A DNA stretch of 64,000 nt. It comes from an uncultured Kiritimatiellota bacterium (GTDB taxonomy: Bacteria > Verrucomicrobiota > Kiritimatiellia > RFP12 > DVOR01). Every line of letters begins with the position of its first letter. The first letter of the stretch is position 1. Shown in pieces: positions 1-64,000 of the stretch. Position numbers and translations under genes: made by a program. Below the pieces are notes generated by a model. It was not told the origin of the DNA. It was given only the letters and a program-made list of their open reading frames with translations, and searched no databases. Where the stretch lies: assembly GCA_944391055.1 (NCBI GenBank), contig CALXSF010000007.1:62001-126000 (forward strand), read 5' to 3'.

Positions 1-882
1 GGTGTCGCCGTCGCGCAGGCGGCGGATGGCGGCGGCGCCGGCGGCGAGGGCCGGCAGGTCGCCCTTGAGGCGGGCCATGAGGATGGAGTAGGTGGTGGCC
101 GGGACGTCGGGCGGGAGCTCGGCGACCATGCAGCGGACGACCTGCGAGTCGCAGACGGCCAGGTCGGGGCGGAGGCGGCGGGCGGCCTCGGCGATGCGCT
201 TCTCGGTGACGACGACGGAGAGGAAGTCGTGGTCGAGCGCGTCGCGCAGCACGTTGGCCTGCGGCAGGATGAGCCGCCCCTTGGGGGCCTGGGAGTCGAT
301 GGGGACGATCTGGAGCACCACGCCGCCGGGGGGGACGAGGCCGTCGAGCGGGGCGGGGGCCTTGGCGAAGGCCGCGGGGAGCGCCTTGGCCAGGGCGGGG
401 CGCAGGGCGCCGAGCAGCGCGTCGCGCCCCTGCGGCGCGGCGAGGACGGGCGCGCCGGCGGCGCGGAGGGCCTCGAGGAAGGCGGGGCGCGGCGGGTGGC
501 GGTCGGTCTGGGTGACGAGGATGAGGCAGGGCTTGCGCCCCGCGCGGGCCAGGGCCAGGAGGTCGGGGTCGGGCGGCTGGCCGTCGTCGGCGGCGACGCC
601 GAGGATGAGGTCGGCGCGGGCGATGGCCTGCTCGGTGCGCGCGCGGCGCGCGGCGCCCAGGGCCGTCGGGTCGTCCCACCCGCCGGTGTCCAGCCAGAGG
701 ACGGGGCCGAAGGGGGGGAACTCCATCGCCTTCTCCACCACGTCGGTGGTGGTGCCGGCCAAGGGGGAGACGATCGCCACGTCCTGCCCCGCGAGGCGGT
801 TGAGGAGGGCGGATTTGCCGACGTTGGCGCGGCCGACGAGGGCGATGGTGAGGCGGAGGGCTTTGGGGGCGGTTTCAGGCAT
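1..882 (-). CDS. hydF: [FeFe]-hydrogenase maturation GTPase HydF (C-terminus cut by window edge)
   Basis: HydF is the GTPase and scaffold that assembles the 2Fe subcluster of [FeFe]-hydrogenase with HydE and HydG. Reading from ATG at 882, the protein starts with a TrmE/Era-like G domain: P-loop GRANVGKS at residues 17-24, switch GTTTD at 43-47 and DTGG at 65-68. The following middle region carries HydF-type dimerisation-domain sequence, including PIDSQAPKGRLILPQ and LPPDVPATTYSILMARLKGD. The cysteine-rich Fe-S domain would lie beyond base 1, so it cannot be checked. The start overlaps the stop of the upstream RNA methyltransferase by 8 bases, so the two are probably co-transcribed and coupled. 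The presence of HydF implies a hydrogen-evolving or hydrogen-using fermentative anaerobe. Confidence 0.92.
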   Translation of the reverse strand, partial: MPETAPKALRLTIALVGRANVGKSALLNRLAGQDVAIVSPLAGTTTDVVEKAMEFPPFGPVLWLDTGGWDDPTALGAARRARTEQAIARADLILGVAADDGQPPDPDLLALARAGRKPCLILVTQTDRHPPRPAFLEALRAAGAPVLAAPQGRDALLGALRPALAKALPAAFAKAPAPLDGLVPPGGVVLQIVPIDSQAPKGRLILPQANVLRDALDHDFLSVVVTEKRIAEAARRLRPDLAVCDSQVVRCMVAELPPDVPATTYSILMARLKGDLPALAAGAAAIRRLRDGDT

Positions 883-1648
883 GGCTGCGCTCGAAGGCTT
901 GGCGGGCCGCGTGGGCCACGAGGGTGAAGGCCATCACGACGTTGAGGGAGTTCTTGTGGCCGTAGAGGGGGATGCGCACGACGGCGTCGCAGGCGCGCAC
1001 CACGTCGGGCCCCAGCCCGAAGCGTTCGCTGCCCAGGGCCACCGCGCAGGGGAAGCGCCAGCGCCACGCCTCCAACGCGGGCGCGTCGGGGACGGTCTCC
1101 AGGGCGATGACCGGGACGCCCCCGGCCTGGAGCGCGCGGACGGCCCCGAGCGTGCGCGGCGCGCGCTCCCAAGGCACGAAGGCCTCCGCGCCGAGCGCCG
1201 CCTGGCGCGCGCGGCCGTCGTCGGGCGCGGGCGTGTAGCCGCAGAGCACCACCCGCCCGACGCCGAAGCAGTCGCAGACGCGGAAGAGCGTGCCCACGTT
1301 GATCGCCGAGCGGAAGTTGTCCGCCAGCACGGTCAGCGGCATCGGGGGCGCGGGGGCGGGGGCCTCGGCGGGAAGGTCGGCGGAGAGGATCTCCACGTCG
1401 GTGACCTTGACGCGGGTGAGCGTGCGCTCGCAGGGGACGAGGAGAGCGAAGAGGTCCTGGCGCGTCATCCCCGGGCGCGCCAGGCGCGCCAGATCGGCCA
1501 AATGCGGCACCCCGGCGCACCGTTCGCGGAGGAAGCGCGCGAGGTCGGCGATGGCGGCGGCGCGGAAACGGGGCTTCTCCCAGCCGCGATCCAGTGCCGT
1601 CAGGCGCTTGTGGACGTCGCGCCACGCCTTCTCGTCTCGTTCGTCCAT
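875..1648 (-). CDS. SpoU/TrmH-family RNA 2'-O-methyltransferase
   Basis: A 257-residue SPOUT-class methyltransferase that should transfer a methyl group from SAM to a ribose 2'-OH in tRNA or rRNA. The three family motifs are present: NFRSAINVGTLFR (motif 1, with the catalytic Asn/Arg), ALGSERFGL (motif 2) and IPLYGHKNSLNV (motif 3, knot). About 100 residues precede the catalytic domain and could bind substrate. The start is set at ATG 1648 (MDERDEK) rather than a longer in-frame start at 1711, because an extended -10 (TGG TATCCT) ends 7 bases upstream of 1648 and would leave the longer start outside the transcript. The substrate cannot be told from sequence. It is followed directly by hydF. 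Confidence 0.85.
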   Translation of the reverse strand: MDERDEKAWRDVHKRLTALDRGWEKPRFRAAAIADLARFLRERCAGVPHLADLARLARPGMTRQDLFALLVPCERTLTRVKVTDVEILSADLPAEAPAPAPPMPLTVLADNFRSAINVGTLFRVCDCFGVGRVVLCGYTPAPDDGRARQAALGAEAFVPWERAPRTLGAVRALQAGGVPVIALETVPDAPALEAWRWRFPCAVALGSERFGLGPDVVRACDAVVRIPLYGHKNSLNVVMAFTLVAHAARQAFERSHA

Positions 1649-1655
1649 GGCGTCT

Positions 1656-1664
1656 AGGATACCA
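1656..1664 (-). promoter_or_regulatory. Extended -10 promoter of the SpoU methyltransferase; predicted leaderless start
   Basis: On the minus strand TG-G-TATCCT occupies 1664-1656, and 7 bases (1655-1649) separate it from ATG 1648. Transcription would therefore begin at about the first base of the start codon. No convincing -35 is seen 16-18 bases upstream. Confidence 0.6.
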
Positions 1665-1748
1665 CAAAGCGCCCGGCCTGCGGCGGCGGGCGCGGCGCGC
1701 GCCGCGCCCACGCCGGGGAAAGGGGGGTGGAATGGGGCGGAAAAGGGG

Positions 1749-1767
1749 GCAAATCGTTAGGATTTGC
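1749..1767. other. Inverted repeat followed by a T-rich run, upstream of the heme cluster
   Basis: GCAAATC (1749-1755), a 5-base loop, then GATTTGC (1761-1767), followed on the plus strand by TTATTTTTCTT. It looks like a weak intrinsic terminator, but no plus-strand gene ends before it within the window. It sits in an unusually AT-rich stretch between the divergent methyltransferase and chuW-like promoters, so it may instead be a regulator binding site or a leader structure. Between it and the main promoter, TTGGCA (1789-1794) and TATGGT (1813-1818), 18 bases apart, could form a second, weaker promoter. Confidence 0.4.
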
Positions 1768-1858
1768 TTATTTTTCTTGCGGCGCCGCTTGGCATTTCTT
1801 GTCGGAAGTCGCTATGGTTCGTGGCGAAATGCACGATTTTCGGGCGCGTTCCGGGGGC

Positions 1859-1887
1859 TTGACAAGGTTGTTCGGAAAGGCTAATAT
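1859..1887 (+). promoter_or_regulatory. Sigma70-type promoter of the chuW-like/ECF cluster with a palindrome over the -10
   Basis: TTGACA at 1859-1864 and TAATAT at 1882-1887 are separated by exactly 17 bases. This is the closest match to the sigma70 consensus in the window. The -10 lies inside a perfect 12-base palindrome, GCTAATATTAGC (1880-1891), which is a good candidate for an operator. Transcription would start near 1894, giving a leader of about 40 bases to ATG 1935. Confidence 0.8.
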
Positions 1888-1934
1888 TAGCGCGTTTTAA
1901 TTCAAGGCCCACCGTGGGCAAGGAAGTGAGACGT

Positions 1935-3245
1935 ATGGATGCTTTTCTGTTGCCGACCGACCGTGCGGAGCTGCTGAGGCGGCTCTCGGCGAAGGTGGCC
2001 CCGCATGGGGGGGATGTGCCGATGGGGCCGGCGCGGCCGGGGGAGGGGCCGGATCCGCGGGAGGCTTGGGGGCGGGCGGTGCCGACGGAGGGTCAGCCGC
2101 TGATCCTCTACGTCCACGTGCCGTTCTGCGTGAGCCGCTGCGCGTTCTGCGGCTTCTACGCCCATCGGACGGACGAGGCGGCGCTGGAGGCCTACGCGGG
2201 GCGGTTGCTGAAGGAGATCGCGCGTGAGGCGGATCGGGGTGTCTTCACGAAAAAGCCGGTGGACGTGGTCTATTTCGGCGGGGGGACGCCGACGGCGCTG
2301 GGAGCCGACCAGTTGCGGCGGGTGATCGGCGCGATTTATGAGCGCTTCAACGTGGCGCCGGATGTGGAGTTCACCGTCGAGGGGCGCATCTATGCCTTCG
2401 ACGACGCGCGGGTGCGGGCGTGCCTGGAGTCGGGCGCGACGCGCTTCTCGTTCGGCATCCAGAGTTTCCAGACGGAGCTGCGGCGGAGCCTCGGGCGGCG
2501 GAACAGCCGCGAGGAACTGCTCACGCGCCTGGGCGAGATCAAGGGCATCTGCGGCGACAGGGTCGCGCTGGTGGCCGACCTGATTTACGGCCTGCCGGGG
2601 CAGACGCAGGAGCAGTGGATGGAGGAGAACGTCAAGACCGTCCACGACTCGGCGCTCGACGGCGTGGATCTCTACTCGCTCAAGGTCTTCCCCGGCCTGC
2701 CGCTGGCCAAGCGGATGGAGAAGGAGGGCTGGGACGAGGCGGAGCGGGCGGCGCGCCACGCGGCGGCCTGCGACTGGCTGGCCGGGCAGGGGTGGCGGCA
2801 GCTTTCCTGCACGCATTGGGGGCGCAACGCACTGGAGCGCAACCGCTACAACCATTGGGCCAAGACGGGGGCGGACATCGTGCCCTTCGGCTGCGGCGCG
2901 GGCGGTTTCGTCGGCGACGTCGCCTTCATGCAGACGGGGGACCTGGAGGCGTGGGGCAGGGCCGTGGACGCGGGCGAGAAACCCCTTGCCATGGCGATGC
3001 CCAAGCCCGCCGGCCATCGCCTCCGTGCCAAGCTCACGGATCAGATGGAACGCGGGCTCTTCCGTCCCGACGATTTCCCGGGCGCCGGCCTCTCCCCGTT
3101 GCTGGAGAATTGGGAGCGGGCCGGCGTCTGGGCCTCGCGCCCCGACGGGGGCTATCGGCTGACGCGCCTGGGCGAGTATTATCAGACGCGGCTGACGGCG
3201 TTGCTGGCCGGCGCGCTCTTCTCCGGCGGGATGGGGGGCAGGTAA
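1935..3245 (+). CDS. Radical-SAM heme-degrading methyltransferase, ChuW/HutW-like (anaerobilin synthase family)
   Basis: A 436-residue HemW-like radical-SAM enzyme. The 4Fe-4S motif is C65-x3-C69-x2-C72, followed by the SAM-binding GGGTP at 115-119. A C-terminal region (HWGRNALERNRYNHW and FGCGAGGF) follows the TIM barrel. HemW itself (heme chaperone) and HemN (coproporphyrinogen dehydrogenase) are relatives. ChuW/HutW is preferred because the gene heads an operon with a membrane importer and a flavodoxin, the arrangement known from anaerobic heme-opening systems, where ChuW cleaves and methylates heme to anaerobilin and releases iron. ATG 1935 is chosen over GTG 1914 because AAGGAAGTGAG precedes it. 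Distinguishing ChuW from HemW needs family profiles, so the functional call is moderately sure. Confidence 0.75.
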   Translation: MDAFLLPTDRAELLRRLSAKVAPHGGDVPMGPARPGEGPDPREAWGRAVPTEGQPLILYVHVPFCVSRCAFCGFYAHRTDEAALEAYAGRLLKEIAREADRGVFTKKPVDVVYFGGGTPTALGADQLRRVIGAIYERFNVAPDVEFTVEGRIYAFDDARVRACLESGATRFSFGIQSFQTELRRSLGRRNSREELLTRLGEIKGICGDRVALVADLIYGLPGQTQEQWMEENVKTVHDSALDGVDLYSLKVFPGLPLAKRMEKEGWDEAERAARHAAACDWLAGQGWRQLSCTHWGRNALERNRYNHWAKTGADIVPFGCGAGGFVGDVAFMQTGDLEAWGRAVDAGEKPLAMAMPKPAGHRLRAKLTDQMERGLFRPDDFPGAGLSPLLENWERAGVWASRPDGGYRLTRLGEYYQTRLTALLAGALFSGGMGGR

Positions 3246-3246
3246 G

Positions 3247-3807
3247 GTGCGGCTTCCGCGCAAAGGGTGTTACTACTGGGACACCGAGAGCCTGATCGTC
3301 GTGGGGCTCTTCACGGCGCTGGGCAAGGCGGCCTCGCTCCTCGTGGCCCTGCTGGGCGGGGGGATGAACCCGGTGACGCTGCTGCTGAAGAACGGCATCG
3401 CCACGGCGCTGCTGGTGGTGATGGTGGCGCGGGTGCGGAAGTTCGGCACGCTGCTGCTCTACACGCTGGTGGCGCAGGTGGTGTCGTTCCTCATGACCGG
3501 CGGCATCATGATCGGCACCCTGCCGCTCTACCTGCTGGGCGCGCTCGTCGCGGACGCGCTGATCGCGCTGTGCGGGGGCTATCGCAAGGTGTGGGCGGTG
3601 CTGCTGGGGGTGGCGGTCTACGACGCCTTCGGGCGGGTGCTGGGGCTGGCGATGTCGTTTCTGATGGCGCGCGAGAACGTCGGCATGGTCGGCGTGGGCG
3701 CGGTAATCGTGGCTTTCGGTTACCTGGGGTGCCTCTTGGTGGGGCTGCCCTGCGGGGCCAAATTCGTGAGGGAGCTCCGCCATGCGGGCATCATCCGTGA
3801 GCTCTGA
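3247..3807 (+). CDS. ECF transporter substrate-binding (S) component
   Basis: A 186-residue membrane protein with five to six hydrophobic helices and short loops, resembling the MptS/Trep_Strep class of putative ECF S components. S components bind the substrate in the membrane and dock on an ECF module (T plus two ATPases). It starts with GTG one base after the chuW-like stop, and the T component begins inside its last 26 bases, so the three transporter genes are translationally linked. Substrate cannot be read from the sequence. The neighbouring heme-opening enzyme and flavodoxin make heme or a related tetrapyrrole the leading candidate; a vitamin precursor is the alternative. Confidence 0.75.
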   Translation: MRLPRKGCYYWDTESLIVVGLFTALGKAASLLVALLGGGMNPVTLLLKNGIATALLVVMVARVRKFGTLLLYTLVAQVVSFLMTGGIMIGTLPLYLLGALVADALIALCGGYRKVWAVLLGVAVYDAFGRVLGLAMSFLMARENVGMVGVGAVIVAFGYLGCLLVGLPCGAKFVRELRHAGIIREL

Positions 3808-4603
3808 GGCGCTGGACATCCGCACGCGGCTGCTGATCTCGCTGGCCGTCTCGGGCGTGTCGATCTACCTGAGCGGCACGGGGCCGCTGCTGGCGCTCGG
3901 CGCGGCGACGCTGCTCTACGTGCTCACCTCGGGGCGCTACAAGGTCATCGTGGTCTCCTACCTGGCCGTCTGCGCGATGATGGCCTTCACGGTGGGCGTG
4001 ATCGTCGTCTCCTTCAAGATCGGCGAGTGGCTGGTGGCCGGCACGGCGTGGGAGCGCTCGGTGGCGATGCTCAAGCCCGCGATGCTGGGCAACTTCCACA
4101 CCCCCTTCCTGCGCATGATCCCGGCGCTCAACGTGCTGCTCGCCATCGGGCTGGACTTCTCGGTGCAGCGCTTCGTGGGGGCGATGAAGAGCCTGCGCCT
4201 GCCGCGCGTGGCGCTGGTGCCGCTGATGGTCTTCTGCCGTTTCGTGCCGGAGTTCGTCGACGTCATCCGCCAGCTGCGCGACGCGGTTCGGATGCGTGGC
4301 TTCTCCCTCAGTTTCGGCGCGGCGCTCCTCCATCCCGTCCAGGCGGTGCGGCTGACGGTGGTGCCGCTGACCGTCCGCACGCTCCGCATGGCCGACCACC
4401 TCTCCGTGGCCGCCGAGATGAAGCGCGTGGGCTACGCCCGGCGCCCCACGCAGCTGCTGGCCCTGCGCTTCGGGAAGGCCGACTTCGCGGCGCTCGTGGC
4501 CGCGGCGCACATCCTCGCGGCGCTCTGCCTCTGGCAGGCCCTCATCCCCGCCACGCCCTACGGCCCCCGTGCCGTCCAAACGGAGGAGGCCGCCCATGAG
4601 TGA
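3782..4603 (+). CDS. ECF transporter transmembrane (T) component, CbiQ/EcfT family
   Basis: A 273-residue EcfT-like protein. It has N-terminal membrane helices, then a cytoplasmic coupling region with two short Arg-containing motifs: VRMRGF near residue 170 and KRVGYA near residue 218. In the family these transmit ATPase movement to the S component. A last hydrophobic helix (ALVAAAHILAALCLW) lies near the C-terminus. It overlaps the S gene by 26 bases and the ATPase gene by 8 (ATGAGTGA). It is expected to form the ECF complex with its two neighbours. Confidence 0.85.
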   Translation: MRASSVSSEALDIRTRLLISLAVSGVSIYLSGTGPLLALGAATLLYVLTSGRYKVIVVSYLAVCAMMAFTVGVIVVSFKIGEWLVAGTAWERSVAMLKPAMLGNFHTPFLRMIPALNVLLAIGLDFSVQRFVGAMKSLRLPRVALVPLMVFCRFVPEFVDVIRQLRDAVRMRGFSLSFGAALLHPVQAVRLTVVPLTVRTLRMADHLSVAAEMKRVGYARRPTQLLALRFGKADFAALVAAAHILAALCLWQALIPATPYGPRAVQTEEAAHE

Positions 4604-6038
4604 GTGGATGATCCGGGCCGAGGACGTGGCCTACCGCTATCCCTTCGCCGAGGCCCCCGCGCTGGAAGGCGTCTCCTTCCGTCTGCGGCGGGGTGAGGCC
4701 CTGCTCGTGACCGGCGCGAGCGGCTGCGGCAAATCGACCCTCCTGCGCCTGCTCAACGGCCTCATCCCCAACCACTACAAAGGTGTGCTCACCGGCCGCC
4801 TCGACGTCGCCGGCGAACGCCTCCCCGTGCCGATGGAGGCGCTGGCCAAGCGCGTCGGGACCGTCCTCCAGAACCCCGACGAACAGTTCTTCGCCACCAC
4901 CGTGGAGGAGGAGGTCGCCCTCACGCTCGAATGGCAATGCCGCCCGCGCGAGGAGATCCGCCGCCGGGTGGATGGCGCCCTGCGCGTCCTCGACCTTACC
5001 GACCTGGCCCGCCGCTCCGTCTTCACCCTCTCCTCCGGCGAGAAGCAAAAGACCACCCTCGCGGCCATCCTCGCCGCCGAGGCCGACCTGGTGGTGATGG
5101 ACGAGCCGACGGCCAACCTCTCCCCCGAGGCCACCGAGGCGCTCGCCCGGCTCGTCCTCCGCCTCAAACGCCATGGCGTGACGCTCGCCATCGTCGACCA
5201 CCGGCTCTACTGGCTCCGCGGCGTCCTCGACCGCCTCCTCGTGCTCGAGCGCGGCCGCGTCGTCTTCAACGCCGAGCGGATGCCCGGCGGCGAGGATCCG
5301 CTCGACCTCCTGGCCGCCCACCCCGACGTCGCCCGCTGGGGGCTGCGCCGCGTGAGCGTCTCCCGCCCCGACCTGCCGCCCGCCGACACCTTCGGCGCGC
5401 CCGCCGTCGAGATCCGCGGCCTTGGCTTCCGCCATTCCAAAAAGGGCCGCGTCATCTTCCGCGACTTCTCCGCGCGCCTCCCGCGCGGCGCGGTCACGGC
5501 CGTCGTCGGCGCCAACGGCGCGGGCAAGACGACCCTCGCGCGGCTCCTCTGCGGTCTGGCCAAGCCCCAGGCCGGCGAGATCCTCCACGAGGGGCGCGCC
5601 CTCCGCCGCCGCGACGTCCGCGCGCACGCCGCCTTCGTCATGCAGCAGATGGATATCCAGCTCTTCATGCGCACCGTCCGCGAGGAACTGCTCTTCTCCG
5701 CGCCGCGCGCGGTGCCCCGCGCCGACCGCGAGGCCGAGGCCGAGCGCCTGCTGGGCGTCTTCGGCCTGGCGCATTTGGCCGGGCGCCACCCGCAATCCCT
5801 CTCCGGCGGCGAGAAGCAGCGCCTCGTCGTCGCCTGCGCGCTGATGAAGCGCCCCGCGCTGCTGATCCTGGACGAGCCCACCAGCGGGCTCGACGGCCGC
5901 AACATGCGCGTCATCGCCGCGCAGCTGGCGCAGTTCGCCCTCGACGGCGGCGCGGCCCTGCTCATCACCCATGACCTTGAACTGTTGGAACTGGTGGCCC
6001 AGTGCCAACTCCGCATCGAAAGGAACGAAACCCCATGA
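4596..6038 (+). CDS. ECF transporter ATPase, fused double ABC domain (EcfA-EcfA')
   Basis: A 480-residue protein made of two ABC ATPase domains in one chain. It replaces the usual pair of EcfA1 and EcfA2 subunits. Domain 1 has Walker A GASGCGKS (40-47), signature LSSGEK and Walker B VVMDEP. Domain 2 has Walker A GANGAGKT (305-312), signature LSGGEK and Walker B LILDEP. Both Q-loop regions are of cobalt/ECF type (LQNPDEQFF in domain 1, MQQMDIQLFM in domain 2). It powers import through the S/T pair encoded directly upstream. The start ATG 4596 (MSEWMIRAE) overlaps the T stop, and its own stop overlaps the flavodoxin start (ATGA). Confidence 0.9.
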   Translation: MSEWMIRAEDVAYRYPFAEAPALEGVSFRLRRGEALLVTGASGCGKSTLLRLLNGLIPNHYKGVLTGRLDVAGERLPVPMEALAKRVGTVLQNPDEQFFATTVEEEVALTLEWQCRPREEIRRRVDGALRVLDLTDLARRSVFTLSSGEKQKTTLAAILAAEADLVVMDEPTANLSPEATEALARLVLRLKRHGVTLAIVDHRLYWLRGVLDRLLVLERGRVVFNAERMPGGEDPLDLLAAHPDVARWGLRRVSVSRPDLPPADTFGAPAVEIRGLGFRHSKKGRVIFRDFSARLPRGAVTAVVGANGAGKTTLARLLCGLAKPQAGEILHEGRALRRRDVRAHAAFVMQQMDIQLFMRTVREELLFSAPRAVPRADREAEAERLLGVFGLAHLAGRHPQSLSGGEKQRLVVACALMKRPALLILDEPTSGLDGRNMRVIAAQLAQFALDGGAALLITHDLELLELVAQCQLRIERNETP

Positions 6039-6544
6039 AAACGCTCGTCGTCTACTCCACCGCCACCGGCAACACCCGCAAGGTCGCCGAGGCCATCGCC
6101 GCCGCCCTCCCCGGCGCCGAACTCCACGACGTCAAGACCGCGCCCGCGCCCGACGCCTACGACTTCGTCGCCATGGGCTTCTGGGTCGACAAGGGCGGCC
6201 CCAACAAAGAGGCCGCCGACTACATGAAGACCATCCGCGGCAAGAAGGTCTTCACCTTCTTCACCCTCGGCGCCAACCCCGACTCCGCGCACGCGCGCTC
6301 CTGCGCCGAGGCCGCCCCCAAGGCCTATGGCGAGGGCACCGAGCAGGTCGCCGCCTTCTGGTGCCAGGGCGCCATCGCCCCCAATCTCATCGCATGGATG
6401 CGCAAGATGCCCGCCGGCAACCCCCACGCCCCGACCCCCGAGGCCGAGAAGCGCTGGGCCGAGGCCGCCAAGCATCCCGACGAAACCGATCTCCAGCACG
6501 CCGCGCAGGCCGCCGCCGAGGCGCTCGCCAAGGCCCAGGCCTGA
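6035..6544 (+). CDS. Flavodoxin-family protein of the heme cluster
   Basis: A 169-residue flavodoxin-like fold beginning MKTLVVYSTATGNT. The phosphate-binding loop STATGNT (8-14) holds FMN. The next conserved segment, YDFVAMGFWVDKGGPNKEA, resembles the flavodoxin 50s loop. Flavodoxins donate electrons, and in known anaerobic heme-degradation operons a flavodoxin partner supplies the radical-SAM enzyme or reduces the linear tetrapyrrole product. ATG 6035 overlaps the ATPase stop by 4 bases, so it is the last member of the chuW-like/ECF operon. An in-frame start at 6002 would add 11 residues inside the ATPase gene and is not favoured. Confidence 0.85.
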   Translation: MKTLVVYSTATGNTRKVAEAIAAALPGAELHDVKTAPAPDAYDFVAMGFWVDKGGPNKEAADYMKTIRGKKVFTFFTLGANPDSAHARSCAEAAPKAYGEGTEQVAAFWCQGAIAPNLIAWMRKMPAGNPHAPTPEAEKRWAEAAKHPDETDLQHAAQAAAEALAKAQA

Positions 6545-6577
6545 GTTCACACACACCAACAAAAGGAAACATCCGCC

Positions 6578-7768
6578 ATGGACACACACCTCAGACACAC
6601 CAAACGCCACGCGGGCTTCACGCTCGTCGAGCTCCTCGTGGTCGTCGCCATCATCGCCGTCATCGGCGCCGGCGTCGCGGTCACCTACCGCAACCTCGAC
6701 GACCGCGCCAAGACGGCGATGGAGATGAACGACTGCTCCACCCTCATGACCGTCATCGGCCACTGGAGCGCCATCAACGACGGCGCCCTCATCAACAAGC
6801 TCGACTCCCTCATCGACACCGAGGGCCACATGTACCACAACATGCCCTCGTCCATGGGGTCGATGAACCTGACGAACGTCACCCCGATGTCGAGCTCCGG
6901 CATGGGCCTCACCGGGCCCGTCGGCTACACCTGCATGGCCCAGCCCGCCCCCGACGAGGTCATCGAGGCGCTCGCGAACTCCGGCCTCACGCAGGCCTAC
7001 CTCCACCGCGTGGACGCCACCGACGCCAACGACTCCACCTTCGAGATGACCGGGATGATGCAGGGCGACATGGACACCTCCGAGACGCTCTGCTCCCTCG
7101 CCAGCCAGGCGGACACCGCCGAGGCGGCCACCGCCAACGAGTTGGTGAGCCAGGCCGAGACCCTTCGCGCGGAGTTGCAGGCGCAGCTGGACGACAGCAC
7201 GACGTATCCCTCCCCCTCCGTCGTTTTCACCCCCAGCGAGGGCTCCGCGCAGACCTTCACGGACATGGCGTCGCTCAACACCGCCATCCAGGAGGCGCAG
7301 GCCATCGTGGACGGCGGCAACCGCCTCAACGAGCTCTGCTTCATCTACCCGGGCGGCGGCGCGCAGATGATGGGGGCGACCATGCCGATGAACCTCACCG
7401 ACGAGATCATCTCCAACTGCGGCCTCACCAACGACGAGGTGGCCCTCCCCACCCAGTCCAATGACCAGAACGTCACCGAAGGCCGCCGCTACTACCTCGT
7501 GGTGATGGGCCTGGGGCGCTTCAGCTCCATCTACAGCGGCAAGGCCGTCCGCGTGGACACTCCCGCCTACGGCAAGCGCCAGGAGCAGAACAACACGGTC
7601 TACAACCGCTACCTCGTCGTCATCAAGGTGCCCACCTCCGGCTATAACTCCATGACCGGCGCGGGCGACGACACCTGCTCCGTGGCCGCCGTGCTCACGC
7701 CCCAGGGCTACACCGTCGCCTCCCTGCGCGACAACTACATCTCCGACACCGCGAAGATGAAGGACTGA
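6578..7768 (+). CDS. Type IV pilin-like protein 1 (large prepilin)
   Basis: A 396-residue prepilin. The leader MDTHLRHTKRHAG ends at a prepilin peptidase site, giving mature FTLVELL with Glu at +5 and a hydrophobic helix (VVVAIIAVIGAGVAV). The globular part is long and rich in Thr, Ser, Asp and Asn, with several Met-rich stretches and few charges. The N-terminal 35 residues closely match those of the next gene, including GAGVAVTYR against GAGVAVTYG, which suggests duplication. It opens the pilus operon, 33 bases after the flavodoxin stop with AAAGGAAA as ribosome site, and no separate promoter is seen. It could be the main pilin or a large minor pilin or adhesin. Confidence 0.85.
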   Translation: MDTHLRHTKRHAGFTLVELLVVVAIIAVIGAGVAVTYRNLDDRAKTAMEMNDCSTLMTVIGHWSAINDGALINKLDSLIDTEGHMYHNMPSSMGSMNLTNVTPMSSSGMGLTGPVGYTCMAQPAPDEVIEALANSGLTQAYLHRVDATDANDSTFEMTGMMQGDMDTSETLCSLASQADTAEAATANELVSQAETLRAELQAQLDDSTTYPSPSVVFTPSEGSAQTFTDMASLNTAIQEAQAIVDGGNRLNELCFIYPGGGAQMMGATMPMNLTDEIISNCGLTNDEVALPTQSNDQNVTEGRRYYLVVMGLGRFSSIYSGKAVRVDTPAYGKRQEQNNTVYNRYLVVIKVPTSGYNSMTGAGDDTCSVAAVLTPQGYTVASLRDNYISDTAKMKD

Positions 7769-7791
7769 GGAGCCCCGCCTTGAGGACGGCC

Positions 7792-8637
7792 ATGCCCAAC
7801 CCCCGACGCCCGCGCCGCGGTTTCACCCTCGTGGAGCTGCTCACGGTCATCGCCATCGTGGCGGTGGTGGGGGCGGGCGTGGCCGTCACCTATGGTCGCG
7901 AGACCCTCGTGCGGGCGAGGCGCCAGATGACCTTGGCCGAGATGGGCCGCATCCGCGACGCCTTCGCCCGCTTCCACGCCGACAACGCCCCGCGCCTTCT
8001 CTCTGGCGTCCATGCGCCAAACGACAGCGAGGTGTTCCCCTCGTCGGACTTCCGCCTCACCTTTTCGGGCGGCGACCGCCCCGACGCGGGCGACCGCACC
8101 TACGGCATGCTCGAGTTCTACGAGCGCTACGGTCTCTGGCCGCTTCTCCAGCCCTCCGTCGCCGAGGACGGCGAGCGGCTGGAAGACGCCGACTTCGTCG
8201 TCTTCGGCGAGCCCGACCCCCTCACCGGCGAGGGCTGGCACGGCCCCTACGCCGACGCCCCCAGCCGCGTGGCCTGCGTGGCCGACGGCGCCTACGGCAC
8301 GCTCACCCCCGCCGGCGACGGCGCGAGCGACCCCGTCTTCCCCCAGATCGCCACCCGTTGGGATGGCTTCTACCGCGTCCTCTACCTCGAGCACTGCAAG
8401 GACGAGGCCGACCTCACTCAACCCATCTACCGCCGCCTCTTCCTCGTCTGCGCCGAAAACCCCGAGGATTGGGACGACTTCGACGACGAGGAACTCGGCA
8501 CCCTCACCGGCAACCGCCGCCTCGGCGCCGACTCCGGCCCCCTCGACCTCGCCACCGGCGCGCTCCGCCCGCGCGACGACGCCCGCGGCCTGACCTTTGT
8601 GGAGCTGCTCAACCTCGACATTTGGAGGACGCCGTGA
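7792..8637 (+). CDS. Type IV pilin-like protein 2
   Basis: A 281-residue prepilin. The leader MPNPRRPRRG is followed by FTLVELLTVIAIVAVVGAGVAV, so Glu sits at +5 after cleavage at Gly. ATG 7792 is chosen rather than TTG 7780 because GAGG lies at the right distance before it. The soluble domain is acidic and rich in aromatic residues. Its segment around GEGWHGPYADAP recalls the WxGPY turn of GspG/PulG-type pseudopilins. It is probably a minor pilin assembled by the PilB/PilC machinery encoded downstream. Its N-terminus is nearly a copy of the preceding pilin. Confidence 0.82.
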   Translation: MPNPRRPRRGFTLVELLTVIAIVAVVGAGVAVTYGRETLVRARRQMTLAEMGRIRDAFARFHADNAPRLLSGVHAPNDSEVFPSSDFRLTFSGGDRPDAGDRTYGMLEFYERYGLWPLLQPSVAEDGERLEDADFVVFGEPDPLTGEGWHGPYADAPSRVACVADGAYGTLTPAGDGASDPVFPQIATRWDGFYRVLYLEHCKDEADLTQPIYRRLFLVCAENPEDWDDFDDEELGTLTGNRRLGADSGPLDLATGALRPRDDARGLTFVELLNLDIWRTP

Positions 8638-9626
8638 CGCGCCGCGGCATGACGCTCGTCGAGCTGCTTGTCGTCCTCGCCATCCTGGCGGGGCTGACGG
8701 CGGCGGTGATGGCCGGCGCGGCGGCGACCCGGGAGAAGGCGCGCTACGACCGCACCGCGCGCGACGCCGCGGCGATGGCCGAGGCGCTCACCCGCGCCGA
8801 CGGCCTCTCGCTCGTCTCCGATCTTGGCCTCGCGCCGGATTCCGCCGAGGCGCTCTGCCTGCTCTTCGGCGCGCGCCTGCCCGCCGAGACCGTGACGCCA
8901 GACCCGGAAAACCCCGGCGGGACCGTCACCTCCGTCGCCGTCCTCGACGTCCCCGCGTGGGCCCTCCGCGCCGCGCCGCTCATCCCCGCCGCGACCACCC
9001 CGGCCTACTCGGCCGCGGAGATCGCCGCCGCCGACGCCGCGGCCATCACCAACCGTTTCGCCGCCGTCACCCTCGGTGCGGGCTGGCGCGGGCCCTACTG
9101 CGCCGGCGACGCCCTGGCCGCCGACGATTCCGACCCGGACAACCCCATCCCGTATGTCGTCGACGGCTTCGGCGGGCCGTGGGAGTTCGACGGCGAGACG
9201 CTCGTCTCCCGCGGCCGCGACCGCATGGACGACGCGCTCCGCGCGGCCCAGGACGCCATCGACTGGCGCGACCGCGACCGAACGTTCGCCGTCCCCGCGC
9301 CCGCGCCCACCCTTTCGCTCACCGTCGAGGCCGAGGGCGGCGCCGCCGTCCAGCTGCTGCACGTCTTCGTCCATCAGCCGGCGCTGACGGTGGGCGCGAC
9401 TTCGGCCTCGGTGGGGCTGGCCTGCCGTTATTACCGTTTCGAGAACGCCGACTCCGTGCTCCTCTCCGAGGGGCTCACCGTGGGCGAGCGGGTCGTCTTC
9501 GCCCTGGCCGAGACCGCCTCCGGCGCGCAATCGGCCCCCGCGCGGCGCGTGCTCCTCCGCCCCGGCGCCAACACTGTCAATCTCAGCCTCCACCCCGCCA
9601 CCGCCTATCCCACCCCGACCCCCTGA
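8634..9626 (+). CDS. Type IV pilin-like protein 3
   Basis: A 330-residue prepilin starting with GTG 8634, which overlaps the previous stop as GTGA and is preceded by GGAGGA. The leader is very short (MTRRG), then MTLVELLVVLAILAGLTAAVMA. The residue after the cleavage Gly is Met rather than Phe; Glu at +5 is kept. A WRGPYCAGD turn near residue 155 resembles the GspG-like pseudopilin fold. The C-terminal third (from about residue 220) is rich in beta-prone Val/Thr/Leu and may be a separate domain. It is likely a minor pilin or pseudopilin. Confidence 0.8.
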   Translation: MTRRGMTLVELLVVLAILAGLTAAVMAGAAATREKARYDRTARDAAAMAEALTRADGLSLVSDLGLAPDSAEALCLLFGARLPAETVTPDPENPGGTVTSVAVLDVPAWALRAAPLIPAATTPAYSAAEIAAADAAAITNRFAAVTLGAGWRGPYCAGDALAADDSDPDNPIPYVVDGFGGPWEFDGETLVSRGRDRMDDALRAAQDAIDWRDRDRTFAVPAPAPTLSLTVEAEGGAAVQLLHVFVHQPALTVGATSASVGLACRYYRFENADSVLLSEGLTVGERVVFALAETASGAQSAPARRVLLRPGANTVNLSLHPATAYPTPTP

Positions 9627-9628
9627 CC

Positions 9629-10972
9629 ATGCGCAAGACCAAACCCTCCAAAACGCCCGCCGTCCTCATCCATGATGGGGCGCGGTGGCTGCTCCCCGGG
9701 GAGCCCGGGCGCGCCGTCGCCGCCCCGCCCGACGCCCCGCCCCCGGCGCTGCTCGCCGCCGTCTCGGGCCACGCCTCCCTCCGTTTCCTGCTCGCCGGCG
9801 AGGTGCGCCGCGTCGACGCCGCCCTCCCCCCCGGCGCCCGCTGGGCCGAGGCGCAGGCGCTCGTGGCGCAGGAGGCCGCCGACCAGACGGGCGCCGACCC
9901 GGCGACGCTTCTTTGCGCGGGCCAGGCCTACGGCGAGGGGCGCGCCGCGGCCCTGCTGGCGGGCGTCTTCCCCATGGGGCGCGCCGAGGCGCTCCGCGCA
10001 GCCGCCGAGGGCGCGGGGCTGCGCTTCGGCGGCGTGGCGTCGCTGGAGCTGGCGTGCCTGGCGGCGTGGCGCGGACGCCCCGCCGCGGGGGGCGCCGCCG
10101 TGGCGCTGGTGGGGCAGGGGGGCACGCTCGTCGCCGCGCCCCCGCCCGCCGCGCCGGTCCCGGTGGCGGGCGGTCTGCGCCACGCCGCCGCCGACCCCGC
10201 GGTCTGGCTGGCGCGCTTCACCCAGGGCGCCCGCTTCCTGGACGCCGCCGCGCCGCTCCGCCTGGTGGTCTTCGCCGAGGCGGATCCGGGCCTGGCCGGG
10301 GCGCTCCGCGCGCAGGGCGGCTTCGCGGACGTCGCGGAGGCGCCGTGCGACGCGCTCTTCGCCGAGGCCGCGCGCCTGGCCGCCGAGGCCCGGCCGAACC
10401 GCCTGGGCGGGGCCCTCCCGGTCGCGAATCCCTGGGAGCCGCGCAAACGTTTCTCCCACGGCTGGATCGTCGCGCCGTGCGCGGCGCTGCTGGCGCTGCC
10501 GTTTCTTTATGGGGGCGCGCAGGATTGGCTGATGGCCCGCGAGGAAGCGCGCTACCGCGCCGCCGCCGAGGCCTTCCTGCCGCTGGAGCGGGCCGTCAAG
10601 GCCGCCGAGGCGCGCGAGGGCGCCGCGCGGCGCGCGTTGGAGGGCGAGCGCGCGGAGCAGACGGCGTTGGCGGCGCGGCGGCGGCCGTTGGCGGCGTTCG
10701 TCCAGACGGCCTATTTCTTCTGCCGGCACGCGGGGCCGAGCGTCCGGCTGGAGGCGCTCGCCGAGCGGGATGGGCTGGTGACGGCGCGGGGCGTCTACGC
10801 GGATCCGGAGGACGGCGTGCGCCTGAACGCGGATCTGGCGGCCTTCGCGGGGCGGGAGGGGCTGCGCGTGGCGCGCACCGTCGTCTCCGAGGGCAAGGAC
10901 GCCGAGGGGCTGCCGCTCTCGCGCTTCGAGATCGCCGTGGATGGGTCGCGGCTTGGGGAGGCCGGGCGATGA
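9629..10972 (+). CDS. PilM/PilN-like fusion protein of the pilus operon
   Basis: A 447-residue protein with a cytoplasmic N-terminal part of about 275 residues, one membrane helix near residues 280-297 and an alpha-helical, Ala/Glu/Arg-rich periplasmic part. This is the topology of a PilM-type domain joined to a PilN-type domain. It stands directly before a PilO-like gene in the normal pilM-pilN-pilO position. Sequence similarity to PilM is not obvious by eye, so the call rests on topology and gene order. The stop overlaps the next start (ATGA). It would form the inner-membrane alignment complex linking PilB/PilC to PilP/PilQ. Confidence 0.6.
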   Translation: MRKTKPSKTPAVLIHDGARWLLPGEPGRAVAAPPDAPPPALLAAVSGHASLRFLLAGEVRRVDAALPPGARWAEAQALVAQEAADQTGADPATLLCAGQAYGEGRAAALLAGVFPMGRAEALRAAAEGAGLRFGGVASLELACLAAWRGRPAAGGAAVALVGQGGTLVAAPPPAAPVPVAGGLRHAAADPAVWLARFTQGARFLDAAAPLRLVVFAEADPGLAGALRAQGGFADVAEAPCDALFAEAARLAAEARPNRLGGALPVANPWEPRKRFSHGWIVAPCAALLALPFLYGGAQDWLMAREEARYRAAAEAFLPLERAVKAAEAREGAARRALEGERAEQTALAARRRPLAAFVQTAYFFCRHAGPSVRLEALAERDGLVTARGVYADPEDGVRLNADLAAFAGREGLRVARTVVSEGKDAEGLPLSRFEIAVDGSRLGEAGR

Positions 10973-11769
10973 GGGCGTGGTTTGCGAGGACCAACAGCTG
11001 GCATTGGCTGTGCGCCGCCGTGGCGGTGAGCGCGCTTGTCTCCGCCTTCCTTTGGAAAGGCCAGATCGACCGCGTGGCCCGCGAGCGCGGCCCCGCCCGC
11101 GAGCGTCAGGCCGGCCATCTCGCCGCGCTCCGCGCGCTGAGCCCCGACCAGCCCGCCGCGCTCGACCGCCGCGCCGCCGCCCACAAGGCCGACCTCGCCG
11201 CGCTGCGGCGGGAGGTCGAGGCCGCCGGCTTCGCGCCCATCCCCGAGGGCGACGGTGCGACGCTGGCCGTCAAGAACGCCCTTGACCGCGCCCTCACCGC
11301 CCGCGGCCTGCGCATCCTCTCCAGCGCCATCTCGGTGGCGGGGGAGGAGGTGCCCCGCGCCGCCGCCAAGCCCGCCGCGCAGGCCGCCCCGCGGCGCGTC
11401 TCGGCCGACGCCTACGCCCGCGAGGTTCAGCGCGCCGCCGCGAACCTCCAGGGCGCCATGAAGGACGATTTCCTGCGCGACGCCCAGCGGAAGATCGCCC
11501 AACTCCGGGCCGCCGAGGCCCGCGAGGCCAGGCGCTCCGCCAAGCGTGCCGCCGCCGCGCCGTCCGCGCCGCAGGCCGCCCCCGCGCGTCTCTCCTTCAA
11601 GACCGAGGAGGTGGCCTACACGGTGGAGGGCGAGTTCCGCGACATGTTCCTCTTCCTGGTGGGCGAGACCTTCCGGAAGCCTTCCTATCACCTCAAGGAC
11701 ATCGCCGTCACGCGTCCCGAGGGGGGCGCCACGCGCATGACCTTCACGTTGCAGGCCAACCACCGATGA
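10969..11769 (+). CDS. PilO-like inner-membrane pilus assembly protein
   Basis: A 266-residue protein with a short cytoplasmic N-terminus, one membrane helix at about residues 11-27, a long Arg/Ala/Glu-rich coiled-coil region and a C-terminal alpha/beta domain that begins near FKTEEVAYTVEGEF. This matches PilO architecture (helix, coiled coil, ferredoxin-like domain). It lies between the PilM/N-like gene and pilB, overlapping both by 4 bases. It is expected to pair with the PilN-like region in the periplasm. An Ala/Arg/Lys-rich linker (residues 185-200) is lower in complexity. Confidence 0.6.
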   Translation: MRAWFARTNSWHWLCAAVAVSALVSAFLWKGQIDRVARERGPARERQAGHLAALRALSPDQPAALDRRAAAHKADLAALRREVEAAGFAPIPEGDGATLAVKNALDRALTARGLRILSSAISVAGEEVPRAAAKPAAQAAPRRVSADAYAREVQRAAANLQGAMKDDFLRDAQRKIAQLRAAEAREARRSAKRAAAAPSAPQAAPARLSFKTEEVAYTVEGEFRDMFLFLVGETFRKPSYHLKDIAVTRPEGGATRMTFTLQANHR

Positions 11770-13217
11770 GCGCGGGCGAGACGTTGGACGTGGCGCGCGT
11801 GCGCCCCCCGCAGGCGGCGCTGGCCCTCCTGAACGCCCGCTCGGCGCGCGGACTGGGCGCCCTGCCCGTGGCCCTCGCGCCCGACGGCACGGTCACGGTC
11901 TGCGTGGCCGACGGCACGGACTTCGCCCTGCGCGACCGCGTGGAGCGGCTGCTGGCGGGCCATGCCGTACGCTTCGTGGAGGCGGCCGACCCGGCAGCCT
12001 TCCCCGCCGCCCTGCGCGAGAACTACCCCGACGCGGCGCTCAACGGCACGCTCGACCGCCCGGAGGAGCTCTTCGCCTATATGCTCCGCCGCGCGCTGGC
12101 CCTCAACGCCAGCGACATCCATGTCTCCCCCGACGAGGCGGGCGCGCGCATCCGCCTGCGCGTCGACGGCCGCCTGACGCCCGACCGCCGCGAACCGCCC
12201 GAGGCCGCCGCCGAGTTCGTCTCCTACATCAAGGTCTTGGCCAAGCTCGACATCGCCGAGCGCCGCGCCCCGCAGGACGGCAACATCGACTTCCCGCTCG
12301 ACGGCCGCACCGTCGCCCTGCGCGTGGCCACCGTGCCCACCATCCACGGCGAGCACGTCACGCTCCGCATCCTCAGCCAGACGGCCCAGGCCAGGCAGTT
12401 GGAGCGGCTGGGGGATCTGGGGATGAACCCGGGGCAAAGTACCCTCTTCCGCCGCGCCCTGCACGCGCCCAACGGCGTGATCATCATCTCCGGCCCCACC
12501 GGCTCGGGCAAGACCACCACCCTCTACGCCGCGCTCCGCGCCCTCGCCGCCTCCGACGCGCTCCACCTGGTGAGCATCGAGGACCCCGTGGAGAAGCCCG
12601 TCGCGGGGGTGACGCAGATCAAGGTGGACGGCCGCCAGGAGCGCGTCTCCTTCGCCAAGGCCCTCCGGAGCGTCCTCCGCCATGACCCCGACGTGGTGAT
12701 GATCGGCGAGATCCGCGACGGCGAGACGGCCGCCACCGCCCTGCGCTCGGCCCTCACCGGCCACCTCGTCCTCACCACCCTGCACACCAACAGCGCCCCC
12801 GCCATCCTCACCCGCCTGACCGACCTCGGCGTGCCGCCCTATCTCGTGGCCGCGACCCTCCGCCTGGCGATGGCCCAGCGCCTGGTGCGCCGCCCCTGCC
12901 CCGCCTGCATGACCTGGCGCCCCGCCACCGAGGGCGAGTGCCGCGCCTGCGGCTGGGACCCCGCCGACCCCCCGCGCCTCCCCAAGGCCAACGGCTGCGC
13001 CTACTGCGGCGGCACGGGCTACGCCGGGCGCACCGCCGTCTACGAGATGCTTCGGGTGGACGACGCCGTGCGCGCCGCGCTCTTGGGCGGCCGCCCGCCG
13101 ACGATCGCCGACCCCGCGCTCACCCTGCGCGGCGACGGCCTGCGCAAGGCGCTCGCGGGCGAGACCACCCTGGAGGAGGTCGCCGACGTCATCGACAACG
13201 ACCTGATGCCGCTATGA
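11766..13217 (+). CDS. pilB: Type IV pilus extension ATPase PilB/GspE
   Basis: A 483-residue secretion ATPase that hydrolyses ATP at the inner membrane to drive pilin polymerisation. Walker A GPTGSGKT is at 243-250. The Asp box follows (SIEDPVE), then Walker B MIGEIRDGET and the His box LTTLHTN. The N-terminal MshEN-like domain is short. The zinc-binding region has three CxxC pairs (CPAC, CRAC, CAYC) where many relatives have two; the last leads into the usual GGTGYAGR. It overlaps its neighbours by 4 bases on each side. The pilT gene at the operon end favours a pilus rather than a type II secretion role. Confidence 0.92.
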   Translation: MSAGETLDVARVRPPQAALALLNARSARGLGALPVALAPDGTVTVCVADGTDFALRDRVERLLAGHAVRFVEAADPAAFPAALRENYPDAALNGTLDRPEELFAYMLRRALALNASDIHVSPDEAGARIRLRVDGRLTPDRREPPEAAAEFVSYIKVLAKLDIAERRAPQDGNIDFPLDGRTVALRVATVPTIHGEHVTLRILSQTAQARQLERLGDLGMNPGQSTLFRRALHAPNGVIIISGPTGSGKTTTLYAALRALAASDALHLVSIEDPVEKPVAGVTQIKVDGRQERVSFAKALRSVLRHDPDVVMIGEIRDGETAATALRSALTGHLVLTTLHTNSAPAILTRLTDLGVPPYLVAATLRLAMAQRLVRRPCPACMTWRPATEGECRACGWDPADPPRLPKANGCAYCGGTGYAGRTAVYEMLRVDDAVRAALLGGRPPTIADPALTLRGDGLRKALAGETTLEEVADVIDNDLMPL

Positions 13218-14440
13218 GCCGCTTCCGCTACGAAGGGATCCAAGGGGGACGCAGGGCCCGCGGCTTCGTGGAGGCCGAGGACGCCCCGGCGGCGCGCGCC
13301 GCCCTGCGCGCGCAGGGCGTGCTGCCCGTCGCCGTGGCCCCCGCGCCGGGACGGGCCGCCGGGCCGTGCCCGCGCGGGCCGGTGGGGCGCGCGCTGAGCC
13401 GCTGGTTCGTGGGGCGGCTGGCCGTGGAGCAGGCCTTCATGCAGCTGGTGGTGCTGCTGCGCGGCGACGTGGCGGTGGTGGAGGCGTTGGAGACGGTCGC
13501 CGAGCTCTCCGATGGTTATCTGGCGCAGGCCTTGGCCGAGACGGCGCAGGCCGTGCGCGGCGGCAGCTCCCTGGCCAAGGCGATGCGCGCGGCGATGCCG
13601 TGGGTGGGGGAGCTCTACCTGGGGCTGGTGGCGGTGGGCGAGGCCAACGGCTCCCTGCCGCGGATGTTCGATTACTGCGTGGGGCTGATGGCCAACCGCC
13701 GCAAGCTCCGGAACGAGGTCATCCGCGCGCTCACCTATCCCGCCATCGTCGTGCTTATGGGGCTGGGCGTGGGGTGGTACGTCAGCGCCGTGGCCATCCC
13801 GCAGATCGTCTCCGTGATGGGCGACCCGGGGCGCCTCCCGCCCATCACCCGCTCCCTGCTCACCACCAGCGAGTGGGTGCGGAGCGACGGTTATTGGCTT
13901 ATCCTCGGCCCTGTGCTTTTCGCCGCGGCCTTGGCGCTGCTGCGGCGCCTGCCGGCCCTGGGCCTTCTCTTCGACCGCGTGGGGCTGGCGCTCCCGCTCT
14001 TCGGCAAGGTGGCGCGCTTCTCCGGCAACGCCCTCTTCAACCACACCCTCGCCCTGCTCATCGAGAGTGGTATCTCGGTGGTGGAGTCGCTGGCGCTCAT
14101 CCGCGGCACGCTGGCCAACGCCTTCTACCGCAGGCAGGTCGCCGCCGCCCGCGCGAGCGTCCTCGCCGGCAAGCCGCTTTCCGAGGGGCTCGCCGCCACC
14201 GCCCTCGGCCGCCTCTCCCCGCTCTCCAAGGCGCTCGTGCGCGTGGGCGAGAGCTCCGGCAACCTCGCCGACGGCCTGCGCTACGCCGGCGATTACTACG
14301 CACAGGCGCTGGCCCGCCGCCTGGATCTCCTGGGCAAGCTCGTCGAGCCCGCGCTCGTCATCGTCGTCGGCGGCATGGTCGCCTATGTCTACGTCGCCTT
14401 TTTCATGGGCATGGCGGCCATGAACGCCGCCGCAAGCTGA
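13214..14440 (+). CDS. pilC: Type IV pilus inner-membrane platform protein PilC/GspF
   Basis: A 408-residue T2SS-F family protein with the usual duplicated domain. The first cytoplasmic half (about residues 70-185) has the family pattern GSSLAKAM and PWVGELYLGLVAVGEANGSL; the second repeats it (GKPLSEGL and LVRVGESSGNL). Three long hydrophobic segments lie near residues 178-205, 230-255 and 385-405. It sits in the membrane under the pilus and transmits rotation of PilB to the growing fibre. The N-terminal MSRFRYEGIQGGRRARGFVEA is the typical extended start of this family. The start overlaps the pilB stop. Confidence 0.92.
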   Translation: MSRFRYEGIQGGRRARGFVEAEDAPAARAALRAQGVLPVAVAPAPGRAAGPCPRGPVGRALSRWFVGRLAVEQAFMQLVVLLRGDVAVVEALETVAELSDGYLAQALAETAQAVRGGSSLAKAMRAAMPWVGELYLGLVAVGEANGSLPRMFDYCVGLMANRRKLRNEVIRALTYPAIVVLMGLGVGWYVSAVAIPQIVSVMGDPGRLPPITRSLLTTSEWVRSDGYWLILGPVLFAAALALLRRLPALGLLFDRVGLALPLFGKVARFSGNALFNHTLALLIESGISVVESLALIRGTLANAFYRRQVAAARASVLAGKPLSEGLAATALGRLSPLSKALVRVGESSGNLADGLRYAGDYYAQALARRLDLLGKLVEPALVIVVGGMVAYVYVAFFMGMAAMNAAAS

Positions 14441-14453
14441 AAGGAAATCCCCC

Positions 14454-14942
14454 GTGAGACGCCTCCCCCTGACGCCCTGCCTTCTTCTCCTCGCCGCCTC
14501 GGCCGCCGCCGCGATCCCGCTCTCCGAGCCGCCGCAGAAACTGCGTGACGCGGAGGGCAACCCGGAGGTGGGGCTGGTCGACCCCTTCGTCCCGCGCGGC
14601 TCCGGCGAGGACCCGGCCGCGTCCGGCGACGGCCCCGCCCGCACCGCCGCCGGCGAGCTCCCGGAGGGCTTCCGCATCCTGGCCATCTCCGTCCCCGAGA
14701 AGGGCGAGCCCACCGCGCTCGTGAGCATGGGCGAGGACGAGGAGCCCACGCTGGTGCGCCAGGGCGACCAAGTGCGCGTGCCGCGCGGCGACCCCCGCGC
14801 CCGCCGCCGCGCCCGTGCCGCCGCGCCCGACCCCAACGCGCGCTTCACCTTCTACCTCTACGTCAAGACCATCGCCCCCACCTACATCGAGGTCTATCAC
14901 TCCAAGGCCCGCCCCGACGACACGCAAATCCTCCGCTGGTAA
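14454..14942 (+). CDS. PilP-like periplasmic pilus assembly protein
   Basis: A 162-residue protein with a signal peptide (MRRLPLTPCLLLLAASAAAA), a Pro/Gly/Asp-rich linker and a small C-terminal beta domain that begins near GFRILAISVPEKGEPTALV. A single compact beta domain on a flexible linker, placed just before the secretin, is the PilP/GspC arrangement, which connects the PilN/O platform to PilQ. There is no lipobox cysteine at the signal cleavage site, unlike many PilP lipoproteins. The start is GTG 14454 with GAAAGGAAA upstream. The assignment is by topology and position. Confidence 0.6.
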   Translation: MRRLPLTPCLLLLAASAAAAIPLSEPPQKLRDAEGNPEVGLVDPFVPRGSGEDPAASGDGPARTAAGELPEGFRILAISVPEKGEPTALVSMGEDEEPTLVRQGDQVRVPRGDPRARRRARAAAPDPNARFTFYLYVKTIAPTYIEVYHSKARPDDTQILRW

Positions 14943-14948
14943 CCCGCC

Positions 14949-16691
14949 ATGAAACGCCTCCTTCCCCTGCTGCTCGCCTGCCCGCTTCTTTTCGCGCAAG
15001 AGCCCGCCGAGCCCCGCCTCAAATCCCTCATGGTGCGCGACGCGCCGGTGGAGTACGCCATGTGGCTCCTGGGCGACGCCTGGGGCCGCCACATCGTCGT
15101 CACCGACGCCGCCAAGCGCCTCCCCGTCCGCGCCTTCCTGCAAGACATCGACTGCATGGGCGCGCTCAAGGCACTCTGCCGCGCCCATGGCCTTTGGTTC
15201 CGCGAGGATCCCGAGAGCGGCGTGATTTACGTCGAGACCCTGGAGGAATACGTCGGCAACGCCTCGCGCGACGGCCACAAGTTCGTCGAGGTCGTCACCG
15301 TCGTCTACCCCCGCGCCGAGGACGTCGCCGCCAGCCTGGAGCAGGTCTTCAACGACATGGTCGTCTACAACCCGCCCGAGGACGAGGACGGCGACCCGGC
15401 CAGCGACATCGACCGCGCCCTCGACCGCATGGATCAGCTCTCCGACCGCGCCACCATGGTCGAGGACGACGCCGCCAGCGCCTCCGGCTCCGCCTCCCGC
15501 CGCTCCAACCGCAACCGCAACCTCACCGGCCTGGACAACGTCCGCGACTATTACCGCGACATGGATCGCCTGAACCGCGACAACGCCGCCATCGTCTCCG
15601 AAGGCGCCGACGGCGCCCCGCGCGCCGCCAGCCCCAGCGTCGTCTTCGTCGCCGTCGCCCGCGACGCCAACGCCATCCTCCTGCGCTCCGCCGACCAGGC
15701 CACCCTCCGCCAGGTCCGCGAGGTCATCGCCTCGCTCGACCGCCCCAAGCCCCAGGTGCTCCTCGAGGTCCGCATCCTCGCCCTCGACGTCTCCGACGAG
15801 GAGGACCGCCAGCTCGACGTCCTCTTCGGCTCCGACGGCGGCAGCCCCCTCCAGGGCGGCTTCGTCGGCGGCTACGACAACGGCCCCGTCGGCGGGCTCA
15901 CCTCCGCCATGAACGCCTTGGGCACCTTCGACGCCAACGCCGCCGCCGTCCAATACCTTTCCGAGAACCTCTCCCTCCGCCTCAAGTGGCTCGACGAGCG
16001 CGGCAAGGTCCGCCGCCTCGCCACCCCCAACCTCATGGTCTCCGACTACGAGGCCAGCCGCATCTTCGTCGGCAAGGAGACCTCCATCATCCTCAGCGTC
16101 GAGACCTCCACCACCTTCACCGGCACCGAGACCGCCACCCCCACCACCTCCACCACCGCCGACATCGACCGCACCGACATCGGCACCACCCTCGTCATCA
16201 CCCCCAAGATCCACGCCGACGGCACCTGCACCATCCGCATCCTCCAGGAGAACGCCGAGGAGGGCAACCCCAAGAACATGAGCTACGGCCCCGACCAAGA
16301 GCGCATCGAATACCAGACCACCGACGTCATCAAGCAATCCATCGTCTCCACTGTCGTCGCCAAATCCGGTCAGACCCTCGCCCTCGGCGGCCTCGTCTCC
16401 CGCACCGAGAGCGACACCAAGGCCCGCGTCCCCCTCCTGGCCGACATCCCCTGGATCGGCCCCCTCCTCTTCGAGCGCACCAACAAATCCCTCACCGTCG
16501 AGGAGCTCATCGTCCTCATCCGCCCCCACGTCATCCTCACCCCCGGCGACGCCCAGCGCGTCTCCCACGGCCTCTACCGTTCCATCGACGCCGACTCCCC
16601 CGTCGTCGGCCAGGCCCGCGACCTCACCGCGCCCGCGCCCGACGGCGGCGGCGCCCTGCTCCGCCCCCTCGCCCAGCCGGAGGCCCGGTGA
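14949..16691 (+). CDS. pilQ: Secretin PilQ/GspD, outer-membrane pore of the pilus
   Basis: A 580-residue secretin. It has a signal peptide ending near AQEP, two or three N-domains (residues 20-280), then the beta-barrel secretin core. The core is shown by PQVLLEVRILALDVS, by the gate region near LATPNLMVSDYEAS and by the hallmark VPLLADIPWIGPLLF near residues 494-508. An Asp/Ser/Arg-rich linker (about residues 138-215, with GSASRRSNRNRN) interrupts the N-domains, and a Thr-rich stretch (TETATPTTSTTAD) lies in the barrel region. It forms the multimeric outer-membrane channel for the pilus. Confidence 0.92.
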   Translation: MKRLLPLLLACPLLFAQEPAEPRLKSLMVRDAPVEYAMWLLGDAWGRHIVVTDAAKRLPVRAFLQDIDCMGALKALCRAHGLWFREDPESGVIYVETLEEYVGNASRDGHKFVEVVTVVYPRAEDVAASLEQVFNDMVVYNPPEDEDGDPASDIDRALDRMDQLSDRATMVEDDAASASGSASRRSNRNRNLTGLDNVRDYYRDMDRLNRDNAAIVSEGADGAPRAASPSVVFVAVARDANAILLRSADQATLRQVREVIASLDRPKPQVLLEVRILALDVSDEEDRQLDVLFGSDGGSPLQGGFVGGYDNGPVGGLTSAMNALGTFDANAAAVQYLSENLSLRLKWLDERGKVRRLATPNLMVSDYEASRIFVGKETSIILSVETSTTFTGTETATPTTSTTADIDRTDIGTTLVITPKIHADGTCTIRILQENAEEGNPKNMSYGPDQERIEYQTTDVIKQSIVSTVVAKSGQTLALGGLVSRTESDTKARVPLLADIPWIGPLLFERTNKSLTVEELIVLIRPHVILTPGDAQRVSHGLYRSIDADSPVVGQARDLTAPAPDGGGALLRPLAQPEAR

Positions 16692-16692
16692 G

Positions 16693-17757
16693 ATGGCCGA
16701 CGCCTCCCTGGAGCCGCTCTTCGCCCTGATGGCCGAGGCCGGCGCCTCCGACCTCCACTGGTGCGAGGGCGACGTCCCCCGCCTTCGCGTCAACGGCTTC
16801 CTCCGCGCCGCCGAGCCGCCCGAGGCCCTCCGCGGCCTCGCCTTCGCCGACCTCACCGCCCGGCTCATCGGGCGCGACGCCTTCGCGCGCTTCGCCGAGC
16901 GCCACGAGTTCGATGGCGCGGCCACCGTCCTCGGGGGCCGCCGCGTCCGCGTCAACGTCTACCTCAAGCGCGGCCGCGTCGCCTGGGCCGTCCGCCTGCT
17001 CCCCGAGCGCTTCCTCACCTTCGAGGAGCTGGGGCTGCCCCTCCCCTTCCTCCGCTCCGTCGCCGAGATGCGCCAAGGGCTCGTCCTCGTCACCGGCGCC
17101 ACCGGCAGCGGCAAGACCACCACCCTCGCCTCCATTCTCCACCAGATCAACCTCCGCCGCCACGAGCACATCCTCACCATCGAGGACCCCATCGAATACG
17201 TCCACGAAAGCGCCGCCTGCCTCGTCTCCCAGCGCGAGGTCGGCCACGACACCGAAGGTTTCCACGAGGCCCTCCGCTCGGCCCTCCGCGAAGACCCCGA
17301 CATCGTCCTCCTCGGCGAGATGCGCGACCGCGTCAGCATGGACGCCGCCCTCACCCTCGCCGAGACCGGCCACCTCACCTTCGCCACCCTCCACACCGCC
17401 GGCGCCGTCGAGACCATCACCCGCGTCATCTCCGCCTTCGAGCCCGCCGAGCAGGGCCAGATCCGCGAACGCCTCGCCGCCAACCTCAAGGTCGTCCTCA
17501 CCCAGCGCCTCGTCCCCTGGACCAACCGCGCCGGGCGCTCCCTCTGTGCCGAGATCCTCGTCTCCACCCCCGCCGTCCGCGCCCTCGTCCGCGACGGCAA
17601 GGAGCGTCAGCTCCCCTCCCTCCTCGAGACCGGCGCCGCCCAAGGCATGGCCACCCTCAACGCCTCCCTCGCCCAGCTCGTCCACCGCCGCATCGTCACC
17701 CCCGCCGAGGCCGCCCTCCACACCCCCGACCCACAGGCCCTCCTCCGCCTTCTCTGA
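16693..17757 (+). CDS. pilT: Type IV pilus retraction ATPase PilT
   Basis: A 354-residue PilT-family ATPase. The N-terminal PAS-like domain starts with LFALMAEAGASDLHWCEGD. Walker A GATGSGKT lies at 135-142, the Asp box is TIEDPIEYVH, Walker B is LLGEMRDRVS and the His box is FATLHTAG. The C-terminus is the usual PilT helix pair, with QGMATLNASLAQLV and IVTPAEAA. PilT depolymerises the pilus, so the operon should make a retractile (twitching or uptake) pilus. In many PilT the Walker B continues GEMRDLET; here it is GEMRDRVS. It closes the pilus operon. Confidence 0.9.
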   Translation: MADASLEPLFALMAEAGASDLHWCEGDVPRLRVNGFLRAAEPPEALRGLAFADLTARLIGRDAFARFAERHEFDGAATVLGGRRVRVNVYLKRGRVAWAVRLLPERFLTFEELGLPLPFLRSVAEMRQGLVLVTGATGSGKTTTLASILHQINLRRHEHILTIEDPIEYVHESAACLVSQREVGHDTEGFHEALRSALREDPDIVLLGEMRDRVSMDAALTLAETGHLTFATLHTAGAVETITRVISAFEPAEQGQIRERLAANLKVVLTQRLVPWTNRAGRSLCAEILVSTPAVRALVRDGKERQLPSLLETGAAQGMATLNASLAQLVHRRIVTPAEAALHTPDPQALLRLL

Positions 17758-17783
17758 CGCCTTCGCCCCGCCCGGGCGCGTTT

Positions 17784-17792
17784 TGGTATGAT
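17784..17792 (+). promoter_or_regulatory. Extended -10 promoter of the pyrimidine-nucleoside phosphorylase gene
   Basis: TG-G-TATGAT at 17784-17792 with no clear -35. It gives a leader of about 30 bases that holds a strong ribosome site, GGAAAGGAG (17812-17820), 8 bases before ATG 17829. Confidence 0.65.
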
Positions 17793-17828
17793 GACCGCAG
17801 GCCGAGGGGCCGGAAAGGAGCGTCAGCC

Positions 17829-19121
17829 ATGGTGCCACAGTGGTTCATCGAGGAAAAACGCGACGGGCGGGAGCACGCGGAGGCGGATCTGCGGGAGTGG
17901 GTGCGGGGGGTGGCGGATGGGAGCCTGCCGGATTACCAGGTGGCGGCCTGGCTGATGGCGGCCTACCTGCGGGGGCTCTCCGAGGCGGAGACGGCGACGC
18001 TGACCGACGCGATGATGCGCTCGGGGCGTTGCCTGACGTGGGAGGGGCTCGGCAGGCCGACGGCCGACAAGCATTCGACGGGCGGGGTGGGGGACAAGAT
18101 CTCGCTGCCCCTGGCGCCGGTCTGCGCCGCGCTGGGCCTGGCGGTGCCGATGGTCTCGGGGCGCGGGCTGGGGCTGACGGGCGGGACGCTCGACAAGCTG
18201 GAGAGCATCCCCGGCTTTAACGTCCGCCTGGGGGTGGGGGACTTCCGCCGGATCGTGGGGGAGGTGGGGTGCTGCCTGATCGGGCAGACCGACGACCTGG
18301 CCCCCGCCGACCGCCGGCTCTACGCGCTGCGCGACGTGACGGCCACGGTGCCGAGCGTGCCGCTGATCGTGGCCTCCATCATGAGCAAGAAGCTGGCGGA
18401 GGGGGCGGGGACGCTGCTTTTCGACGTGAAGTTCGGCAGCGGCGCCTTCATGGGCTCGCTGGCCGAGGCGCGGGTCTTGGCCGAGGCGCTGATCGCCACG
18501 GGGCGGCGGCTGGGGCGGCGGTGCCGGGCCTTGCTGACGGACATGGATCAGCCGTTGGGGCGGACGGTGGGGAACGCGCTGGAGGTGCGCGAGGCGCTGG
18601 AGGTGTTGGCGGGCGGCGGCCCGTGGGACGTGCGGGCGCTGACCGTCGAGGAGGCGGCGCACCTGGCGCAGGCGGCGGGCCTCTTCGGGGACCTCGCGGC
18701 GGCGCGCGCCGCCGCCGAGCGGGCGTTGGACGGCGGCGAGGCGATGGAATGTTTCCGCGCGATGGCCCAGGCACAGGGCGCGCGCCTGGGCGAGCCGCTG
18801 CCGGAGGCCCGGGCGCGGGTGGCGGTGCCGGCGCCGCGCGCCGGGTGGGTGGCGCACGTGGACGCCAAGGCCATCGGCCGCGTGGCGCTGGAGCTGGGCG
18901 CGGGGCGGCGCGCGGCGGAGGAGACGCCCGACCCGGCGGCGGGGGTGGACGCGCTGCTCCAGCAGGGGGAGCGGGTGGAGGCGGGCGCGCCGCTGTGCGT
19001 GCTGTGCGCGGGGTCGGGGGAACGGGCGGCGGCGTTGGTTCGGACGGCCGCGGCGGCGTTCCGGCTGGAGCAGGCGCCGCCGCCCAGACGCGCGCTGGTG
19101 GCGGGGACGCTGGGCGCGTGA
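17829..19121 (+). CDS. deoA: Thymidine / pyrimidine-nucleoside phosphorylase
   Basis: A 430-residue nucleoside phosphorylase of family 2, which splits thymidine, and in some members uridine, with phosphate to base plus (deoxy)ribose-1-phosphate for salvage. The N-terminal helical domain is followed by the phosphate site KHSTGGVGDK (near residues 80-89), GRGLGLTGGTLDKLESIPG, and the catalytic region VTATVPSVPLIVASIMSKKLAEG and DVKFGSGAFM. The length is typical for both thymidine (DeoA) and general pyrimidine (Pdp) enzymes, which cannot be separated by eye. It has its own promoter and is followed by the S1-domain gene with a separate promoter. Confidence 0.9.
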   Translation: MVPQWFIEEKRDGREHAEADLREWVRGVADGSLPDYQVAAWLMAAYLRGLSEAETATLTDAMMRSGRCLTWEGLGRPTADKHSTGGVGDKISLPLAPVCAALGLAVPMVSGRGLGLTGGTLDKLESIPGFNVRLGVGDFRRIVGEVGCCLIGQTDDLAPADRRLYALRDVTATVPSVPLIVASIMSKKLAEGAGTLLFDVKFGSGAFMGSLAEARVLAEALIATGRRLGRRCRALLTDMDQPLGRTVGNALEVREALEVLAGGGPWDVRALTVEEAAHLAQAAGLFGDLAAARAAAERALDGGEAMECFRAMAQAQGARLGEPLPEARARVAVPAPRAGWVAHVDAKAIGRVALELGAGRRAAEETPDPAAGVDALLQQGERVEAGAPLCVLCAGSGERAAALVRTAAAAFRLEQAPPPRRALVAGTLGA

Positions 19122-19132
19122 GGGCGGCGTTG

Positions 19133-19141
19133 TGGTAGAAT
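19133..19141 (+). promoter_or_regulatory. Extended -10 promoter of the S1-domain gene
   Basis: TG-G-TAGAAT at 19133-19141, 12 bases after the preceding stop and 36 bases before ATG 19178. AGAAGGGA serves as ribosome binding site. No -35 is recognisable. Confidence 0.65.
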
Positions 19142-19177
19142 GTCGCGGTTTTCGAAGCAAACGGAAAGAAGGGACGC

Positions 19178-20383
19178 ATGAAGGATTCCAAGGCCAAGGC
19201 CGATTTCGCCGCGCTGCTGGCGGCGGGTGGGATGGATTACCGCCGGGGCTTCGACCCGGGCGAGGAGGTGCGCGCGACCGTGGTCTCCACGAAGGGCCAG
19301 TATGTGGTGCTCGACGTGGGGGCGAAGGACGAGGGCGTGGTGCCGAAGGAGGAGTTCGTCCTGGAGGATGGCACGCTGCGGGCGCAGGAGGGGGAGCGCG
19401 TGACGGTGTGGTTCGCGGGCATGCGGCAGGGCAACCTGCTCTTCACGGCCCGCAACAAGGCCACGGGGCGCGGCGACGCGGCGCTGCGCCAGGCCTTCGA
19501 GGCGGGCACGCCCATCGACGGGCTGGTGAAGGCCGAGGTGAAGGGCGGCTATGAGGTGGAGGTGGCCGGCCAGCGGGCCTTCTGCCCCTATTCGCAGATG
19601 GAGCTGCACCGCGCCAAGGAGCCGGCGGAGTTCGTCGGCACCAAGCAGACGTTTTTGATCTCGGAGTGCGGCGAGGACGAGCGCGGCGCCAACCTGGTCG
19701 TCTCGCGGCGCGCGTTCCTGGAGCGCGAGCGCTCGGCGCAGAAGGCCGACCTGCTGGCCGACCTGGCCGAGGGGCAGACGCGCGAGGGGACGGTGACGCG
19801 CGTGATGGATTTCGGCGCCTTCGTGGATCTGGGCGGCGCGGAGGGCCTGGTGCCCGTGCGCGAGCTGTCGTGGGAGCGCGGGGCGAAGGCCGAGGACCTG
19901 GTGCGGCCGGGGGACACGGTGGAGGTGCTGGTGCAGCGCTTCGACCCCGTCACCGAGCGCATCACCCTCTCGCTCCGCGCGCTGCGGCAGAACCCGTGGG
20001 AGGCCTTCGCCGCGCAGTACCGCCCCGGCGACGTGCTGAACGCGAAGATCGTGCGTATCGCCACCTTCGGCGCCTTCGCCCAGCTCGCCCCGGGCGTGGA
20101 TGGCCTCCTTTCCAACGGCCGCCTCGCCGCCCTCGCCAAGGGTCGCCGTATCGCCTCCGCCCACGAGGTGGTGGAGGAGGGGCAGGAGCTGGAGGTGAAG
20201 ATCGACTCCATCGATGCCGACGCCCACAAGATCGCCCTCCGTCCCGTGGTCGAGGACGAGCCCCGCGCCAAGCAGGAGGCTCCCGCCAACGACCCTGACG
20301 AGGATCCCTCGGCCTGGCTCCGCGCCAACCGCGCCAAGAATGCCTCCCTCGGAAACAATCCTTTCGCCGGCCTGAACCTGTGA
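19178..20383 (+). CDS. S1 RNA-binding protein with four S1 domains (ribosomal protein S1-like)
   Basis: A 401-residue protein built from about four S1 (OB-fold) domains, near residues 24-92, 105-170, 196-266 and 280-350. The clearest is domain 3 (REGTVTRVMDFGAFVDLG and EGLVPVRELSW), followed by domain 4 (GDVLNAKIVRIATFGAFAQL). The C-terminal tail (PDEDPSAWLRAN) is charged and probably disordered. In many bacteria RpsA has six S1 domains and helps the 30S subunit capture mRNA; four-domain forms also exist. It may be the ribosomal S1 protein or a paralogue. It has its own promoter, and its stop overlaps the next gene as GTGA. Confidence 0.8.
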   Translation: MKDSKAKADFAALLAAGGMDYRRGFDPGEEVRATVVSTKGQYVVLDVGAKDEGVVPKEEFVLEDGTLRAQEGERVTVWFAGMRQGNLLFTARNKATGRGDAALRQAFEAGTPIDGLVKAEVKGGYEVEVAGQRAFCPYSQMELHRAKEPAEFVGTKQTFLISECGEDERGANLVVSRRAFLERERSAQKADLLADLAEGQTREGTVTRVMDFGAFVDLGGAEGLVPVRELSWERGAKAEDLVRPGDTVEVLVQRFDPVTERITLSLRALRQNPWEAFAAQYRPGDVLNAKIVRIATFGAFAQLAPGVDGLLSNGRLAALAKGRRIASAHEVVEEGQELEVKIDSIDADAHKIALRPVVEDEPRAKQEAPANDPDEDPSAWLRANRAKNASLGNNPFAGLNL

Positions 20384-20982
20384 GGCCGACTAACCTCTAT
20401 TACGATCGCGGGCGCACCTGTCTGCGCTATTGGGCGGGGGGCGCGCCGCGCGAGCGCGTGGCGCCCTTCCCCGCCGCGTTGGTAACCCTGCCGCCCGACC
20501 CGGAGGCGGAGGTGACGCCGCGTGCGCTCGCCACGCCGGCGGAGGCGCTCTTCCAGATGTTCCGGGGCATCCCGTTGCGTCCCGAGGGGGCGTGGTCGCT
20601 CGTGGAAGGCACCTTCCCTCCGCTTTGGCGGGAGGCCTTCGGCCACTTCCTGCGGATGGTGCGCCAACCGCCGGAGGCGCGGTGGTGCGTGCGCGGTGAG
20701 CCGGGCTGGTTCCTCCAGTTCGGTCTGCGCGAGGCCGACGGCGCCTACACGTTGGGCGCCTTCGTGTTGCCCTGCGGCAAACCGGCCGTGCTGACCTTCC
20801 GCGCGGAGGATCTCATCGAGGCTCTGCCGCCGCCGCGCTTCTTCGCGGTGATGGACATCCGCTCGGAGGCGGACGGGCTGGAGGCGCGGGAGGACGAGGC
20901 CTGGCCGTGGGACACGCGCGTGCGTCTGCCCATCGCCTCGCCGGGTGCGGCAATCGTGCGGCTGCGGCCGCGTTTCGGCTGA
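20380..20982 (+). CDS. Hypothetical protein, 200 residues, coupled to the S1 gene
   Basis: A 200-residue soluble protein that I do not recognise. It starts at GTG 20380 overlapping the S1 stop, so it is translated from the same mRNA. It has no signal peptide or membrane helix. The sequence is mixed alpha/beta with many Trp, Phe, Pro and Arg residues and a central segment near FFAVMDIRSEADGL. The codon pattern matches its neighbours, and the frame stays open across the gene, so it is a real gene. Coupling to an S1 protein hints at an RNA or translation-linked role, but no motif supports a specific function. Confidence 0.7.
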   Translation: MRPTNLYYDRGRTCLRYWAGGAPRERVAPFPAALVTLPPDPEAEVTPRALATPAEALFQMFRGIPLRPEGAWSLVEGTFPPLWREAFGHFLRMVRQPPEARWCVRGEPGWFLQFGLREADGAYTLGAFVLPCGKPAVLTFRAEDLIEALPPPRFFAVMDIRSEADGLEAREDEAWPWDTRVRLPIASPGAAIVRLRPRFG

Positions 20983-20994
20983 CGGAGACGACAG

Positions 20995-23619
20995 ATGAAG
21001 GCTTGGGCGCGTTGGGTGATGGCAGTGGCGATGATGGCAGTCGCGGCGCTCGGCGCGGCTCACCAAGCGGTAACCGTTCGGGCGCACCCGTGGCTGACGC
21101 GCGGCGTCGGCCGCGAAAGCCTCGCCGGTCTGCGCTTCTGGGGCGAGCAGGGCGCCTGGGGCGGCGGCCTTCGCACCGTAACCTTCACCATCCGTTACGA
21201 GGGCTGCGACCGCGCCGACCTGGGCGATTTCCACCTCTGGCGAATGCCCTTCAACTGCAATTACGCCTTCTATGAGCCCCGCGCCGTCCGTCTTGACGGC
21301 GACTATGGCACCCTCACCGAGACCTCCACGGGCGACGGCGCCCTCACTCTCACCTTCGCCGGCCGAACCAGCGGTGTCGCCGAAGGCTCGCCCGACTGGT
21401 TCTACCCACACACCCCCGGCCGCGTGGAGAGCGACTACCTCTGGCTGACCGCCGACCTCGCCGCCGACCTCCCCTCCACCGCCCGCATTTGGGTGGATGT
21501 CGCCTCCGACCAAGTCGCCATCGGCGGCTGCGTCTACGCCGTCACCAACGGCGTCGCCCAAGCCCCCCACCGCGTCTATCCCTTCACCCACCGCGTCCTC
21601 GCCTACCTCCGCTCCGACTACGTCAAAGGCACCACCCGCCCCAACGGACGCTACAACAGCTCCGACATCCTCGACGACGCTCCCGACAAACGCCTCGCCA
21701 ACCTCACCGACATCGCCCTCTCCACCGTCAAAGTCGTCTACCAAAGCGACACCGACACCTTCGGCCTCCGCACCGGCCCCATCGCCCCCGACTACTACGA
21801 CACCGCTCTCCGCCGCGTCCTCGCCTTCCGCGGCGCCCACCCCCACCTCCGCGTCTTCGCCAGTCTCGACAAAGGCGCTTGGATGAGCTGCCATTCCGAC
21901 TCCTCCCGCGGCGGCGCCCATAACGCCTTCGCCCTCGGCCACGCCGCCGGCGACCGCTACCGCGCCCAATTCGTCCAAGCCATCGTCGCCATGATGGAGG
22001 AATACGGCCTCGACGGCCTGGACATCGACTGGGAGTACCCCAACATCAACCCCGACAGCACCCCCATCGCCAACGGCGAATACGAGAAATACGGCCTCCT
22101 CATGCGCGACCTCGCGGAGGCCTTCTTCGACCGCGGCTGGGAACTCTCCATGTGCATCAACCAGAACGGCTGGCAAATCCCCGGCGGCGAGGTCTGCGCC
22201 GCCGCCGATTTCGTCAACTCCATGGCCTACGGCCCCTGGCCCGCCTTCCACGGCAACGGCGTCATGACCCAGGCCATCAACCAATGCCTCAGCCGAAACA
22301 TTCCCCGCCGCCGCGTCATCGTCGGCCAATCCATGTACGCCAACGCCTCCTACCACCTCGGCTGGGGCGAACTCCGCAACCGCCTCAGCGCGCTTCCTTA
22401 CTTCGACCTCTGTGACGCCGACACCATCTGGGAAAGCTGGGCCTACAACGGCAAGAGCGGCGCCTACATGAACTTCACCGGCCCCACCACCTACCGCGCC
22501 AAATGCAACCGCGCCAAACAGGAAGGCTTCGGCGGCGTCATGAGCTGGTGCTACTACGGCGACGCCACCTGGGACGCCTCCCTCGCCCTCCACCAAGCCC
22601 AAACCATCTGGCCCCACGACGCCTGGCCCGAGCCCCCGCGCGCCGACGACGGCTTCGCCCTCCTCGACAGCGAGGAAGACTGGTTCTGGCTCCAAGAGCA
22701 CCCCGGCACCGACGCCCGCCTCATCGCCGACATCACCCTCACCCACGACCCCCTCCCCATCGACACCTTCGCCCACACCCTCGACGGTGCCGGCCACACC
22801 CTCACCCTCGCCCCCGACACCTGGGTCGCCGACTTCGGCGACGCCGCCCTCATCCGCACCCTCTCCGGCACCGTCCGCGACCTCACCATCGTCCTCCAAG
22901 GCCGCGTCGTCTCCGTCGCCGACCGCGCCAACGACACCACCGTCTCCGACGCCTCCACCCTCGTCGGCACCCCGCATGCCGCGTTGCTGGCCGGCGCCTT
23001 GGCGGGCGCCACCCTGGAGCGCGTCACCCTCCGCGTCGAGGCCGGCGCCGAGATCCAAGGCGCCGGCCAGACCGCCGTCGCCGCCGCCAATCTGTATGCC
23101 GAGACCCCCGCCGCCAACGTCCTCCGGGACGTCCGCGCCGAGATCGCCGGGGTCGTCCGCAACAACGCCACCACCTCCTCCGGCGCCGCCTTCCACCCCG
23201 TGAACACCCTCGTCGGCGGGCTGGTCGGCTGGGTCGGCGGCCCCGCCCAGGGCGGCAATGTCCTCGAACGCTGCGCCGTCAGCCTCGCCCCGACCGCCCG
23301 CGTCGCCAACGAGACCGGCGAGCAGGACGCCGCGGGCGGCGCCGTGGGGCACCTCCACAACAAAGCCGACCCGCGCATCGTCGGGCTCGACGTCCGCTGG
23401 GCCGACGGCGCCGAGGTCGTCGGGCGCGCCGTCACCGAGTGCTCGCCCATGCCGTGGTGCGCCACCTATTACGCGCGTGAGCTCCCCGCCGGGTCGGTCG
23501 GGGGCCGCGTCATTCCCGCGCCGGGGGCGGAGGGGGCCTTCCGCGCGCGCTGGCCGACCTATTGGCTGGAGCCCTTCGCGCCCTTCGGCAGGCCGGGCTT
23601 CGGTTTATTCCTGCGCTGA
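20995..23619 (+). CDS. Secreted GH18 glycosyl hydrolase (chitinase/ENGase-like) with a beta-rich C-terminal domain
   Basis: An 874-residue exported protein. A signal peptide (about residues 1-22, ending ALGAAHQ) is followed by a beta-rich region to about 200, then a GH18 TIM barrel. The barrel carries the family catalytic motif DxxDxDxE as D340-G-L-D343-I-D345-W-E347, with E347 as proton donor. GH18 enzymes cut beta-1,4 links next to N-acetylglucosamine in chitin, peptidoglycan or N-glycans (endo-beta-N-acetylglucosaminidases). From about residue 560 the sequence turns into Thr/Ala/Leu/Asp-rich repeats (TLDGAGHTLTLAPDTW and GTVRDLTIVLQGRV), resembling a right-handed beta-helix or GLUG-type region. 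The exact glycan substrate is unknown. The 3' end overlaps the convergent gene by 15 bases. Confidence 0.85.
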   Translation: MKAWARWVMAVAMMAVAALGAAHQAVTVRAHPWLTRGVGRESLAGLRFWGEQGAWGGGLRTVTFTIRYEGCDRADLGDFHLWRMPFNCNYAFYEPRAVRLDGDYGTLTETSTGDGALTLTFAGRTSGVAEGSPDWFYPHTPGRVESDYLWLTADLAADLPSTARIWVDVASDQVAIGGCVYAVTNGVAQAPHRVYPFTHRVLAYLRSDYVKGTTRPNGRYNSSDILDDAPDKRLANLTDIALSTVKVVYQSDTDTFGLRTGPIAPDYYDTALRRVLAFRGAHPHLRVFASLDKGAWMSCHSDSSRGGAHNAFALGHAAGDRYRAQFVQAIVAMMEEYGLDGLDIDWEYPNINPDSTPIANGEYEKYGLLMRDLAEAFFDRGWELSMCINQNGWQIPGGEVCAAADFVNSMAYGPWPAFHGNGVMTQAINQCLSRNIPRRRVIVGQSMYANASYHLGWGELRNRLSALPYFDLCDADTIWESWAYNGKSGAYMNFTGPTTYRAKCNRAKQEGFGGVMSWCYYGDATWDASLALHQAQTIWPHDAWPEPPRADDGFALLDSEEDWFWLQEHPGTDARLIADITLTHDPLPIDTFAHTLDGAGHTLTLAPDTWVADFGDAALIRTLSGTVRDLTIVLQGRVVSVADRANDTTVSDASTLVGTPHAALLAGALAGATLERVTLRVEAGAEIQGAGQTAVAAANLYAETPAANVLRDVRAEIAGVVRNNATTSSGAAFHPVNTLVGGLVGWVGGPAQGGNVLERCAVSLAPTARVANETGEQDAAGGAVGHLHNKADPRIVGLDVRWADGAEVVGRAVTECSPMPWCATYYARELPAGSVGGRVIPAPGAEGAFRARWPTYWLEPFAPFGRPGFGLFLR

Positions 23620-24096
23620 GTCCTCGTCCCCGTCCTCCCGCCAATGGCCGGGGACCCAGGTGCGGGAAACGATGTTGCCCGCGCCGTCGCGGGCATAGCG
23701 CCAATGGCCCTTCACCCACACACGCCCCGGCGTCTCGTCCCGGCGCGCCCCTTGTTCCTGCTTGGGGGCGCCGCGGATGGCGATAGGGAGCGGCAGGGCC
23801 TTGCGGGCCGCCGGGCGGACGGGGGCTGGGCGGGCGCGCGGGGCGGGTGGGACCGCGCCGAAGGCGACGACGCCGCCCGCGGGCGAGACGAAGGCCGAGC
23901 CGCCGCCCCAAGGGCGCGTGTAGACCTCCCACCCGAACCACGGGGGCCGATAGGCCGTGCCGCCGCGCCAGTGGATCACGGGCGGCGGGGGCGGGGGCTG
24001 GCGGAGCCGCCCGCGCACGGGGTGCTGACGGGGGCGCGCGGGGGCCGTCAGCGCCGCGCCCATCGCCAATGCCAGCAGAAGCCATCGTCTTGTCAT
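23605..24096 (-). CDS. Small secreted Pro/Arg/Trp-rich protein of unknown function
   Basis: A 163-residue protein that I do not recognise. It has a signal peptide (MTRRWLLLALAMGAALTAPA), a Pro-rich stretch (RQPPPPPP), then an aromatic, Gly-rich segment (IHWRGGTAYRPPWFGWEV). The C-terminus holds two related copies of a short motif, VWVKGHWRY and TWVPGHWRE, separated by about 13 residues. Such W-x-GHWR repeats occur in small secreted proteins annotated as YXWGXW-type repeat proteins, which is only a resemblance. ATG 24096 follows GAAAGGAAC and a TGT-TAGAAT promoter. It converges on the GH18 gene and overlaps its last 15 bases. Confidence 0.7.
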   Translation of the reverse strand: MTRRWLLLALAMGAALTAPARPRQHPVRGRLRQPPPPPPVIHWRGGTAYRPPWFGWEVYTRPWGGGSAFVSPAGGVVAFGAVPPAPRARPAPVRPAARKALPLPIAIRGAPKQEQGARRDETPGRVWVKGHWRYARDGAGNIVSRTWVPGHWREDGDEDSAQE

Positions 24097-24117
24097 CGCC
24101 GCGTTCCTTTCGCCGCC

Positions 24118-24126
24118 ATTCTAACA
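24118..24126 (-). promoter_or_regulatory. Extended -10 promoter of the small secreted protein
   Basis: On the minus strand TG-T-TAGAAT occupies 24126-24118. There are 21 bases to ATG 24096, leaving a leader of about 14 bases that includes GAAAGG. Confidence 0.6.
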
Positions 24127-24158
24127 CATCGCGCCCTCTGCGCGGCGCATCGAGACGG

Positions 24159-24194
24159 AAAAGCCCCGCCTTACGAAAAGGCGGGGCTGCTTTT
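24159..24194. terminator. Strong hairpin terminator, best read on the minus strand
   Basis: A perfect stem AGCCCCGCCTT (24162-24172) pairs with AAGGCGGGGCT (24178-24188) around loop ACGAA. On the minus strand it ends in TTTTCC; on the plus strand it is followed by GCTTTT. It lies in the 321-base stretch between the small secreted protein and gmk, downstream of the minus-strand promoter at 24302-24310 and its 30-codon frame. It is therefore probably the end of that small transcript. Confidence 0.75.
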
Positions 24195-24263
24195 CGCCGA
24201 CCGTCGGGGCTCAGGCGGCGCGGCGGCGCAGAGCGAGAGCAGGAAGGCAAGCGAACGTTTCAT
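24171..24263 (-). CDS. Possible 30-residue peptide or sRNA body between promoter and terminator
   Basis: On the minus strand an ATG at 24263 opens a 30-codon frame: MKRSLAFLLSLCAAA followed by a Pro/Arg/Ser-rich tail. It ends with TAA inside the loop of the terminator hairpin. The first 15 residues look like a signal peptide. There is no good ribosome site before the ATG. It is framed by an extended -10 (24302-24310) and the hairpin terminator, so the unit of about 140 bases may instead encode a small RNA, or be the remnant of a longer secreted protein. Too short to judge by codon use. Confidence 0.3.
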   Translation of the reverse strand: MKRSLAFLLSLCAAAPPEPRRSAKSSPAFS

Positions 24264-24301
24264 CTGCCGAATCCCGGGTTGTGGCAATCTAGAACGTATC
24301 C

Positions 24302-24310
24302 ACTCTATCA
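24302..24310 (-). promoter_or_regulatory. Candidate extended -10 promoter of the small minus-strand unit
   Basis: On the minus strand TG-A-TAGAGT occupies 24310-24302, matching the TGN-TANNNT pattern of other promoters here. The predicted start near 24295 lies about 32 bases before the 30-codon frame and 140 bases before the end of the terminator. Confidence 0.4.
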
Positions 24311-24368
24311 CCTTTTGTCGCCGCAACCCGCGTTGGGGGGGCGGGTTTTGCGCGTGGGGGGGCGTTTT

Positions 24369-24377
24369 TGGTATTGT
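24369..24377 (+). promoter_or_regulatory. Extended -10 promoter of the gmk operon
   Basis: TG-G-TATTGT at 24369-24377. Transcription should start near 24384, which leaves almost no leader for the ATG at 24388 but about 34 bases for ATG 24418, supporting the latter as the gmk start. Confidence 0.6.
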
Positions 24378-24417
24378 GGGGGGGCTTATGAAGGAAGCAG
24401 GAAGGACAAGGCGTCTG

Positions 24418-25011
24418 ATGAGGCCGTTGCTGATTGTGATGAGCGCGCCCAGCGGGGCGGGCAAGAGTACGCTTTGCGATCTGCTGTTGCAGGAGTTCCC
24501 AGAGATCACCTATTCCGTCTCGTGCACGACGCGCGCGCCGCGCGGGGAGGAGGAGGAGGGGGCGGATTACTTCTTCCTGTCGCAGGAGGAGTTCGACCGG
24601 CACGTGCGCGAGGGCCTGTTGCTGGAGCACGCGGAGGTCCATGGGAACCGCTACGGGACGCCCGCCGCGCCGGTCCGGGAGGCCATCGCCGAGGGGCAGA
24701 GCGTGCTGATGGACATCGACGTGGTGGGGGCGGCCTCGGTGCGCGCCTACGTGGCGGGCCTGCCGGCGGGGGACCCGTTGCGGGAGGGCTTCGTGGACAT
24801 CTTCGTGGAGCCGCCGAGCCTGGAGGAGCTGCGCCGGCGGCTGGAGGGGCGCGGGGAGGACGCGCCCGAGAGCATCGAGCTGCGCCTGCGCAACGCGGCG
24901 GGGGAGCTGGCGCGGGCGGGCGAGTTCATGTACCGGGTGGTGAACGACGACCTGCGCCAGGCGTATCTGCGCCTGCGCGACATCGTCCTGCTGCGGGGGG
25001 GCGCGCTGTGA
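24418..25011 (+). CDS. gmk: Guanylate kinase
   Basis: A 197-residue GMP kinase (ATP + GMP to ADP + GDP), essential for guanine nucleotide supply. It begins MRPLLIVMSAPSGAGKST with P-loop A10-P-S-G-A-G-K-S17; the family usually has Gly where Ala10 stands. The GMP-binding segment is intact (TTRAPRGEEEEGADYFFLS), as are LLEHAEVHGNRYGTP and VLMDIDVVGA. ATG 24418 is preferred over ATG 24388 because of the promoter position and normal family length. The gene begins a long plus-strand run, and its stop overlaps the next start as GTGA. Confidence 0.93.
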   Translation: MRPLLIVMSAPSGAGKSTLCDLLLQEFPEITYSVSCTTRAPRGEEEEGADYFFLSQEEFDRHVREGLLLEHAEVHGNRYGTPAAPVREAIAEGQSVLMDIDVVGAASVRAYVAGLPAGDPLREGFVDIFVEPPSLEELRRRLEGRGEDAPESIELRLRNAAGELARAGEFMYRVVNDDLRQAYLRLRDIVLLRGGAL

Positions 25012-25556
25012 GCGTGCGGGTGGCGTTGGGCGTGACGGGGGCGATCGCGTGCTACAAGGTGTGCGCGCTGACGCGCCTGATGGTGCGCGAGGGGTGGGAG
25101 GTGCGCGTGGCGGCGACGCCGCGGGCACTGGACTTCGTGGGGGAGATCACGTGGCGGACGCTGTCGCAGCACGCGGTGGAGACGGACGCCTTCGCGCCGC
25201 GGGAGGATTGGCGGCCGCGGCACATCGAGCTGGCCGCGTGGTGCGACCTTTTCGTGGTGGCGCCGTGCTCGGCGAACACCTTGGCGAAGCTGGCGCATGG
25301 CTTGGCGGACAATCTGCTGACGCAGGCGGCGTTGGCGTGCGAGCGTCCCTTGGTCGTCGCGCCGGCGATGAACGCGGCGATGTGGGCGAACGCGGCGACC
25401 CAGGCGAACGCGGAGGCGCTGAAGGCGCGCGGCGCGCGCCTGCTGGATCCCGAGGCGGGCGAGTTGGCCTGCGGGGTGCGGGGCACGGGGCGCCTGCCGG
25501 AGCCGGAGGTGCTGATGGCGGCCCTGCGGCGGATCGCGGGGGAGACGGCGCGATGA
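25008..25556 (+). CDS. coaC: Stand-alone phosphopantothenoylcysteine decarboxylase (CoaC-type flavoprotein)
   Basis: A 182-residue HFCD flavoprotein that decarboxylates 4'-phospho-N-pantothenoylcysteine in coenzyme A synthesis using FMN. The sequence shows GVTGAIACYK (FMN phosphate loop), the catalytic His in RHIELAAWCD, VVAPCSANTLAKLAHGLADNLLT, the PAMNAAMW motif and the Cys-containing clamp ACGVRGTGRLPE. The CoaB ligase domain that is fused in most bacterial Dfp proteins is absent, so a separate coaB should exist elsewhere. GTG 25008 overlaps the gmk stop, and the stop overlaps mcsA. The gmk-coaC order resembles the gmk-(rpoZ)-dfp arrangement of many bacteria. Confidence 0.88.
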   Translation: MSVRVALGVTGAIACYKVCALTRLMVREGWEVRVAATPRALDFVGEITWRTLSQHAVETDAFAPREDWRPRHIELAAWCDLFVVAPCSANTLAKLAHGLADNLLTQAALACERPLVVAPAMNAAMWANAATQANAEALKARGARLLDPEAGELACGVRGTGRLPEPEVLMAALRRIAGETAR

Positions 25557-26137
25557 AGTGCGAGCTCTGCCATCGGAACGACGCGGAGACGGTGCTTTAC
25601 CGGACGGGCAAAAAGGGCCGCCGGGAGGAGCTTTACGTCTGCCGGGCGTGCGCGGAGCGCGAGCGGGCCTTCGGCCAGGAGCGCGGGGTGCAGGTGGCGG
25701 CGGTGGAGACCGACGGCCTGCCGGGCGGCGGGGACGCGGAGGGGAACGGCCCGGGGGGGATCGCGCCGCAGGAGCTGCTGGGGCGCCTGGGGGAGCTTTT
25801 CGGGGCGCTTTCGCAGCGGTTGGGCGAGGAGGGCGACGGCGAGACGCGCTGCCCGGGGTGCGGGATGACGTTGGCGGATTTCCGCGCGCAGGGGATGCTG
25901 GGGTGCCCCAAGTGCCTCAAGGCCTTCCCGAAGGCGTTGCGCGCGCTCTTGGACGAGACGCAGCAGTGCCATGCCTATCGCGGGGACGCGTTGCCGGGGC
26001 AGGCGCGGGCGGAGACGCTGCGCGACCTGCGCCGGCGCCTGGACGAGGCCGTGGCGCGCGAGGATTACCGGGAGGCCAAGCGCTTGCGCGAGGCCATCCG
26101 CGAATTGACGGGGGAAGGGGGCGGCGATGGCGCGTAA
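25553..26137 (+). CDS. mcsA: McsA-like zinc-finger activator protein with UvrB/UvrC motif
   Basis: A 194-residue protein of McsA type. It has an N-terminal CxxC pair (CELC, residues 3-6) with CRAC near 30-33, a Gly-rich linker, a second pair (CPGC and CPKC, near residues 103-124) and a C-terminal UvrB/UvrC helix hairpin (LRRRLDEAVAREDYREAKRLREAIREL). In Firmicutes McsA binds zinc and activates the protein-arginine kinase McsB. The zinc residues look intact here. It overlaps the mcsB-like gene by 11 bases, so the partnership is kept even though that McsB has lost its catalytic residues (see below). Confidence 0.85.
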   Translation: MKCELCHRNDAETVLYRTGKKGRREELYVCRACAERERAFGQERGVQVAAVETDGLPGGGDAEGNGPGGIAPQELLGRLGELFGALSQRLGEEGDGETRCPGCGMTLADFRAQGMLGCPKCLKAFPKALRALLDETQQCHAYRGDALPGQARAETLRDLRRRLDEAVAREDYREAKRLREAIRELTGEGGGDGA

Positions 26138-27233
26138 GCCCGTGGGCGAGGCCAACCTGGGGCTCTTCTGCACGAAGACGCAGCTCTCGCTGGTGCGCAA
26201 CGTCCGGGGGGCGGTCTTCCCGGGGCGGATGGCCACGCGGCCGGCGAAGGCGCTGGGGATCCATCTGGGCGAGGCGCTGCGCCGGGCCGCGGAGGCGCGG
26301 GGGATGCGCGCGGAGGACGTGACGGACGACGACGACCTGACGGAGATCGGGGCGATCTACCACGGCATGACGGCGCGCGAGCATCGTCCGCCGGGCTACC
26401 GCTTGGTGCGCCTGGACGACGCGCAGGGGGAGTGGACGGTGTGGTGCGAGCTGATGAGCGCCAACCATCTGACCTTCTCGGTGGCGGGGACGGGGCTGGA
26501 TTTCGTCGCGGAGGCGGAGCGTCTGCGGGCCTTCGTGGACGGGTTGGACGGGGATTTGGGGTACGCCTCGGATCCGACCCTGGGTTATCTGACGGCGCAG
26601 CCGATGTTGCTGGGCACGGGCTTCCGGATCCGCAGCATGGTCCACGTGGGCGGGCTGGCGCATTTCGGGTACCTGCGCGAGCTGTGCAACGCGGCCGATG
26701 CGAAGGGGGCGATGGTGGAGCTGGATCGCACGGACGTGACGCCGCCGGGGGCGCTGGTCATCATCTTCAACCGCTTTTCCCTGGGGTTCGGGGTGCGGGA
26801 GATCGCGGAGCGTTTCCGCGCGTTCCTGGTGCGGGTCTCGGAGCAGGAGACGGAGGCGCGGTGGCGGCTTTTCCGCGACGAGCCGTTCGTCTTCCTGGAT
26901 CTGCTGACGCGGGCGAAGGCCGTGCTGAAGACGGCGTTGCTGATGAGCGAGCAGGAGGCGCTGGATTTGCTTTCCGACCTGCGCCTGGGGCTGACGACGG
27001 GGGCCATCTCGGCGCGGAAGGTGGACCCGCTGGCGCCGCATTGGTTCGACGACGCGACGGACCGCGTCTTCTTCCGCGCCCATGGCCGCGCCCTGCGCCG
27101 CAAGCACGTGCTGCCGCACGACGTGGACGCCGACCCCTCGCTGCGCGACGAGGCGCTCCGGGCCGAGTGGCTGAGGCCGTTGGCGAACTTCGCGTTTTCC
27201 CGGGAACTCATCGAAAGGGCCGACGAGCAATGA
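26127..27233 (+). CDS. mcsB: McsB-family protein, predicted catalytically dead protein-arginine kinase homologue
   Basis: A 368-residue ATP:guanido phosphotransferase-fold protein. The framework of McsB is clear: LVRNVRGAVFPGR, YASDPTLGYLT, LGTGFRIRSMVH and a C-terminal LLSDLRLGLTTGAI. The catalytic positions are changed. SxRIRLARN reads TKTQLSLVRN, so nucleotide-binding arginines are lost. NEEDHIR reads MSANHLT, so both catalytic glutamates and the Arg are gone. SCPTNxGTG reads AQPMLLGTG, so the active-site Cys is Gln. RGxxGEGS is also not kept. This is known McsB chemistry compared with what is seen; loss of activity is inferred. It may act as an adaptor, phosphoarginine reader or binding partner of McsA. 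No ctsR or clpC is nearby. Confidence 0.82.
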   Translation: MARKPVGEANLGLFCTKTQLSLVRNVRGAVFPGRMATRPAKALGIHLGEALRRAAEARGMRAEDVTDDDDLTEIGAIYHGMTAREHRPPGYRLVRLDDAQGEWTVWCELMSANHLTFSVAGTGLDFVAEAERLRAFVDGLDGDLGYASDPTLGYLTAQPMLLGTGFRIRSMVHVGGLAHFGYLRELCNAADAKGAMVELDRTDVTPPGALVIIFNRFSLGFGVREIAERFRAFLVRVSEQETEARWRLFRDEPFVFLDLLTRAKAVLKTALLMSEQEALDLLSDLRLGLTTGAISARKVDPLAPHWFDDATDRVFFRAHGRALRRKHVLPHDVDADPSLRDEALRAEWLRPLANFAFSRELIERADEQ

Positions 27234-28021
27234 GACGCCGTTCGTTCATCCTGCTGTTGGTGGCGCTGGCCGCGGCCGCGCCGGGCGCGCTCCGCGCGGA
27301 GGACGCCACCGAGGGGCTCTCCCCCGCGCAACTGCTGGCGCAGGCGCGCGCGATGTTCCCGCGTGAGCGCATCGAGGTGACGGGCGCGCTGGTCACCGCC
27401 AAGGCCCGCGGCCTGACCGAGACGGAGCGGCCTTACGCGCTGACGCTCGATTGGGCGGGCGGCGAGCCCAAGGCCTCGTGCGCGCTCTTCCGTGCGGAGG
27501 GCGACGCGGAGCCGTTGCTGCGGGCGGAGCTGACCCGCGCGGCGGGGGCGCCGCGGCTGACGTTGATCGAGGCCGACGGCACGCGCACCGAGGGCGTGCG
27601 CCTGAACTCGCCCGTCGGCGAGAGCGACCTGACGTGGATGGATCTGGCCTTCGATTATCTGTGGTGGACGGACGTGCGGCGGCTGGACGAGGCGGAGCTG
27701 GAGGCCAAGGGCATCCCCTCGCGGCAGAACAGCCGCGCGTGCGTGGTGTTGGAGGCCAAGCCGCCCGCGCCCGTGCAGGGGCTGGCCGCCGTGCGGCTTT
27801 GGGTGGACAAGGGCTCGGGCAACCTGTTGCAGACCGAGCAGCTGGACGCGCAGGGGCGCACGACGCGCCAGATGTATGTGCAGCGGCTGGGGCGCGAGGA
27901 GGGGCGCTGGGTGCCGCGCGAGTTCCGCGTGCGCCGGTTGGGGACGGAGCGCGTGACGAAGCTGACGGTGCGTTCCATCCGTTCGGCGAGCTTCAGCACG
28001 GGGGAGGGGGCCGATGCCTGA
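27230..28021 (+). CDS. LolA-like periplasmic lipoprotein-sorting protein
   Basis: A 263-residue exported protein. A signal peptide (about residues 1-23, ending ALRAED) leads into a single beta-rich domain. The pattern matches the LolA-like 'outer membrane lipoprotein-sorting protein' family: WMDLAFDYLWWTDVRRL, a central VVLEAKP strand, AAVRLWVDKGSGNLLQTEQLD and VPREFRV near the end. Proteins of this fold bind acyl chains in a half-barrel and shuttle lipids or lipoproteins across the periplasm. Start and stop both overlap the neighbours. With the following permease genes it forms an envelope-biogenesis group. Confidence 0.75.
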   Translation: MRRRSFILLLVALAAAAPGALRAEDATEGLSPAQLLAQARAMFPRERIEVTGALVTAKARGLTETERPYALTLDWAGGEPKASCALFRAEGDAEPLLRAELTRAAGAPRLTLIEADGTRTEGVRLNSPVGESDLTWMDLAFDYLWWTDVRRLDEAELEAKGIPSRQNSRACVVLEAKPPAPVQGLAAVRLWVDKGSGNLLQTEQLDAQGRTTRQMYVQRLGREEGRWVPREFRVRRLGTERVTKLTVRSIRSASFSTGEGADA

Positions 28022-29204
28022 GCCGGAGGAGCGGGCGGCGGGGCGTTTCCTGTCGCTGACGGAGACGCAGAACCGCATCGTGGCCACGTCGGTGACGTGG
28101 CTGTGCTGCGCGGTGCTGGCACTGGGGGTGGCGGCCTCGGTGTGGGTGCTGCTGCGGGGGCTGGGCTATTTCCTGCACATCGTGGGGCCGGTGATCGTGG
28201 CCTTCTTCCTGAGCCTGCTGTCGCGGCCGTGGTATGCGCGGCTGCGCCGGTGGTGCCGGGGGTGCCATCTGCCGGCGATGGTGCTGTTCTTCGTCTCCAT
28301 CCTGGCGCCGCTGGCGTTGCTGCTGTGGTTCTTCGGGTCGTTCTTCTATGAGCAGGGGACGAACCTGGCGCGGGCGCTGCCGAGCGTGGTGGAGCAGGCG
28401 CGGGCGCTGCTGACGCAGTATTTCCCGGACGCGAAGGCGTTGGTGCAGGGGCTGCTGCCCAATCTGGCGGAGGTGCTTTCGGCGGATGGCTCCATCTCGT
28501 TCGCGAAGCTGGCGGAGATGGTCGGCAACATGGCCGGCACGGGCATGCACATGGGCGGGGCCGTCTTCTCGGCGGGCTCCGCCGCGGCGCTGTGGCTGCT
28601 GACCTTCTTCTATTGGGGGGCCTTCGTGATGCAGCGCCCGATGACGGGCGAGGACTTCGCGGCGCGCCTGCCGTTCCTCAGCGACCGGGGCCGTCAGACG
28701 GTGGCGCGGCATTTCCGCAACTTCAGCGACATCGTGGTCTCCTATTTCCGCGGGCAGATCATCGACGTGACGCTCCAAGGTGTGCTGTACGGGACGGGCT
28801 TCCAGCTCTGCGGCCTGCCCAACGGCTTCCTGATCGGCTTCGTGCTGGGGCTGATGAACCTGGTGCCTTACGTGGGGGCGACGCTGGGGCTGTGCGTGGC
28901 GCTGCCGGTGGCCTTCTTCCACGGCGGGCTGCTGTACACGCTGGGCATTTTCGCGGTGTATTGCTGCGTGCAGAGCTTCGACGGTTACGTCATGCAGCCT
29001 TACATCCAGGGCAACCGCATGAAGCTCTCCGCGTGGCAGATTGTCTTCGCGCTGCTTTTCTGGACGCAGCTGGGGGGCTTCCTGGGGCTCTTGCTGGCCA
29101 TCCCGCTGACGGCCTTCGTGAAGGCCTCGTGGGGTGAGTGGCGCGCCTTTTCCGAACGTTTCGTCGGCGCGGACGCGCCGGCTTTGCCGGAGACCAAACC
29201 ATGA
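28014..29204 (+). CDS. AI-2E family membrane transporter (PerM/YdiK-like)
   Basis: A 396-residue permease with about eight membrane helices: a pair near residues 28-75, one near 85-108, a long loop domain (110-185), then five helices from 190 onwards. The conserved AI-2E region is present (YFRGQIIDVTLQGVLYGTGF, LGLMNLVPYVGATLG, and DGYVMQPYIQGNRMKLS). Members export autoinducer-2 or act as antiporters, and most are uncharacterised, so the substrate is not known. It overlaps the genes on both sides and lies between a LolA-like protein and LptF/G. Confidence 0.85.
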   Translation: MPEPEERAAGRFLSLTETQNRIVATSVTWLCCAVLALGVAASVWVLLRGLGYFLHIVGPVIVAFFLSLLSRPWYARLRRWCRGCHLPAMVLFFVSILAPLALLLWFFGSFFYEQGTNLARALPSVVEQARALLTQYFPDAKALVQGLLPNLAEVLSADGSISFAKLAEMVGNMAGTGMHMGGAVFSAGSAAALWLLTFFYWGAFVMQRPMTGEDFAARLPFLSDRGRQTVARHFRNFSDIVVSYFRGQIIDVTLQGVLYGTGFQLCGLPNGFLIGFVLGLMNLVPYVGATLGLCVALPVAFFHGGLLYTLGIFAVYCCVQSFDGYVMQPYIQGNRMKLSAWQIVFALLFWTQLGGFLGLLLAIPLTAFVKASWGEWRAFSERFVGADAPALPETKP

Positions 29205-29764
29205 GTGGGCTTCTTCTCGCGCGCGTGTTGGTGGCGGCGTTGGCGGCGGCGCTTGTGGGGCTGGGGCTTTTCCTGCTCACGGGCGCCTCGGCGCGGGCGG
29301 TGCGGGCCCTGCCGCGCGCCCGGGCGCTGGGGATGGCTTTGTCGGCGCTCTGTTGGGTTTGGGTGGCGGCGGAGCTGTTGGCGCACCCGATCGACTTCCT
29401 AGCCTTCCTCACGCCCGCGCGGATCGTCGTGGGGACGGTGGTCTGCGTGCCGCTGACGTGGGTGTTGCTGAGCAACCTGCTGTGCGCGCGCGCCGTGGGC
29501 GGGTTGCTGATGTTGTGGCCCATGCCCGTCATCCTGGCCGTTCGCGACCAGGTGACGCTGTGGCGCCTGGCGCCGGTCTCGATCGGGTATCTCAGCCTCA
29601 CCTTTGGGATGTTCGTGGTCTTTTATCCGTGGATCCTGCGCGTGGCGTGCGACCGGCTGGCGGATGGCCCGTCGGCGCGGAAGGCCGCGGCGCTGGCGTT
29701 CTTGGCGATGGGCGCGCTCTCGGCGTGCGCGCTCTGCGCGTTGGGGAAGGTGGTGGGCGAATGA
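29201..29764 (+). CDS. Hypothetical integral membrane protein, 187 residues
   Basis: A 187-residue very hydrophobic protein with about five predicted membrane helices (near residues 5-25, 45-65, 72-95, 128-150 and 160-182) and short basic loops. I do not recognise the family. ATG 29201 overlaps the AI-2E stop and its own stop overlaps the LptF/G start (ATGA on both sides). It is therefore translated as part of the envelope operon. It has no signal peptide cleavage site or enzyme motif. A role as an accessory membrane subunit is a guess from position only. Confidence 0.7.
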   Translation: MSGLLLARVLVAALAAALVGLGLFLLTGASARAVRALPRARALGMALSALCWVWVAAELLAHPIDFLAFLTPARIVVGTVVCVPLTWVLLSNLLCARAVGGLLMLWPMPVILAVRDQVTLWRLAPVSIGYLSLTFGMFVVFYPWILRVACDRLADGPSARKAAALAFLAMGALSACALCALGKVVGE

Positions 29765-30873
29765 GCATCCTGTTCCGCTATGTGTGGCGTTCCTTCGCGG
29801 TGCCGGCGGTCATTTGCCTGGTCGGGCTTTGCGCGCTGACGCTCCTGTTCATGAGCTTTGACCTCATCGGCGCGTGCTTTGACCCCAAGGCCAACGTGAC
29901 GGCGCAGGTGGCGGGCGACTTCCTCTTCGGCACGCTCTCGATGTATTTGGAGTGGCTGCTGCCCGCCGTCTTCCTGCTCTCCACGCTTTATGTGATGTGG
30001 CAGTTTTGCCGGCACAGCGAGCTGATCGCCATGCGCGCCGGCGGCATCGGCATGGGGACGATCACGGCGCCCATCGTGCTGACGGCGCTCGTGGCGGCGA
30101 TCCTCTCCTTCGCCAACACCGAGTTCGTCCGCCCCGTCGCCGCCGCCCGGGCGATGGCGATCAAGGATTCCGATTTCCGCAAGACCGGCCGCGAGCCGCT
30201 TGTGGGCGCGGGGTTCTCCGCGCCCGGCAAGACGCACGTCTGGGTCATCGGGGCGCTTGACCCGACCGCGCCCGAGACGCTCACGGACGTGCGCGTGACC
30301 TTCAACCGGCCCGACGGCTCCAAGCGCGTCACCTATGCCGCGCCCCGCGCCCGTTGGCTCGACGGCGCCTGGTGGCTCCTCGACGGCGTGGCCTGCACCT
30401 ATTACGATGAGCTCGACACCGTCATCGTGCCCCCCGAGGGGTGCCCGGCCGAGCTCCCCGTCAAGGCGCTTTACGAGGCCCGCGAGACCCCGCGCCAAAT
30501 CCTCGTCCAAAACACCGACGCCGCGCTCGCCTCCGCCTCCGACCGGAAGGTCAGCCGCAAGATTCGCGATCAGTCGGGGCTCACCACCCGTCAGAAGCTG
30601 GAGGATTCCTACGCCACGTACAACCACTACGCCGCGCCGTTCTCCATCCTGCTGGTGACGCTGTTCGCCATCCCGGCGGGCATCGCCTCGGGGCGGCAGT
30701 CGGTCTTCCGCGGCATCCTCCTGGCGTTGGGGCTTTTCCTGTCGTACTACGCGCTCACCGCGCTCTCCATGCTTTTGGCCAACAACGACATCGTGAAGCC
30801 CGCGTTGGCCGTGGCCCTGCCCTCCGTCGTCTTCGGCGCGGCGGCCATCGTCCTTTTCCGAAGACTGCCCTGA
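29761..30873 (+). CDS. LptF/LptG-family lipopolysaccharide export permease
   Basis: A 370-residue YjgP/YjgQ permease. It has three N-terminal membrane helices (about residues 12-35, 60-82, 100-122), a periplasmic beta-jellyroll domain (130-265) and three C-terminal helices (from about 295). The family hallmark near the second helix pair is present (SELIAMRAGGIG). LptF and LptG form the membrane part of the LptB2FG ATPase that extracts LPS from the inner membrane. Only one of the pair is in this window, and LptB is not adjacent. Together with the lptE-like gene at 44732 it indicates a Gram-negative LPS-type outer membrane. Confidence 0.85.
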   Translation: MSILFRYVWRSFAVPAVICLVGLCALTLLFMSFDLIGACFDPKANVTAQVAGDFLFGTLSMYLEWLLPAVFLLSTLYVMWQFCRHSELIAMRAGGIGMGTITAPIVLTALVAAILSFANTEFVRPVAAARAMAIKDSDFRKTGREPLVGAGFSAPGKTHVWVIGALDPTAPETLTDVRVTFNRPDGSKRVTYAAPRARWLDGAWWLLDGVACTYYDELDTVIVPPEGCPAELPVKALYEARETPRQILVQNTDAALASASDRKVSRKIRDQSGLTTRQKLEDSYATYNHYAAPFSILLVTLFAIPAGIASGRQSVFRGILLALGLFLSYYALTALSMLLANNDIVKPALAVALPSVVFGAAAIVLFRRLP

Positions 30874-30885
30874 GGAGCGCCGCCG

Positions 30886-31605
30886 ATGCCCGAGAGCCGT
30901 GCCACGATGAGAGGGATCCCCGGCGACGCCGCGCGTCGGCGGGGGCTTCGCCGCGTGTTGGTGCCGGTGGCCTGCTTCGCGGGGGCGCTCGGGGTCGGCG
31001 CGGGGCTGCTGCTCGGTGGCGTGGGCGTGCCGTGGTGGCTGGGGGCGACGGTCTTCGCCGCGGCGCTGGGCGGCTTCGCGCTCTACCGTCGCCGCCAGCC
31101 GGCGCTGGTCTACGGTTATTTCAAGGGGGCGCGGGGCGAGGAGATGGTCGCCGGGGAGCTGGCGCACCTGCCCTCCGCGTGGACGATCTTCAACGGGCTT
31201 CTGCTGCCCGACGGCCGGGACGTCGACCACGTGGCCGTCGGCCCGCAGGGGGTCTTCGTCATCGAGACCAAGCATTGGAGCGGCGAGGTCTCCGTTGGGC
31301 GAGGCGAGATTTTGGCCAATGGGCGGCCCATCCAGCGCTCGCCCGTCGCCCAGGTGCGCCGCGCGCTGACCGCCGTCGGCGGCGCGCTGGCCGGCGCGGC
31401 CCTGCCGCCCGGCGCGCTCCATGGCGTCCTCTGCTTCGCCGGGCCGCAGTTCGCCGACGGCGCCGCCCGCGCGGATGAGGTGCTCGTGTGCTCCCACTTG
31501 GGGCTGGCCGCCGCGCTCACGTTGGGGCCGACGGTCTTGGATGCCGCGGCCATCGCCCGTTGCGTCGCCAAACTCGGCGCCCTCACGCTTACGGAAGGAT
31601 TCTGA
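30886..31605 (+). CDS. Membrane-anchored NERD-domain protein (putative nuclease)
   Basis: A 239-residue protein with two adjacent hydrophobic helices near residues 23-66, then a nuclease-related (NERD) domain. The domain shows the restriction-endonuclease-like core GRDVDHVAVGPQGVFVIETKHW, with Asp, Glu and Lys in the D-x(n)-E-x-K pattern, and upstream KGARGEEMVAGEL. NERD proteins are of unclear function; the fold suggests DNA or RNA cleavage. It begins 12 bases after the LptF/G stop with GAGGAG and ends 3 bases before the protease gene, so it belongs to the same run. Confidence 0.8.
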   Translation: MPESRATMRGIPGDAARRRGLRRVLVPVACFAGALGVGAGLLLGGVGVPWWLGATVFAAALGGFALYRRRQPALVYGYFKGARGEEMVAGELAHLPSAWTIFNGLLLPDGRDVDHVAVGPQGVFVIETKHWSGEVSVGRGEILANGRPIQRSPVAQVRRALTAVGGALAGAALPPGALHGVLCFAGPQFADGAARADEVLVCSHLGLAAALTLGPTVLDAAAIARCVAKLGALTLTEGF

Positions 31606-31608
31606 CAC

Positions 31609-33759
31609 ATGAAGAAACGCCTCCTTGCCTTTGGCCTCGCGCTTTTCGCCGCCGTGTCGGGCGCCGCCGTCTCGCCCGTCGCGCCGGAGCCCGTCTACCC
31701 CGAGATCGCCCGCCGCGTCGTCCGCCAGCTCGCCTCCGCGCATCTGTCCGGGGAACGTTTCGGCGACAGGCTCTCCGCCGTCGCGTGGACCAATCTCGTC
31801 GATTCGCTGGATTTTGACCGCACGCTTCTCACCCAAGAGGATCTTCGGCGCCTCGAGCCGCTCCGCACGCAGATCGACGACCGCCTCGCGCGCGGCGACC
31901 TCGCCTTCGGCTACGACCTCATGCAGCTGATCCGGGAGCGCCTGGAGGCGCGGTGCGACTATGTGGAGGCCCTGCTCAAGGAGGAGGCGCCCTTCGACTT
32001 CTCCAAGGACGACACCTTCGTCTGGAAGCGCCGCAAGGCGGAGCGCCCCGCCGACGCCGCCGAGCAGAAGGCGCTTTGGCGCGCCGCCCTCAAGAATGAG
32101 TACCTCGCCCTGACGCTCGCCAAGGAGTTGGACGCGGAGGAGGCCGCCCAGGCCGAGAAGGAGGGCAAGCCCCAGGAAGACGAGGACGAGGGCGGGTACG
32201 AGGAGGAAAACCTGGAGGAGCCCGTCCCCGAGATCCTGGCCAAGCGTTACCGCAATCTGCGCGACGCCTTTTCCGAGATGGATTCCGAGACCGTCCTCCA
32301 GCGCATCCTTTCCGCCGTCGCGAACGCGTACGACCCGCACACCGACTATATGTCCCCGATGAACTTCGAGGACTTCAACATGGAGATGAACCTCACGCTT
32401 TGCGGGATCGGCGCCACGCTGCGCTACGACGACGGCGCGGTCCGCGTCATGGAGCTGATGCCCGGCGCGCCGGCCGCCAGCGACACGCGCGACATCCGCC
32501 TCCAGGAGGGCGACCTCATCATCGGCGTGGGGCAGGGGGACGGCCCGATCGAGGACATCCGCCACAAGCCGCTCATCCGCACCATCCGAAAGATCCGCGG
32601 GCCCAAGGGGACCAAGGTGGTGCTCCGCGTCATCCCCGTCTCCGACAAGACCGGCACGCGCACCAAACTCGTCGACCTCGTGCGCGACGAGATCAAGCTT
32701 GAGGAGCAGGCCGTCACCGGGCGCGTCGAACGGCTCGCGCTCCCCGCCGGGGAACGCCGCCTGGGCTATGTCCGCATCCCGGCCTTTTATGCGGGTGCGG
32801 TCGGCGGCGACGCCGGCGACGACGCCCGCTCCATGACCCGCGACCTCCTCCGTTACCTTCAGGACTTCAACCAGGAGCACGTCGACGGCCTGGTCATCGA
32901 CCTCCGCAACAACGGCGGCGGCTCCCTCATGGAGGCGCTCTCCATGACCGGGCTTTTCGTCACCGGCCCCACCGTCCAGGTGCGCGACGCCCGCAACGTC
33001 CAGGTGCTCCCCAGCCGCGGCGCCGTCGCCTTCCGCAAGCCGCTGCTCGTGCTGACCAACCGCAATTCCGCCTCGGCCTCCGAGATCGTCGCCTCCGCCT
33101 TCCAGGATTACGGCCGCGCCATCATCGTCGGGGACTCCAAGAGCCACGGCAAAGGCACCGTCCAGACCGTCATGGGGCTGGGCGACAACCAGGTCTACGG
33201 CGCCGACCGCATCACCTCCGCCTGCTTCTACCGCATCAACGGCGGCACCACGCAGCTCCGGGGCGTCGTCCCCGACATCGTCCTGCCCTCCATCTACGAC
33301 GCCCTCGAGTTGGGGGAGGATCAGCTTCCCGGCGCGCTGCCCTACAGCGAGGTCCCCCCCGCCTACTATGCCAAGACCGCCGACCTGGCGCCCTACCTCC
33401 CCAAACTCAAGGCCGCCTCCGACGCCCGCCTCGCCAAGGACGCCCAGTATCAGGCCTCCCAGCGGCTCATCGCCCACGTCCGCAAGGCCAACGCGGAGCA
33501 GACCGTCCCCCTCAACATCGACAAACGCCGTGAGCGGATGCGCGCCGAGCGCGCCATGCAGAAACTCCAGGACGAGGCGCTTCGGGGCGGCACCGCCAAG
33601 GCCCGCAAGGACGGCCCCACTGCCGAGAACGACCCCGTCCTCCGCGAGGCGCTCCACATCCTCTCCGATTACATCGACCTGCGCGGGGGCCCCGACCAGC
33701 CCGTCAACACCGATGGCGACCTTGGCCTGCGCCTCTTCCGCATCTTTGGCGGGCAATGA
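31609..33759 (+). CDS. prc: Tail-specific periplasmic protease Prc (S41 family)
   Basis: A 716-residue exported protease of the Prc/Tsp type. Signal peptide (about 1-20), N-terminal helical domain, an acidic Glu/Lys-rich insertion (residues 180-205), a PDZ domain (about 255-340), and the S41 catalytic domain. The catalytic dyad is S489 (in NRNSASASEI) and K515 (in SHGKGTVQ), aligned with Ser452/Lys477 of E. coli Prc. A C-terminal DUF3340-like region follows. Prc degrades periplasmic proteins with non-polar C-termini and trims cell-wall hydrolases and lipoproteins. The stop overlaps dxs (ATGA). Confidence 0.92.
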   Translation: MKKRLLAFGLALFAAVSGAAVSPVAPEPVYPEIARRVVRQLASAHLSGERFGDRLSAVAWTNLVDSLDFDRTLLTQEDLRRLEPLRTQIDDRLARGDLAFGYDLMQLIRERLEARCDYVEALLKEEAPFDFSKDDTFVWKRRKAERPADAAEQKALWRAALKNEYLALTLAKELDAEEAAQAEKEGKPQEDEDEGGYEEENLEEPVPEILAKRYRNLRDAFSEMDSETVLQRILSAVANAYDPHTDYMSPMNFEDFNMEMNLTLCGIGATLRYDDGAVRVMELMPGAPAASDTRDIRLQEGDLIIGVGQGDGPIEDIRHKPLIRTIRKIRGPKGTKVVLRVIPVSDKTGTRTKLVDLVRDEIKLEEQAVTGRVERLALPAGERRLGYVRIPAFYAGAVGGDAGDDARSMTRDLLRYLQDFNQEHVDGLVIDLRNNGGGSLMEALSMTGLFVTGPTVQVRDARNVQVLPSRGAVAFRKPLLVLTNRNSASASEIVASAFQDYGRAIIVGDSKSHGKGTVQTVMGLGDNQVYGADRITSACFYRINGGTTQLRGVVPDIVLPSIYDALELGEDQLPGALPYSEVPPAYYAKTADLAPYLPKLKAASDARLAKDAQYQASQRLIAHVRKANAEQTVPLNIDKRRERMRAERAMQKLQDEALRGGTAKARKDGPTAENDPVLREALHILSDYIDLRGGPDQPVNTDGDLGLRLFRIFGGQ

Positions 33760-35585
33760 CGCCGTCCCCCCAATCCCTCTGCGACACGCCGCTGCTGGAC
33801 GCCATCCACGCCCCGGCCGACGTCCGTTCACTGCCGGAGGCCGAGCTCCCGCGGCTCGCCGGGGAGATCCGCGCGCGCCTCGTCTCCGTCGTCGCCAAGA
33901 CCGGCGGGCACCTCGCGCCGAGCCTGGGGGTCGTCGAGCTGACCATCGCGCTCTGCCGGGTCTTTGACTTCCCCGCCGACAAGCTCGTCTGGGACGTCGG
34001 CCACCAGGCGTATGCCTGGAAGATGCTGACCGGCCGCAACCAGCGCATGGGGACGCTCCGGCGCTTCGGCGGCATCCGGGGCTTCCCCTTCCCCGCGGAA
34101 TCCCCCTACGACGCCGCCGTCGGCGGCCACGCGGGCGTGGCGCTCGCCACCGCGCTCGGGTTCGCCGCCGCGCGGGACGCCCGCGGCGGCGCCGAGCATG
34201 TCATCGCCGTCGTCGGGGACGCCTCCCTGACCAACGGGATCTCCCTGGAGGCCCTCAACGCCGTCCGCCACACCACCGAGCGGCTCATCCTCGTCATCAA
34301 CGACAACGGGATGAGCATCTCCCGCAACGTCGGCGCCATCGCCCGGATCTTCGCGCGCCAGCTCACCGGCCTGCGCTACAATCGCATCCGCGCCGCCGCC
34401 GAGGCCGCCGGCCACCGCCTCCGTCTGTTCCGGCTCAAGGCCGTTTACCGCGCGCTCAAAACCATCGTCAAAGGGCTGCTCCTCCGCCAACGCTCCGCGC
34501 TCTTCGAGGATCTCGGCCTCCGCTACATCGGCCCCATCGACGGCCACGACATCCCCGCGCTCTGCGACGCCCTCCGCGCCGCCGCCGAGGGGCACGTCCC
34601 CGTCGCCCTCCACATCGCCACCGTCAAGGGCAAGGGCTATCCCCCCGCCGAGCGCAACCCCTCCAAATGGCACGGCGTCGGCCCCTGGGCCGCCGACGCC
34701 GCCCCCCGCGCCGCCCGCCCCACCTGGAGCGCCGCCTTCGGCAAGGCGCTCTGCGCCCACGCCGCCGAGGACGCGCGCGTCCATGCCATCACCGCGGCCA
34801 TGCGCGACGGCACCGGCCTCGACCGCTTCTTCCGCGACTTCCCCGCCCGCGCCCACGACGTCGGCATCTGCGAGGGGTACGCCCTCGCCTTCGCCGCCGG
34901 CCTCGCCGCCGCCGGCCTGCGCCCGGTCGTCGCCCTCTACTCCACCTTCGCCCAGCGCGCCGTCGACAACCTGATGCACGACGTCTGCCTGCCCAACCTC
35001 CCCGTCGTCCTCTGCCTCGACCGGGCGGGCGTCGTCGGCCCGGACGGCCCCACCCACCACGGCCTTTACGATCTGGCCATGCTGCGGGCCCTCCCCAACC
35101 TGGAGATCCACGCGCCGGGCGACGCCGCCGCGCTCGCCGCCGCGCTCGCCGAGGCCCTGCGCCGCGACGGCCCGACGGTCATCCGCTACCCGCGCGGCCC
35201 GCTCCCGGAGGCCGCGGCCCCCCGCCTCGCCGGCGCCGACCCGGAGGGGCCCGTCATCCTCGCCCTAGGGCCAACCGCCTTCTGGGCCGAGCCCGTCGCC
35301 CGGGCGCTGGGCCTTGCCTTGGAGCCGGTGTCGCGGGTCAAGCCGCTGCCCGCGCTTGTCCGCGCCCTCGCCGGGCGTCCCCTCATCACGCTTGAGGACG
35401 CCGCCGCCGAGGGCGGCTTCGGCGCCGCGGTCGCCGAGGTCCACCGCGGCCCGCTCCTCATCCTCGGCTGGCCCGACCGCTTCGTGCCCCAGGGCTCCGA
35501 CGGCGAGCTCCGTGCGGCCTGCGGCCTCGATGCCCCCGGCCTGCGCCTCCGGGTCGCGGCCTTCCTCTCCTCCCTTCGCCCATGA
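33756..35585 (+). CDS. dxs: 1-deoxy-D-xylulose-5-phosphate synthase
   Basis: A 609-residue thiamine-diphosphate transketolase-like enzyme condensing pyruvate and glyceraldehyde-3-phosphate, the first step of the MEP isoprenoid pathway. Hallmarks are KTGGHLAPSLGVVELTIAL, WDVGHQAYAWKMLTGR, GDASLTNGISLEALN with NDNGMSIS (TPP and Mg binding), YIGPIDGHD and DRAGVVGPDGPTHHG. The loop usually written GTGHSSTSISAALG reads AVGGHAGVALATALG here: the His is kept and the Ser/Thr run is lost, a clear departure from the family. It overlaps prc upstream and mutL downstream. Confidence 0.93.
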   Translation: MTPSPQSLCDTPLLDAIHAPADVRSLPEAELPRLAGEIRARLVSVVAKTGGHLAPSLGVVELTIALCRVFDFPADKLVWDVGHQAYAWKMLTGRNQRMGTLRRFGGIRGFPFPAESPYDAAVGGHAGVALATALGFAAARDARGGAEHVIAVVGDASLTNGISLEALNAVRHTTERLILVINDNGMSISRNVGAIARIFARQLTGLRYNRIRAAAEAAGHRLRLFRLKAVYRALKTIVKGLLLRQRSALFEDLGLRYIGPIDGHDIPALCDALRAAAEGHVPVALHIATVKGKGYPPAERNPSKWHGVGPWAADAAPRAARPTWSAAFGKALCAHAAEDARVHAITAAMRDGTGLDRFFRDFPARAHDVGICEGYALAFAAGLAAAGLRPVVALYSTFAQRAVDNLMHDVCLPNLPVVLCLDRAGVVGPDGPTHHGLYDLAMLRALPNLEIHAPGDAAALAAALAEALRRDGPTVIRYPRGPLPEAAAPRLAGADPEGPVILALGPTAFWAEPVARALGLALEPVSRVKPLPALVRALAGRPLITLEDAAAEGGFGAAVAEVHRGPLLILGWPDRFVPQGSDGELRAACGLDAPGLRLRVAAFLSSLRP

Positions 35586-37372
35586 GCGCGCGCCGCCCCA
35601 TCCGCGTCCTGCCCGAGAACGTGGCCAACCAGATCGCCGCGGGCGAGGTGGTCGAGCGCCCCGCCTCCGTCGTCAAGGAACTCGTCGAGAACGCGCTCGA
35701 CGCCGGCGCCACGCGCATCGACGTCTCGGTCGAGGGCGGGGGCTCCAAACGCGTCGAGGTCGGCGACAACGGCACCGGCATGGCGCGCGACGACGCCTTG
35801 GCCTGCCTGGAGCGCCAGGCCACCAGCAAGATCGCCACCGTCGGCGACATCGACCGCATCGCCACCTTCGGGTTCCGCGGCGAGGCCATCCCCTCCATCG
35901 CCAGCGTCTCGCGCTTCGCCCTGCTCACGCGCGCCCAGGGGGAGGACGCGGCCACGTCGCTCACCGTCGTCGGCGGCGCGCTCGAATGGGTCGGCGAGGC
36001 CGCCCGCCCCGTCGGCACCACCGTCACCGTCCGCGACCTCTTCTTCAACGTCCCCGCCCGCCGCAAGTTCCTCCGCGCCGCCGCCACCGAGCTCGCCAGG
36101 ATCCGCCAGACGCTCACCGCCATCGCCCTCGCCAACCCCGCCGTCGCCTTCCGCCTCCGTGTCGAGGGCCGCGACCTCTTCGCGCTCCCCGAGGGGGATT
36201 CCCTGGCCGACCGCGTCCGCGCGCTGCTCGGCGAGGCCGTGGCCGACGCCCTCCTCCCGCTCGACTTCGCCCGCGAGGGCGTCGTCGTCCGCGGCTTCCT
36301 CTCCAAGCCCGACTTCACCCGCGCCGGCACGCCGGAGCAATACGTCTTCGTCAACCGCCGCCCCGCCACCGCCGCTCAAATCCAATACGCCCTCCGCGAG
36401 GCGTGGCCGTCCCGCGACCGCCGGCCGATCGCCATCCTCTTCGTCGACCTCCCCCCCGAGGAGGTCGACGTCAACGTCCATCCAGCCAAGCGCGAGGTGC
36501 GCTTCCGCCACGGCGACCGCGTCATCCGGGCCGTCCAGGCCGCCGTCTCGCTGGCCCTTGGCGCCGCCGCGCCCGCCCCGGAGGCGCCCGCCGCGCCGCC
36601 GCTCCCCCCCATCGGCGCGCTGCCGACGCCCCAGGCGCCCAAGCCGCGCCAGGACGCCTTCCCCTTCGCCCGCCCCGCGACGCTCGACCCGTATCCCGTC
36701 CTGCGCGACCAGCCCATCGTGGCGCCGCCGATCGACGACCTGCCGTCGCCTTCCCCGCCGCCGCCCCCCATGGAACTCCCGACCGCCGCCACGCTCCCTT
36801 GGAAGTGGCTGCGCGTCGCCGACATCCTGGAGCCCGGCTATTGGCTCGTGGTCACCGACCAAGGCTACGTCACCGTCGACGCCAAGGCCGCCGTCGAGCG
36901 CATCTTCTACGAACGGCTGGCCCCCGCCGCGGCGGCGCCCGCCTCCCAGCCGCTTCTCATCCCCGAGACCCTCCGTCTGCCCGTGGCCGACGCCGAGCGC
37001 GTCGCCCGCTTCCTGCCCGCCCTCAACGCCTGTGGCTTCGGCGTCGCCGCGCTCGCCAACGATACCTTCCTCGTCGACGCGCTCCCCGTCGCCCTCGCCG
37101 AGCTCCCCCCCAAGGAAATCCTGGCGGAGCTCGCCGCCGACCTGGACCAGCCCGTCCCCCGAAAAGGCTTGGACGCCTGGCGCCGCGAGGTCGTCGCCCG
37201 CGCCGCCGCGCAGGCGGCCTCCCGCGCCTTCCGCGTGGCCACCAAGGAGGCCGTCGCCTCGCTCATGGCCCAGCTGGCCCGCTGCGAATTGCCGTATGCC
37301 ACGCCGCGGGGCCGCCCCGTCATGATCCTGACCACCTACCGCGAGCTTGACCGGCGCTTCCGCCGGGCCTGA
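35582..37372 (+). CDS. mutL: DNA mismatch repair protein MutL
   Basis: A 596-residue MutL. The GHKL ATPase domain is intact: IAAGEVVERPASVVKELVENALDAG, DNGTGM and FGFRGEAIPSIASV, with transducer sequence RDLFFNVPARRKFL. A Pro/Ala-rich linker spans about residues 320-400. In the C-terminal domain the endonuclease motif DQHAxxE reads DAKAAVE, and the CPHGRP metal-binding motif reads ATPRGRP. The nicking activity typical of MutL in MutH-lacking bacteria may therefore be absent or altered. MutL couples MutS mismatch recognition to strand removal. It overlaps dxs by 4 bases and converges on murD 13 bases away. Confidence 0.93.
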   Translation: MSARRPIRVLPENVANQIAAGEVVERPASVVKELVENALDAGATRIDVSVEGGGSKRVEVGDNGTGMARDDALACLERQATSKIATVGDIDRIATFGFRGEAIPSIASVSRFALLTRAQGEDAATSLTVVGGALEWVGEAARPVGTTVTVRDLFFNVPARRKFLRAAATELARIRQTLTAIALANPAVAFRLRVEGRDLFALPEGDSLADRVRALLGEAVADALLPLDFAREGVVVRGFLSKPDFTRAGTPEQYVFVNRRPATAAQIQYALREAWPSRDRRPIAILFVDLPPEEVDVNVHPAKREVRFRHGDRVIRAVQAAVSLALGAAAPAPEAPAAPPLPPIGALPTPQAPKPRQDAFPFARPATLDPYPVLRDQPIVAPPIDDLPSPSPPPPPMELPTAATLPWKWLRVADILEPGYWLVVTDQGYVTVDAKAAVERIFYERLAPAAAAPASQPLLIPETLRLPVADAERVARFLPALNACGFGVAALANDTFLVDALPVALAELPPKEILAELAADLDQPVPRKGLDAWRREVVARAAAQAASRAFRVATKEAVASLMAQLARCELPYATPRGRPVMILTTYRELDRRFRRA

Positions 37373-37385
37373 GCGCCCGCGCGGC

Positions 37386-38723
37386 TTAGGGGGTGGGGCG
37401 GGGGAGGGCGAGGAATTGGGCGCGGAAGTCTTCGCCGCGGGCGGCCATGCCGGGATATTGGTCGAAACTGGCGCAGCCGGGGGAGAGGAGGATGGTGTCG
37501 CCGGGGGCGGCGTCGGCATAGGCGGCGCGGACGGCGGCGGCCATGTCGCCGCAGCGCTGGCAGGGGAGGATGTCGGCCCAGGCGGCGTGGAGGGCGTCCT
37601 GGGCCTGGCCGATGAGGTAGGCCTTGCGGGCGCAGGCGGCGAGCTCTTGGTCAAGGAAGTCGAGGTCGTTCTCCTTGAGCTGCCCGCCGGCGATGAGGCG
37701 GACGCCGCGGCCGACCATGCGGAGCGCGGCCTGGGTCGCGGCGAGGGAGGTACCCTTGGAGTCGTCGACGAACCGGACGCCGCCGCATTCGCCGATGGGC
37801 TGCATCCGGTGCGGGAGGGGCCGGAAGCCGGTGAGGCCGGCGGCAATCTGATCCGGGGTGAGCCCGCAGGCGTGGAGCATGGCGGCGATGAGGGCGGCGG
37901 CGGGGCCGAGGACGGGGTTGTCGAAGTAGCCGGAAAAGGGGATGCGGAGGTCTTTGTGGAGGATGGCGCCGGGCACGTGCCGCCAATCGACCCACGCCTC
38001 GCGGCCGAAGCGCTCGAGCGGGACGTCCGGGCGGATGCCCAACGGGGAGAGCCCCCACGGCAGATAGGCGCGGGCGCCGACCTCGGGGCGCTGGGCCTGG
38101 AAGATGCGGCGCTTGAGGCGGGCGTAGGCCTCGAGGGTGCCGTGGCGGTCCAGGTGGTCGGCCTGGATGTTGAGGATGGCGGCGAGGCGGGGGGCGAAGG
38201 TGCGGGTGTGCTCCATCTGGAAGGAGGAGACCTCGGTGACGGCGATGCTCCCGGCGCCGCGCCCCGGGCATTCCAGGACGCACTCGGAGAGGGGAACGCC
38301 ATAGTTGCCGGCGGGCAGGGCGGGCCGGCCGGCGGCGCAGAGGGCGTCGGCCAGGCATTTGACGACGGAGCTTTTGCCTTTGCTGCCGGTGACGGCCAGG
38401 AGGTCGCCGCGCCAGTGGGCGGCGCCGAACTCAAGCTCGGAGATCAGGGAGAGGCCGCGGTCGCGGGCGGCGCGGACCCAAGGGTGGTCGGGCGGGAAGG
38501 AGGGGGAGACGATGGCGAGGTCGTAGGCGCCGTCGGGCAGGTGCTCGTGGTCGGCGTGGAGGCAGGAGACGCCTTGGGTCGAGAGCTCGGCGAGGGCGCT
38601 TGGGGCCCAGCGTTCGTCGACGACGGCGGCGCGCCCGCCGGTCTCAAGCGCGAGGCGGGCCGCGGCCTGGCCGCTCCGCCCGGCGCCGAGGATGAGGGCG
38701 TTGCGGCGCTCATAACGTGCCAT
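37386..38723 (-). CDS. murD: UDP-N-acetylmuramoyl-L-alanine--D-glutamate ligase
   Basis: A 445-residue Mur ligase adding D-Glu to UDP-MurNAc-L-Ala in peptidoglycan synthesis. It has an N-terminal Rossmann domain (RRNALILGAGRSGQAAARLA) and ATP loop GSKGKSSVVKCLADAL. The central domain shows VTEVSSFQME, ILNIQADHLDRHGTLEAYARLKRRIF and FVDDSKGTS, and the C-terminal domain contains LIAGGQLKENDLDFL. ATG 38723 (MARYERRN) is inside the end of the upstream TPR gene, overlapping it by 14 bases. It is the last gene of the ruvB operon. A functional MurD supports a normal peptidoglycan wall, which not all PVC bacteria show clearly. Confidence 0.92.
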   Translation of the reverse strand: MARYERRNALILGAGRSGQAAARLALETGGRAAVVDERWAPSALAELSTQGVSCLHADHEHLPDGAYDLAIVSPSFPPDHPWVRAARDRGLSLISELEFGAAHWRGDLLAVTGSKGKSSVVKCLADALCAAGRPALPAGNYGVPLSECVLECPGRGAGSIAVTEVSSFQMEHTRTFAPRLAAILNIQADHLDRHGTLEAYARLKRRIFQAQRPEVGARAYLPWGLSPLGIRPDVPLERFGREAWVDWRHVPGAILHKDLRIPFSGYFDNPVLGPAAALIAAMLHACGLTPDQIAAGLTGFRPLPHRMQPIGECGGVRFVDDSKGTSLAATQAALRMVGRGVRLIAGGQLKENDLDFLDQELAACARKAYLIGQAQDALHAAWADILPCQRCGDMAAAVRAAYADAAPGDTILLSPGCASFDQYPGMAARGEDFRAQFLALPRPTP

Positions 38724-41700
38724 GGGGGGCCGCCTCTCCTTTGAGCTGCGCGTCGAGCGCGTCGAACTCGGCCTTGGCGCCGGGGTCGAGCGTCCCATAC
38801 TGCGCGCGGGCCTCGGCGAGCGCGGCGCGGGCAAGGTCGGGGTGGCCCTCGGCGGCGTGGAGGCGGGCCAGCGTGATGAGGAAGCGCGGGTCGGTGGGTT
38901 GGCCGGGGCGGAGCTCGCCGTCGAGCCGGATGGCCTGGTCAAGCTCGGCGTGGGCCTCGGCGTGGCGCCCGAGGCCGAGGAGGGCGGCCGCGGCGGTCTC
39001 GTGGGCGATGGGGAGTTTGGGGGCGAGCGCGCTGGCGCGCCGGGCGGCGTTGAGCGCGGCGGTCCAGTCGCCGCGGCGGCGGTGGGTCTCGGCGAGGTCG
39101 TTGAAGGCCTCGGGCAGGGGCGGATTCGCCCCGGGGCCGGTGGCGACGGTGAGGTAGGCGAGGGCGCGGTCGAGGTCGCCCTCGCCGAGGGCGATGGAGC
39201 CCATCACGTAGTTGGCCAAGGGGAGGGTGCGGTCGTGGAAGAGGAAGTCGCGGGCGTGCCGGGCGGCGGAGGCGCGGTCGTTGAGGCGGATGTCGAGGGC
39301 CAGGACGGTGTTGCGCAGGGCTTGGACCTCGGGCTTGAGGGCGAGGGCGCGGAGGTAGCAGGCGCGGGCCCGGGGCAGGTCGCCGTCGCGTTCGGCCAGC
39401 TGGGCGTCGATGACTTGGACGAAATAGTTCTCCTCGGTGCCGGCCGCGGTAATCAACTGGGGGCGGGTGTGGGTGCGGAGCGCCTTGAGCTCGCCGGCCT
39501 GGAGCTGGAGGGTGGCGAGCATGGCGTTGGCCTCAAGGTTCTTGGGGTCGCGCGCCAGGAAGCGGCGGAGGGCGTCGCGGGCCTTGTCGGGCTCGCCTTT
39601 CGCGGCGTGGAAGAGGGCGCGCTCGTAGGCGACCGCCACGGGGTCGCCGGCGGTCTCGGCGCGTTCGAGGAAGGATTCGGCCCCGGCGAAGTCGTTCTCC
39701 AGGATGGTCATCCGGACGAGCTCGCGGAGGTAATTGAGGCTTGCGCGGGCGTCGGTGGAGCGGGCAAGGAGGTCTTTGTAGCGGGCGATGGCCTCGCCGC
39801 GGCGGCCGGGATCCATGGCGTAGAGGGCGGCGACGGCGCCTTGGAGGGCGGTCTGCTGGCCGTCGCCGAGCATGTCCATGGCCATGTCCAGCCCGGAGAG
39901 GGCGGCGCCGATCTGCCCGCTCATGGCCCAGCTGCCGGCGATGGCGCCAAGGAGCTGCGGGGAGCGGATGTAGCCGTAGGTGCGGGCGAGGCCCAGGAGC
40001 CGGAGGCGCCGCCCGGCGAGGCGCCGGACAAGGGCCTTCATCTCTTTGTCGCACCACTCCCTGCGTTCGGGATGGAGCCCGCCGTTGACGAGCTCGAAGA
40101 GGTTGAAGAGGGCCGAGACGTTGTCCGGGTCATAGGCGTAGACCTGGTCGAAAAGGGCGTAGGCGGCCTCCTTCTCGCCGGCGTCGGCAAGGTAGAAGGC
40201 GGTGTTGTTGGCGACGAACCCGACCTGCCGCCGCACGTAGCGCGCGAAGGCGCGGACGGCCACGGAGGCGGCCTCCGGAACCTGGGCGTCGGCCTCGGGC
40301 AGGACGTCGCCCACCCGGGCGGGGACGGCGAGGGCGGCGTGCTGGGCCTCGCGCGTCAGGGCACCCTTGTAGAGGAGGCCGTCGGGCAGGGGCAGACGGT
40401 CGCCGGTGTACCACAGGTCGGGCAGGGCGAGGGTGGCGAAGCGTCCGCACGCGGCCTTGTCCGTGCGGAGCCAGTCTTGGATGAAGGGGATGAGGCCGAT
40501 GTCGAGCGAGAGGAGCAGGCGGTCGCGCAGCGCCGGCGGCTCCGCGAAGGCGGGGTCGGCCTCAAGTTGTTCGCGGAGGCGCCCGCGCCCACGTTCGGAG
40601 TCTTCCGCCAATGAGAAGAGGAAGGGGCCGCCGCGCTCGGCCCGGCGCAAGGCCAGATACGGGTCGGCCACGCCGTCGACCAAAAGCCAGCCCCCCTTCG
40701 CGCAACGGTCGAGGACGGCGTCGGCGTAGGCCCGGGGGAGGGCCGCGGCCACGGCGTCGGCGCGGAGGGCCCGCACGGCGCCCCAGAGGCCGAACCCCAG
40801 GCAGACGGCGGTGCCGCCGATGGCCGCCCAGGCGACGCCCCGCCCCAACGCGCGCACGCCGACGCGCTCGCCGGCCCCGCCCTCGGCGGGCGTGCGCACG
40901 GCGATGAGAAGGGCGCCCGCGCCGCCTGTCGCGCCCACGGCCAACGCCACGAACGCCGCGGCGAGCAGGGGATAGGCCTCGCCCCACTCGGCGGCCAGGG
41001 CCGTCGGCGCGGCGGGCAGGGGCAGGAAGGCCACCGCCGCCAGCACGGCCATCGACAGGTAGGTGCCCACGACGGCCAAGGTGCGGCGGTTGGCGCCCAC
41101 CGCCCCGACGACGAAGGGCGCCAAGAGGCCCGGCACCACGCCGAACAGCCCCATCAGCAGCCAAGGCCCGCGCAGCGCCTCGAGCGTGCCCATCGCCTGC
41201 GAGAGGACAAAGACCTTGAGCGCGCCGGGGAAGGGCATCGCCCCGGCCTCGGCCGCCAGCGCCGCCGCCCCGCATGCCGTCAGCGCCGCGCCCACCGCCA
41301 AGGGCAGGAACAGGCAGGTGAGGAAGGGGCGGACGCGCACGCGCTCATGCGCCGCGAAATAGCCCACCCCCAGCGCGACCGCCAAGAAGGGCGCCAGCGC
41401 CAGCTGCCACGGCGAGCCCAGCGCCATGAGGCCGATGGCGAAGGCGGCCACGGCCATGCGGCGGCGATGGCCGTCGGTCGCCGCGCTGAGCGTGAGAAGC
41501 GCCGCGGCGAGCGTCAGCGCCAAGTCGGCCGTCTGCCATTGGAAGTGGGTGCCCGCGCGGAGGAAGTCGGGCGAGAGCAGGAGGGCGAGCGCGGCCAGCG
41601 GCACGGCCACGGCGGCGGCCAGCGGCACGTGCGCCGCGGTGCGGGGCTCGGCGGCCAGCAGGCGCAGTGACCGCCGCACGACGCCGCAGAGGAGGACGAC

Positions 41701-41955
41701 GCAGAGCGCCGCGAGGAAGGCGTTGAGCAGGTTGAAGGCCGCGGCCGTGGGCGCCACCGCCGCCAGCGCGCGGAAGAGGAACTGCGCCAGCGGGTGCGCG
41801 TTGTCCGCGCCCACCTGCCAGACGCCGAGCGTACGGGCCATCAGCGCCGCGGCCTCGCCGGGATAGACCCACGGCGTGAGGCAAGGGAGCAGGATGCACA
41901 GGGCGAACGCGCCCCACAGCCAGGGGTTGGCCAAAAGCGTCTTCAGTCTGTTCAT
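38710..41955 (-). CDS. Large membrane protein with DUF2723/GT-C-like N-terminus and TPR C-terminus
   Basis: A 1081-residue protein. The first about 400 residues hold ten or more hydrophobic helices. The first periplasmic loop (VYPGEAAALMARTLGV, then ADNAHPLAQFLFRAL) resembles the DUF2723/GT117 pattern, where an acidic residue precedes a conserved HPxG-like segment. From about residue 620 the protein is a chain of TPR-like helix pairs (for example ARACYLRALALKPEV and AALNAARRASALAPKLP). In Bacteroidetes such proteins are proposed protein O-glycosyltransferases. Here the role is inferred from fold only. It overlaps a GspG-fold anchor gene upstream and murD downstream, which suggests an envelope function. 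Confidence 0.7.
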   Translation of the reverse strand: MNRLKTLLANPWLWGAFALCILLPCLTPWVYPGEAAALMARTLGVWQVGADNAHPLAQFLFRALAAVAPTAAAFNLLNAFLAALCVVLLCGVVRRSLRLLAAEPRTAAHVPLAAAVAVPLAALALLLSPDFLRAGTHFQWQTADLALTLAAALLTLSAATDGHRRRMAVAAFAIGLMALGSPWQLALAPFLAVALGVGYFAAHERVRVRPFLTCLFLPLAVGAALTACGAAALAAEAGAMPFPGALKVFVLSQAMGTLEALRGPWLLMGLFGVVPGLLAPFVVGAVGANRRTLAVVGTYLSMAVLAAVAFLPLPAAPTALAAEWGEAYPLLAAAFVALAVGATGGAGALLIAVRTPAEGGAGERVGVRALGRGVAWAAIGGTAVCLGFGLWGAVRALRADAVAAALPRAYADAVLDRCAKGGWLLVDGVADPYLALRRAERGGPFLFSLAEDSERGRGRLREQLEADPAFAEPPALRDRLLLSLDIGLIPFIQDWLRTDKAACGRFATLALPDLWYTGDRLPLPDGLLYKGALTREAQHAALAVPARVGDVLPEADAQVPEAASVAVRAFARYVRRQVGFVANNTAFYLADAGEKEAAYALFDQVYAYDPDNVSALFNLFELVNGGLHPERREWCDKEMKALVRRLAGRRLRLLGLARTYGYIRSPQLLGAIAGSWAMSGQIGAALSGLDMAMDMLGDGQQTALQGAVAALYAMDPGRRGEAIARYKDLLARSTDARASLNYLRELVRMTILENDFAGAESFLERAETAGDPVAVAYERALFHAAKGEPDKARDALRRFLARDPKNLEANAMLATLQLQAGELKALRTHTRPQLITAAGTEENYFVQVIDAQLAERDGDLPRARACYLRALALKPEVQALRNTVLALDIRLNDRASAARHARDFLFHDRTLPLANYVMGSIALGEGDLDRALAYLTVATGPGANPPLPEAFNDLAETHRRRGDWTAALNAARRASALAPKLPIAHETAAAALLGLGRHAEAHAELDQAIRLDGELRPGQPTDPRFLITLARLHAAEGHPDLARAALAEARAQYGTLDPGAKAEFDALDAQLKGEAAPHGTL

Positions 41956-42608
41956 GGCGTCGGAGTCTCCTTGGCGTCGTCGGCCCCGGCGGGCCGCCGC
42001 CAGTCGCCCTCCCCGCAGGCGAAGTCCTCGGGGACGGCGCGGATGTCATCGTTGGTGTCCGGCAGTTTGTCCGGTCCGCAGGAAAAGAGGGTGGGGGCCT
42101 CGAAGGGCGAGGCCGGCATCCGATAAACGTAAGGCGTGCCCCAGGGATCCTTGTAGGCCCAGTTGATGTACGGCCCCTTCCAGCCGGGCGTGCCGTAGTC
42201 CTTGGCCAAGGCGAAGAGCCCCAGGCGCTGCTGCGGCCAGGCGCCGGTGTGGACGCGGTGGAGGGTCATCGCCAAGGCGAGGGTGCGGACGCTCCGGCGG
42301 GCGCGGGTTTGGTTCAGCGGCGTCACGTCCGGCGGTTCCGGGCGCGGACGCCCCGCGACGAGCGCCAAAAGCCCGCCGACCACCACCATCAGCCCCAGCA
42401 TCAGCAGGAGCACCTTGGGGGAGTGGAAGGCGCGCGCGTCGAGCCGCAGAGCCTCGATGCGCTGACGTTCCGCGTCGCGGCGGATGGCGTCGATCTTCCG
42501 CTTGGCCTCGCGCCGCTCCGCCTGGCTGCGCCAGCGCAGCCCGCGCAGGCCCCCGGCGCGCCTGACGCGCACGGGCCGTTCCGGGGGATGGGAGAGATGG
42601 ACCGCCAT
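41952..42608 (-). CDS. Membrane-anchored GspG-fold protein lacking a prepilin leader
   Basis: A 218-residue protein. Residues 1-62 are basic and rich in Arg, with a coiled-coil segment (ERREAKRKIDAIRRDAERQRIEALRL). One membrane helix follows (about 65-87). The outer part ends in a typical GspG C-terminal fold: LALAMTLHRVHTGAWP, WKGPYINWAYKDPWGTPYVYR, FSCGPDKLPDTNDDI. In pseudopilins the helix begins right after a cleaved leader with Glu at +5; here that signal is absent and the N-terminus should stay in the cytoplasm. It is probably an integral membrane protein using the GspG domain for another purpose. Gene order places it between ruvB and the DUF2723-like protein. Confidence 0.72.
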   Translation of the reverse strand: MAVHLSHPPERPVRVRRAGGLRGLRWRSQAERREAKRKIDAIRRDAERQRIEALRLDARAFHSPKVLLLMLGLMVVVGGLLALVAGRPRPEPPDVTPLNQTRARRSVRTLALAMTLHRVHTGAWPQQRLGLFALAKDYGTPGWKGPYINWAYKDPWGTPYVYRMPASPFEAPTLFSCGPDKLPDTNDDIRAVPEDFACGEGDWRRPAGADDAKETPTP

Positions 42609-42619
42609 GCCGCGCCCCG

Positions 42620-43636
42620 TCAGAAGAGCGAATCCTGCCGCGCCGCGGGCTCCAGCCCCAGGCGCCTGTAGGCCTTGGGCAGGGCGACGCGGCCCTTGGG
42701 CGTGCGGTCGATGTAGCCCTCTTGGATGAGGTAGGGCTCGTAGACCTCCTCCACGGTGTCGGGCTCCTCGCCGACGGCCACGGCGACGGTGGCGACGCCC
42801 ACGGGGCCGCCGCCGAACTTCGCCACGATGGCCTCGAGGATGCGGATGTCCATCTCGTCCAGCCCCTGCGGGTCGATCTCCAGCAACGCCAGCGCCTTGT
42901 CCGCCACCTCGCCGGTGATGCGGTTGTCGGCGCGCACCTGGGCGTAGTCGCGCACGCGGCGGAGGAGGTTGTTGGCGATGCGCGGGGTGCCGCGGCTGCG
43001 CGCGGCGATCTCCAGCGCGCCGCGCGCGTCGATCGCCACCCCGAGCTTGGCCGCGTTGCGCGTGACGATGCCCGCGAGCTCCTCGTGCGAATAGTAGTCC
43101 AAGCGGTTCTGGAGGCCGAAACGCGAGCGCAGCGGCGCGGAGATCAGCCCGCTGCGCGTCGTCGCCCCCACCAAGGTGAAGCGCGGCAGCTCCAGGCGCA
43201 CGCTCCGCGCGTTGGGGCCTTGGTCGATCATGATGTCGATGACGAAGTCCTCCATCGCGGAGTAGAGATATTCCTCCACGGTGCGCTGCATCCGGTGGAT
43301 CTCGTCGATGAAGACCAGGTCGCCCGGCTCCAGCGAGGTCAGCAGCCCCGCCAGATCCGCCGGCTTGTCGATGACCGGCCCGCTCGTCGCCTTCACGTGG
43401 ACGCCCATCGCCTCGCCCAGGATGTAGGCCAGCGTCGTCTTGCCCAGGCCGGGCGGGCCGGAAAGGAGCACGTGGTCGAGCTGCTCCTTGCGTCCCAACG
43501 CCGCCTCCACCGCCAGCATCAGGCGGTCGCGCACCTTCTGCTGGCCGACAAAATCCGCGAAGCGCGTCGGCCTCAGCCGATTGTCGAACGACGCGTTCCG
43601 TTGGTTCATCTCTTCCGATGGCCTCACCGTGCTCAT
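42620..43636 (-). CDS. ruvB: Holliday junction branch-migration helicase RuvB
   Basis: A 338-residue AAA+ motor that drives Holliday junction migration with RuvA. It shows [18 protein letters not shown], Walker [10 protein letters not shown], Walker B DEIHRM, sensor-1 [10 protein letters not shown] with arginine finger RSRFG, and the winged-helix C-terminus ([15 protein letters not shown] and [17 protein letters not shown]). ATG 43636 (MSTVRPSEE) lies 6 bases after a TGC-TATAAT promoter, so translation would begin at the 5' end of the mRNA. ATG 43609 (MNQRNAS) is an alternative with GGAAGAG close upstream. ruvA and ruvC are not in the window. Confidence 0.93.
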
Positions 43637-43642
43637 GGCCGC

Positions 43643-43651
43643 ATTATAGCA
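43643..43651 (-). promoter_or_regulatory. Extended -10 promoter of ruvB; predicted leaderless
   Basis: On the minus strand TG-C-TATAAT occupies 43651-43643, with 6 bases to ATG 43636. It is divergent from the promoter at 43685-43693, so the two upstream regions share about 35 bases. Confidence 0.7.
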
Positions 43652-43684
43652 CACCCCCGCGTGCCGCGAAACGGGCGGGGATTG

Positions 43685-43693
43685 TGCTATCAT
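43685..43693 (+). promoter_or_regulatory. Extended -10 promoter of the BamD-like gene; predicted leaderless
   Basis: TG-C-TATCAT at 43685-43693, with 7 bases (43694-43700) to ATG 43701. An ATG at 43692 overlaps the -10 itself and would be upstream of the transcript. Confidence 0.65.
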
Positions 43694-43700
43694 GTTGCGC

Positions 43701-44735
43701 ATGAGACGGAGAACGCTTGCGCTGGCCTGCGCCTGCTGCGCCGCCGTGACGGGATGGGCGCAGTATCAGGATTATTCGCAAATCGGGCGGACGCCGGAGG
43801 CGCTGCGCTTCCTGGACGACCCGCTGAAGATCGAGCTGAAGGAGCCGGCCTGGCTCTTCGGCGGGCCGAAGATGGGGACGCCCGCCGAGCAGCTGCTCCT
43901 CGCCGAACGGCTGGAGCGCGAGGGGAAGCGCGAGGAGGCCGTGGAGGCCTATGACGATCTTGTCCACGAATGGCACGCCTCGCCCGAGGCCCTCACGGCG
44001 CAGCTGGCCATCGCGCGGCTGGAGTCGGCGGCGGGCCGCGCCCAGCAGGCCTATGACGCGGACGTCTACCTGCTGGCGCACTTCGCGGGGCGCTTCGAGC
44101 TGGAGCCGGTGCTGGCCGACGCCGTGGCGCAGGCGGACGCCTTGGCCGCGCGCGAGCGCGGGCGCACCTTCCACCTAAGCTCCGGGGCGACGCTGCGGCG
44201 CAACTACGAGCAGATCATCCACTTCGCGCCGCGCTGGAAGCGCGTGCCCGAGCTGCTCCTGCGCATCGCCGAGCTGTACGTGGAGGACGAGGAGTACGCC
44301 AACGCCATCACCATCTGCGACCGTCTGGTGATCGACTGGCCGCGCTACGCGGGGCTCGACGACGCCGTGTCGGTCTATTGCCGGGCCTGCCGCCTCCAGG
44401 CCGACGTCTGGCGCAACGACGTCGGGCGCCTGGCGCACCTTGAGCGCCTCCTCGCCGGCGCGCAGGTCTTCCGCCCCAACCACCCCGATCGCCCGCGATT
44501 CGCGCAGTGGCAGCGCGAGGTCTACCAGCTCCGCCACGACCGCGCCTACGCCAACGCCTCCTTCTACGACAACCCCGCCGCCTACTCCGCCGAGGCCGCC
44601 CTGTTGGCCTACCAAGCCTTCCTGCGCGATTTCCCCGACACCCCGCACGCGGCCAAGCTGCGCGCGCGCGTGGCCGAACTGGCGGCCCAGGCCCGCCCCG
44701 CGGCCCAACCCCAACCCAAGGAGAAGACCCCATGA
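43701..44735 (+). CDS. BamD/YfiO-like outer-membrane assembly TPR protein
   Basis: A 344-residue exported protein. A signal sequence ([20 protein letters not shown]) contains several Cys (CACC); a lipobox is possible but not canonical. The rest is helical with tetratricopeptide-like repeats, among them [45 protein letters not shown] and [29 protein letters not shown]. The last resembles the tail of BamD repeats (YxxFLxxYPxSxYAxxA). BamD is the lipoprotein partner of BamA in beta-barrel insertion. ATG 43701 is used because the -10 overlaps the earlier ATG. The stop overlaps the lptE-like start (ATGA), which links barrel and LPS assembly. Confidence 0.7.
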
Positions 44736-45292
44736 CGCCCTTCGCACGCCTCGCCCTCCCCCTCTTCGCGCTCGCCGCGCTGGGCGCCGGCTGCGCGGGT
44801 TACCGCCTCGGCTCCCCCGTGCCCGAGGAGCTCCGCGCCATCCACGTGCCCGCCTTCGAGAACAACACCGAATACCCCATGGTCGGCGCCGTGGCCGCGC
44901 AGCAGTTCCTGGACGCCCTCATCGAGGAAGGGATCTTCGAGCCCACCGACTTTGAGCACGCCCGCCTGCGCACCCAGGTCATCGTCACCGGCATCGCCGC
45001 CGACGCCGTGAGCTACGACCGCAACAACGCCATCCTCCCCGACGAGTACCGCGTCACCCTCCGCGCCCGCCTCTATGCCTACGACGCGCGCACCGGCGAG
45101 ACCCTCATCAACGGCAAGCCCGTCTCCGCCACCGACTCCGCCCTCACCCGCAACGACTTCCAGACCGGTGTCATGGATGCCATCCCGCGCCTTTCCCGCA
45201 AGCTCGCGCAGAACCTCCTCGTCGAGCTCCACGGCATCGCGCCCACCGCCGCCCTCGCCCCCGCCGAGCCGCCTCCGCCCCAAGGGGAGTGA
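44732..45292 (+). CDS. lptE: LptE-like LPS-assembly lipoprotein
   Basis: A 186-residue lipoprotein with a signal peptide ending in LGAGC (Cys21 as lipid site), then GYRLGS and VPAFENNTEYPMV. This is the typical start of the 'LPS assembly lipoprotein LptE' family in PVC and Bacteroidetes, where RSIHVPxFxNxT follows the lipid anchor. LptE plugs the LptD barrel and helps place LPS in the outer leaflet. The C-terminal Pro/Ala-rich tail (EPPPPQGE) is probably disordered. It is the second gene after the BamD-like one and is followed by a strong terminator. Confidence 0.8.
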   Translation: MTPFARLALPLFALAALGAGCAGYRLGSPVPEELRAIHVPAFENNTEYPMVGAVAAQQFLDALIEEGIFEPTDFEHARLRTQVIVTGIAADAVSYDRNNAILPDEYRVTLRARLYAYDARTGETLINGKPVSATDSALTRNDFQTGVMDAIPRLSRKLAQNLLVELHGIAPTAALAPAEPPPPQGE

Positions 45293-45312
45293 CGGCGCGG
45301 CGCGCCGAACGA

Positions 45313-45349
45313 GACGCCCCGGCCTCGCGCGAGGCCGGGGCGTCGTTTT
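45313..45349. terminator. Bidirectional intrinsic terminator between lptE and the ABC-F gene
   Basis: A perfect 14-base stem, GACGCCCCGGCCTC (45313-45326) with GAGGCCGGGGCGTC (45331-45344), loop GCGC, then GTTTTC on the plus strand. It separates two convergent genes ending at 45292 and 45366; the minus-strand tail is less T-rich. Confidence 0.85.
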
Positions 45350-45365
45350 CCCGGAAGGGGCGCCC

Positions 45366-47306
45366 TCAGGCGTTCTCCAGGGCCTCGAGGGCGGTCGCGG
45401 CCTCCTCCCAGTCGAGGGAGCGTTTGCCGAGGTCGAACTGGATGGCCCGGAGGCGCTTGCCGGCGTCGGCGAGGCCCTGGGCGTCGAGGGTGCCGTCGCC
45501 GAGGCTGGCGGTGAGGGCGGCCTGTTCGGCCTCGAGGGCGGCGATGGCGGCCTCGGCCTCGGCGACGCGGCGGCGGAGGCGCTTGATCTCGGGGGCCTTG
45601 GCGGCGCGCTCCTGGGCGCGTTGGCGGCGGAGATCCTTGGAGGAGACCTTCTGGGCGGCCTCGGGGGCGGGGGCGCGCTCGGCCTCGGGGGCCTCCTGGG
45701 CCAGCTTCTCCTGGTAGTAGTCGTAGCCGCCGTGGAAGCGGCGGATGCCTTTGCGGGAGATCTCGAGGATGTTCTCGGCGGTGCCTCGGACGAACTCGAC
45801 GTCGTGGGAGACGAGGACGACGGTGCCGTCGTAGTCGCGCACGGCCTGCTGGAGGCGCTCGCGGCCCTCGAGGTCGAGGTGCGTGGTGGGTTCGTCGAGC
45901 AGGAGGAAGTTGGGCGGGTTGAGGAAGAGGCGCAGGAAGGCCAGGCGGATCTTCTCGCCGCCGGAGAGGACCTTGACGCGCTTGGCGCAGTCGTCGGCGT
46001 CGAACCCGAAGCCGCCGAGACGGTTACGGAGTTCCTTCTCGGGGAGCGTGCCGGCGGCGGCCTTGGCAACGGCGAAGACGGTGGAGTCCGGATCCATGGT
46101 CTCGGCGAGGTCTTGGCTCTGGTAGCCCGGGGCGACGTGGTAGCCGAAGACCGCCTTGCCCCGCGTGGGGGCGCGGACGCCGGCGAGGACGCGCAGCAGC
46201 GTGGTCTTGCCCATGCCGTTGTAGCCGACGATGGCGATCTTGTCGCCGTTCATGACGCGGAGGTCCAGGTGCTCGAAGATGGGCCGGTCGCTCCCGGGAT
46301 AGGTGTAGGCGGCGTCCTCGAGGCGGACGATCTCGGCGCCGGCGTGGGGGGCCTTGGGGAGGCGGAGGTAGCCGGCGGAGCGGCTGCGGGCGGGGAGGCG
46401 GATCTCCTCGAGGCGCTCGAGCTGCTTCTCGCGGCTCTGGGCCTGGGCGGCCTTGGTGGCCTTGGCGCGGAAACGCTCGATGAAGCGCTCGAGCTGCTCG
46501 CGCCGGCGGTCTTGGTTGGCTTTGGCCTGGAGGAGCTGCTGATAGCGGATCTCGCGGTCGCGGAGGTACGTGTCGAGGGGGCCGTTGTAGCGGGTGACGG
46601 TGCCGCCGTCGACCTCCACGGTGATCTGCGTGATGGCCCGCAGCAGGTAACGGTCGTGCGAGATGAGCACGAGGGTGCCCTCGAAGCCGCGCAGGAAGCG
46701 CTGGAGCCACTCCACCGCGGGCAGGTCAAGGTAGTTGGAGGGCTCGTCGAGCAGGAGCAGCCCGGGCTTGGAGGCCAGGACGCGCGAGAGCTCCGCGCGC
46801 ATCCGCCAGCCGCCGGAGAAGGCGGCAAAGGGGCGGCCGAAATCCTCCGTCGCGTAGCCCAGCCCGCCGAGGGACTCCTTGACGCGGGCCTCGATGGAGT
46901 AACCGCCCATCTGCTCAAAGCGCGTGTGCGCCTCTCCCAGCTCGCGGAGCATCCGCGCCTTGGCCGCGGGGTCGCGCTCCGTGGCGAGGGCCTCCTCCAG
47001 GCGCGCGATGGCGCGCTCGGTGCGCTCGAAGCCGGGGATGCCCTCCAGGCAATACTGAAGCAGCGTCTGCTCGGGCGAGTCGGGCTCCAGATGCTGGCGG
47101 ACGAAGCCGATGCGCGGCGCGCCCTCCGTCAGCACCTCGCCCACGTCCGGCGACAACTCGCCGAGGATGAGCTTGAAGAGCGTGGACTTCCCCGAGCCGT
47201 TCGGCCCGACGATGCCCACCCGCTCGCCGGCGTTGATCTTGAAGGAGGCGTGCTCGAAAAGCGCCTCCGGCCCATAACGGACGCTGACATCCCGGAACTC
47301 AATCAT
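45366..47306 (-). CDS. ABC-F family ATPase (ribosome-associated, Uup-like)
   Basis: A 646-residue soluble protein with two ABC domains and no membrane part. Domain 1 has GPNGSGKST and LLLDEPSNYLDLPAVEWL; domain 2 has GYNGMGKTT, LSGGEKIRLAFLRL and LLLDEPTTHLDLEGRERL. A helical linker (about residues 240-320, QDRRREQLERFIERFRAKATKAAQAQSREK) lies between them. A Glu/Ala/Arg-rich coiled coil closes the C-terminus (GTLDAQGLADAGKRLRAIQFDLGKR). ABC-F proteins act on stalled or initiating ribosomes; Uup/Etta-like members are housekeeping. The start MIEFRDVSV is fixed by the domain itself, and it lies only 6 bases after a TATAAT box. Confidence 0.92.
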   Translation of the reverse strand: MIEFRDVSVRYGPEALFEHASFKINAGERVGIVGPNGSGKSTLFKLILGELSPDVGEVLTEGAPRIGFVRQHLEPDSPEQTLLQYCLEGIPGFERTERAIARLEEALATERDPAAKARMLRELGEAHTRFEQMGGYSIEARVKESLGGLGYATEDFGRPFAAFSGGWRMRAELSRVLASKPGLLLLDEPSNYLDLPAVEWLQRFLRGFEGTLVLISHDRYLLRAITQITVEVDGGTVTRYNGPLDTYLRDREIRYQQLLQAKANQDRRREQLERFIERFRAKATKAAQAQSREKQLERLEEIRLPARSRSAGYLRLPKAPHAGAEIVRLEDAAYTYPGSDRPIFEHLDLRVMNGDKIAIVGYNGMGKTTLLRVLAGVRAPTRGKAVFGYHVAPGYQSQDLAETMDPDSTVFAVAKAAAGTLPEKELRNRLGGFGFDADDCAKRVKVLSGGEKIRLAFLRLFLNPPNFLLLDEPTTHLDLEGRERLQQAVRDYDGTVVLVSHDVEFVRGTAENILEISRKGIRRFHGGYDYYQEKLAQEAPEAERAPAPEAAQKVSSKDLRRQRAQERAAKAPEIKRLRRRVAEAEAAIAALEAEQAALTASLGDGTLDAQGLADAGKRLRAIQFDLGKRSLDWEEAATALEALENA

Positions 47307-47312
47307 TCTGTC

Positions 47313-47321
47313 ATTATAGCA
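47313..47321 (-). promoter_or_regulatory. Extended -10 promoter of the ABC-F gene; predicted leaderless
   Basis: On the minus strand TG-C-TATAAT occupies 47321-47313, with 6 bases to ATG 47306. No shorter start fits the first beta strand of the ABC domain, so this is the firmest leaderless case in the window. Confidence 0.75.
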
Positions 47322-47361
47322 TTTTCCCCCTTCCCCCGCCCACGCACGCCCCGCGCCGCTG

Positions 47362-47370
47362 TGGTATACT
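47362..47370 (+). promoter_or_regulatory. Extended -10 promoter of the cysS operon
   Basis: TG-G-TATACT at 47362-47370. The predicted start near 47377 gives a leader of about 19 bases with AAAGGG before ATG 47396. Confidence 0.7.
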
Positions 47371-47395
47371 GTGAGGACAAGTGAAAGGGATTGCG

Positions 47396-48799
47396 ATGGA
47401 ATTGCGCTTCTACAATTCGATGACGCGGCGGGTCGAGCCGTTCGAGACGCTGGTGCCGGGCAAGGTGGGGATGTACACGTGCGGGCCGACGGTCTACAAC
47501 TTCGCGCACATCGGCAACTTCCGCGCCTATCTCTTCGAGGATTTCCTGCGGCGGACGCTGGAGTTCGCCGGCTATGAGGTGCGCCAGGTGATGAACCTGA
47601 CGGACGTGGACGACAAGACGATCCGCGGCTCGCGCCAGGCGGGCGTGCCGCTGAAGGACTACACGCGCCCCTACATCCAGGCCTTCTTCGAGGATCTCGC
47701 GGCGCTGAACGTCGAGCCCGCGGCGGTCTATCCCGCCGCCACCGACCACATCCCCGAGATGGAGGCGCTCGTCCAGGCGCTCTTCGACAAGGGCATCGCC
47801 TACAAGAGCGAGGACGGCTCGGTCTACTTCGCGGTCGACCGCTTCCCGGCCTACGGGCGCCTGGCCCACCTCGACCGCTCCGCCCTGCGCAGCGGCGTGC
47901 GCATTGACGCCGACGAGTACGACAAGGAGGGCGTGGGCGACTTCGCCCTCTGGAAGGCTTGGGACGAGCGCGACGGCGACGTGGCCTGGGACGCGCCTTG
48001 GGGCCGCGGCCGCCCCGGCTGGCACCTGGAGTGCTCCGCCATGAGCATGAAGTACCTCGGCGAGAGCTTCGACCTGCACACTGGCGGCGTCGACAACCTC
48101 TTCCCCCACCACGAGAACGAGATCGCCCAGGCCGAGGCCGTCACCGGCAAGCCCTTCGTCCGCACGTGGATGCACTGCGCCCACCTGCGGGTGGACGGGC
48201 AGAAGATGTCCAAGTCCCTCGGCAACTTCCACACCCTCCGCGACCTCCAGGGCAAGGGGTGGTCGGGCCGCGAGGTCCGCTACGTCCTTCTCGGCGCGCA
48301 CTACCGCCAGCCGCTCAACTTCACCCTTGGGGCGCTCGCCGCCGCCCGCACCGCCCTGGCGCGCGTCGACGAGTGCGTCGACGCCCTGGCGGCCCGCGCC
48401 GCCCAGTCCGGCGCCGAGGGGGAGGCGCTCCCCTCGCGCCTGGGGGACTTCGGCAGGGCCTTGGCCGACGACCTGAACGCCCCCGAGGCCTACGCCGCCC
48501 TCTTCGCCGCCGTCCGCGACGCGAACAAGGCCCTTGAGCGGGGCCTCTCCCCCGCCGCCGCGAAGGCGGCGCTCGACGACCTGCGCGCGATGGACCGCGT
48601 CCTCGGCTTCGTCTTCTTCGGCCGCGCCGCCCAGGCCGCCGTCCCCGCCGACGTCCAGGCCCTCGCCGACGCCCGCGCCCAGGCCCGCAAGGCCAAGGAC
48701 TGGGCCGAGAGCGACCGTCTGCGCGACGCCCTCGCCGCCAAGGGCTGGCAGGTGCGCGACGGTAAGGACGGCCAGACCCTCAAACCCTTGGCGCAGTGA
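47396..48799 (+). CDS. cysS: Cysteinyl-tRNA synthetase
   Basis: A 467-residue class I synthetase charging tRNA-Cys. The HIGH signature reads HIGN at 38-41, as in most CysRS. Zinc ligands are Cys29 (CGPTVYN), the Cys in RPGWHLECSAM and the His in FPHHENE. KMSKS is at 270-274. The C-terminal anticodon-binding region follows. ATG 47396 (MELRFYN) is used rather than GTG 47381, with AAAGGG upstream. It starts an operon of cysS, tmk, fhs, panB and an SNF2 helicase; its stop overlaps tmk. Confidence 0.95.
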   Translation: MELRFYNSMTRRVEPFETLVPGKVGMYTCGPTVYNFAHIGNFRAYLFEDFLRRTLEFAGYEVRQVMNLTDVDDKTIRGSRQAGVPLKDYTRPYIQAFFEDLAALNVEPAAVYPAATDHIPEMEALVQALFDKGIAYKSEDGSVYFAVDRFPAYGRLAHLDRSALRSGVRIDADEYDKEGVGDFALWKAWDERDGDVAWDAPWGRGRPGWHLECSAMSMKYLGESFDLHTGGVDNLFPHHENEIAQAEAVTGKPFVRTWMHCAHLRVDGQKMSKSLGNFHTLRDLQGKGWSGREVRYVLLGAHYRQPLNFTLGALAAARTALARVDECVDALAARAAQSGAEGEALPSRLGDFGRALADDLNAPEAYAALFAAVRDANKALERGLSPAAAKAALDDLRAMDRVLGFVFFGRAAQAAVPADVQALADARAQARKAKDWAESDRLRDALAAKGWQVRDGKDGQTLKPLAQ

Positions 48800-49437
48800 T
48801 GGCCCGGGGGCGCTTCATCACGTTGGAGGGGCCCGAGGGGGCGGGCAAGAGCACCCATCTGGCCCTTTTGGCCGAGCGGCTGCGCGCCGCCGGCCTGCGC
48901 GTCCGCACCACCCGCGAGCCCGGCGGCACGCGCCTGGGCGAGGCCGTCCGCGCCATCCTCCAGCACGACGCCGCCGGCGAGCCGCCCTTGCCCCGCGCCG
49001 AGCTGCTCCTCTTCCTGGCCTGCCGCGCGCAGCTGATGGACGAGGTCATCCGGCCCGCCCTCCGGCAGGGCGAATGGGTGCTGAGCGACCGCTTCTGCGA
49101 TTCCACCTTCGCCTATCAGGGCTATGGCCGTGGCATGGGGCTGGGCGCGCTCCGCGCCCTCAACGCCTTCGCCACCGAGGACTCCGAGCCCGACCTCACC
49201 CTGCTGCTCGACATCCCGGAGGCCGAGAGCCGCGCCCGCGTCTCGGGCCGCGGCGCCGCCGACCGTTTCGAGCGCGAGCGCGCCGACTTCCACCGCCGCG
49301 TGGCCGAGGGCTTCCGCAACCTGGCGCGCGACACCCCCCGCATCCGCCGAATCGACAGCTCCGGCACGCCCGAGGCGACCGCCGAGGCCGTCTGGGCCGC
49401 CGTCCAACCGCTTTTGCAAGAAGGAGAGAGACCATGA
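48799..49437 (+). CDS. tmk: Thymidylate kinase
   Basis: A 212-residue dTMP kinase making dTDP for DNA synthesis. It begins MARGRFITLEGPEGAGKST with P-loop GPEGAGKS at 11-18, then TREPGGTRLGEAVRAIL, SDRFCDSTFAYQGYGRG (the DR motif and thymidine pocket) and a LID segment near GAADRFERE. The P-loop lacks a basic residue after the first Glu and the LID holds Arg residues, which resembles the type II (E. coli-like) layout. ATG 48799 (with GTG directly before it at 48796) overlaps the cysS stop as TGATG. Confidence 0.93.
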   Translation: MARGRFITLEGPEGAGKSTHLALLAERLRAAGLRVRTTREPGGTRLGEAVRAILQHDAAGEPPLPRAELLLFLACRAQLMDEVIRPALRQGEWVLSDRFCDSTFAYQGYGRGMGLGALRALNAFATEDSEPDLTLLLDIPEAESRARVSGRGAADRFERERADFHRRVAEGFRNLARDTPRIRRIDSSGTPEATAEAVWAAVQPLLQEGERP

Positions 49438-51203
49438 ACCTGGACCCCACGAAGATGAAGGATTGGCAGATCGCCGAGGCCGCCGAGGCCACCATGCGCC
49501 CCATCGCCGCCGTGGCCGCCGACTTGGGCGCCCTGCCCACCGAGACCATCCCCTACGGCAACGCCTGCGCCAAGCTCGACGCCCGCGCCATCCTCGCGCG
49601 CACCGGCGGCCGCCAGCGCGCCAAGTACATCGACGTGACGGCCATCACCCCCACGCCCTTGGGCGAGGGCAAGACCACCACCACCGTCGGCCTCCTCGAG
49701 GGGCTCGGCCGCCTCGGCAAACGCTGCTGCGGCACGCTGCGCCAGCCCTCCGGCGGCCCCACCTTCAACATCAAGGGCGGCGCCGCCGGCGGCGGCCTCG
49801 CGCAGGTCATCCCCCTCACGCCCCTTTCCCTCGGCCTCACCGGCGACTTCGACGCCGTCGAGAAGGCCAACAACCTCTGCATGACGGCCCTCAACGCCCG
49901 GATGCAGCACGAGCGCAACCACGATGACGCCTGGCTCGCCGCCAAGGGCCTCACCCGCCTCGACGTCGACCCCGCCCGAGTCCAGATGCGCTGGGCCCTC
50001 GATTTCTGCGCGCAGGGCCTCCGGAAGATCGTCATCGGCCTTGGCGACGGCCCGCTCAACGGCTTTGAGATGGAGAGCGGCTTCTACATCACCGTCGCCT
50101 CCGAGGTGATGGCCATCCTCGCCGTGGCCGCCGACCTGGCGGATCTCCGCCGCCGCATCGGCAGGATCGTCGTCGCCCACAGCCGGCAGGGCAGGCCCAT
50201 CACCGCGGACGACCTCGAGGTCGCCGGCGCCATGACCGCCTGGCTTGTCCGCGCCCTCGACCCCACGCTCATGCAGACCGTCGAGGGGCAGCCCGTGCTC
50301 GTCCACGCCGGGCCCTTCGCCAACATCGCCATCGGGCAGAGCTCCGTCATCGCCGACCGCGTCGCCTGCGCCCTCACCGACTATGCCGTGACGGAGAGCG
50401 GCTTCGCCGCGGACATGGGCTTCGAGAAGTTCTGGAACATCAAGTGCCGCTGCTCCGGCCTCCGCCCCGACGCCGTCGTGCTCGTGGCCACCATCCGCGC
50501 CCTCAAGCGCCACGGCGGCGGCCCCGACGTCAAGCCCGGCACGCCCCTCGACCCGGCCTACACCCAAGAGAACCTCGCCCTCCTCGAGGCCGGTTGCCGC
50601 AGCAACCTGCTGGCGCACATCGACATCATTCGCCGCGCCGGCATCCGCCCCGTCGTCTGCCTCAACCACTTCCACACCGACACCGACGCCGAGGTCGCGC
50701 TTGTCCGCCGGGTCGCCGAGGAGGCCGGCTGCCGCTTCGCCCTCTCCAAGCACTGGGAGAAGGGCGGCGAGGGCGCCGAGGAGCTCGCCCGCCAAGTCAT
50801 CGAGGCCTGCGAGGAACCTAACGACTTCGCCTATCTCTGCGACCTCTCCGAGCCCCTCTCCGCCCGCCTCGACCGCCAGGTCCGCGAGGTCTACGGCGGC
50901 GACGGCGTGGACTACGCCCCCGAGGCCCAGGCCAAGCTGCGGGCCCTCGAGGCCGACCCCGCCACCGCCGGCCTCCCCCTCTGCGTCGCCAAGACCCAAT
51001 ACTCGCTCTCCGACGACGCCGCGCGCATCGGCCGCCCCACCGGCTGGCGCCTCAAGGTGCAGGACATCCTCCTCTACCAGGGCGCGGGCTTCGTCGTCCC
51101 CGTCTCCGGCAAGATCCAGCTCATGCCCGGCACCTCCGCCAACCCCGCCTACCGCCGCATCGACGTGGACACCGCGACCGGCAAAGTCCGCGGCCTCTTC
51201 TGA
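49434..51203 (+). CDS. fhs: Formate--tetrahydrofolate ligase
   Basis: A 589-residue FTHFS. It uses ATP to join formate to tetrahydrofolate and supplies one-carbon units; acetogens use it in the Wood-Ljungdahl pathway and other anaerobes for purine synthesis. The sequence shows YIDVTAITPTPLGEGKTTTTVG (P-loop), GGAAGGGLAQVIPL, LTGDFDAVEKANNL, YAVTESGFAADMGFEKF and PVSGKIQLMPG near the C-terminus. It is about 30 residues longer than the common 556-560. Together with pflB at 54583 it suggests that formate produced from pyruvate feeds the folate pool. The start overlaps tmk. Confidence 0.95.
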   Translation: MNLDPTKMKDWQIAEAAEATMRPIAAVAADLGALPTETIPYGNACAKLDARAILARTGGRQRAKYIDVTAITPTPLGEGKTTTTVGLLEGLGRLGKRCCGTLRQPSGGPTFNIKGGAAGGGLAQVIPLTPLSLGLTGDFDAVEKANNLCMTALNARMQHERNHDDAWLAAKGLTRLDVDPARVQMRWALDFCAQGLRKIVIGLGDGPLNGFEMESGFYITVASEVMAILAVAADLADLRRRIGRIVVAHSRQGRPITADDLEVAGAMTAWLVRALDPTLMQTVEGQPVLVHAGPFANIAIGQSSVIADRVACALTDYAVTESGFAADMGFEKFWNIKCRCSGLRPDAVVLVATIRALKRHGGGPDVKPGTPLDPAYTQENLALLEAGCRSNLLAHIDIIRRAGIRPVVCLNHFHTDTDAEVALVRRVAEEAGCRFALSKHWEKGGEGAEELARQVIEACEEPNDFAYLCDLSEPLSARLDRQVREVYGGDGVDYAPEAQAKLRALEADPATAGLPLCVAKTQYSLSDDAARIGRPTGWRLKVQDILLYQGAGFVVPVSGKIQLMPGTSANPAYRRIDVDTATGKVRGLF

Positions 51204-51212
51204 GGAGACGCC

Positions 51213-52019
51213 ATGCGCACCTGGACTCCGCAGAAGATCCGCGCCCTCAAGGGCGTCCGCCGCTTCGCCACCGTCACCTGCTACGATGCCGCCTCGGCCG
51301 CCCTCGTCGAGGCCCTCGGCCCCGACGCCCTCCCCCTCGTCCTCGTCGGCGACTCCCTCGGCATGACCATGCAGGGACGCGACTCCACCCTCGCCGTCAC
51401 CCTCGACGAGATGGTCTACCACACCCGCTGCGTTGCCCGCGCCCTCCGCGCACCCTTCCTGCTTGCCGACCTCCCCTTCGGCAGTTACCAGACCTGCGAC
51501 GACGACGGCTTCCGCGCCGCGCTCCGCCTCGTCAAGGAAGGCGGCGCCGACGGCGTGAAGCTCGAGGGCGGCGAGCGCGTCCTCCCCCTCGTCCGCCGCC
51601 TGGTCGAGGCCGGCATCCCCGTCTGCGGCCACCTCGGCCTCACCCCCCAGAGCTGCCTGGCCATGGGCGGCTTCAAGGTTCAGGGCCGCGACCCCGCCGC
51701 CGCCGAGCGCCTGTTGGCCGACGCCCGCCACCTCGAGGCCGCCGGCTGCTTCGCCCTCGTCGCCGAAGGCGTCCCCGCCGCCCTCGGCGCGCGGATGGCC
51801 AAAGCCCTCGCCATCCCCGTCATCGGCATCGGCGCCGGCGCGGGGACCGACGGCCAGATCCTCGTTTGGCAGGATCTCCTGGGCCTCACCCAAGGCCGCG
51901 TGCCCCGCTTCGTCCGCCCCTTCGCCGCCCTCGGCGAGGCCGCGAAGGCGGGGCTTCGCGCCTACGACGCCGCCGTCCGCGAAGGCGCCTTCCCCGCCGC
52001 CGCCGAATCCTACGAATGA
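51213..52019 (+). CDS. panB: 3-methyl-2-oxobutanoate hydroxymethyltransferase (ketopantoate synthesis)
   Basis: A 268-residue TIM-barrel enzyme that transfers a hydroxymethyl group from 5,10-methylene-THF to alpha-ketoisovalerate, the first step of pantothenate synthesis. The sequence contains TCYDAASAALVE, VGDSLGMTMQGRDSTLAVTLDEMVYH, VKLEGGERV, GHLGLTPQS and PVIGIGAGAGTDGQILV. Its folate need connects it to the fhs gene 10 bases upstream, and its product feeds CoA made via coaC at 25008. Its stop overlaps the helicase start (ATGA). Confidence 0.95.
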   Translation: MRTWTPQKIRALKGVRRFATVTCYDAASAALVEALGPDALPLVLVGDSLGMTMQGRDSTLAVTLDEMVYHTRCVARALRAPFLLADLPFGSYQTCDDDGFRAALRLVKEGGADGVKLEGGERVLPLVRRLVEAGIPVCGHLGLTPQSCLAMGGFKVQGRDPAAAERLLADARHLEAAGCFALVAEGVPAALGARMAKALAIPVIGIGAGAGTDGQILVWQDLLGLTQGRVPRFVRPFAALGEAAKAGLRAYDAAVREGAFPAAAESYE

Positions 52020-54514
52020 TCCTCCACCTGCGCCTCCAGGACCGCGCCCTCACCCTTTGGGGCGAGGAACGGGGCCGCCCCATGGACGACCGTGCGCTTA
52101 GCCGCGCGGTCGCCTTTCTCTTCCCCGGCTGGCGCGCCCCTGTCCTCGCCGGGCGCGGCGTCCTTCAGGCACTCCAAGCCCTCGCCAACGGCGCCGCCGC
52201 GCCCCTCGTCGTCTGCGCCCCCGACCTCCGCGCCGCCGTCGCCGCCTGGCCCTGCGTCCTCCGGCTTGTCGCCGCCGGGCGCGTCGCCCCCCTCTGCGTG
52301 GGCGGCGAGGCCCGTTGGCGCCCCACGCTCCTCCCCGCCGGCCACGACCCCGCCCTCGTCGAGGCCCTCGTCGACCTCTGGATGCGTACCGCCGCCTCCA
52401 CCGTCCTCTCCCGCGCGCAGACCACCAAAGCCCGCTTCCTCACCGCCGACGACGCCTGGCTCGCCGCCCTCCGCGCCCCCGACCCCCGCCTGACCCTCCG
52501 CGACCCCGCCCTCGGGGACGCCCTCGGCCATTGGGCCGAACCCCTCTTTGAGGGCGGCCGCGAGGCCCTCCCCATCCGTCCCCGCCGCGACCCCGACGGC
52601 TGGCGCCTGGAGCTCCCCGGCCTCGACGCCGAGCCCCCGCCCCTCGCCCCCCTGCGCCTCCTTGGCCAGGCCGTCGCCGTCGCCCCCCTCCTTGCCCTGC
52701 CTCAGCCGTGGGACGACGCCGCCTTCGCCCGTTTCCTCCGCGAGGCCGTCCCCGCCCTCCGCGCCGCCGCCTTCGCCGTCCCCCTCCCCCCCGAGCTCGA
52801 ACCCGCCGTCCCCGAGCTGCGCGAGACCGCCGTCGCCCTCGAGGGCGACGCCCTGCGCGTGGCGCGCACCGTCCTCATCGGCGGCGCCGAGATCCCCGAG
52901 GCCGAGGCCCGCGCCATCCTCGACGCCGGCGAACCGCTCGCCTTCGTCCAGGGCCGCTGGCGCTATGTCGACCTCGAGGCCCTGCGCCGCGCGCTCGAGG
53001 CCCTCGGCCCGCCCCTGCTTGACCGCCGCCGCGCCCTGCCGCTCCTGCTCTCCGGCGCCCTGCGCGTCGGCCCCGGCGCGCAGGCCGTGCAGGATTTCCT
53101 CCGCGAGCTCTCCGCCCCTCCCCCCGTCCCCCTCCCCTTGGCGGGGACGCTGCGCCCCTACCAGGCGCAGGGCGTCTGCTGGCTCATGCAGGCCGCCGCC
53201 CACGGCCTCGGCGTCTGCCTGGCCGACGACATGGGGCTGGGCAAGACCCTCCAGACCATCGCCTTTCTGCTCACGCGCCCCGCCGGCCCCGCGCTTGTCG
53301 TCGCGCCCCTCACCGTCCTGCCCGTCTGGGAGCGGGAGTTCGCCCGCTGGGCGCCCCGCCTGCGCGTGCTCCGCCACGTCGGCCCCGCGCGCATCCTCCA
53401 CGAGGGCTTCGCCAAGACCGCCCCCGCCCACGACGTCGTCCTCACCGCCTATGGCTACCTTTGGCGCGACTTCGCCACCCTCCGGCGCGTCCCCTGGCAG
53501 ACGCTCGTCCTCGACGAGGCCCAGCTCATCAAGAACCCCGCCACCCGCCAATCCCAGGCCGCCCGCTCCCTCCCCGCCCAGAGCCGCCTGGCCCTCACCG
53601 GCACCCCGATCGAGAACCGCCTCGACGACCTGTGGTCCATCCTCGACTTCCTCAACCCCGGCCTCTTCGGCCCCCGCCGCGACTTCGCCGAGCGCTATGC
53701 CGAGCCCGAGCGTCTCCGCCGCGCCGTCTCCCACTTCCTCCTCCGCCGCCTCAAGACCGACCCCGCCATCCTCGCCGACCTTCCCCCGCGCATCGCCCAG
53801 GAGCACTACGCCCCCCTCACCGAGGCCCAGGCCGCGGCCTACGACCTTGCCCTCGCCCATCACGCCCAGGCTCTCCCCCACGCCCAAGGCCCCCGCCGCG
53901 GCGCCGTCCTCGCCCTCCTCACCCGCCTCAAGCTCATCTGCGACGGCCAGGGCGAGGGCCTCGACGGCGCGCCCTCCGGCAAGTTCCTCACCCTGCTTCC
54001 CCTCCTCGAGGCCATTTTCGCCGCCGGCGAATCCGCCCTGCTCTTCACCCAATACGCCCGCGTCGGCCACGCCCTCCGCGCCGCCCTCTCCGAACGCCTC
54101 GGCCGCCCCGTCCCCTTCCTCCACGGCGCCCTCACCCCCGCCCAACGCGCCCGCGCGGTCGCGGCCTTCTCCGACGACCCCCGCCCCGGGCTTCTCATCC
54201 TCTCCCTCCGCGCCGGCGCCTTCGGCCTCACCCTCACCAAGGCCAACCACGTCATCCACTACGACCGTTGGTGGAACCCCGCCGTCGAGAACCAGGCCAC
54301 CGACCGCGCCCACCGCATCGGCCAGCGCAAGACCGTCGTCGCCCACCACCTCATCTGCCGCGGCACCCTCGAGGAGCGCATCGACCGCCTTCTCCGCGAC
54401 AAGCAGCTTTTGGCCGACCGCGTCGTCGCCCCGACCCCCGCCGCGCTCCTCGCCCGGCTCCCCACCCAGGCCCTCCTCGACGCCCTCGCCCGCCGCCCCG
54501 ACGGCGCGCCCTGA
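52016..54514 (+). CDS. SNF2-family DNA-dependent ATPase/helicase (HepA/RapA-like)
   Basis: An 832-residue protein. The first about 370 residues form an unrecognised Ala/Leu/Pro-rich region with no zinc-binding SWIM cysteines. The SNF2 motor follows: motif I DDMGLGKT (404-411), motif II DEAQ (500-503), motif III ALTGTPIENRLDDLWSILDFL, then the helicase C lobe with LFTQYARVG, LILSLRAGAFGLTLTKANHVIHYDRWWNPAVENQATDRAHRIGQ. Bacterial members remodel DNA-protein complexes or recycle RNA polymerase. It is the last gene of the cysS operon; a connection to the metabolic genes before it is not evident. Confidence 0.9.
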   Translation: MILHLRLQDRALTLWGEERGRPMDDRALSRAVAFLFPGWRAPVLAGRGVLQALQALANGAAAPLVVCAPDLRAAVAAWPCVLRLVAAGRVAPLCVGGEARWRPTLLPAGHDPALVEALVDLWMRTAASTVLSRAQTTKARFLTADDAWLAALRAPDPRLTLRDPALGDALGHWAEPLFEGGREALPIRPRRDPDGWRLELPGLDAEPPPLAPLRLLGQAVAVAPLLALPQPWDDAAFARFLREAVPALRAAAFAVPLPPELEPAVPELRETAVALEGDALRVARTVLIGGAEIPEAEARAILDAGEPLAFVQGRWRYVDLEALRRALEALGPPLLDRRRALPLLLSGALRVGPGAQAVQDFLRELSAPPPVPLPLAGTLRPYQAQGVCWLMQAAAHGLGVCLADDMGLGKTLQTIAFLLTRPAGPALVVAPLTVLPVWEREFARWAPRLRVLRHVGPARILHEGFAKTAPAHDVVLTAYGYLWRDFATLRRVPWQTLVLDEAQLIKNPATRQSQAARSLPAQSRLALTGTPIENRLDDLWSILDFLNPGLFGPRRDFAERYAEPERLRRAVSHFLLRRLKTDPAILADLPPRIAQEHYAPLTEAQAAAYDLALAHHAQALPHAQGPRRGAVLALLTRLKLICDGQGEGLDGAPSGKFLTLLPLLEAIFAAGESALLFTQYARVGHALRAALSERLGRPVPFLHGALTPAQRARAVAAFSDDPRPGLLILSLRAGAFGLTLTKANHVIHYDRWWNPAVENQATDRAHRIGQRKTVVAHHLICRGTLEERIDRLLRDKQLLADRVVAPTPAALLARLPTQALLDALARRPDGAP

Positions 54515-54533
54515 GCGCGCGTCCCGAGGGCAC

Positions 54534-54569
54534 AAAAAAGCCCCCGGCCGGGAGGGCCGGGGGCTTTTT
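54534..54569. terminator. Bidirectional intrinsic terminator between the SNF2 gene and pflB
   Basis: AAAAAAGCCCCCGGCC (54534-54549), loop GGGAG, then GGCCGGGGGCTTTTT (54555-54569). The stem is perfect and has A-run and T-run flanks on both sides, so it can stop transcription from either convergent gene. Confidence 0.93.
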
Positions 54570-54582
54570 CGCCGACACGGGC

Positions 54583-56820
54583 TCACAGGCAGCTGTGGCA
54601 GGTGCGGGCGATGACCTCGTCCTGGTGCTTCTTGGAGAGGGTGATGAAGCGGACGGCGTAGCCGGAGACGCGGATGGTGAGGTTGGGGTATTTGTCGGGG
54701 TGGGCCTGGGCGTCGCGCAGGAGGTCGGTGTTGAAGACGTTGACGTTGAGGTGGTGGGCGCCCTGGACGAAGTAGCCGTCCATGAGGCGGGTGAGGTTGC
54801 CGACCTGCTCGGGCTCGGTCTTGCCGAGGGCGGAGGGGTTGATGGTGAAGGTGTTGGAGATGCCGTCGCGGCAGGCGTCGTAGTTGAGTTTGGCGACGGA
54901 GTTGAGGGAGAAGACGGCGCCGGAGGCGTCGCGGCCATGCATGGGGTTGGCGCCGGGGGCGAAGGGCTCGCCGGCCTTGCGGCCGTCGGGCGTGGCGCCG
55001 GTGTTCTTGCCGTACATGACGTTGGAGGTGATGGTGAGGAGGCTGAGGGTGTGCTCGGCGCCGCGGTAGCAGGGGGTCTTGCGCAGCTCGGCGTAGAAGA
55101 ACTCGGCGAGCTCCTTGGCGATGGCGTCGACGCGGTCGTCGTCGTTGCCGAACTTGGGGAAGTCGCCCTCGACCTTGAAGTCGACGGCGAGGCCCTCGGC
55201 GTTGCGGATGGGGGTGACCTTGGCGTACTTGATGGCGCTGAGGGAGTCCGCGGCGACGGAGAGCCCGGCGGCGCCGAAGGCCATCCAGCGGTGCGCGAGG
55301 TGGGTGTCGTGCAGGGCCATCTGGATCTTCTCGTAGGCGTACTTGTCGTGCATGTAGTGAATCACGTTCATGGTGTTCACGTACTGGTGCGCGAGCCAGG
55401 CGAGGACCTTCTTGTAGCGGGCCAGGGTGTCCTCGTAGTCCAGCGGCCCCTCGGGGGGCAGGTCGGAGACGGGGCCGACCTGCTTGCCCTTGATCTCCTC
55501 GCGCCCGCCGTTGAGGGCCATGAGCAGGGCTTTGGGCAGGTTGGCGCGGGCGCCGAAGAACTGCATGTCCTTGCCGATGGTCATGGCCGAGACGCAGCAG
55601 GCGATGGCGTAGTCATCGCCGAAGCGCTCGCGCATGAGGTCGTCGTTCTCGTACTGCACGGAGTCGGTGACGATGGAGACGTGCGCGCAGTAGTCCTTCC
55701 AGCCCTGCGGCAGCGCCTGGGCCCAGAGGACGGTCATGTTCGGCTCGGGCGCGGGGCCGAGGTTCTCCAGCGTGTGGAGGACGCGGAAGGAGGTCTTGGT
55801 CACCAGCGTGCGGCCGTCCAAGCCCATGCCGCCGAGGCTCTCCGTGGTCCAGGTGGGGTCGCCGGCGAAGAGCTCGTTGTACTCGGGCGTGCGGAGCTGG
55901 CGGTTCATGCGCAGATGGAGGACGTAGTCGTCGATCAACTCCTGGGCGGCCTCCTCGGTGAGGACGCCGGCGCGCAGGTCACGTTCGATGTAGATGTCCA
56001 GGAAGGTGGCCGTGCGGCCGAGGCTCATCGCCGCGCCGTTCTGCTCCTTGATGGCGGCCAGATAGGCGAAGTAGACGGCCTGGATGGCCTCTTTGGCGCT
56101 CTGGGCGGGCTTGGAGATGTCGTGGCCGTACAGCTCGGCCATCTTCTTGAGGCGGCCGAGATAGTCGATTTGGCGCCAGACGTCCTCGCGCAGGCGGATG
56201 GTCTCGTCGTCCATCACCGCGTCGGGCGCGGTGCCGATGGCGTCGAGATCCTTCTGCTTGGCCTCGATCAGGCGGTCCACGCCGTAGAGCGCCACGCGGC
56301 GGTAGTCGCCGATGATGCGGCCGCGGCCGTAGGCGTCGGGAAGGCCGGTGAGGACGTGGGCGGAGCGCAGGGCGCGCATGTCCTTGGTGTAGGCGCGGAA
56401 GACGCCGTCGTTGTGCGTGGTGCGATAGGTGAACTCGGTCTTCAGCTTCTCGCTGATGTGGTAGCCATAGGCCTCCGCGGCCTGGACGGCCATGCGCATC
56501 CCGCCGAAGGGGTTGACGGAGCGCTTCAGGGGCGCGTCCGTCTGGAGGCCCACGATCAGCTCGTTCTCGCGGTCCAGGTAGCCGGGCGCATGGTTGAGCA
56601 GGCTGGAGGCGTTGTCCACGTCCACGTCCAGCACGCCGCCCTTCTCGAACTCCAGCTTGTGGAGGCGCTCATACTCGGCGTTCACCTTGCGCGTGCGCGC
56701 CGTGGGCCCCGCGAGGAACGAGGCGTCCCCCTCATAGGGCGTGTAGTTGGTCTGGATGAAATCGCGGACGTTGATGCTGTCCTGCCACTTGCCGGACTTG
56801 AACGCGGGATACTGGAACAT
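54583..56820 (-). CDS. pflB: Pyruvate formate-lyase (glycyl-radical enzyme)
   Basis: A 745-residue formate C-acetyltransferase, which converts pyruvate and CoA to acetyl-CoA and formate. The catalytic Cys pair is C408-C409 in IACCVSAM, and the radical Gly is G720 in RVSGYAV. The framework ([66 protein letters not shown]) is typical. The protein ends in a Cys-containing tail (RTCHSCL) where E. coli has RTFTQSM. ATG 56820 follows AAGGAGGAA. The activating enzyme PflA is not adjacent in this window. Expression is driven by a TTGACG/TACAGT promoter with a palindrome over the -10. Confidence 0.95.
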
Positions 56821-56892
56821 GGGCGTTCCTCCTTGGTTGGGTTGGCCCGGGGCCCCGCGACGCGCGCGCAGGGCGGCCGGAAAACGACGCAA

Positions 56893-56921
56893 ACTGTATC
56901 AAATACAAAACGTCCCGTCAA
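56893..56921 (-). promoter_or_regulatory. pflB promoter (TTGACG - 17 - TACAGT) with overlapping palindromic operator
   Basis: On the minus strand TTGACG (56921-56916), a 17-base spacer and TACAGT (56898-56893), itself preceded by TG-A, so both -35 and extended -10 are present. A perfect 13-base palindrome TGTATTTGATACA (56907-56895) covers the spacer end and the -10. A dimeric regulator binding there would block RNA polymerase. The leader is about 65 bases. Confidence 0.75.
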
Positions 56922-56941
56922 GGGCGCCTTTGCCCGGCGCC

Positions 56942-57562
56942 TCAGCGTATCCGCCGCATGAGGGCGCGCAGCCGCGCCAGGCAGCGGGACTTGATCTGGT
57001 AGACGGCGTTGGGGGCCATCCCGTAGGCGGCGGCCACCTCCGGCGCGGGGCGCCCCGCCAGCACGTAGTCGACGAAGACCGCGCGGGTGCGCCCGCGCAG
57101 CGCCTCGTCGCTCAGCAACAGCTTCAGTGCGTGGCGCAGGCAGCACTTCCGCCACACCGCGTCGTCGCTCGCGCAGGGCGGCGGCGCGTGCAGCGGCAGC
57201 GTCTCCGCCATGTAGGCCCGCTCCCGGCGCAGGCGCGCGCAGACCGCGCGCACCCCCATCCGGAGCCGGTTGCGCAGGATGCCCACCAGCCAGTCGCGGA
57301 AACGCCCCTTGGCCGGGTCGTAGCGCCCCCGCGGCAGACGCTCCGAGGCGATGCGCAGGGTGTCGTGGACCGCCACCTCCAAATCCACCGCGTAGAAGCC
57401 CTTGGCCTGGGCGAAGGTCAGGAGCGGCTCCCGGTAAAGCGTCGCGAAGAGCGTCGCCGCGTCCCTGTCGCCCCCCGCGCGCAACCGCCCCAGCAAGACC
57501 GCCGAGGTCGGCAGATCGGCCAGCCGCAATGGGGGGTCCTCTTCCCGCGAACGCTTATTCAT
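56942..57562 (-). CDS. Sigma-70 family RNA polymerase sigma factor (ECF-like)
   Basis: A 206-residue sigma factor. Region 2 is seen near residues 30-95 (AATLFATLYREPLLTFAQ, then RYDPAKGRFRDWLVGILRNRL) and region 4 near residues 150-206 (FVDYVLAGRPAPEVAAAYGMAPNAVYQIKSRCLARLRAL). The D-x-x-KG-x-F-R-x-W-L pattern in region 2 is common in Planctomycetes/Verrucomicrobia ECF families. No anti-sigma factor gene adjoins it, and its target genes are unknown. It lies between divergently read nothing and pflB, reading toward pflB but with a separate pflB promoter. ATG 57562 lies 6 bases from a TAGAAT box. Confidence 0.82.
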   Translation of the reverse strand: MNKRSREEDPPLRLADLPTSAVLLGRLRAGGDRDAATLFATLYREPLLTFAQAKGFYAVDLEVAVHDTLRIASERLPRGRYDPAKGRFRDWLVGILRNRLRMGVRAVCARLRRERAYMAETLPLHAPPPCASDDAVWRKCCLRHALKLLLSDEALRGRTRAVFVDYVLAGRPAPEVAAAYGMAPNAVYQIKSRCLARLRALMRRIR

Positions 57563-57568
57563 GCGTTC

Positions 57569-57577
57569 ATTCTAGCA
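57569..57577 (-). promoter_or_regulatory. Extended -10 promoter of the sigma-factor gene; predicted leaderless
   Basis: On the minus strand TG-C-TAGAAT occupies 57577-57569, with 6 bases to ATG 57562. The rest of the gap to mlaD (57578-57650) is GC-rich and shows no hairpin with a T run. Confidence 0.65.
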
Positions 57578-57650
57578 GATTTCCCGCCGTCGCGCCCGCG
57601 CCTCGGGCGCCGCACGGGGCGCGGGGACGGGTGTGCGCGGGGCGCCCGCC

Positions 57651-58679
57651 TCAGAGGCCGGAGAAGAAGAGGGAGGTGAAGGTGGTGATGGGGGCGGTGT
57701 CGCGCATGTTGTCGATGATTTGGCGGACGTCCTTGACGGCGGCCTCGGCCTCGCGGGCGAGGGCGTCGTCGTTGACGAGGCGGCCGAGGGTGCCCTGGCC
57801 TTCGTTGAGCTTGACGGAGACGTCTTTGAGGTTGGCGGCGACGGTCTCGAGGTCGGCGACGAGGGGGGAGTCGCCGGCGAGGAGGCGGCCGATGCCGTGG
57901 GAGGGGTCGTTGAGGTTGGCGGTGGCGGCGCGGAGGTTGGCGAGGGTGCCTTTGAGGTCGTCGTAGGTGGCGTCGTCCTCGCGGAGGAGTTTGCCGAGGA
58001 GGCCTTTACCGTCGCGGAGGTCTTGGGCGACGAGGCGGAGGTCGCCGGTGAGGCCGTTGAGGTTGGCGAGGGTGTCCTTGAGGTCGGCGTAGGTGTTGTC
58101 TTGGGGGGACATGAGCTTGCCGAGGAGGCCGTCGCCGCGGCGGAGGCGGGCGGTGAGGTCGGCGATGTCCTCGGAGGCGGTCTTGAGGTTGGCGAGGAGG
58201 GCGCGGACGTCGGCGGGCTCGAAGGCCTGGCGCAGGTCGCCCACGAGCTCGCCGAGCTCCTTCATGACGTCGCGGGCGGGCTTGCCGGGGATCGCGGCGC
58301 CGGGGGGGAGGGGGTCGGGGGAGGCGCCTTGGTTGATCTCGAGGCAGGTGCCGCCGAGGACGGAGGTCTGGGCGACGGCGACGGTGGCGTCGGCGCGGAG
58401 GGGGACGTCGGCGTCGAGGGTGAGGGTGGCGATGACGCAGCCGTCGCCGAGGCGGAGGGCCTGGACGGAGCCGACCTTCATGCCGCGGACGTGGACGGGA
58501 TCCTGCACCTTGAGGGCGCCGACGTGGTCGAAACGGGCCTCCCGGACGGCGCGGTGGCGCCCGCGCAGGAGGTCGACGCCGCTGATGACGATGGTGAAGA
58601 AGGCCAGGAGGGCGATGACGGCGGCGACGAAGAGGCCGGTGATGACCTCGGGGAGGATGCTTTGGGAACGGGCGCTCAT
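57651..58679 (-). CDS. mlaD: MlaD-family MCE lipid-transport protein with GLLGKL repeats
   Basis: A 342-residue protein. One N-terminal membrane helix (about 12-33) is followed by a single MCE domain (about 40-118, with RFDHVGALKVQDPVHVRGMKVGSV and TSVLGGTCLEI). A long helical tail (130-340) carries repeated units with Gly-Leu-Leu-Gly-Lys-Leu: GDGLLGKLMSPQDNTYADLK, GKGLLGKLLREDDATYDDLK, GIGRLLAGDSP and GTLGRLVNDD. MCE rings plus a helical tail form a hydrophobic path for phospholipids between the two membranes. The tail is longer than in E. coli MlaD (183 residues). It overlaps mlaF by 4 bases. Confidence 0.85.
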   Translation of the reverse strand: MSARSQSILPEVITGLFVAAVIALLAFFTIVISGVDLLRGRHRAVREARFDHVGALKVQDPVHVRGMKVGSVQALRLGDGCVIATLTLDADVPLRADATVAVAQTSVLGGTCLEINQGASPDPLPPGAAIPGKPARDVMKELGELVGDLRQAFEPADVRALLANLKTASEDIADLTARLRRGDGLLGKLMSPQDNTYADLKDTLANLNGLTGDLRLVAQDLRDGKGLLGKLLREDDATYDDLKGTLANLRAATANLNDPSHGIGRLLAGDSPLVADLETVAANLKDVSVKLNEGQGTLGRLVNDDALAREAEAAVKDVRQIIDNMRDTAPITTFTSLFFSGL

Positions 58680-59431
58680 GGGCGGTGCTCCACGCGTTGG
58701 GCCTCGAGGAAGGCGCGGACCTCGGGGACGGGGGTGTGCAGGATGGCGTCGGGCGCGGCGACCTGAAGGAAGCGCCCGTCCTTCAGGAAGCCGATGCGGT
58801 CGGCGTAGCGGAGGGCGCCGGCGAGGTCGTGCGTGACGACGACGCAGGTGGCGCCGCGGGCGCGGCCGACCTGGGCGATGAGGTTGTCGACGGTGCGCGC
58901 CATCACGGGGTCCAGCCCGGAGGTGGGCTCGTCGAAGAAGAGCACCTCGGGATCCTCGATGATGGCGCGGGCGAAGGCCGCGCGCTTGACCATGCCGCCG
59001 GAGACCTCGGCGGGGTAGAGGTCGCCGGCGTCGGCCAGCCCCACCTCGGCAAGGGCGGCGCGGACGCGCCCCTCGACCTGGGCGGGGGGGAGGCGGTCGC
59101 GCTCGGCGAGGGGGAGGGCGACGTTCTCGGCCAGGGTCTTCCAGCCGAGCAGGGCGCCGCTTTGGAAGAGGTAGCCCACGCGGCGGCGGAGTTTGGCGAG
59201 CGCGCGGGAGCCGAGCGCGCCCAGATCCTCCCCCAGCAGCCGGACGGTCCCGGCGGTGGGGAAAAGCTGGCCGGAGGCAAGCTTGAGGGTGACGCTCTTG
59301 CCGGTGCCGGAGGGGCCGATGATGACGAAGAGCTCACCTTTGGCGACGGAGAGGGCGAGCCCGTCGAGCACGCGCCGGGGGCCGAAGCGTTTGACGACGC
59401 CCTCGAAGACGATGGCCGGCTCAGAAGACAT
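58676..59431 (-). CDS. mlaF: MlaF-family ATPase of the lipid transporter
   Basis: A 251-residue ABC ATPase. It has Walker A GPSGTGKS, Q-loop LFQSGALLGWKT (the SGALF/D-type pattern typical of MlaF), signature VSGGMVKRAAFARAI, Walker B VLFFDEPTSGLDP and the H-loop VVTHD. It energises the MlaE permease and MlaD ring for phospholipid transport between inner and outer membranes. It overlaps mlaE by 11 bases and mlaD by 4. Confidence 0.92.
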   Translation of the reverse strand: MSSEPAIVFEGVVKRFGPRRVLDGLALSVAKGELFVIIGPSGTGKSVTLKLASGQLFPTAGTVRLLGEDLGALGSRALAKLRRRVGYLFQSGALLGWKTLAENVALPLAERDRLPPAQVEGRVRAALAEVGLADAGDLYPAEVSGGMVKRAAFARAIIEDPEVLFFDEPTSGLDPVMARTVDNLIAQVGRARGATCVVVTHDLAGALRYADRIGFLKDGRFLQVAAPDAILHTPVPEVRAFLEAQRVEHRP

Positions 59432-60206
59432 AGAAGAACCTCGTGATGAAGTAGCCGCCCACGAGGATGGCCAGGAAGGAGAGGATGACGGCGCGGCGGG
59501 TGGAGGCGCCGACCCCGGCGGCGCCCTGCGTGGTGGCGAAGCCGACGGCGCAGGAGATGCCGCTGATGAGCACGCCGAAGACGGCGGCCTTGAGCAGCCC
59601 CACGTAGAGATCCTTGGGCTCGGCGGCCTCCATCACCTGCCCGATGAATTGGAGGAAGGGGATGTTGAGCTGCGTGTAGCCCACCAGCGCGCCGCCGAGG
59701 AAGGCGATGACGCAGGTGTAGAAGGAGAGGATGGGCGCCATGAGCGTCATCGCCCAAAGGCGGGGCACCACCAGGAAGCGGATGGGGTCCACGCTCATCA
59801 TCTCCAGCGCGGCCACCTCCTCGTTCACCGTCATGGTGCCGAGCTGGGCGGCCATGGAGCTGCCCACGCACGCCGCGAGGATGATGCCGGTCATGAAGGG
59901 CCCCATCTCGCGCAGCATGGCGTAGGAGAGGGTGAAGGCGACCATCAGCTCCTGCGAGAATTGCCGGAAGGCGATGCCCAGCTGCAGCCCCAGGATCATC
60001 CCCGTGAAGAGGGCGACCACCGTGGCCACGGCCAGCGAGCCGATGCCGATGAGGTAGAGCTGGCGGAGGAAGGTGGCGCGGCAGTCGCGCCGGAAGAGCG
60101 CCGCGGGCAGGCCGGCGAGCGCGGCGGCCGTCAGCCGGGCGGTGCGCCCCACGGCGGCGACGGCGGCGGCGACGGGGCCTTCGATGGGTTCACGGGTGAG
60201 CGTCAT
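59421..60206 (-). CDS. mlaE: MlaE-family permease of the lipid transporter
   Basis: A 261-residue permease with about five membrane helices. The conserved core is present: LGLQLGIAFRQF, MLREMGPFMTGIILAACVGSSMAAQLGTMTVNEEVAALEMMSVDPIRFLVVPRLWAM, and GFATTQGAAGVGASTRRAV near the C-terminus. ATG 60206 (MTLTREPIEG) overlaps the preceding WPF-repeat gene by 17 bases. Together with mlaF and mlaD it forms an inner-membrane lipid transporter; MlaA, MlaB and MlaC homologues are not adjacent. Confidence 0.92.
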   Translation of the reverse strand: MTLTREPIEGPVAAAVAAVGRTARLTAAALAGLPAALFRRDCRATFLRQLYLIGIGSLAVATVVALFTGMILGLQLGIAFRQFSQELMVAFTLSYAMLREMGPFMTGIILAACVGSSMAAQLGTMTVNEEVAALEMMSVDPIRFLVVPRLWAMTLMAPILSFYTCVIAFLGGALVGYTQLNIPFLQFIGQVMEAAEPKDLYVGLLKAAVFGVLISGISCAVGFATTQGAAGVGASTRRAVILSFLAILVGGYFITRFFYVF

Positions 60207-61470
60207 GGGCCTGGCCCTCCTCGGTTTCGTCGGCCCCCGGGTGGGTGCGCCACCAGATGAGGCCCCAGAACAGTTCGTGCAGCACCTCGCCGGAGCCGGG
60301 CTCGCGGGTGGCGGTGTAGAGCGTCCAGAAGGGCGCCCAGTTGCGTTCGACGGCGGGGACCTCACGGATGGGGAAGAGGGCGAGCGCGCGGCGGCGGAGG
60401 CCCTCGCCCTCGTGCCAGTCGCTGGCGTAGAAGGGCCAGACGCGGAAATGGCGGTGCTGCGTGCGCGCCCGCCCACGGATGTCGTAGGCCACCGTCTCCT
60501 CGTCCACGTAAAAGGGCCAAACGCGGAAGCGGCGGACGAACCGGTTCTCGGTCTGCTGGCGCTCGCTCACCACGATGGGGTGGAGGAACCACCACCCGTC
60601 GCGCGTGCCGCGGTGGGTCATCCCCCAGAAGCGCCAGGCGCGCCACGTGCTCTCGCGGCGGTCGCGGTAACGCTCGAAGAGCGGCCACGGGCACCGCAGC
60701 AGGAAGGCCCCGTCGGTCGTCTCGCTCCAGCGGAAGAGCGGGGGCAGCAGGCCCCAGCCCTGCTCGGTGTCCGCGTCGATGCGCTCGGCGATCGGCCAGA
60801 GCATCCAGGCGCCGCCGTTGTGGTTGGGGGCGTGGAAGGTCTGGTCGTTCCAGAAGGGCCAGAGCACGTAGCGGGAGTCGCGCTCGCGCTCGCGCTTCGT
60901 GCCGTAGAGGGGCCACAGCCCCCAGCGCGCCGCGTCGTCATCGTGCTTCAGCGAGAAGAAGGGCCACAGCACGTACGTGCGCCCCACGCCCTGCGTGCCG
61001 CCCGTGCGGTAACTGAGCCAGAGCGGGAAGAGGCGCCAGCGGAAATCCTCCAGCAGCAGGAACTTCGGCATCCGCCCCCAAATCGGGAAGAGGCCCCAAT
61101 AGGCGTCCTCGCCGTCGCGCCCGTTCACCCACAGCGGCGGGATGGCGAGGGAATAGTCGCGCGTCAGCCGATCCGTGCGGTCCTCGTCGTTCCAAAAGGT
61201 CATGACCACGCGCCAATGGAAGGCGTCCCTCCGCCAGCCGAAGTGCGAGAGCGGCCAAACCACCTCCATGTCCCGGTCGGGCGGGTTGCGCCGATCCTCC
61301 TCCCACGCGAAGAAGGGCCGCACCGCCAGGCGCGTCATCCCCCGCCCCTCCCGCGAGCCATACTCGAAGAACGGCCCCACGCGCAGACGGAACGCCCCCT
61401 CCGCGTCGGGCGTCGCCCACGCCCACGCCCCGCACAGCGCCATCAGCGCAGCCGTCAGCCAACGTCTCAT
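60190..61470 (-). CDS. Exported WPF-repeat protein heading the Mla operon
   Basis: A 426-residue protein that I do not recognise. A signal peptide (MRRWLTAALMALCGAWAWA) is followed by many short repeats. Each has an aromatic-Pro-aromatic core and a charged turn: RPFFAWE, WPLSHFGW, FPIWGR, FPLWLSY, WPFFSLK, LWPLYGTKRE, WPFWND, WPLFERY, WPFYVDEE, WPFYASD. Spacing is about 20-45 residues and Trp content is very high. Such repeats could make an antiparallel beta-barrel or beta-sheet shell. It heads the operon and overlaps mlaE by 17 bases, so it may be an outer-membrane or periplasmic partner of the lipid transporter. ATG 61470 follows a TATAGT box by 6 bases. Confidence 0.75.
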   Translation of the reverse strand: MRRWLTAALMALCGAWAWATPDAEGAFRLRVGPFFEYGSREGRGMTRLAVRPFFAWEEDRRNPPDRDMEVVWPLSHFGWRRDAFHWRVVMTFWNDEDRTDRLTRDYSLAIPPLWVNGRDGEDAYWGLFPIWGRMPKFLLLEDFRWRLFPLWLSYRTGGTQGVGRTYVLWPFFSLKHDDDAARWGLWPLYGTKRERERDSRYVLWPFWNDQTFHAPNHNGGAWMLWPIAERIDADTEQGWGLLPPLFRWSETTDGAFLLRCPWPLFERYRDRRESTWRAWRFWGMTHRGTRDGWWFLHPIVVSERQQTENRFVRRFRVWPFYVDEETVAYDIRGRARTQHRHFRVWPFYASDWHEGEGLRRRALALFPIREVPAVERNWAPFWTLYTATREPGSGEVLHELFWGLIWWRTHPGADETEEGQAHDAHP

Positions 61471-61476
61471 GCCTCT

Positions 61477-61485
61477 ACTATAACA
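61477..61485 (-). promoter_or_regulatory. Extended -10 promoter of the WPF-repeat/mla operon; predicted leaderless
   Basis: On the minus strand TG-T-TATAGT occupies 61485-61477 and 6 bases separate it from ATG 61470. No -35 is seen. Confidence 0.65.
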
Positions 61486-61531
61486 CAAACCGCCCCCGGT
61501 TCGGCAACCCCTGCGGGTGGGCCGCGCAGTC

Positions 61532-61565
61532 AAAAAAAAGGAGGGCGCCGCGCGCGGCGCCCTCC
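61532..61565 (-). terminator. Intrinsic terminator of the small basic protein gene
   Basis: On the minus strand GGAGGGCGCCG and CGGCGCCCTCC (61565-61555 with 61550-61540, loop CGCG) form a perfect 11-base stem followed by eight T (61539-61532). It lies 23 bases after the stop at 61589. Confidence 0.93.
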
Positions 61566-61588
61566 CCATCATGCGGCCATTGGCCGGC

Positions 61589-61744
61589 TCAGGCTTCGGG
61601 CATGGTCTTGCGCAGGCCCTGCCCGCGGTCGCCCTCTTTCCACTGCCCGCGCTTGATGAGCAGGTTGATGCGCTCAAACCGCTTGAGCACGTTGCGCTTG
61701 GCCGTGATCTTGCCCGACCCTTTGAGACTTCTGTGCTGGCTCAT
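61589..61744 (-). CDS. PVC-type small basic protein (TIGR04137-like)
   Basis: A 51-residue Lys/Arg-rich protein beginning MSQHRSLKGSG and containing AKRNVLKRFERINLL and a closing GQGLRKTMPEA. It closely matches the short basic protein family seen in Verrucomicrobia, Lentisphaerae, Chlamydiae and Planctomycetes; its function is not known. ATG 61744 is preceded by a perfect AGGAGG 6 bases upstream. It stands alone with its own promoter and strong terminator, and would be highly expressed. This is the best marker of the source lineage in the window. Confidence 0.88.
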   Translation of the reverse strand: MSQHRSLKGSGKITAKRNVLKRFERINLLIKRGQWKEGDRGQGLRKTMPEA

Positions 61745-61807
61745 CGTGAACCTCCTTGGACGTGTTGTCGGGGGGCTGAGCCCCACTTGGAAACAAAATG
61801 TCCTTTA

Positions 61808-61816
61808 ATCATAGCA
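61808..61816 (-). promoter_or_regulatory. Extended -10 promoter of the small basic protein
   Basis: On the minus strand TG-C-TATGAT occupies 61816-61808. It gives a leader of about 55 bases ending in AGGAGG before ATG 61744. Confidence 0.65.
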
Positions 61817-61884
61817 AACTTCCCCTCGTCCGCGCAACCCCTCCCGTCGCGTCGCGTGTGCTGGGCACGTTGTAAGATTAGGCC

Positions 61885-62027
61885 GTGAATTTTCCAAGAG
61901 GAAGCGAAAGGCCCCCAGGGCCCCTCTAGGGGGCCCGGCCGCGAACCGGGACGGAAAAGGAAGGGAAAGTGTCAGCGTTGCGTCGTCCCCATCAACACCC
62001 ATGCCTTCGCTTCCCTGGAGAAGGGCC
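61885..62027 (+). ncRNA. Candidate structured RNA with a long closing helix (type not identified)
   Basis: This fills most of the 338-base gap between the small basic protein and the HAD gene. Two distant segments pair: UUUUCCA (61890-61896) with UGGAGAA (62016-62022), then GGAAGCGAAAGGC (61900-61912) with GCCUUCGCUUCC (62003-62014), with a single bulged A. Inside lie two mutually exclusive hairpins, GGGCCCC/GGGGCCC (61918-61924 with 61930-61936) and CCCGG/CCGGG (61934-61938 with 61946-61950), then a purine-rich single strand. A TAAGAT at 61873-61878 could be a -10. It might be a 6S-like rod RNA or the 3' UTR of the minus-strand HAD mRNA; no known RNA consensus is clearly met. Confidence 0.45.
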
Positions 62028-62082
62028 TACGCCTGCGGGGAGGCCGGCGTCGATGCGCGCGGGCGGCGCGGCTTGGGGGCGT

Positions 62083-62712
62083 TCAGGCGAGGAGGGCGTC
62101 GAGGTCGAGCCGGGTGAGGGCGTCGATGACGGGGAAGCCGGCGGCGCGGAGGCGCTCGGGGGTTTGGTGGCCGGCGGAGCAAAGGAGGCAGCGCCAGCCC
62201 TGGGCGCGGGCGACCTCGGCGTCGTGGAGGGTGTCGCCGATGAGGAGGACGGGGCCTTGGAGGTTGAGGGCGCGGGCGGCGGCTTCCTTGGAGGCGCCCT
62301 CGTAGTTGCGGCTGCCGCAGACGAAGTCCATGGCGCCGAGGAGGCCGAATTGGCCGAGTTGCACCTCGAGGAGGCCCTGCTCGAGGGCGGAGAGGACGCC
62401 TTGGCGGACGCCGCGGGCGCGGAGCCCGGCGACGGCCTCGCGGGCGCCGGGCTGGAGGGCGAGGTGGGGGGAGAAGAGGTAGCGCATGTGGAAGCTCTCG
62501 CCCAGGGACTCCCAGTCGAAGGGGTCGCCGAAGGTCATGCCCAGGCCGCGGTAGAAGTCGGCGACGGGGAAGCCGAAGCGGCGGCGGTAGTCCTCGCGCG
62601 AGAGGGTGGGGAGGGCGCGGGCGCGGAGGAAGGAGTTGAGGGCGTCGAGGCAGGCGCGGACGTCGTCGAGCAGCGTGCCGTTGAAGTCCCAGACGATGAG
62701 GGGTGCGGGCAT
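62083..62712 (-). CDS. HAD-superfamily phosphatase (phosphoglycolate phosphatase-like)
   Basis: A 209-residue HAD hydrolase. Motif I is WDFNGTLLDD (catalytic Asp in DFNGT; the second Asp of DxD is Asn here), motif II is LSALEQ, a Lys lies in GASKEAAARAL, and motif IV is LLIGDTLHDAEVA. A helical cap lies near residues 18-90. Asn at the DxD second position is unusual for phosphatases of this class but occurs in the PGPase-like group annotated in PVC genomes. The substrate is probably a small phosphorylated metabolite. It lies 10 bases after the ftsW stop in the same operon. Confidence 0.82.
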   Translation of the reverse strand: MPAPLIVWDFNGTLLDDVRACLDALNSFLRARALPTLSREDYRRRFGFPVADFYRGLGMTFGDPFDWESLGESFHMRYLFSPHLALQPGAREAVAGLRARGVRQGVLSALEQGLLEVQLGQFGLLGAMDFVCGSRNYEGASKEAAARALNLQGPVLLIGDTLHDAEVARAQGWRCLLCSAGHQTPERLRAAGFPVIDALTRLDLDALLA

Positions 62713-62722
62713 GGCGCGGGCC

Positions 62723-63844
62723 TTAGCGGAGGGAGACCAGGCGCTGGCCGGGCCGCTCGGGGGCGTCGGCGGCCTCGAGGGCGCGCCGGCCCACGCCAAG
62801 GAGGAGCCCGACGGCGCAGAAGGAGGTGAGGAGGCTGGAGCCGCCGTAGGAAAGGAAGGGCAGGGCGATGCCCTTGGTGGGGAAGATGTGGGTGACGACG
62901 GCCATGTTGGCGGCGGCTTGGGCGCAGACGAGGAGGGTGGCGCCGAAGGCCAGGAGCATCCCTTGGCGGTCGGGGGCGCGCAGGGCGATGACGGCGCCGC
63001 CGAGGAGGAGGAAGAGGTAGGCGAGGCAGACCGCGCCGGTGGCGGCCAGGCCGAGATCCTCGCCGATGACCGCGAAGATGAAGTCGGTGTGGCATTCGGG
63101 GAGGTAGTGCTCCTTCTGCATGCCGCGCCCGAGGCCGACGCCGGTGAGGCCGCCGTTGCAGAAGGCCACCTGGGCCTGGAGGGTCTGGTAGTTCTGGCCG
63201 TCGCGTTCGTTGCGGAGGCGGGCCATGCGGTTCTCGTTGGTGGCGATCACGGCGCACAGGAGCAGGGCGCCCACCGCCGCGAGCGCGCCCCAGCGCCGCC
63301 AATCGGCCCCGCCGGCGAGGAGGATCGCGCCCGAGAGCCCCGCCACCACCATCAGCCCGCCGAAGTCAGGCTGGAGGAGCAGCGGCAGGGCCACGGCGCC
63401 CAGGAGGATGAGCGGCGCGACGAACCCTTCCTTCCAACGGCGGACCAGCGCGCCGACCCGGCCCAGGTAGGCGGAGAGGAAGACCACCATCAGCAGCTTC
63501 ACGAACTCGACCGGCTGGACGTTGATGGGCCCTAGGCCGATCCAGCGGTGCGACCCCTTCACCGTCTTGCCCAGCCCCGGCACGAAGACCATCAGCAGCC
63601 CCGCCACCATCACCGCCGCCAGCGCCCACAGCACCCACTTGCGCCGGAAGAGGCGGTAGTCCAGGAAGTAACACACCGCGCCCGCCAGCACGCTCCCCCC
63701 CAGGAAGATCAGCTGCATCTCCAGGAAGTGGAAGGGCTCCTGCGACGAAGCCTGCGCCTTGCCGGCGTAGGAGAGAACCAACACGCCCAGCGCCGCCAAC
63801 GCCAGCGTCAGCAACGCCACCATCCGCACGCAAAACCGCAGCAT
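62723..63844 (-). CDS. ftsW: SEDS-family peptidoglycan polymerase FtsW
   Basis: A 373-residue SEDS protein with about ten membrane helices. Conserved segments are GSHRWIGLGPINVQPVEFVKLLMV, LLLQPDFGGLMVV, GLTGVGLGRGMQKEHYLPECHTDFIFAVIGEDLG and HIFPTKGIALPFLSYGGSSLL. The PEPHTDFIFAVIxEExG-like signature with GxALPFxSYGG is typical of the division polymerase FtsW rather than RodA. ATG 63844 follows AAGGAGG; the longer start at 63871 contains that ribosome site and is not used. It is followed by the HAD gene. With murD it supports a peptidoglycan wall. Confidence 0.9.
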   Translation of the reverse strand: MLRFCVRMVALLTLALAALGVLVLSYAGKAQASSQEPFHFLEMQLIFLGGSVLAGAVCYFLDYRLFRRKWVLWALAAVMVAGLLMVFVPGLGKTVKGSHRWIGLGPINVQPVEFVKLLMVVFLSAYLGRVGALVRRWKEGFVAPLILLGAVALPLLLQPDFGGLMVVAGLSGAILLAGGADWRRWGALAAVGALLLCAVIATNENRMARLRNERDGQNYQTLQAQVAFCNGGLTGVGLGRGMQKEHYLPECHTDFIFAVIGEDLGLAATGAVCLAYLFLLLGGAVIALRAPDRQGMLLAFGATLLVCAQAAANMAVVTHIFPTKGIALPFLSYGGSSLLTSFCAVGLLLGVGRRALEAADAPERPGQRLVSLR

Positions 63845-63872
63845 CGCCCGAACCTCCTTTCCGCCGCCCATG

Positions 63873-63899
63873 AAAAAGGGCGCGGTCGCCCGCGCCCTT
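63873..63899 (-). terminator. Intrinsic terminator after the LysM gene, just upstream of ftsW
   Basis: On the minus strand AAGGGCGCGG (63899-63890), loop GCGA, CCGCGCCCTT (63885-63876), then three more T (63875-63873). It lies between the LysM stop and the ftsW ribosome site and may cause partial read-through into ftsW, since no separate ftsW promoter is seen. Confidence 0.75.
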
Positions 63900-63919
63900 C
63901 GCCGAGGCGGCGGCCACGC

Positions 63920-64000
63920 TCACTGCGCCGTCGTCATGGGGATCTTGAGGGTGGTGCCGGGGGCCACCTCGTTCACGTCGTCGGCCAGGTTATTGGCCTC
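63920..64000 (-). CDS. C-terminal end of a LysM-domain protein (cut by window edge)
   Basis: Only the last 26 codons are inside the window: EANNLADDVNEVAPGTTLKI, then PMTTAQ and TGA. The pattern ANNL-x-D-VNEV-x-PGTTLKIP is the second half of a LysM repeat, a peptidoglycan/chitin-binding fold. Such proteins are usually secreted wall-binding or wall-hydrolysing factors. Its position before ftsW fits a cell-wall cluster. The rest of the protein is not visible. Confidence 0.75.
   Translation of the reverse strand, partial: EANNLADDVNEVAPGTTLKIPMTTAQ

What the first reader, a model, noticed from the sequence alone, without database searches (positions are those of the whole stretch)
1859..6544. 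Anaerobic heme acquisition island: ChuW/HutW-like radical-SAM enzyme with a complete ECF importer and a flavodoxin
The sequence shows one tightly overlapped operon of a radical-SAM HemW-family enzyme (C65-x3-C69-x2-C72), an S component, a T component, a fused double ATPase and a flavodoxin. Known anaerobic heme degradation uses ChuW/HutW/HmuW with a reductase or flavodoxin and conventional heme ABC importers. Joining it to an ECF-type importer as a self-contained unit is the unusual part and suggests that the ECF S component binds heme or a linear tetrapyrrole in a Gram-negative PVC anaerobe. The substrate is an inference.
Basis: partly seen in the sequence, partly recalled or inferred. Interest (0 to 1): 0.75.

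Follow-up and report, generated by a model that had tools for sequence, protein, structure and literature searches.

The report
Anaerobic heme-iron operon with ECF importer
A gut bacterium living without oxygen appears to take up heme through an unusual vitamin-type (ECF) pump and break it open for its iron with a radical enzyme and a heme-binding helper, a pump-and-enzyme pairing we found no description of, which recurs in unrelated bacteria and can be tested directly.

Summary
The five-gene operon is real and correctly placed. The enzyme (1935-3245) is a ChuW/HutW anaerobilin synthase: TIGR04107 gives 403 bits (cut-off 400), HemW only 146. It is followed by a Trep_Strep (PF09605) S component, a CbiQ-type T component, a fused double ATPase and a flavodoxin. 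The flavodoxin is of the HmuF/FldH kind and keeps the heme-ligand histidine, so heme carriage and anaerobilin reduction are its likely roles. The coupling is not an accident of one genome. In 289 genomes of the phylum, all 12 with this S subfamily carry it beside hutW. The same S-T-AA-hutW cassette occurs in Desulfobacterota, on other branches of the HutW tree, mostly beside TonB-dependent receptors. Other hutW loci have HmuTUV or no linked importer. A DtxR-type operator lies upstream in several lineages. Best reading: an iron-regulated ECF-type heme importer feeding anaerobic heme degradation. ECF heme importers were reported from Gram-positives; we found no report linking one to ChuW. The substrate is inferred, not measured. 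Open puzzle: the window's genus has an outer membrane but no detectable TonB-dependent receptor.

The parts
1859..1887 (+). sigma-70-type promoter, TTGACA-17-TAATAT
   Evidence: 10 of 12 consensus matches; TTGAC invariant upstream of hutW in nine congeners
1871..1884 (+). possible DtxR-type operator TTCGGAAAGGCTAA (one mismatch to TTAG-N6-CTAA) between the -35 and -10 boxes
   Evidence: exact TTAG-N6-CTAA within 200 bases upstream of hutW in 5 of 19 ECF loci, shuffle mean 0.05, maximum 2 in 1000 shuffles; motif chosen after inspection; DtxR consensus from PMC7762939
1935..3245 (+). hutW/chuW: anaerobilin synthase (class C radical SAM methyltransferase), 436 aa
   Evidence: TIGR04107 403.2 bits, cut-off 400; HemW 146.1, HemN 118.7; 36% identical to E. 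coli ChuW, CxxxCxxC kept
3247..3807 (+). ECF S component, Trep_Strep family, proposed heme-binding subunit, 186 aa
   Evidence: PF09605 42.4 bits, cut-off 28.7; six-helix model, pLDDT 82; best PDB folds 5edl and 5kc4 are ECF S components
3782..4603 (+). ECF T component, CbiQ type, 273 aa
   Evidence: PF02361 38.3 bits, cut-off 25
4596..6038 (+). ECF A components: two ABC ATPase domains fused in one chain, 480 aa
   Evidence: two ABC_tran stretches; best NCBIfam TIGR04520 ECF_ATPase_1, 278 bits over two stretches
6035..6544 (+). HmuF/FldH-type heme- and FMN-binding flavodoxin, 169 aa
   Evidence: PF12641 171.8 bits; FldH 8g64 E = 5.5e-18; heme ligand FldH His134 aligns with H131, kept in all homologues whose sequence covers the site

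Best explanation
The operon is a self-contained system for getting iron from heme without oxygen. Heme in the periplasm is bound by the Trep_Strep S component; the T component and the fused double ATPase drive its import, the job HmuTUV does elsewhere. In the cytoplasm the HmuF-like flavodoxin holds heme through His131 and passes it to HutW. HutW methylates and opens the ring by SAM-radical chemistry, releasing Fe2+ and anaerobilin, and the HmuF-like protein then reduces the reactive anaerobilin by hydride transfer from FMN. Expression is probably released by a DtxR-family repressor when iron is scarce. Shown here: gene identities, conserved linkage, recurrence in other lineages, and the conserved heme-ligand histidine. 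Inferred: heme as the substrate of the S component, the hand-over steps (by analogy with F. nucleatum HmuF/HmuW), and the regulation.
For: HutW equivalog score. HmuF/FldH identity with the conserved heme ligand and the published roles of HmuF and HmuW (PMC10404700). S, T and AA beside hutW in 12 of 12 S-bearing genomes of the phylum and 3 of 3 strong S hits in Desulfobacterota. TonB-dependent receptors linked to the cassette in L126, L127, L158, L173 and L037, with ExbB/ExbD/TonB genes in several. HmuTUV beside hutW in L166 and L206, where no ECF set is linked. ECF-linked HutW is spread over the HutW tree, with at least two label changes forced by supported branches. DtxR-type operator in several lineages and DtxR-family genes at L158 and L159.
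Against: No substrate was measured. No axial heme ligand is obvious in the S component. HutW is only just above the cut-off and some cassette relatives fall below it (383-393 bits). No TonB-dependent receptor was found in nine genomes of the genus, so the way across the outer membrane is unknown. The S component falls below the NCBIfam subfamily cut-off.
Confidence: 0.78

Rival explanations
1. The ECF importer carries a different tetrapyrrole (iron-free or another metalloporphyrin, or a corrinoid), and HutW/HmuF processes that compound or works apart from it.
For: No substrate was measured. ChuW also binds iron-free and zinc or cobalt porphyrins (PMC12670364). A weakly related ECF set at L174 sits beside a BchH/CobN-like chelatase and a TonB-dependent receptor.
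Against: HmuF-type partner with the heme-iron ligand kept; iron-type operator upstream in several lineages; HmuTUV beside other hutW genes.
Confidence: 0.12
2. The ECF importer carries an unrelated micronutrient or metal ion and is only co-expressed with the heme enzymes.
For: The T component is of the CbiQ type and ECF importers usually carry vitamins or metals; adjacency is not proof of shared substrate.
Against: The S subfamily was found only beside hutW in the phylum and in all strong Desulfobacterota hits. The pairing appears on separate branches of the HutW tree. No cobalt or vitamin family scored above cut-off for S or T in NCBIfam.
Confidence: 0.07
3. The radical SAM enzyme is a HemW heme chaperone or a HemN-like coproporphyrinogen dehydrogenase, so the operon serves heme synthesis or insertion.
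For: HutW, HemW and HemN are related and the HutW score is near the cut-off.
Against: 403 bits against 146 and 119. The genome has a separate HemN/HemW-type protein on contig C13. The enzyme is 36-41% identical to E. coli and Rahnella ChuW/HutW.
Confidence: 0.03

Closest known systems
Fusobacterium nucleatum hmuTRUVWF operon (HmuW anaerobilin synthase with HmuF), PMC10404700
   Same: HutW-family anaerobilin synthase and a HmuF-type heme/FMN flavodoxin in one operon with a heme importer.
   Different: The importer there is the BtuCD-type HmuTUV with a periplasmic binding protein and TonB receptor HmuR; here an ECF S-T-AA set, and no receptor in the operon.
ECF heme importer of Staphylococcus lugdunensis (PMC7299338); others reported in streptococci and Lactobacillus sakei
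   Same: ECF-type importer assigned to heme-iron acquisition.
   Different: Gram-positive hosts. That paper says the specificity subunits of the known systems share little sequence. Homology with this S component was not tested, as those sequences were not at hand. No anaerobilin synthase linkage found in the papers read.
E. coli chuTWXYU / Vibrio hutWXZ heme utilisation operons
   Same: ChuW/HutW ring-opening enzyme with linked heme-handling proteins (PMC12670364).
   Different: Partners are ChuY or HutX/HutZ rather than HmuF, and the chu operon encodes an ABC heme importer.
Bacteroides HmuS de-chelatase operon (PMC12583661)
   Same: Iron release from heme in gut anaerobes.
   Different: A CobN/ChlH-related enzyme removes iron and leaves the ring intact; no radical ring opening.
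Trep_Strep / MptD family of putative ECF S components (PF09605, TIGR02185)
   Same: Pfam family membership of the S component.
   Different: This is a divergent branch, below the TIGR02185 cut-off, found only beside hutW in the phylum sampled.

Membership tests
ChuW/HutW/HmuW anaerobilin synthase (TIGR04107) | curated equivalog score | tested here: met
   403.2 against 400, a narrow margin; next best HemW 146.1
ChuW/HutW/HmuW anaerobilin synthase (TIGR04107) | radical SAM CxxxCxxC motif and positions conserved with ChuW/HutW | tested here: met
   C65, C69, C72 and 46 other invariant positions in nine diverse proteins including E. coli ChuW
ChuW/HutW/HmuW anaerobilin synthase (TIGR04107) | the aspartate reported as critical for ChuW activity | not tested
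   its position could not be taken from the papers held
ChuW/HutW/HmuW anaerobilin synthase (TIGR04107) | opening of heme to anaerobilin | not testable with these tools
   needs an anaerobic enzyme assay
HemW heme chaperone (TIGR00539) | curated equivalog score 205.4 | tested here: not met
   146.1 bits
HmuF/FldH heme-binding flavodoxins | homology to FldH and the heme-ligand histidine (His134 of FldH) | tested here: met
   8g64 E = 5.5e-18 and aligned H131, kept across homologues
HmuF/FldH heme-binding flavodoxins | binding of heme and FMN, anaerobilin reduction | not testable with these tools
   needs purified protein
BilS flavodoxin (NF045594) | curated equivalog score 155 | tested here: not met
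   97.7 bits
Group I ECF importers (dedicated S, T and A genes in one operon) | S, T and two ATPase domains encoded together | tested here: met
   window 3247-6038; S-component fold
Trep_Strep / MptD S components | Pfam gathering score | tested here: met
   42.4 against 28.7
Trep_Strep / MptD S components | NCBIfam TIGR02185 subfamily score | tested here: not met
   26.9 against 76.45
ECF heme importer | heme binding by the S component | not testable with these tools
   inferred from linkage only
Gram-negative TonB-dependent heme uptake | TonB-dependent receptor with the system | tested here: not met
   no PF00593 match in G000 or eight congeners, although G257, G232 and G488 ring; met at L126, L127, L158, L173 and L037

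The most novel reading that the evidence does not exclude
A distinct class of heme importer for diderm anaerobes: a Trep_Strep-derived ECF S component with its own T and double-ATPase module takes the place of HmuTUV, is genetically tied to anaerobilin synthase and HmuF, is under DtxR-type iron control, and occurs in at least two phyla. In the Kiritimatiellae genus of the window it works without any known TonB-dependent receptor.
Probability: 0.6. Interest if true: 0.7.

Novelty: new variant of a known kind. Interest (0 to 1): 0.6.

Why it matters
If true, it gives this branch of the orphan Trep_Strep S components a substrate, shows that ECF pumps serve heme uptake in bacteria with an outer membrane, and joins import, ring opening and product reduction in one short operon that could be studied whole in a laboratory strain. 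It would suggest how uncultured gut Kiritimatiellae get iron, and raises the question how heme crosses an outer membrane with no TonB-dependent receptor.

Tried and rejected
HemW/HemN identity of the enzyme: rejected by scores. BilS identity of the flavodoxin: cut-off not met. Riboswitch control: no Rfam match in the window. The perfect palindrome GCTAATATTAGC at 1880-1891: not kept in most congeners, set aside in favour of TTAG-N6-CTAA. The named genome scan with the enzyme mostly drew in HemW-type proteins, so neighbourhoods were collected with the genome search. The S component of Desulfobulbus (L037) could not be shown to be homologous; that locus counts as an ECF-hutW pairing only by position and by its T and AA homologues. 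The Bacillota search had no positive control, so its empty answer is weak. Plasmid records hold hutW but no match to the S component.

Full report
What is there. Window 1935-6544 holds five tightly packed + strand genes behind a good sigma-70-type promoter at 1859. The window lies in a 2.15 Mb draft genome (G000, contig C7). Close relatives of its enzyme come from uncultured Kiritimatiellae MAGs. A HydF hydrogenase-maturation gene upstream fits an anaerobe, and Omp85 indicates an outer membrane.

The enzyme. Gene 1 passes the curated TIGR04107 ChuW/HutW cut-off (403.2 against 400) and far exceeds HemW (146) and HemN (119). The margin is small: cassette relatives in the phylum score from 383 to 435. 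It is 41% identical over 91% of its length to an annotated Rahnella hutW and 36% to E. coli ChuW, with the CxxxCxxC motif and 46 other positions invariant across nine diverse HutW proteins. The genome has a separate HemN/HemW-type protein on contig C13.

The flavodoxin. Gene 5 is a PF12641 protein (171.8 bits). Its one strong match among solved structures is 8g64, FldH of Fusobacterium nucleatum. FldH and its paralogue HmuF bind heme and FMN, carry heme to HmuW and reduce anaerobilin (PMC10404700). The heme ligand His134 of FldH aligns with H131 here, and this histidine is kept in every homologue whose sequence covers the site, including those in hmuTUV-type operons.

The importer. Gene 2 is a Trep_Strep (PF09605) membrane protein, 42.4 bits against 28.7, but below the NCBIfam TIGR02185 cut-off. 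AlphaFold2 gives a six-helix core at pLDDT 82. The two convincing PDB matches, 5edl and TmRibU 5kc4, are both ECF S components, at modest TM-scores of 0.57 and 0.51 and with E-values that are not significant on their own. Genes 3 and 4 are the T component and the fused ATPase pair. Among closely related hutW-linked S components, invariant residues include GGGxNP (37-42) in the first predicted loop, R142-E143 in the last predicted outer loop, and D126 and R130 in helix 5. In the more divergent L173 protein D126 is not kept. This pattern is compatible with an anionic ligand, but that is inference, and no axial heme ligand is obvious.

Linkage. In the eight other same-genus genomes examined with long flanks, hutW is accompanied by S, T, AA and the flavodoxin. 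In 289 genomes of the phylum the S subfamily occurs in 12, all of which have hutW, and the genes lie together. Fisher p is 5e-15 by genome, which is inflated by kinship, and 2e-4 by genus (3 of 3 against 10 of 153). In a sample of 214, all eight genomes with any Trep_Strep hit are cassette genomes. Outside the phylum, the three strong S hits in Desulfobacterota (G456, G488, G967) have hutW near S, T and AA; G488 and G967 also have a TonB-dependent receptor and a HmuF-type protein. None was found in 249 Bacillota genomes, without a positive control.

Alternatives in the same slot. Other hutW loci have HmuTUV (L166; L206 in the window's own phylum) or no linked importer (for example L202 and L204). 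On a quick maximum-likelihood tree without bootstrap, ECF-linked HutW proteins need at least four changes, two of them forced by well-supported branches. The pairing thus arose, moved or was lost more than once, which argues against a single inherited chance neighbourhood. In L126 and L127 a TonB-dependent receptor lies beside HmuF, HutW and ECF, and ExbB, an ExbD-like gene and TonB follow in L126. In L037 a receptor-like gene, ExbB/ExbD/TonB-like genes, HutW, a flavodoxin, a putative S, T and AA stand in a row. These layouts describe a full diderm heme route.

Regulation. An inverted repeat TTAG-N6-CTAA, contained in the DtxR consensus TTAGGTTAGCCTAACCTAA (PMC7762939), lies exactly within 200 bases upstream of hutW in 5 of 19 ECF loci, against 0.05 in shuffles and never more than 2 in 1000 shuffles. 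The five include L128 (TTAGGTTAACCTAA) and the Desulfobacterota locus L158. The window has it with one mismatch at 1871-1884, between -35 and -10. The motif was picked after looking and related loci are not independent, so the number is not a formal test. Two Desulfobacterota loci carry DtxR-family genes in the neighbourhood.

What is missing. PF00593 receptors were found in none of nine genomes of the genus, while G257, G232 and G488 ring. Either heme passes by another route, or the receptor is too divergent for this profile. The genome has ALAD, so some tetrapyrrole synthesis exists and import more likely serves iron than cofactor supply; this is inference.

Prior art. Searches found ECF heme importers in Gram-positives (PMC7299338) and ChuW/HutW/HmuW systems with ABC importers, but no paper in the held library joining the two. 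Most subscription papers are not covered.

Verdict. It is a new variant of a known kind: anaerobic heme-iron acquisition with an ECF importer. The substrate remains to be measured.

Noticed in passing
G000, G001, G003, G005, G006, G007, G011, G013, G015 (window genus): No TonB-dependent receptor (PF00593) in nine genomes that have Omp85 and keep the heme cassette; how heme would cross the outer membrane is unexplained.
   Followed up: partly
L209:11699-13312: A HmuF-type flavodoxin reads into a CbiK-type cobalt chelatase in one 537-aa open frame, about 2.4 kb from hutW, in the same phylum.
   Followed up: partly
L037:8632-9000 and L128:473-720: These two HutW open frames begin with a PCP_red domain (PF08369), otherwise known from protochlorophyllide reductase subunit B.
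   Followed up: partly
L174:3280-13190: A weakly related S component with T and AA lies beside a BchH/CobN-like chelatase (passes TIGR02025) and a TonB-receptor-like gene. It may be a second ECF pairing with tetrapyrrole-metal chemistry, perhaps HmuS-like, or a cobalt system.
   Followed up: partly
window 1871-1884; upstream of hutW in L024, L026, L028, L128, L158: DtxR-type inverted repeat TTAG-N6-CTAA (one mismatch in the window), and DtxR-family genes at L158:1151-1669 and L159:3770-4525, the latter with a FeoA domain.
   Followed up: partly
L028:6358-6978: In G013 an ABC-transporter ATPase match lies between hutW and the S component, so the operon is not tight there.
   Followed up: no
window 6578-14457: Pseudopilin-like genes, a GspE/PilB-like ATPase (11766-13217) and a membrane protein resembling GspF follow the operon: a type II secretion or type IV pilus cluster.
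   Followed up: no
L037:6276-6731: A 151-aa gene with a weak, below-cut-off pyridoxamine-phosphate-oxidase match stands between the receptor-like gene and ExbB in the Desulfobulbus locus.
   Followed up: no
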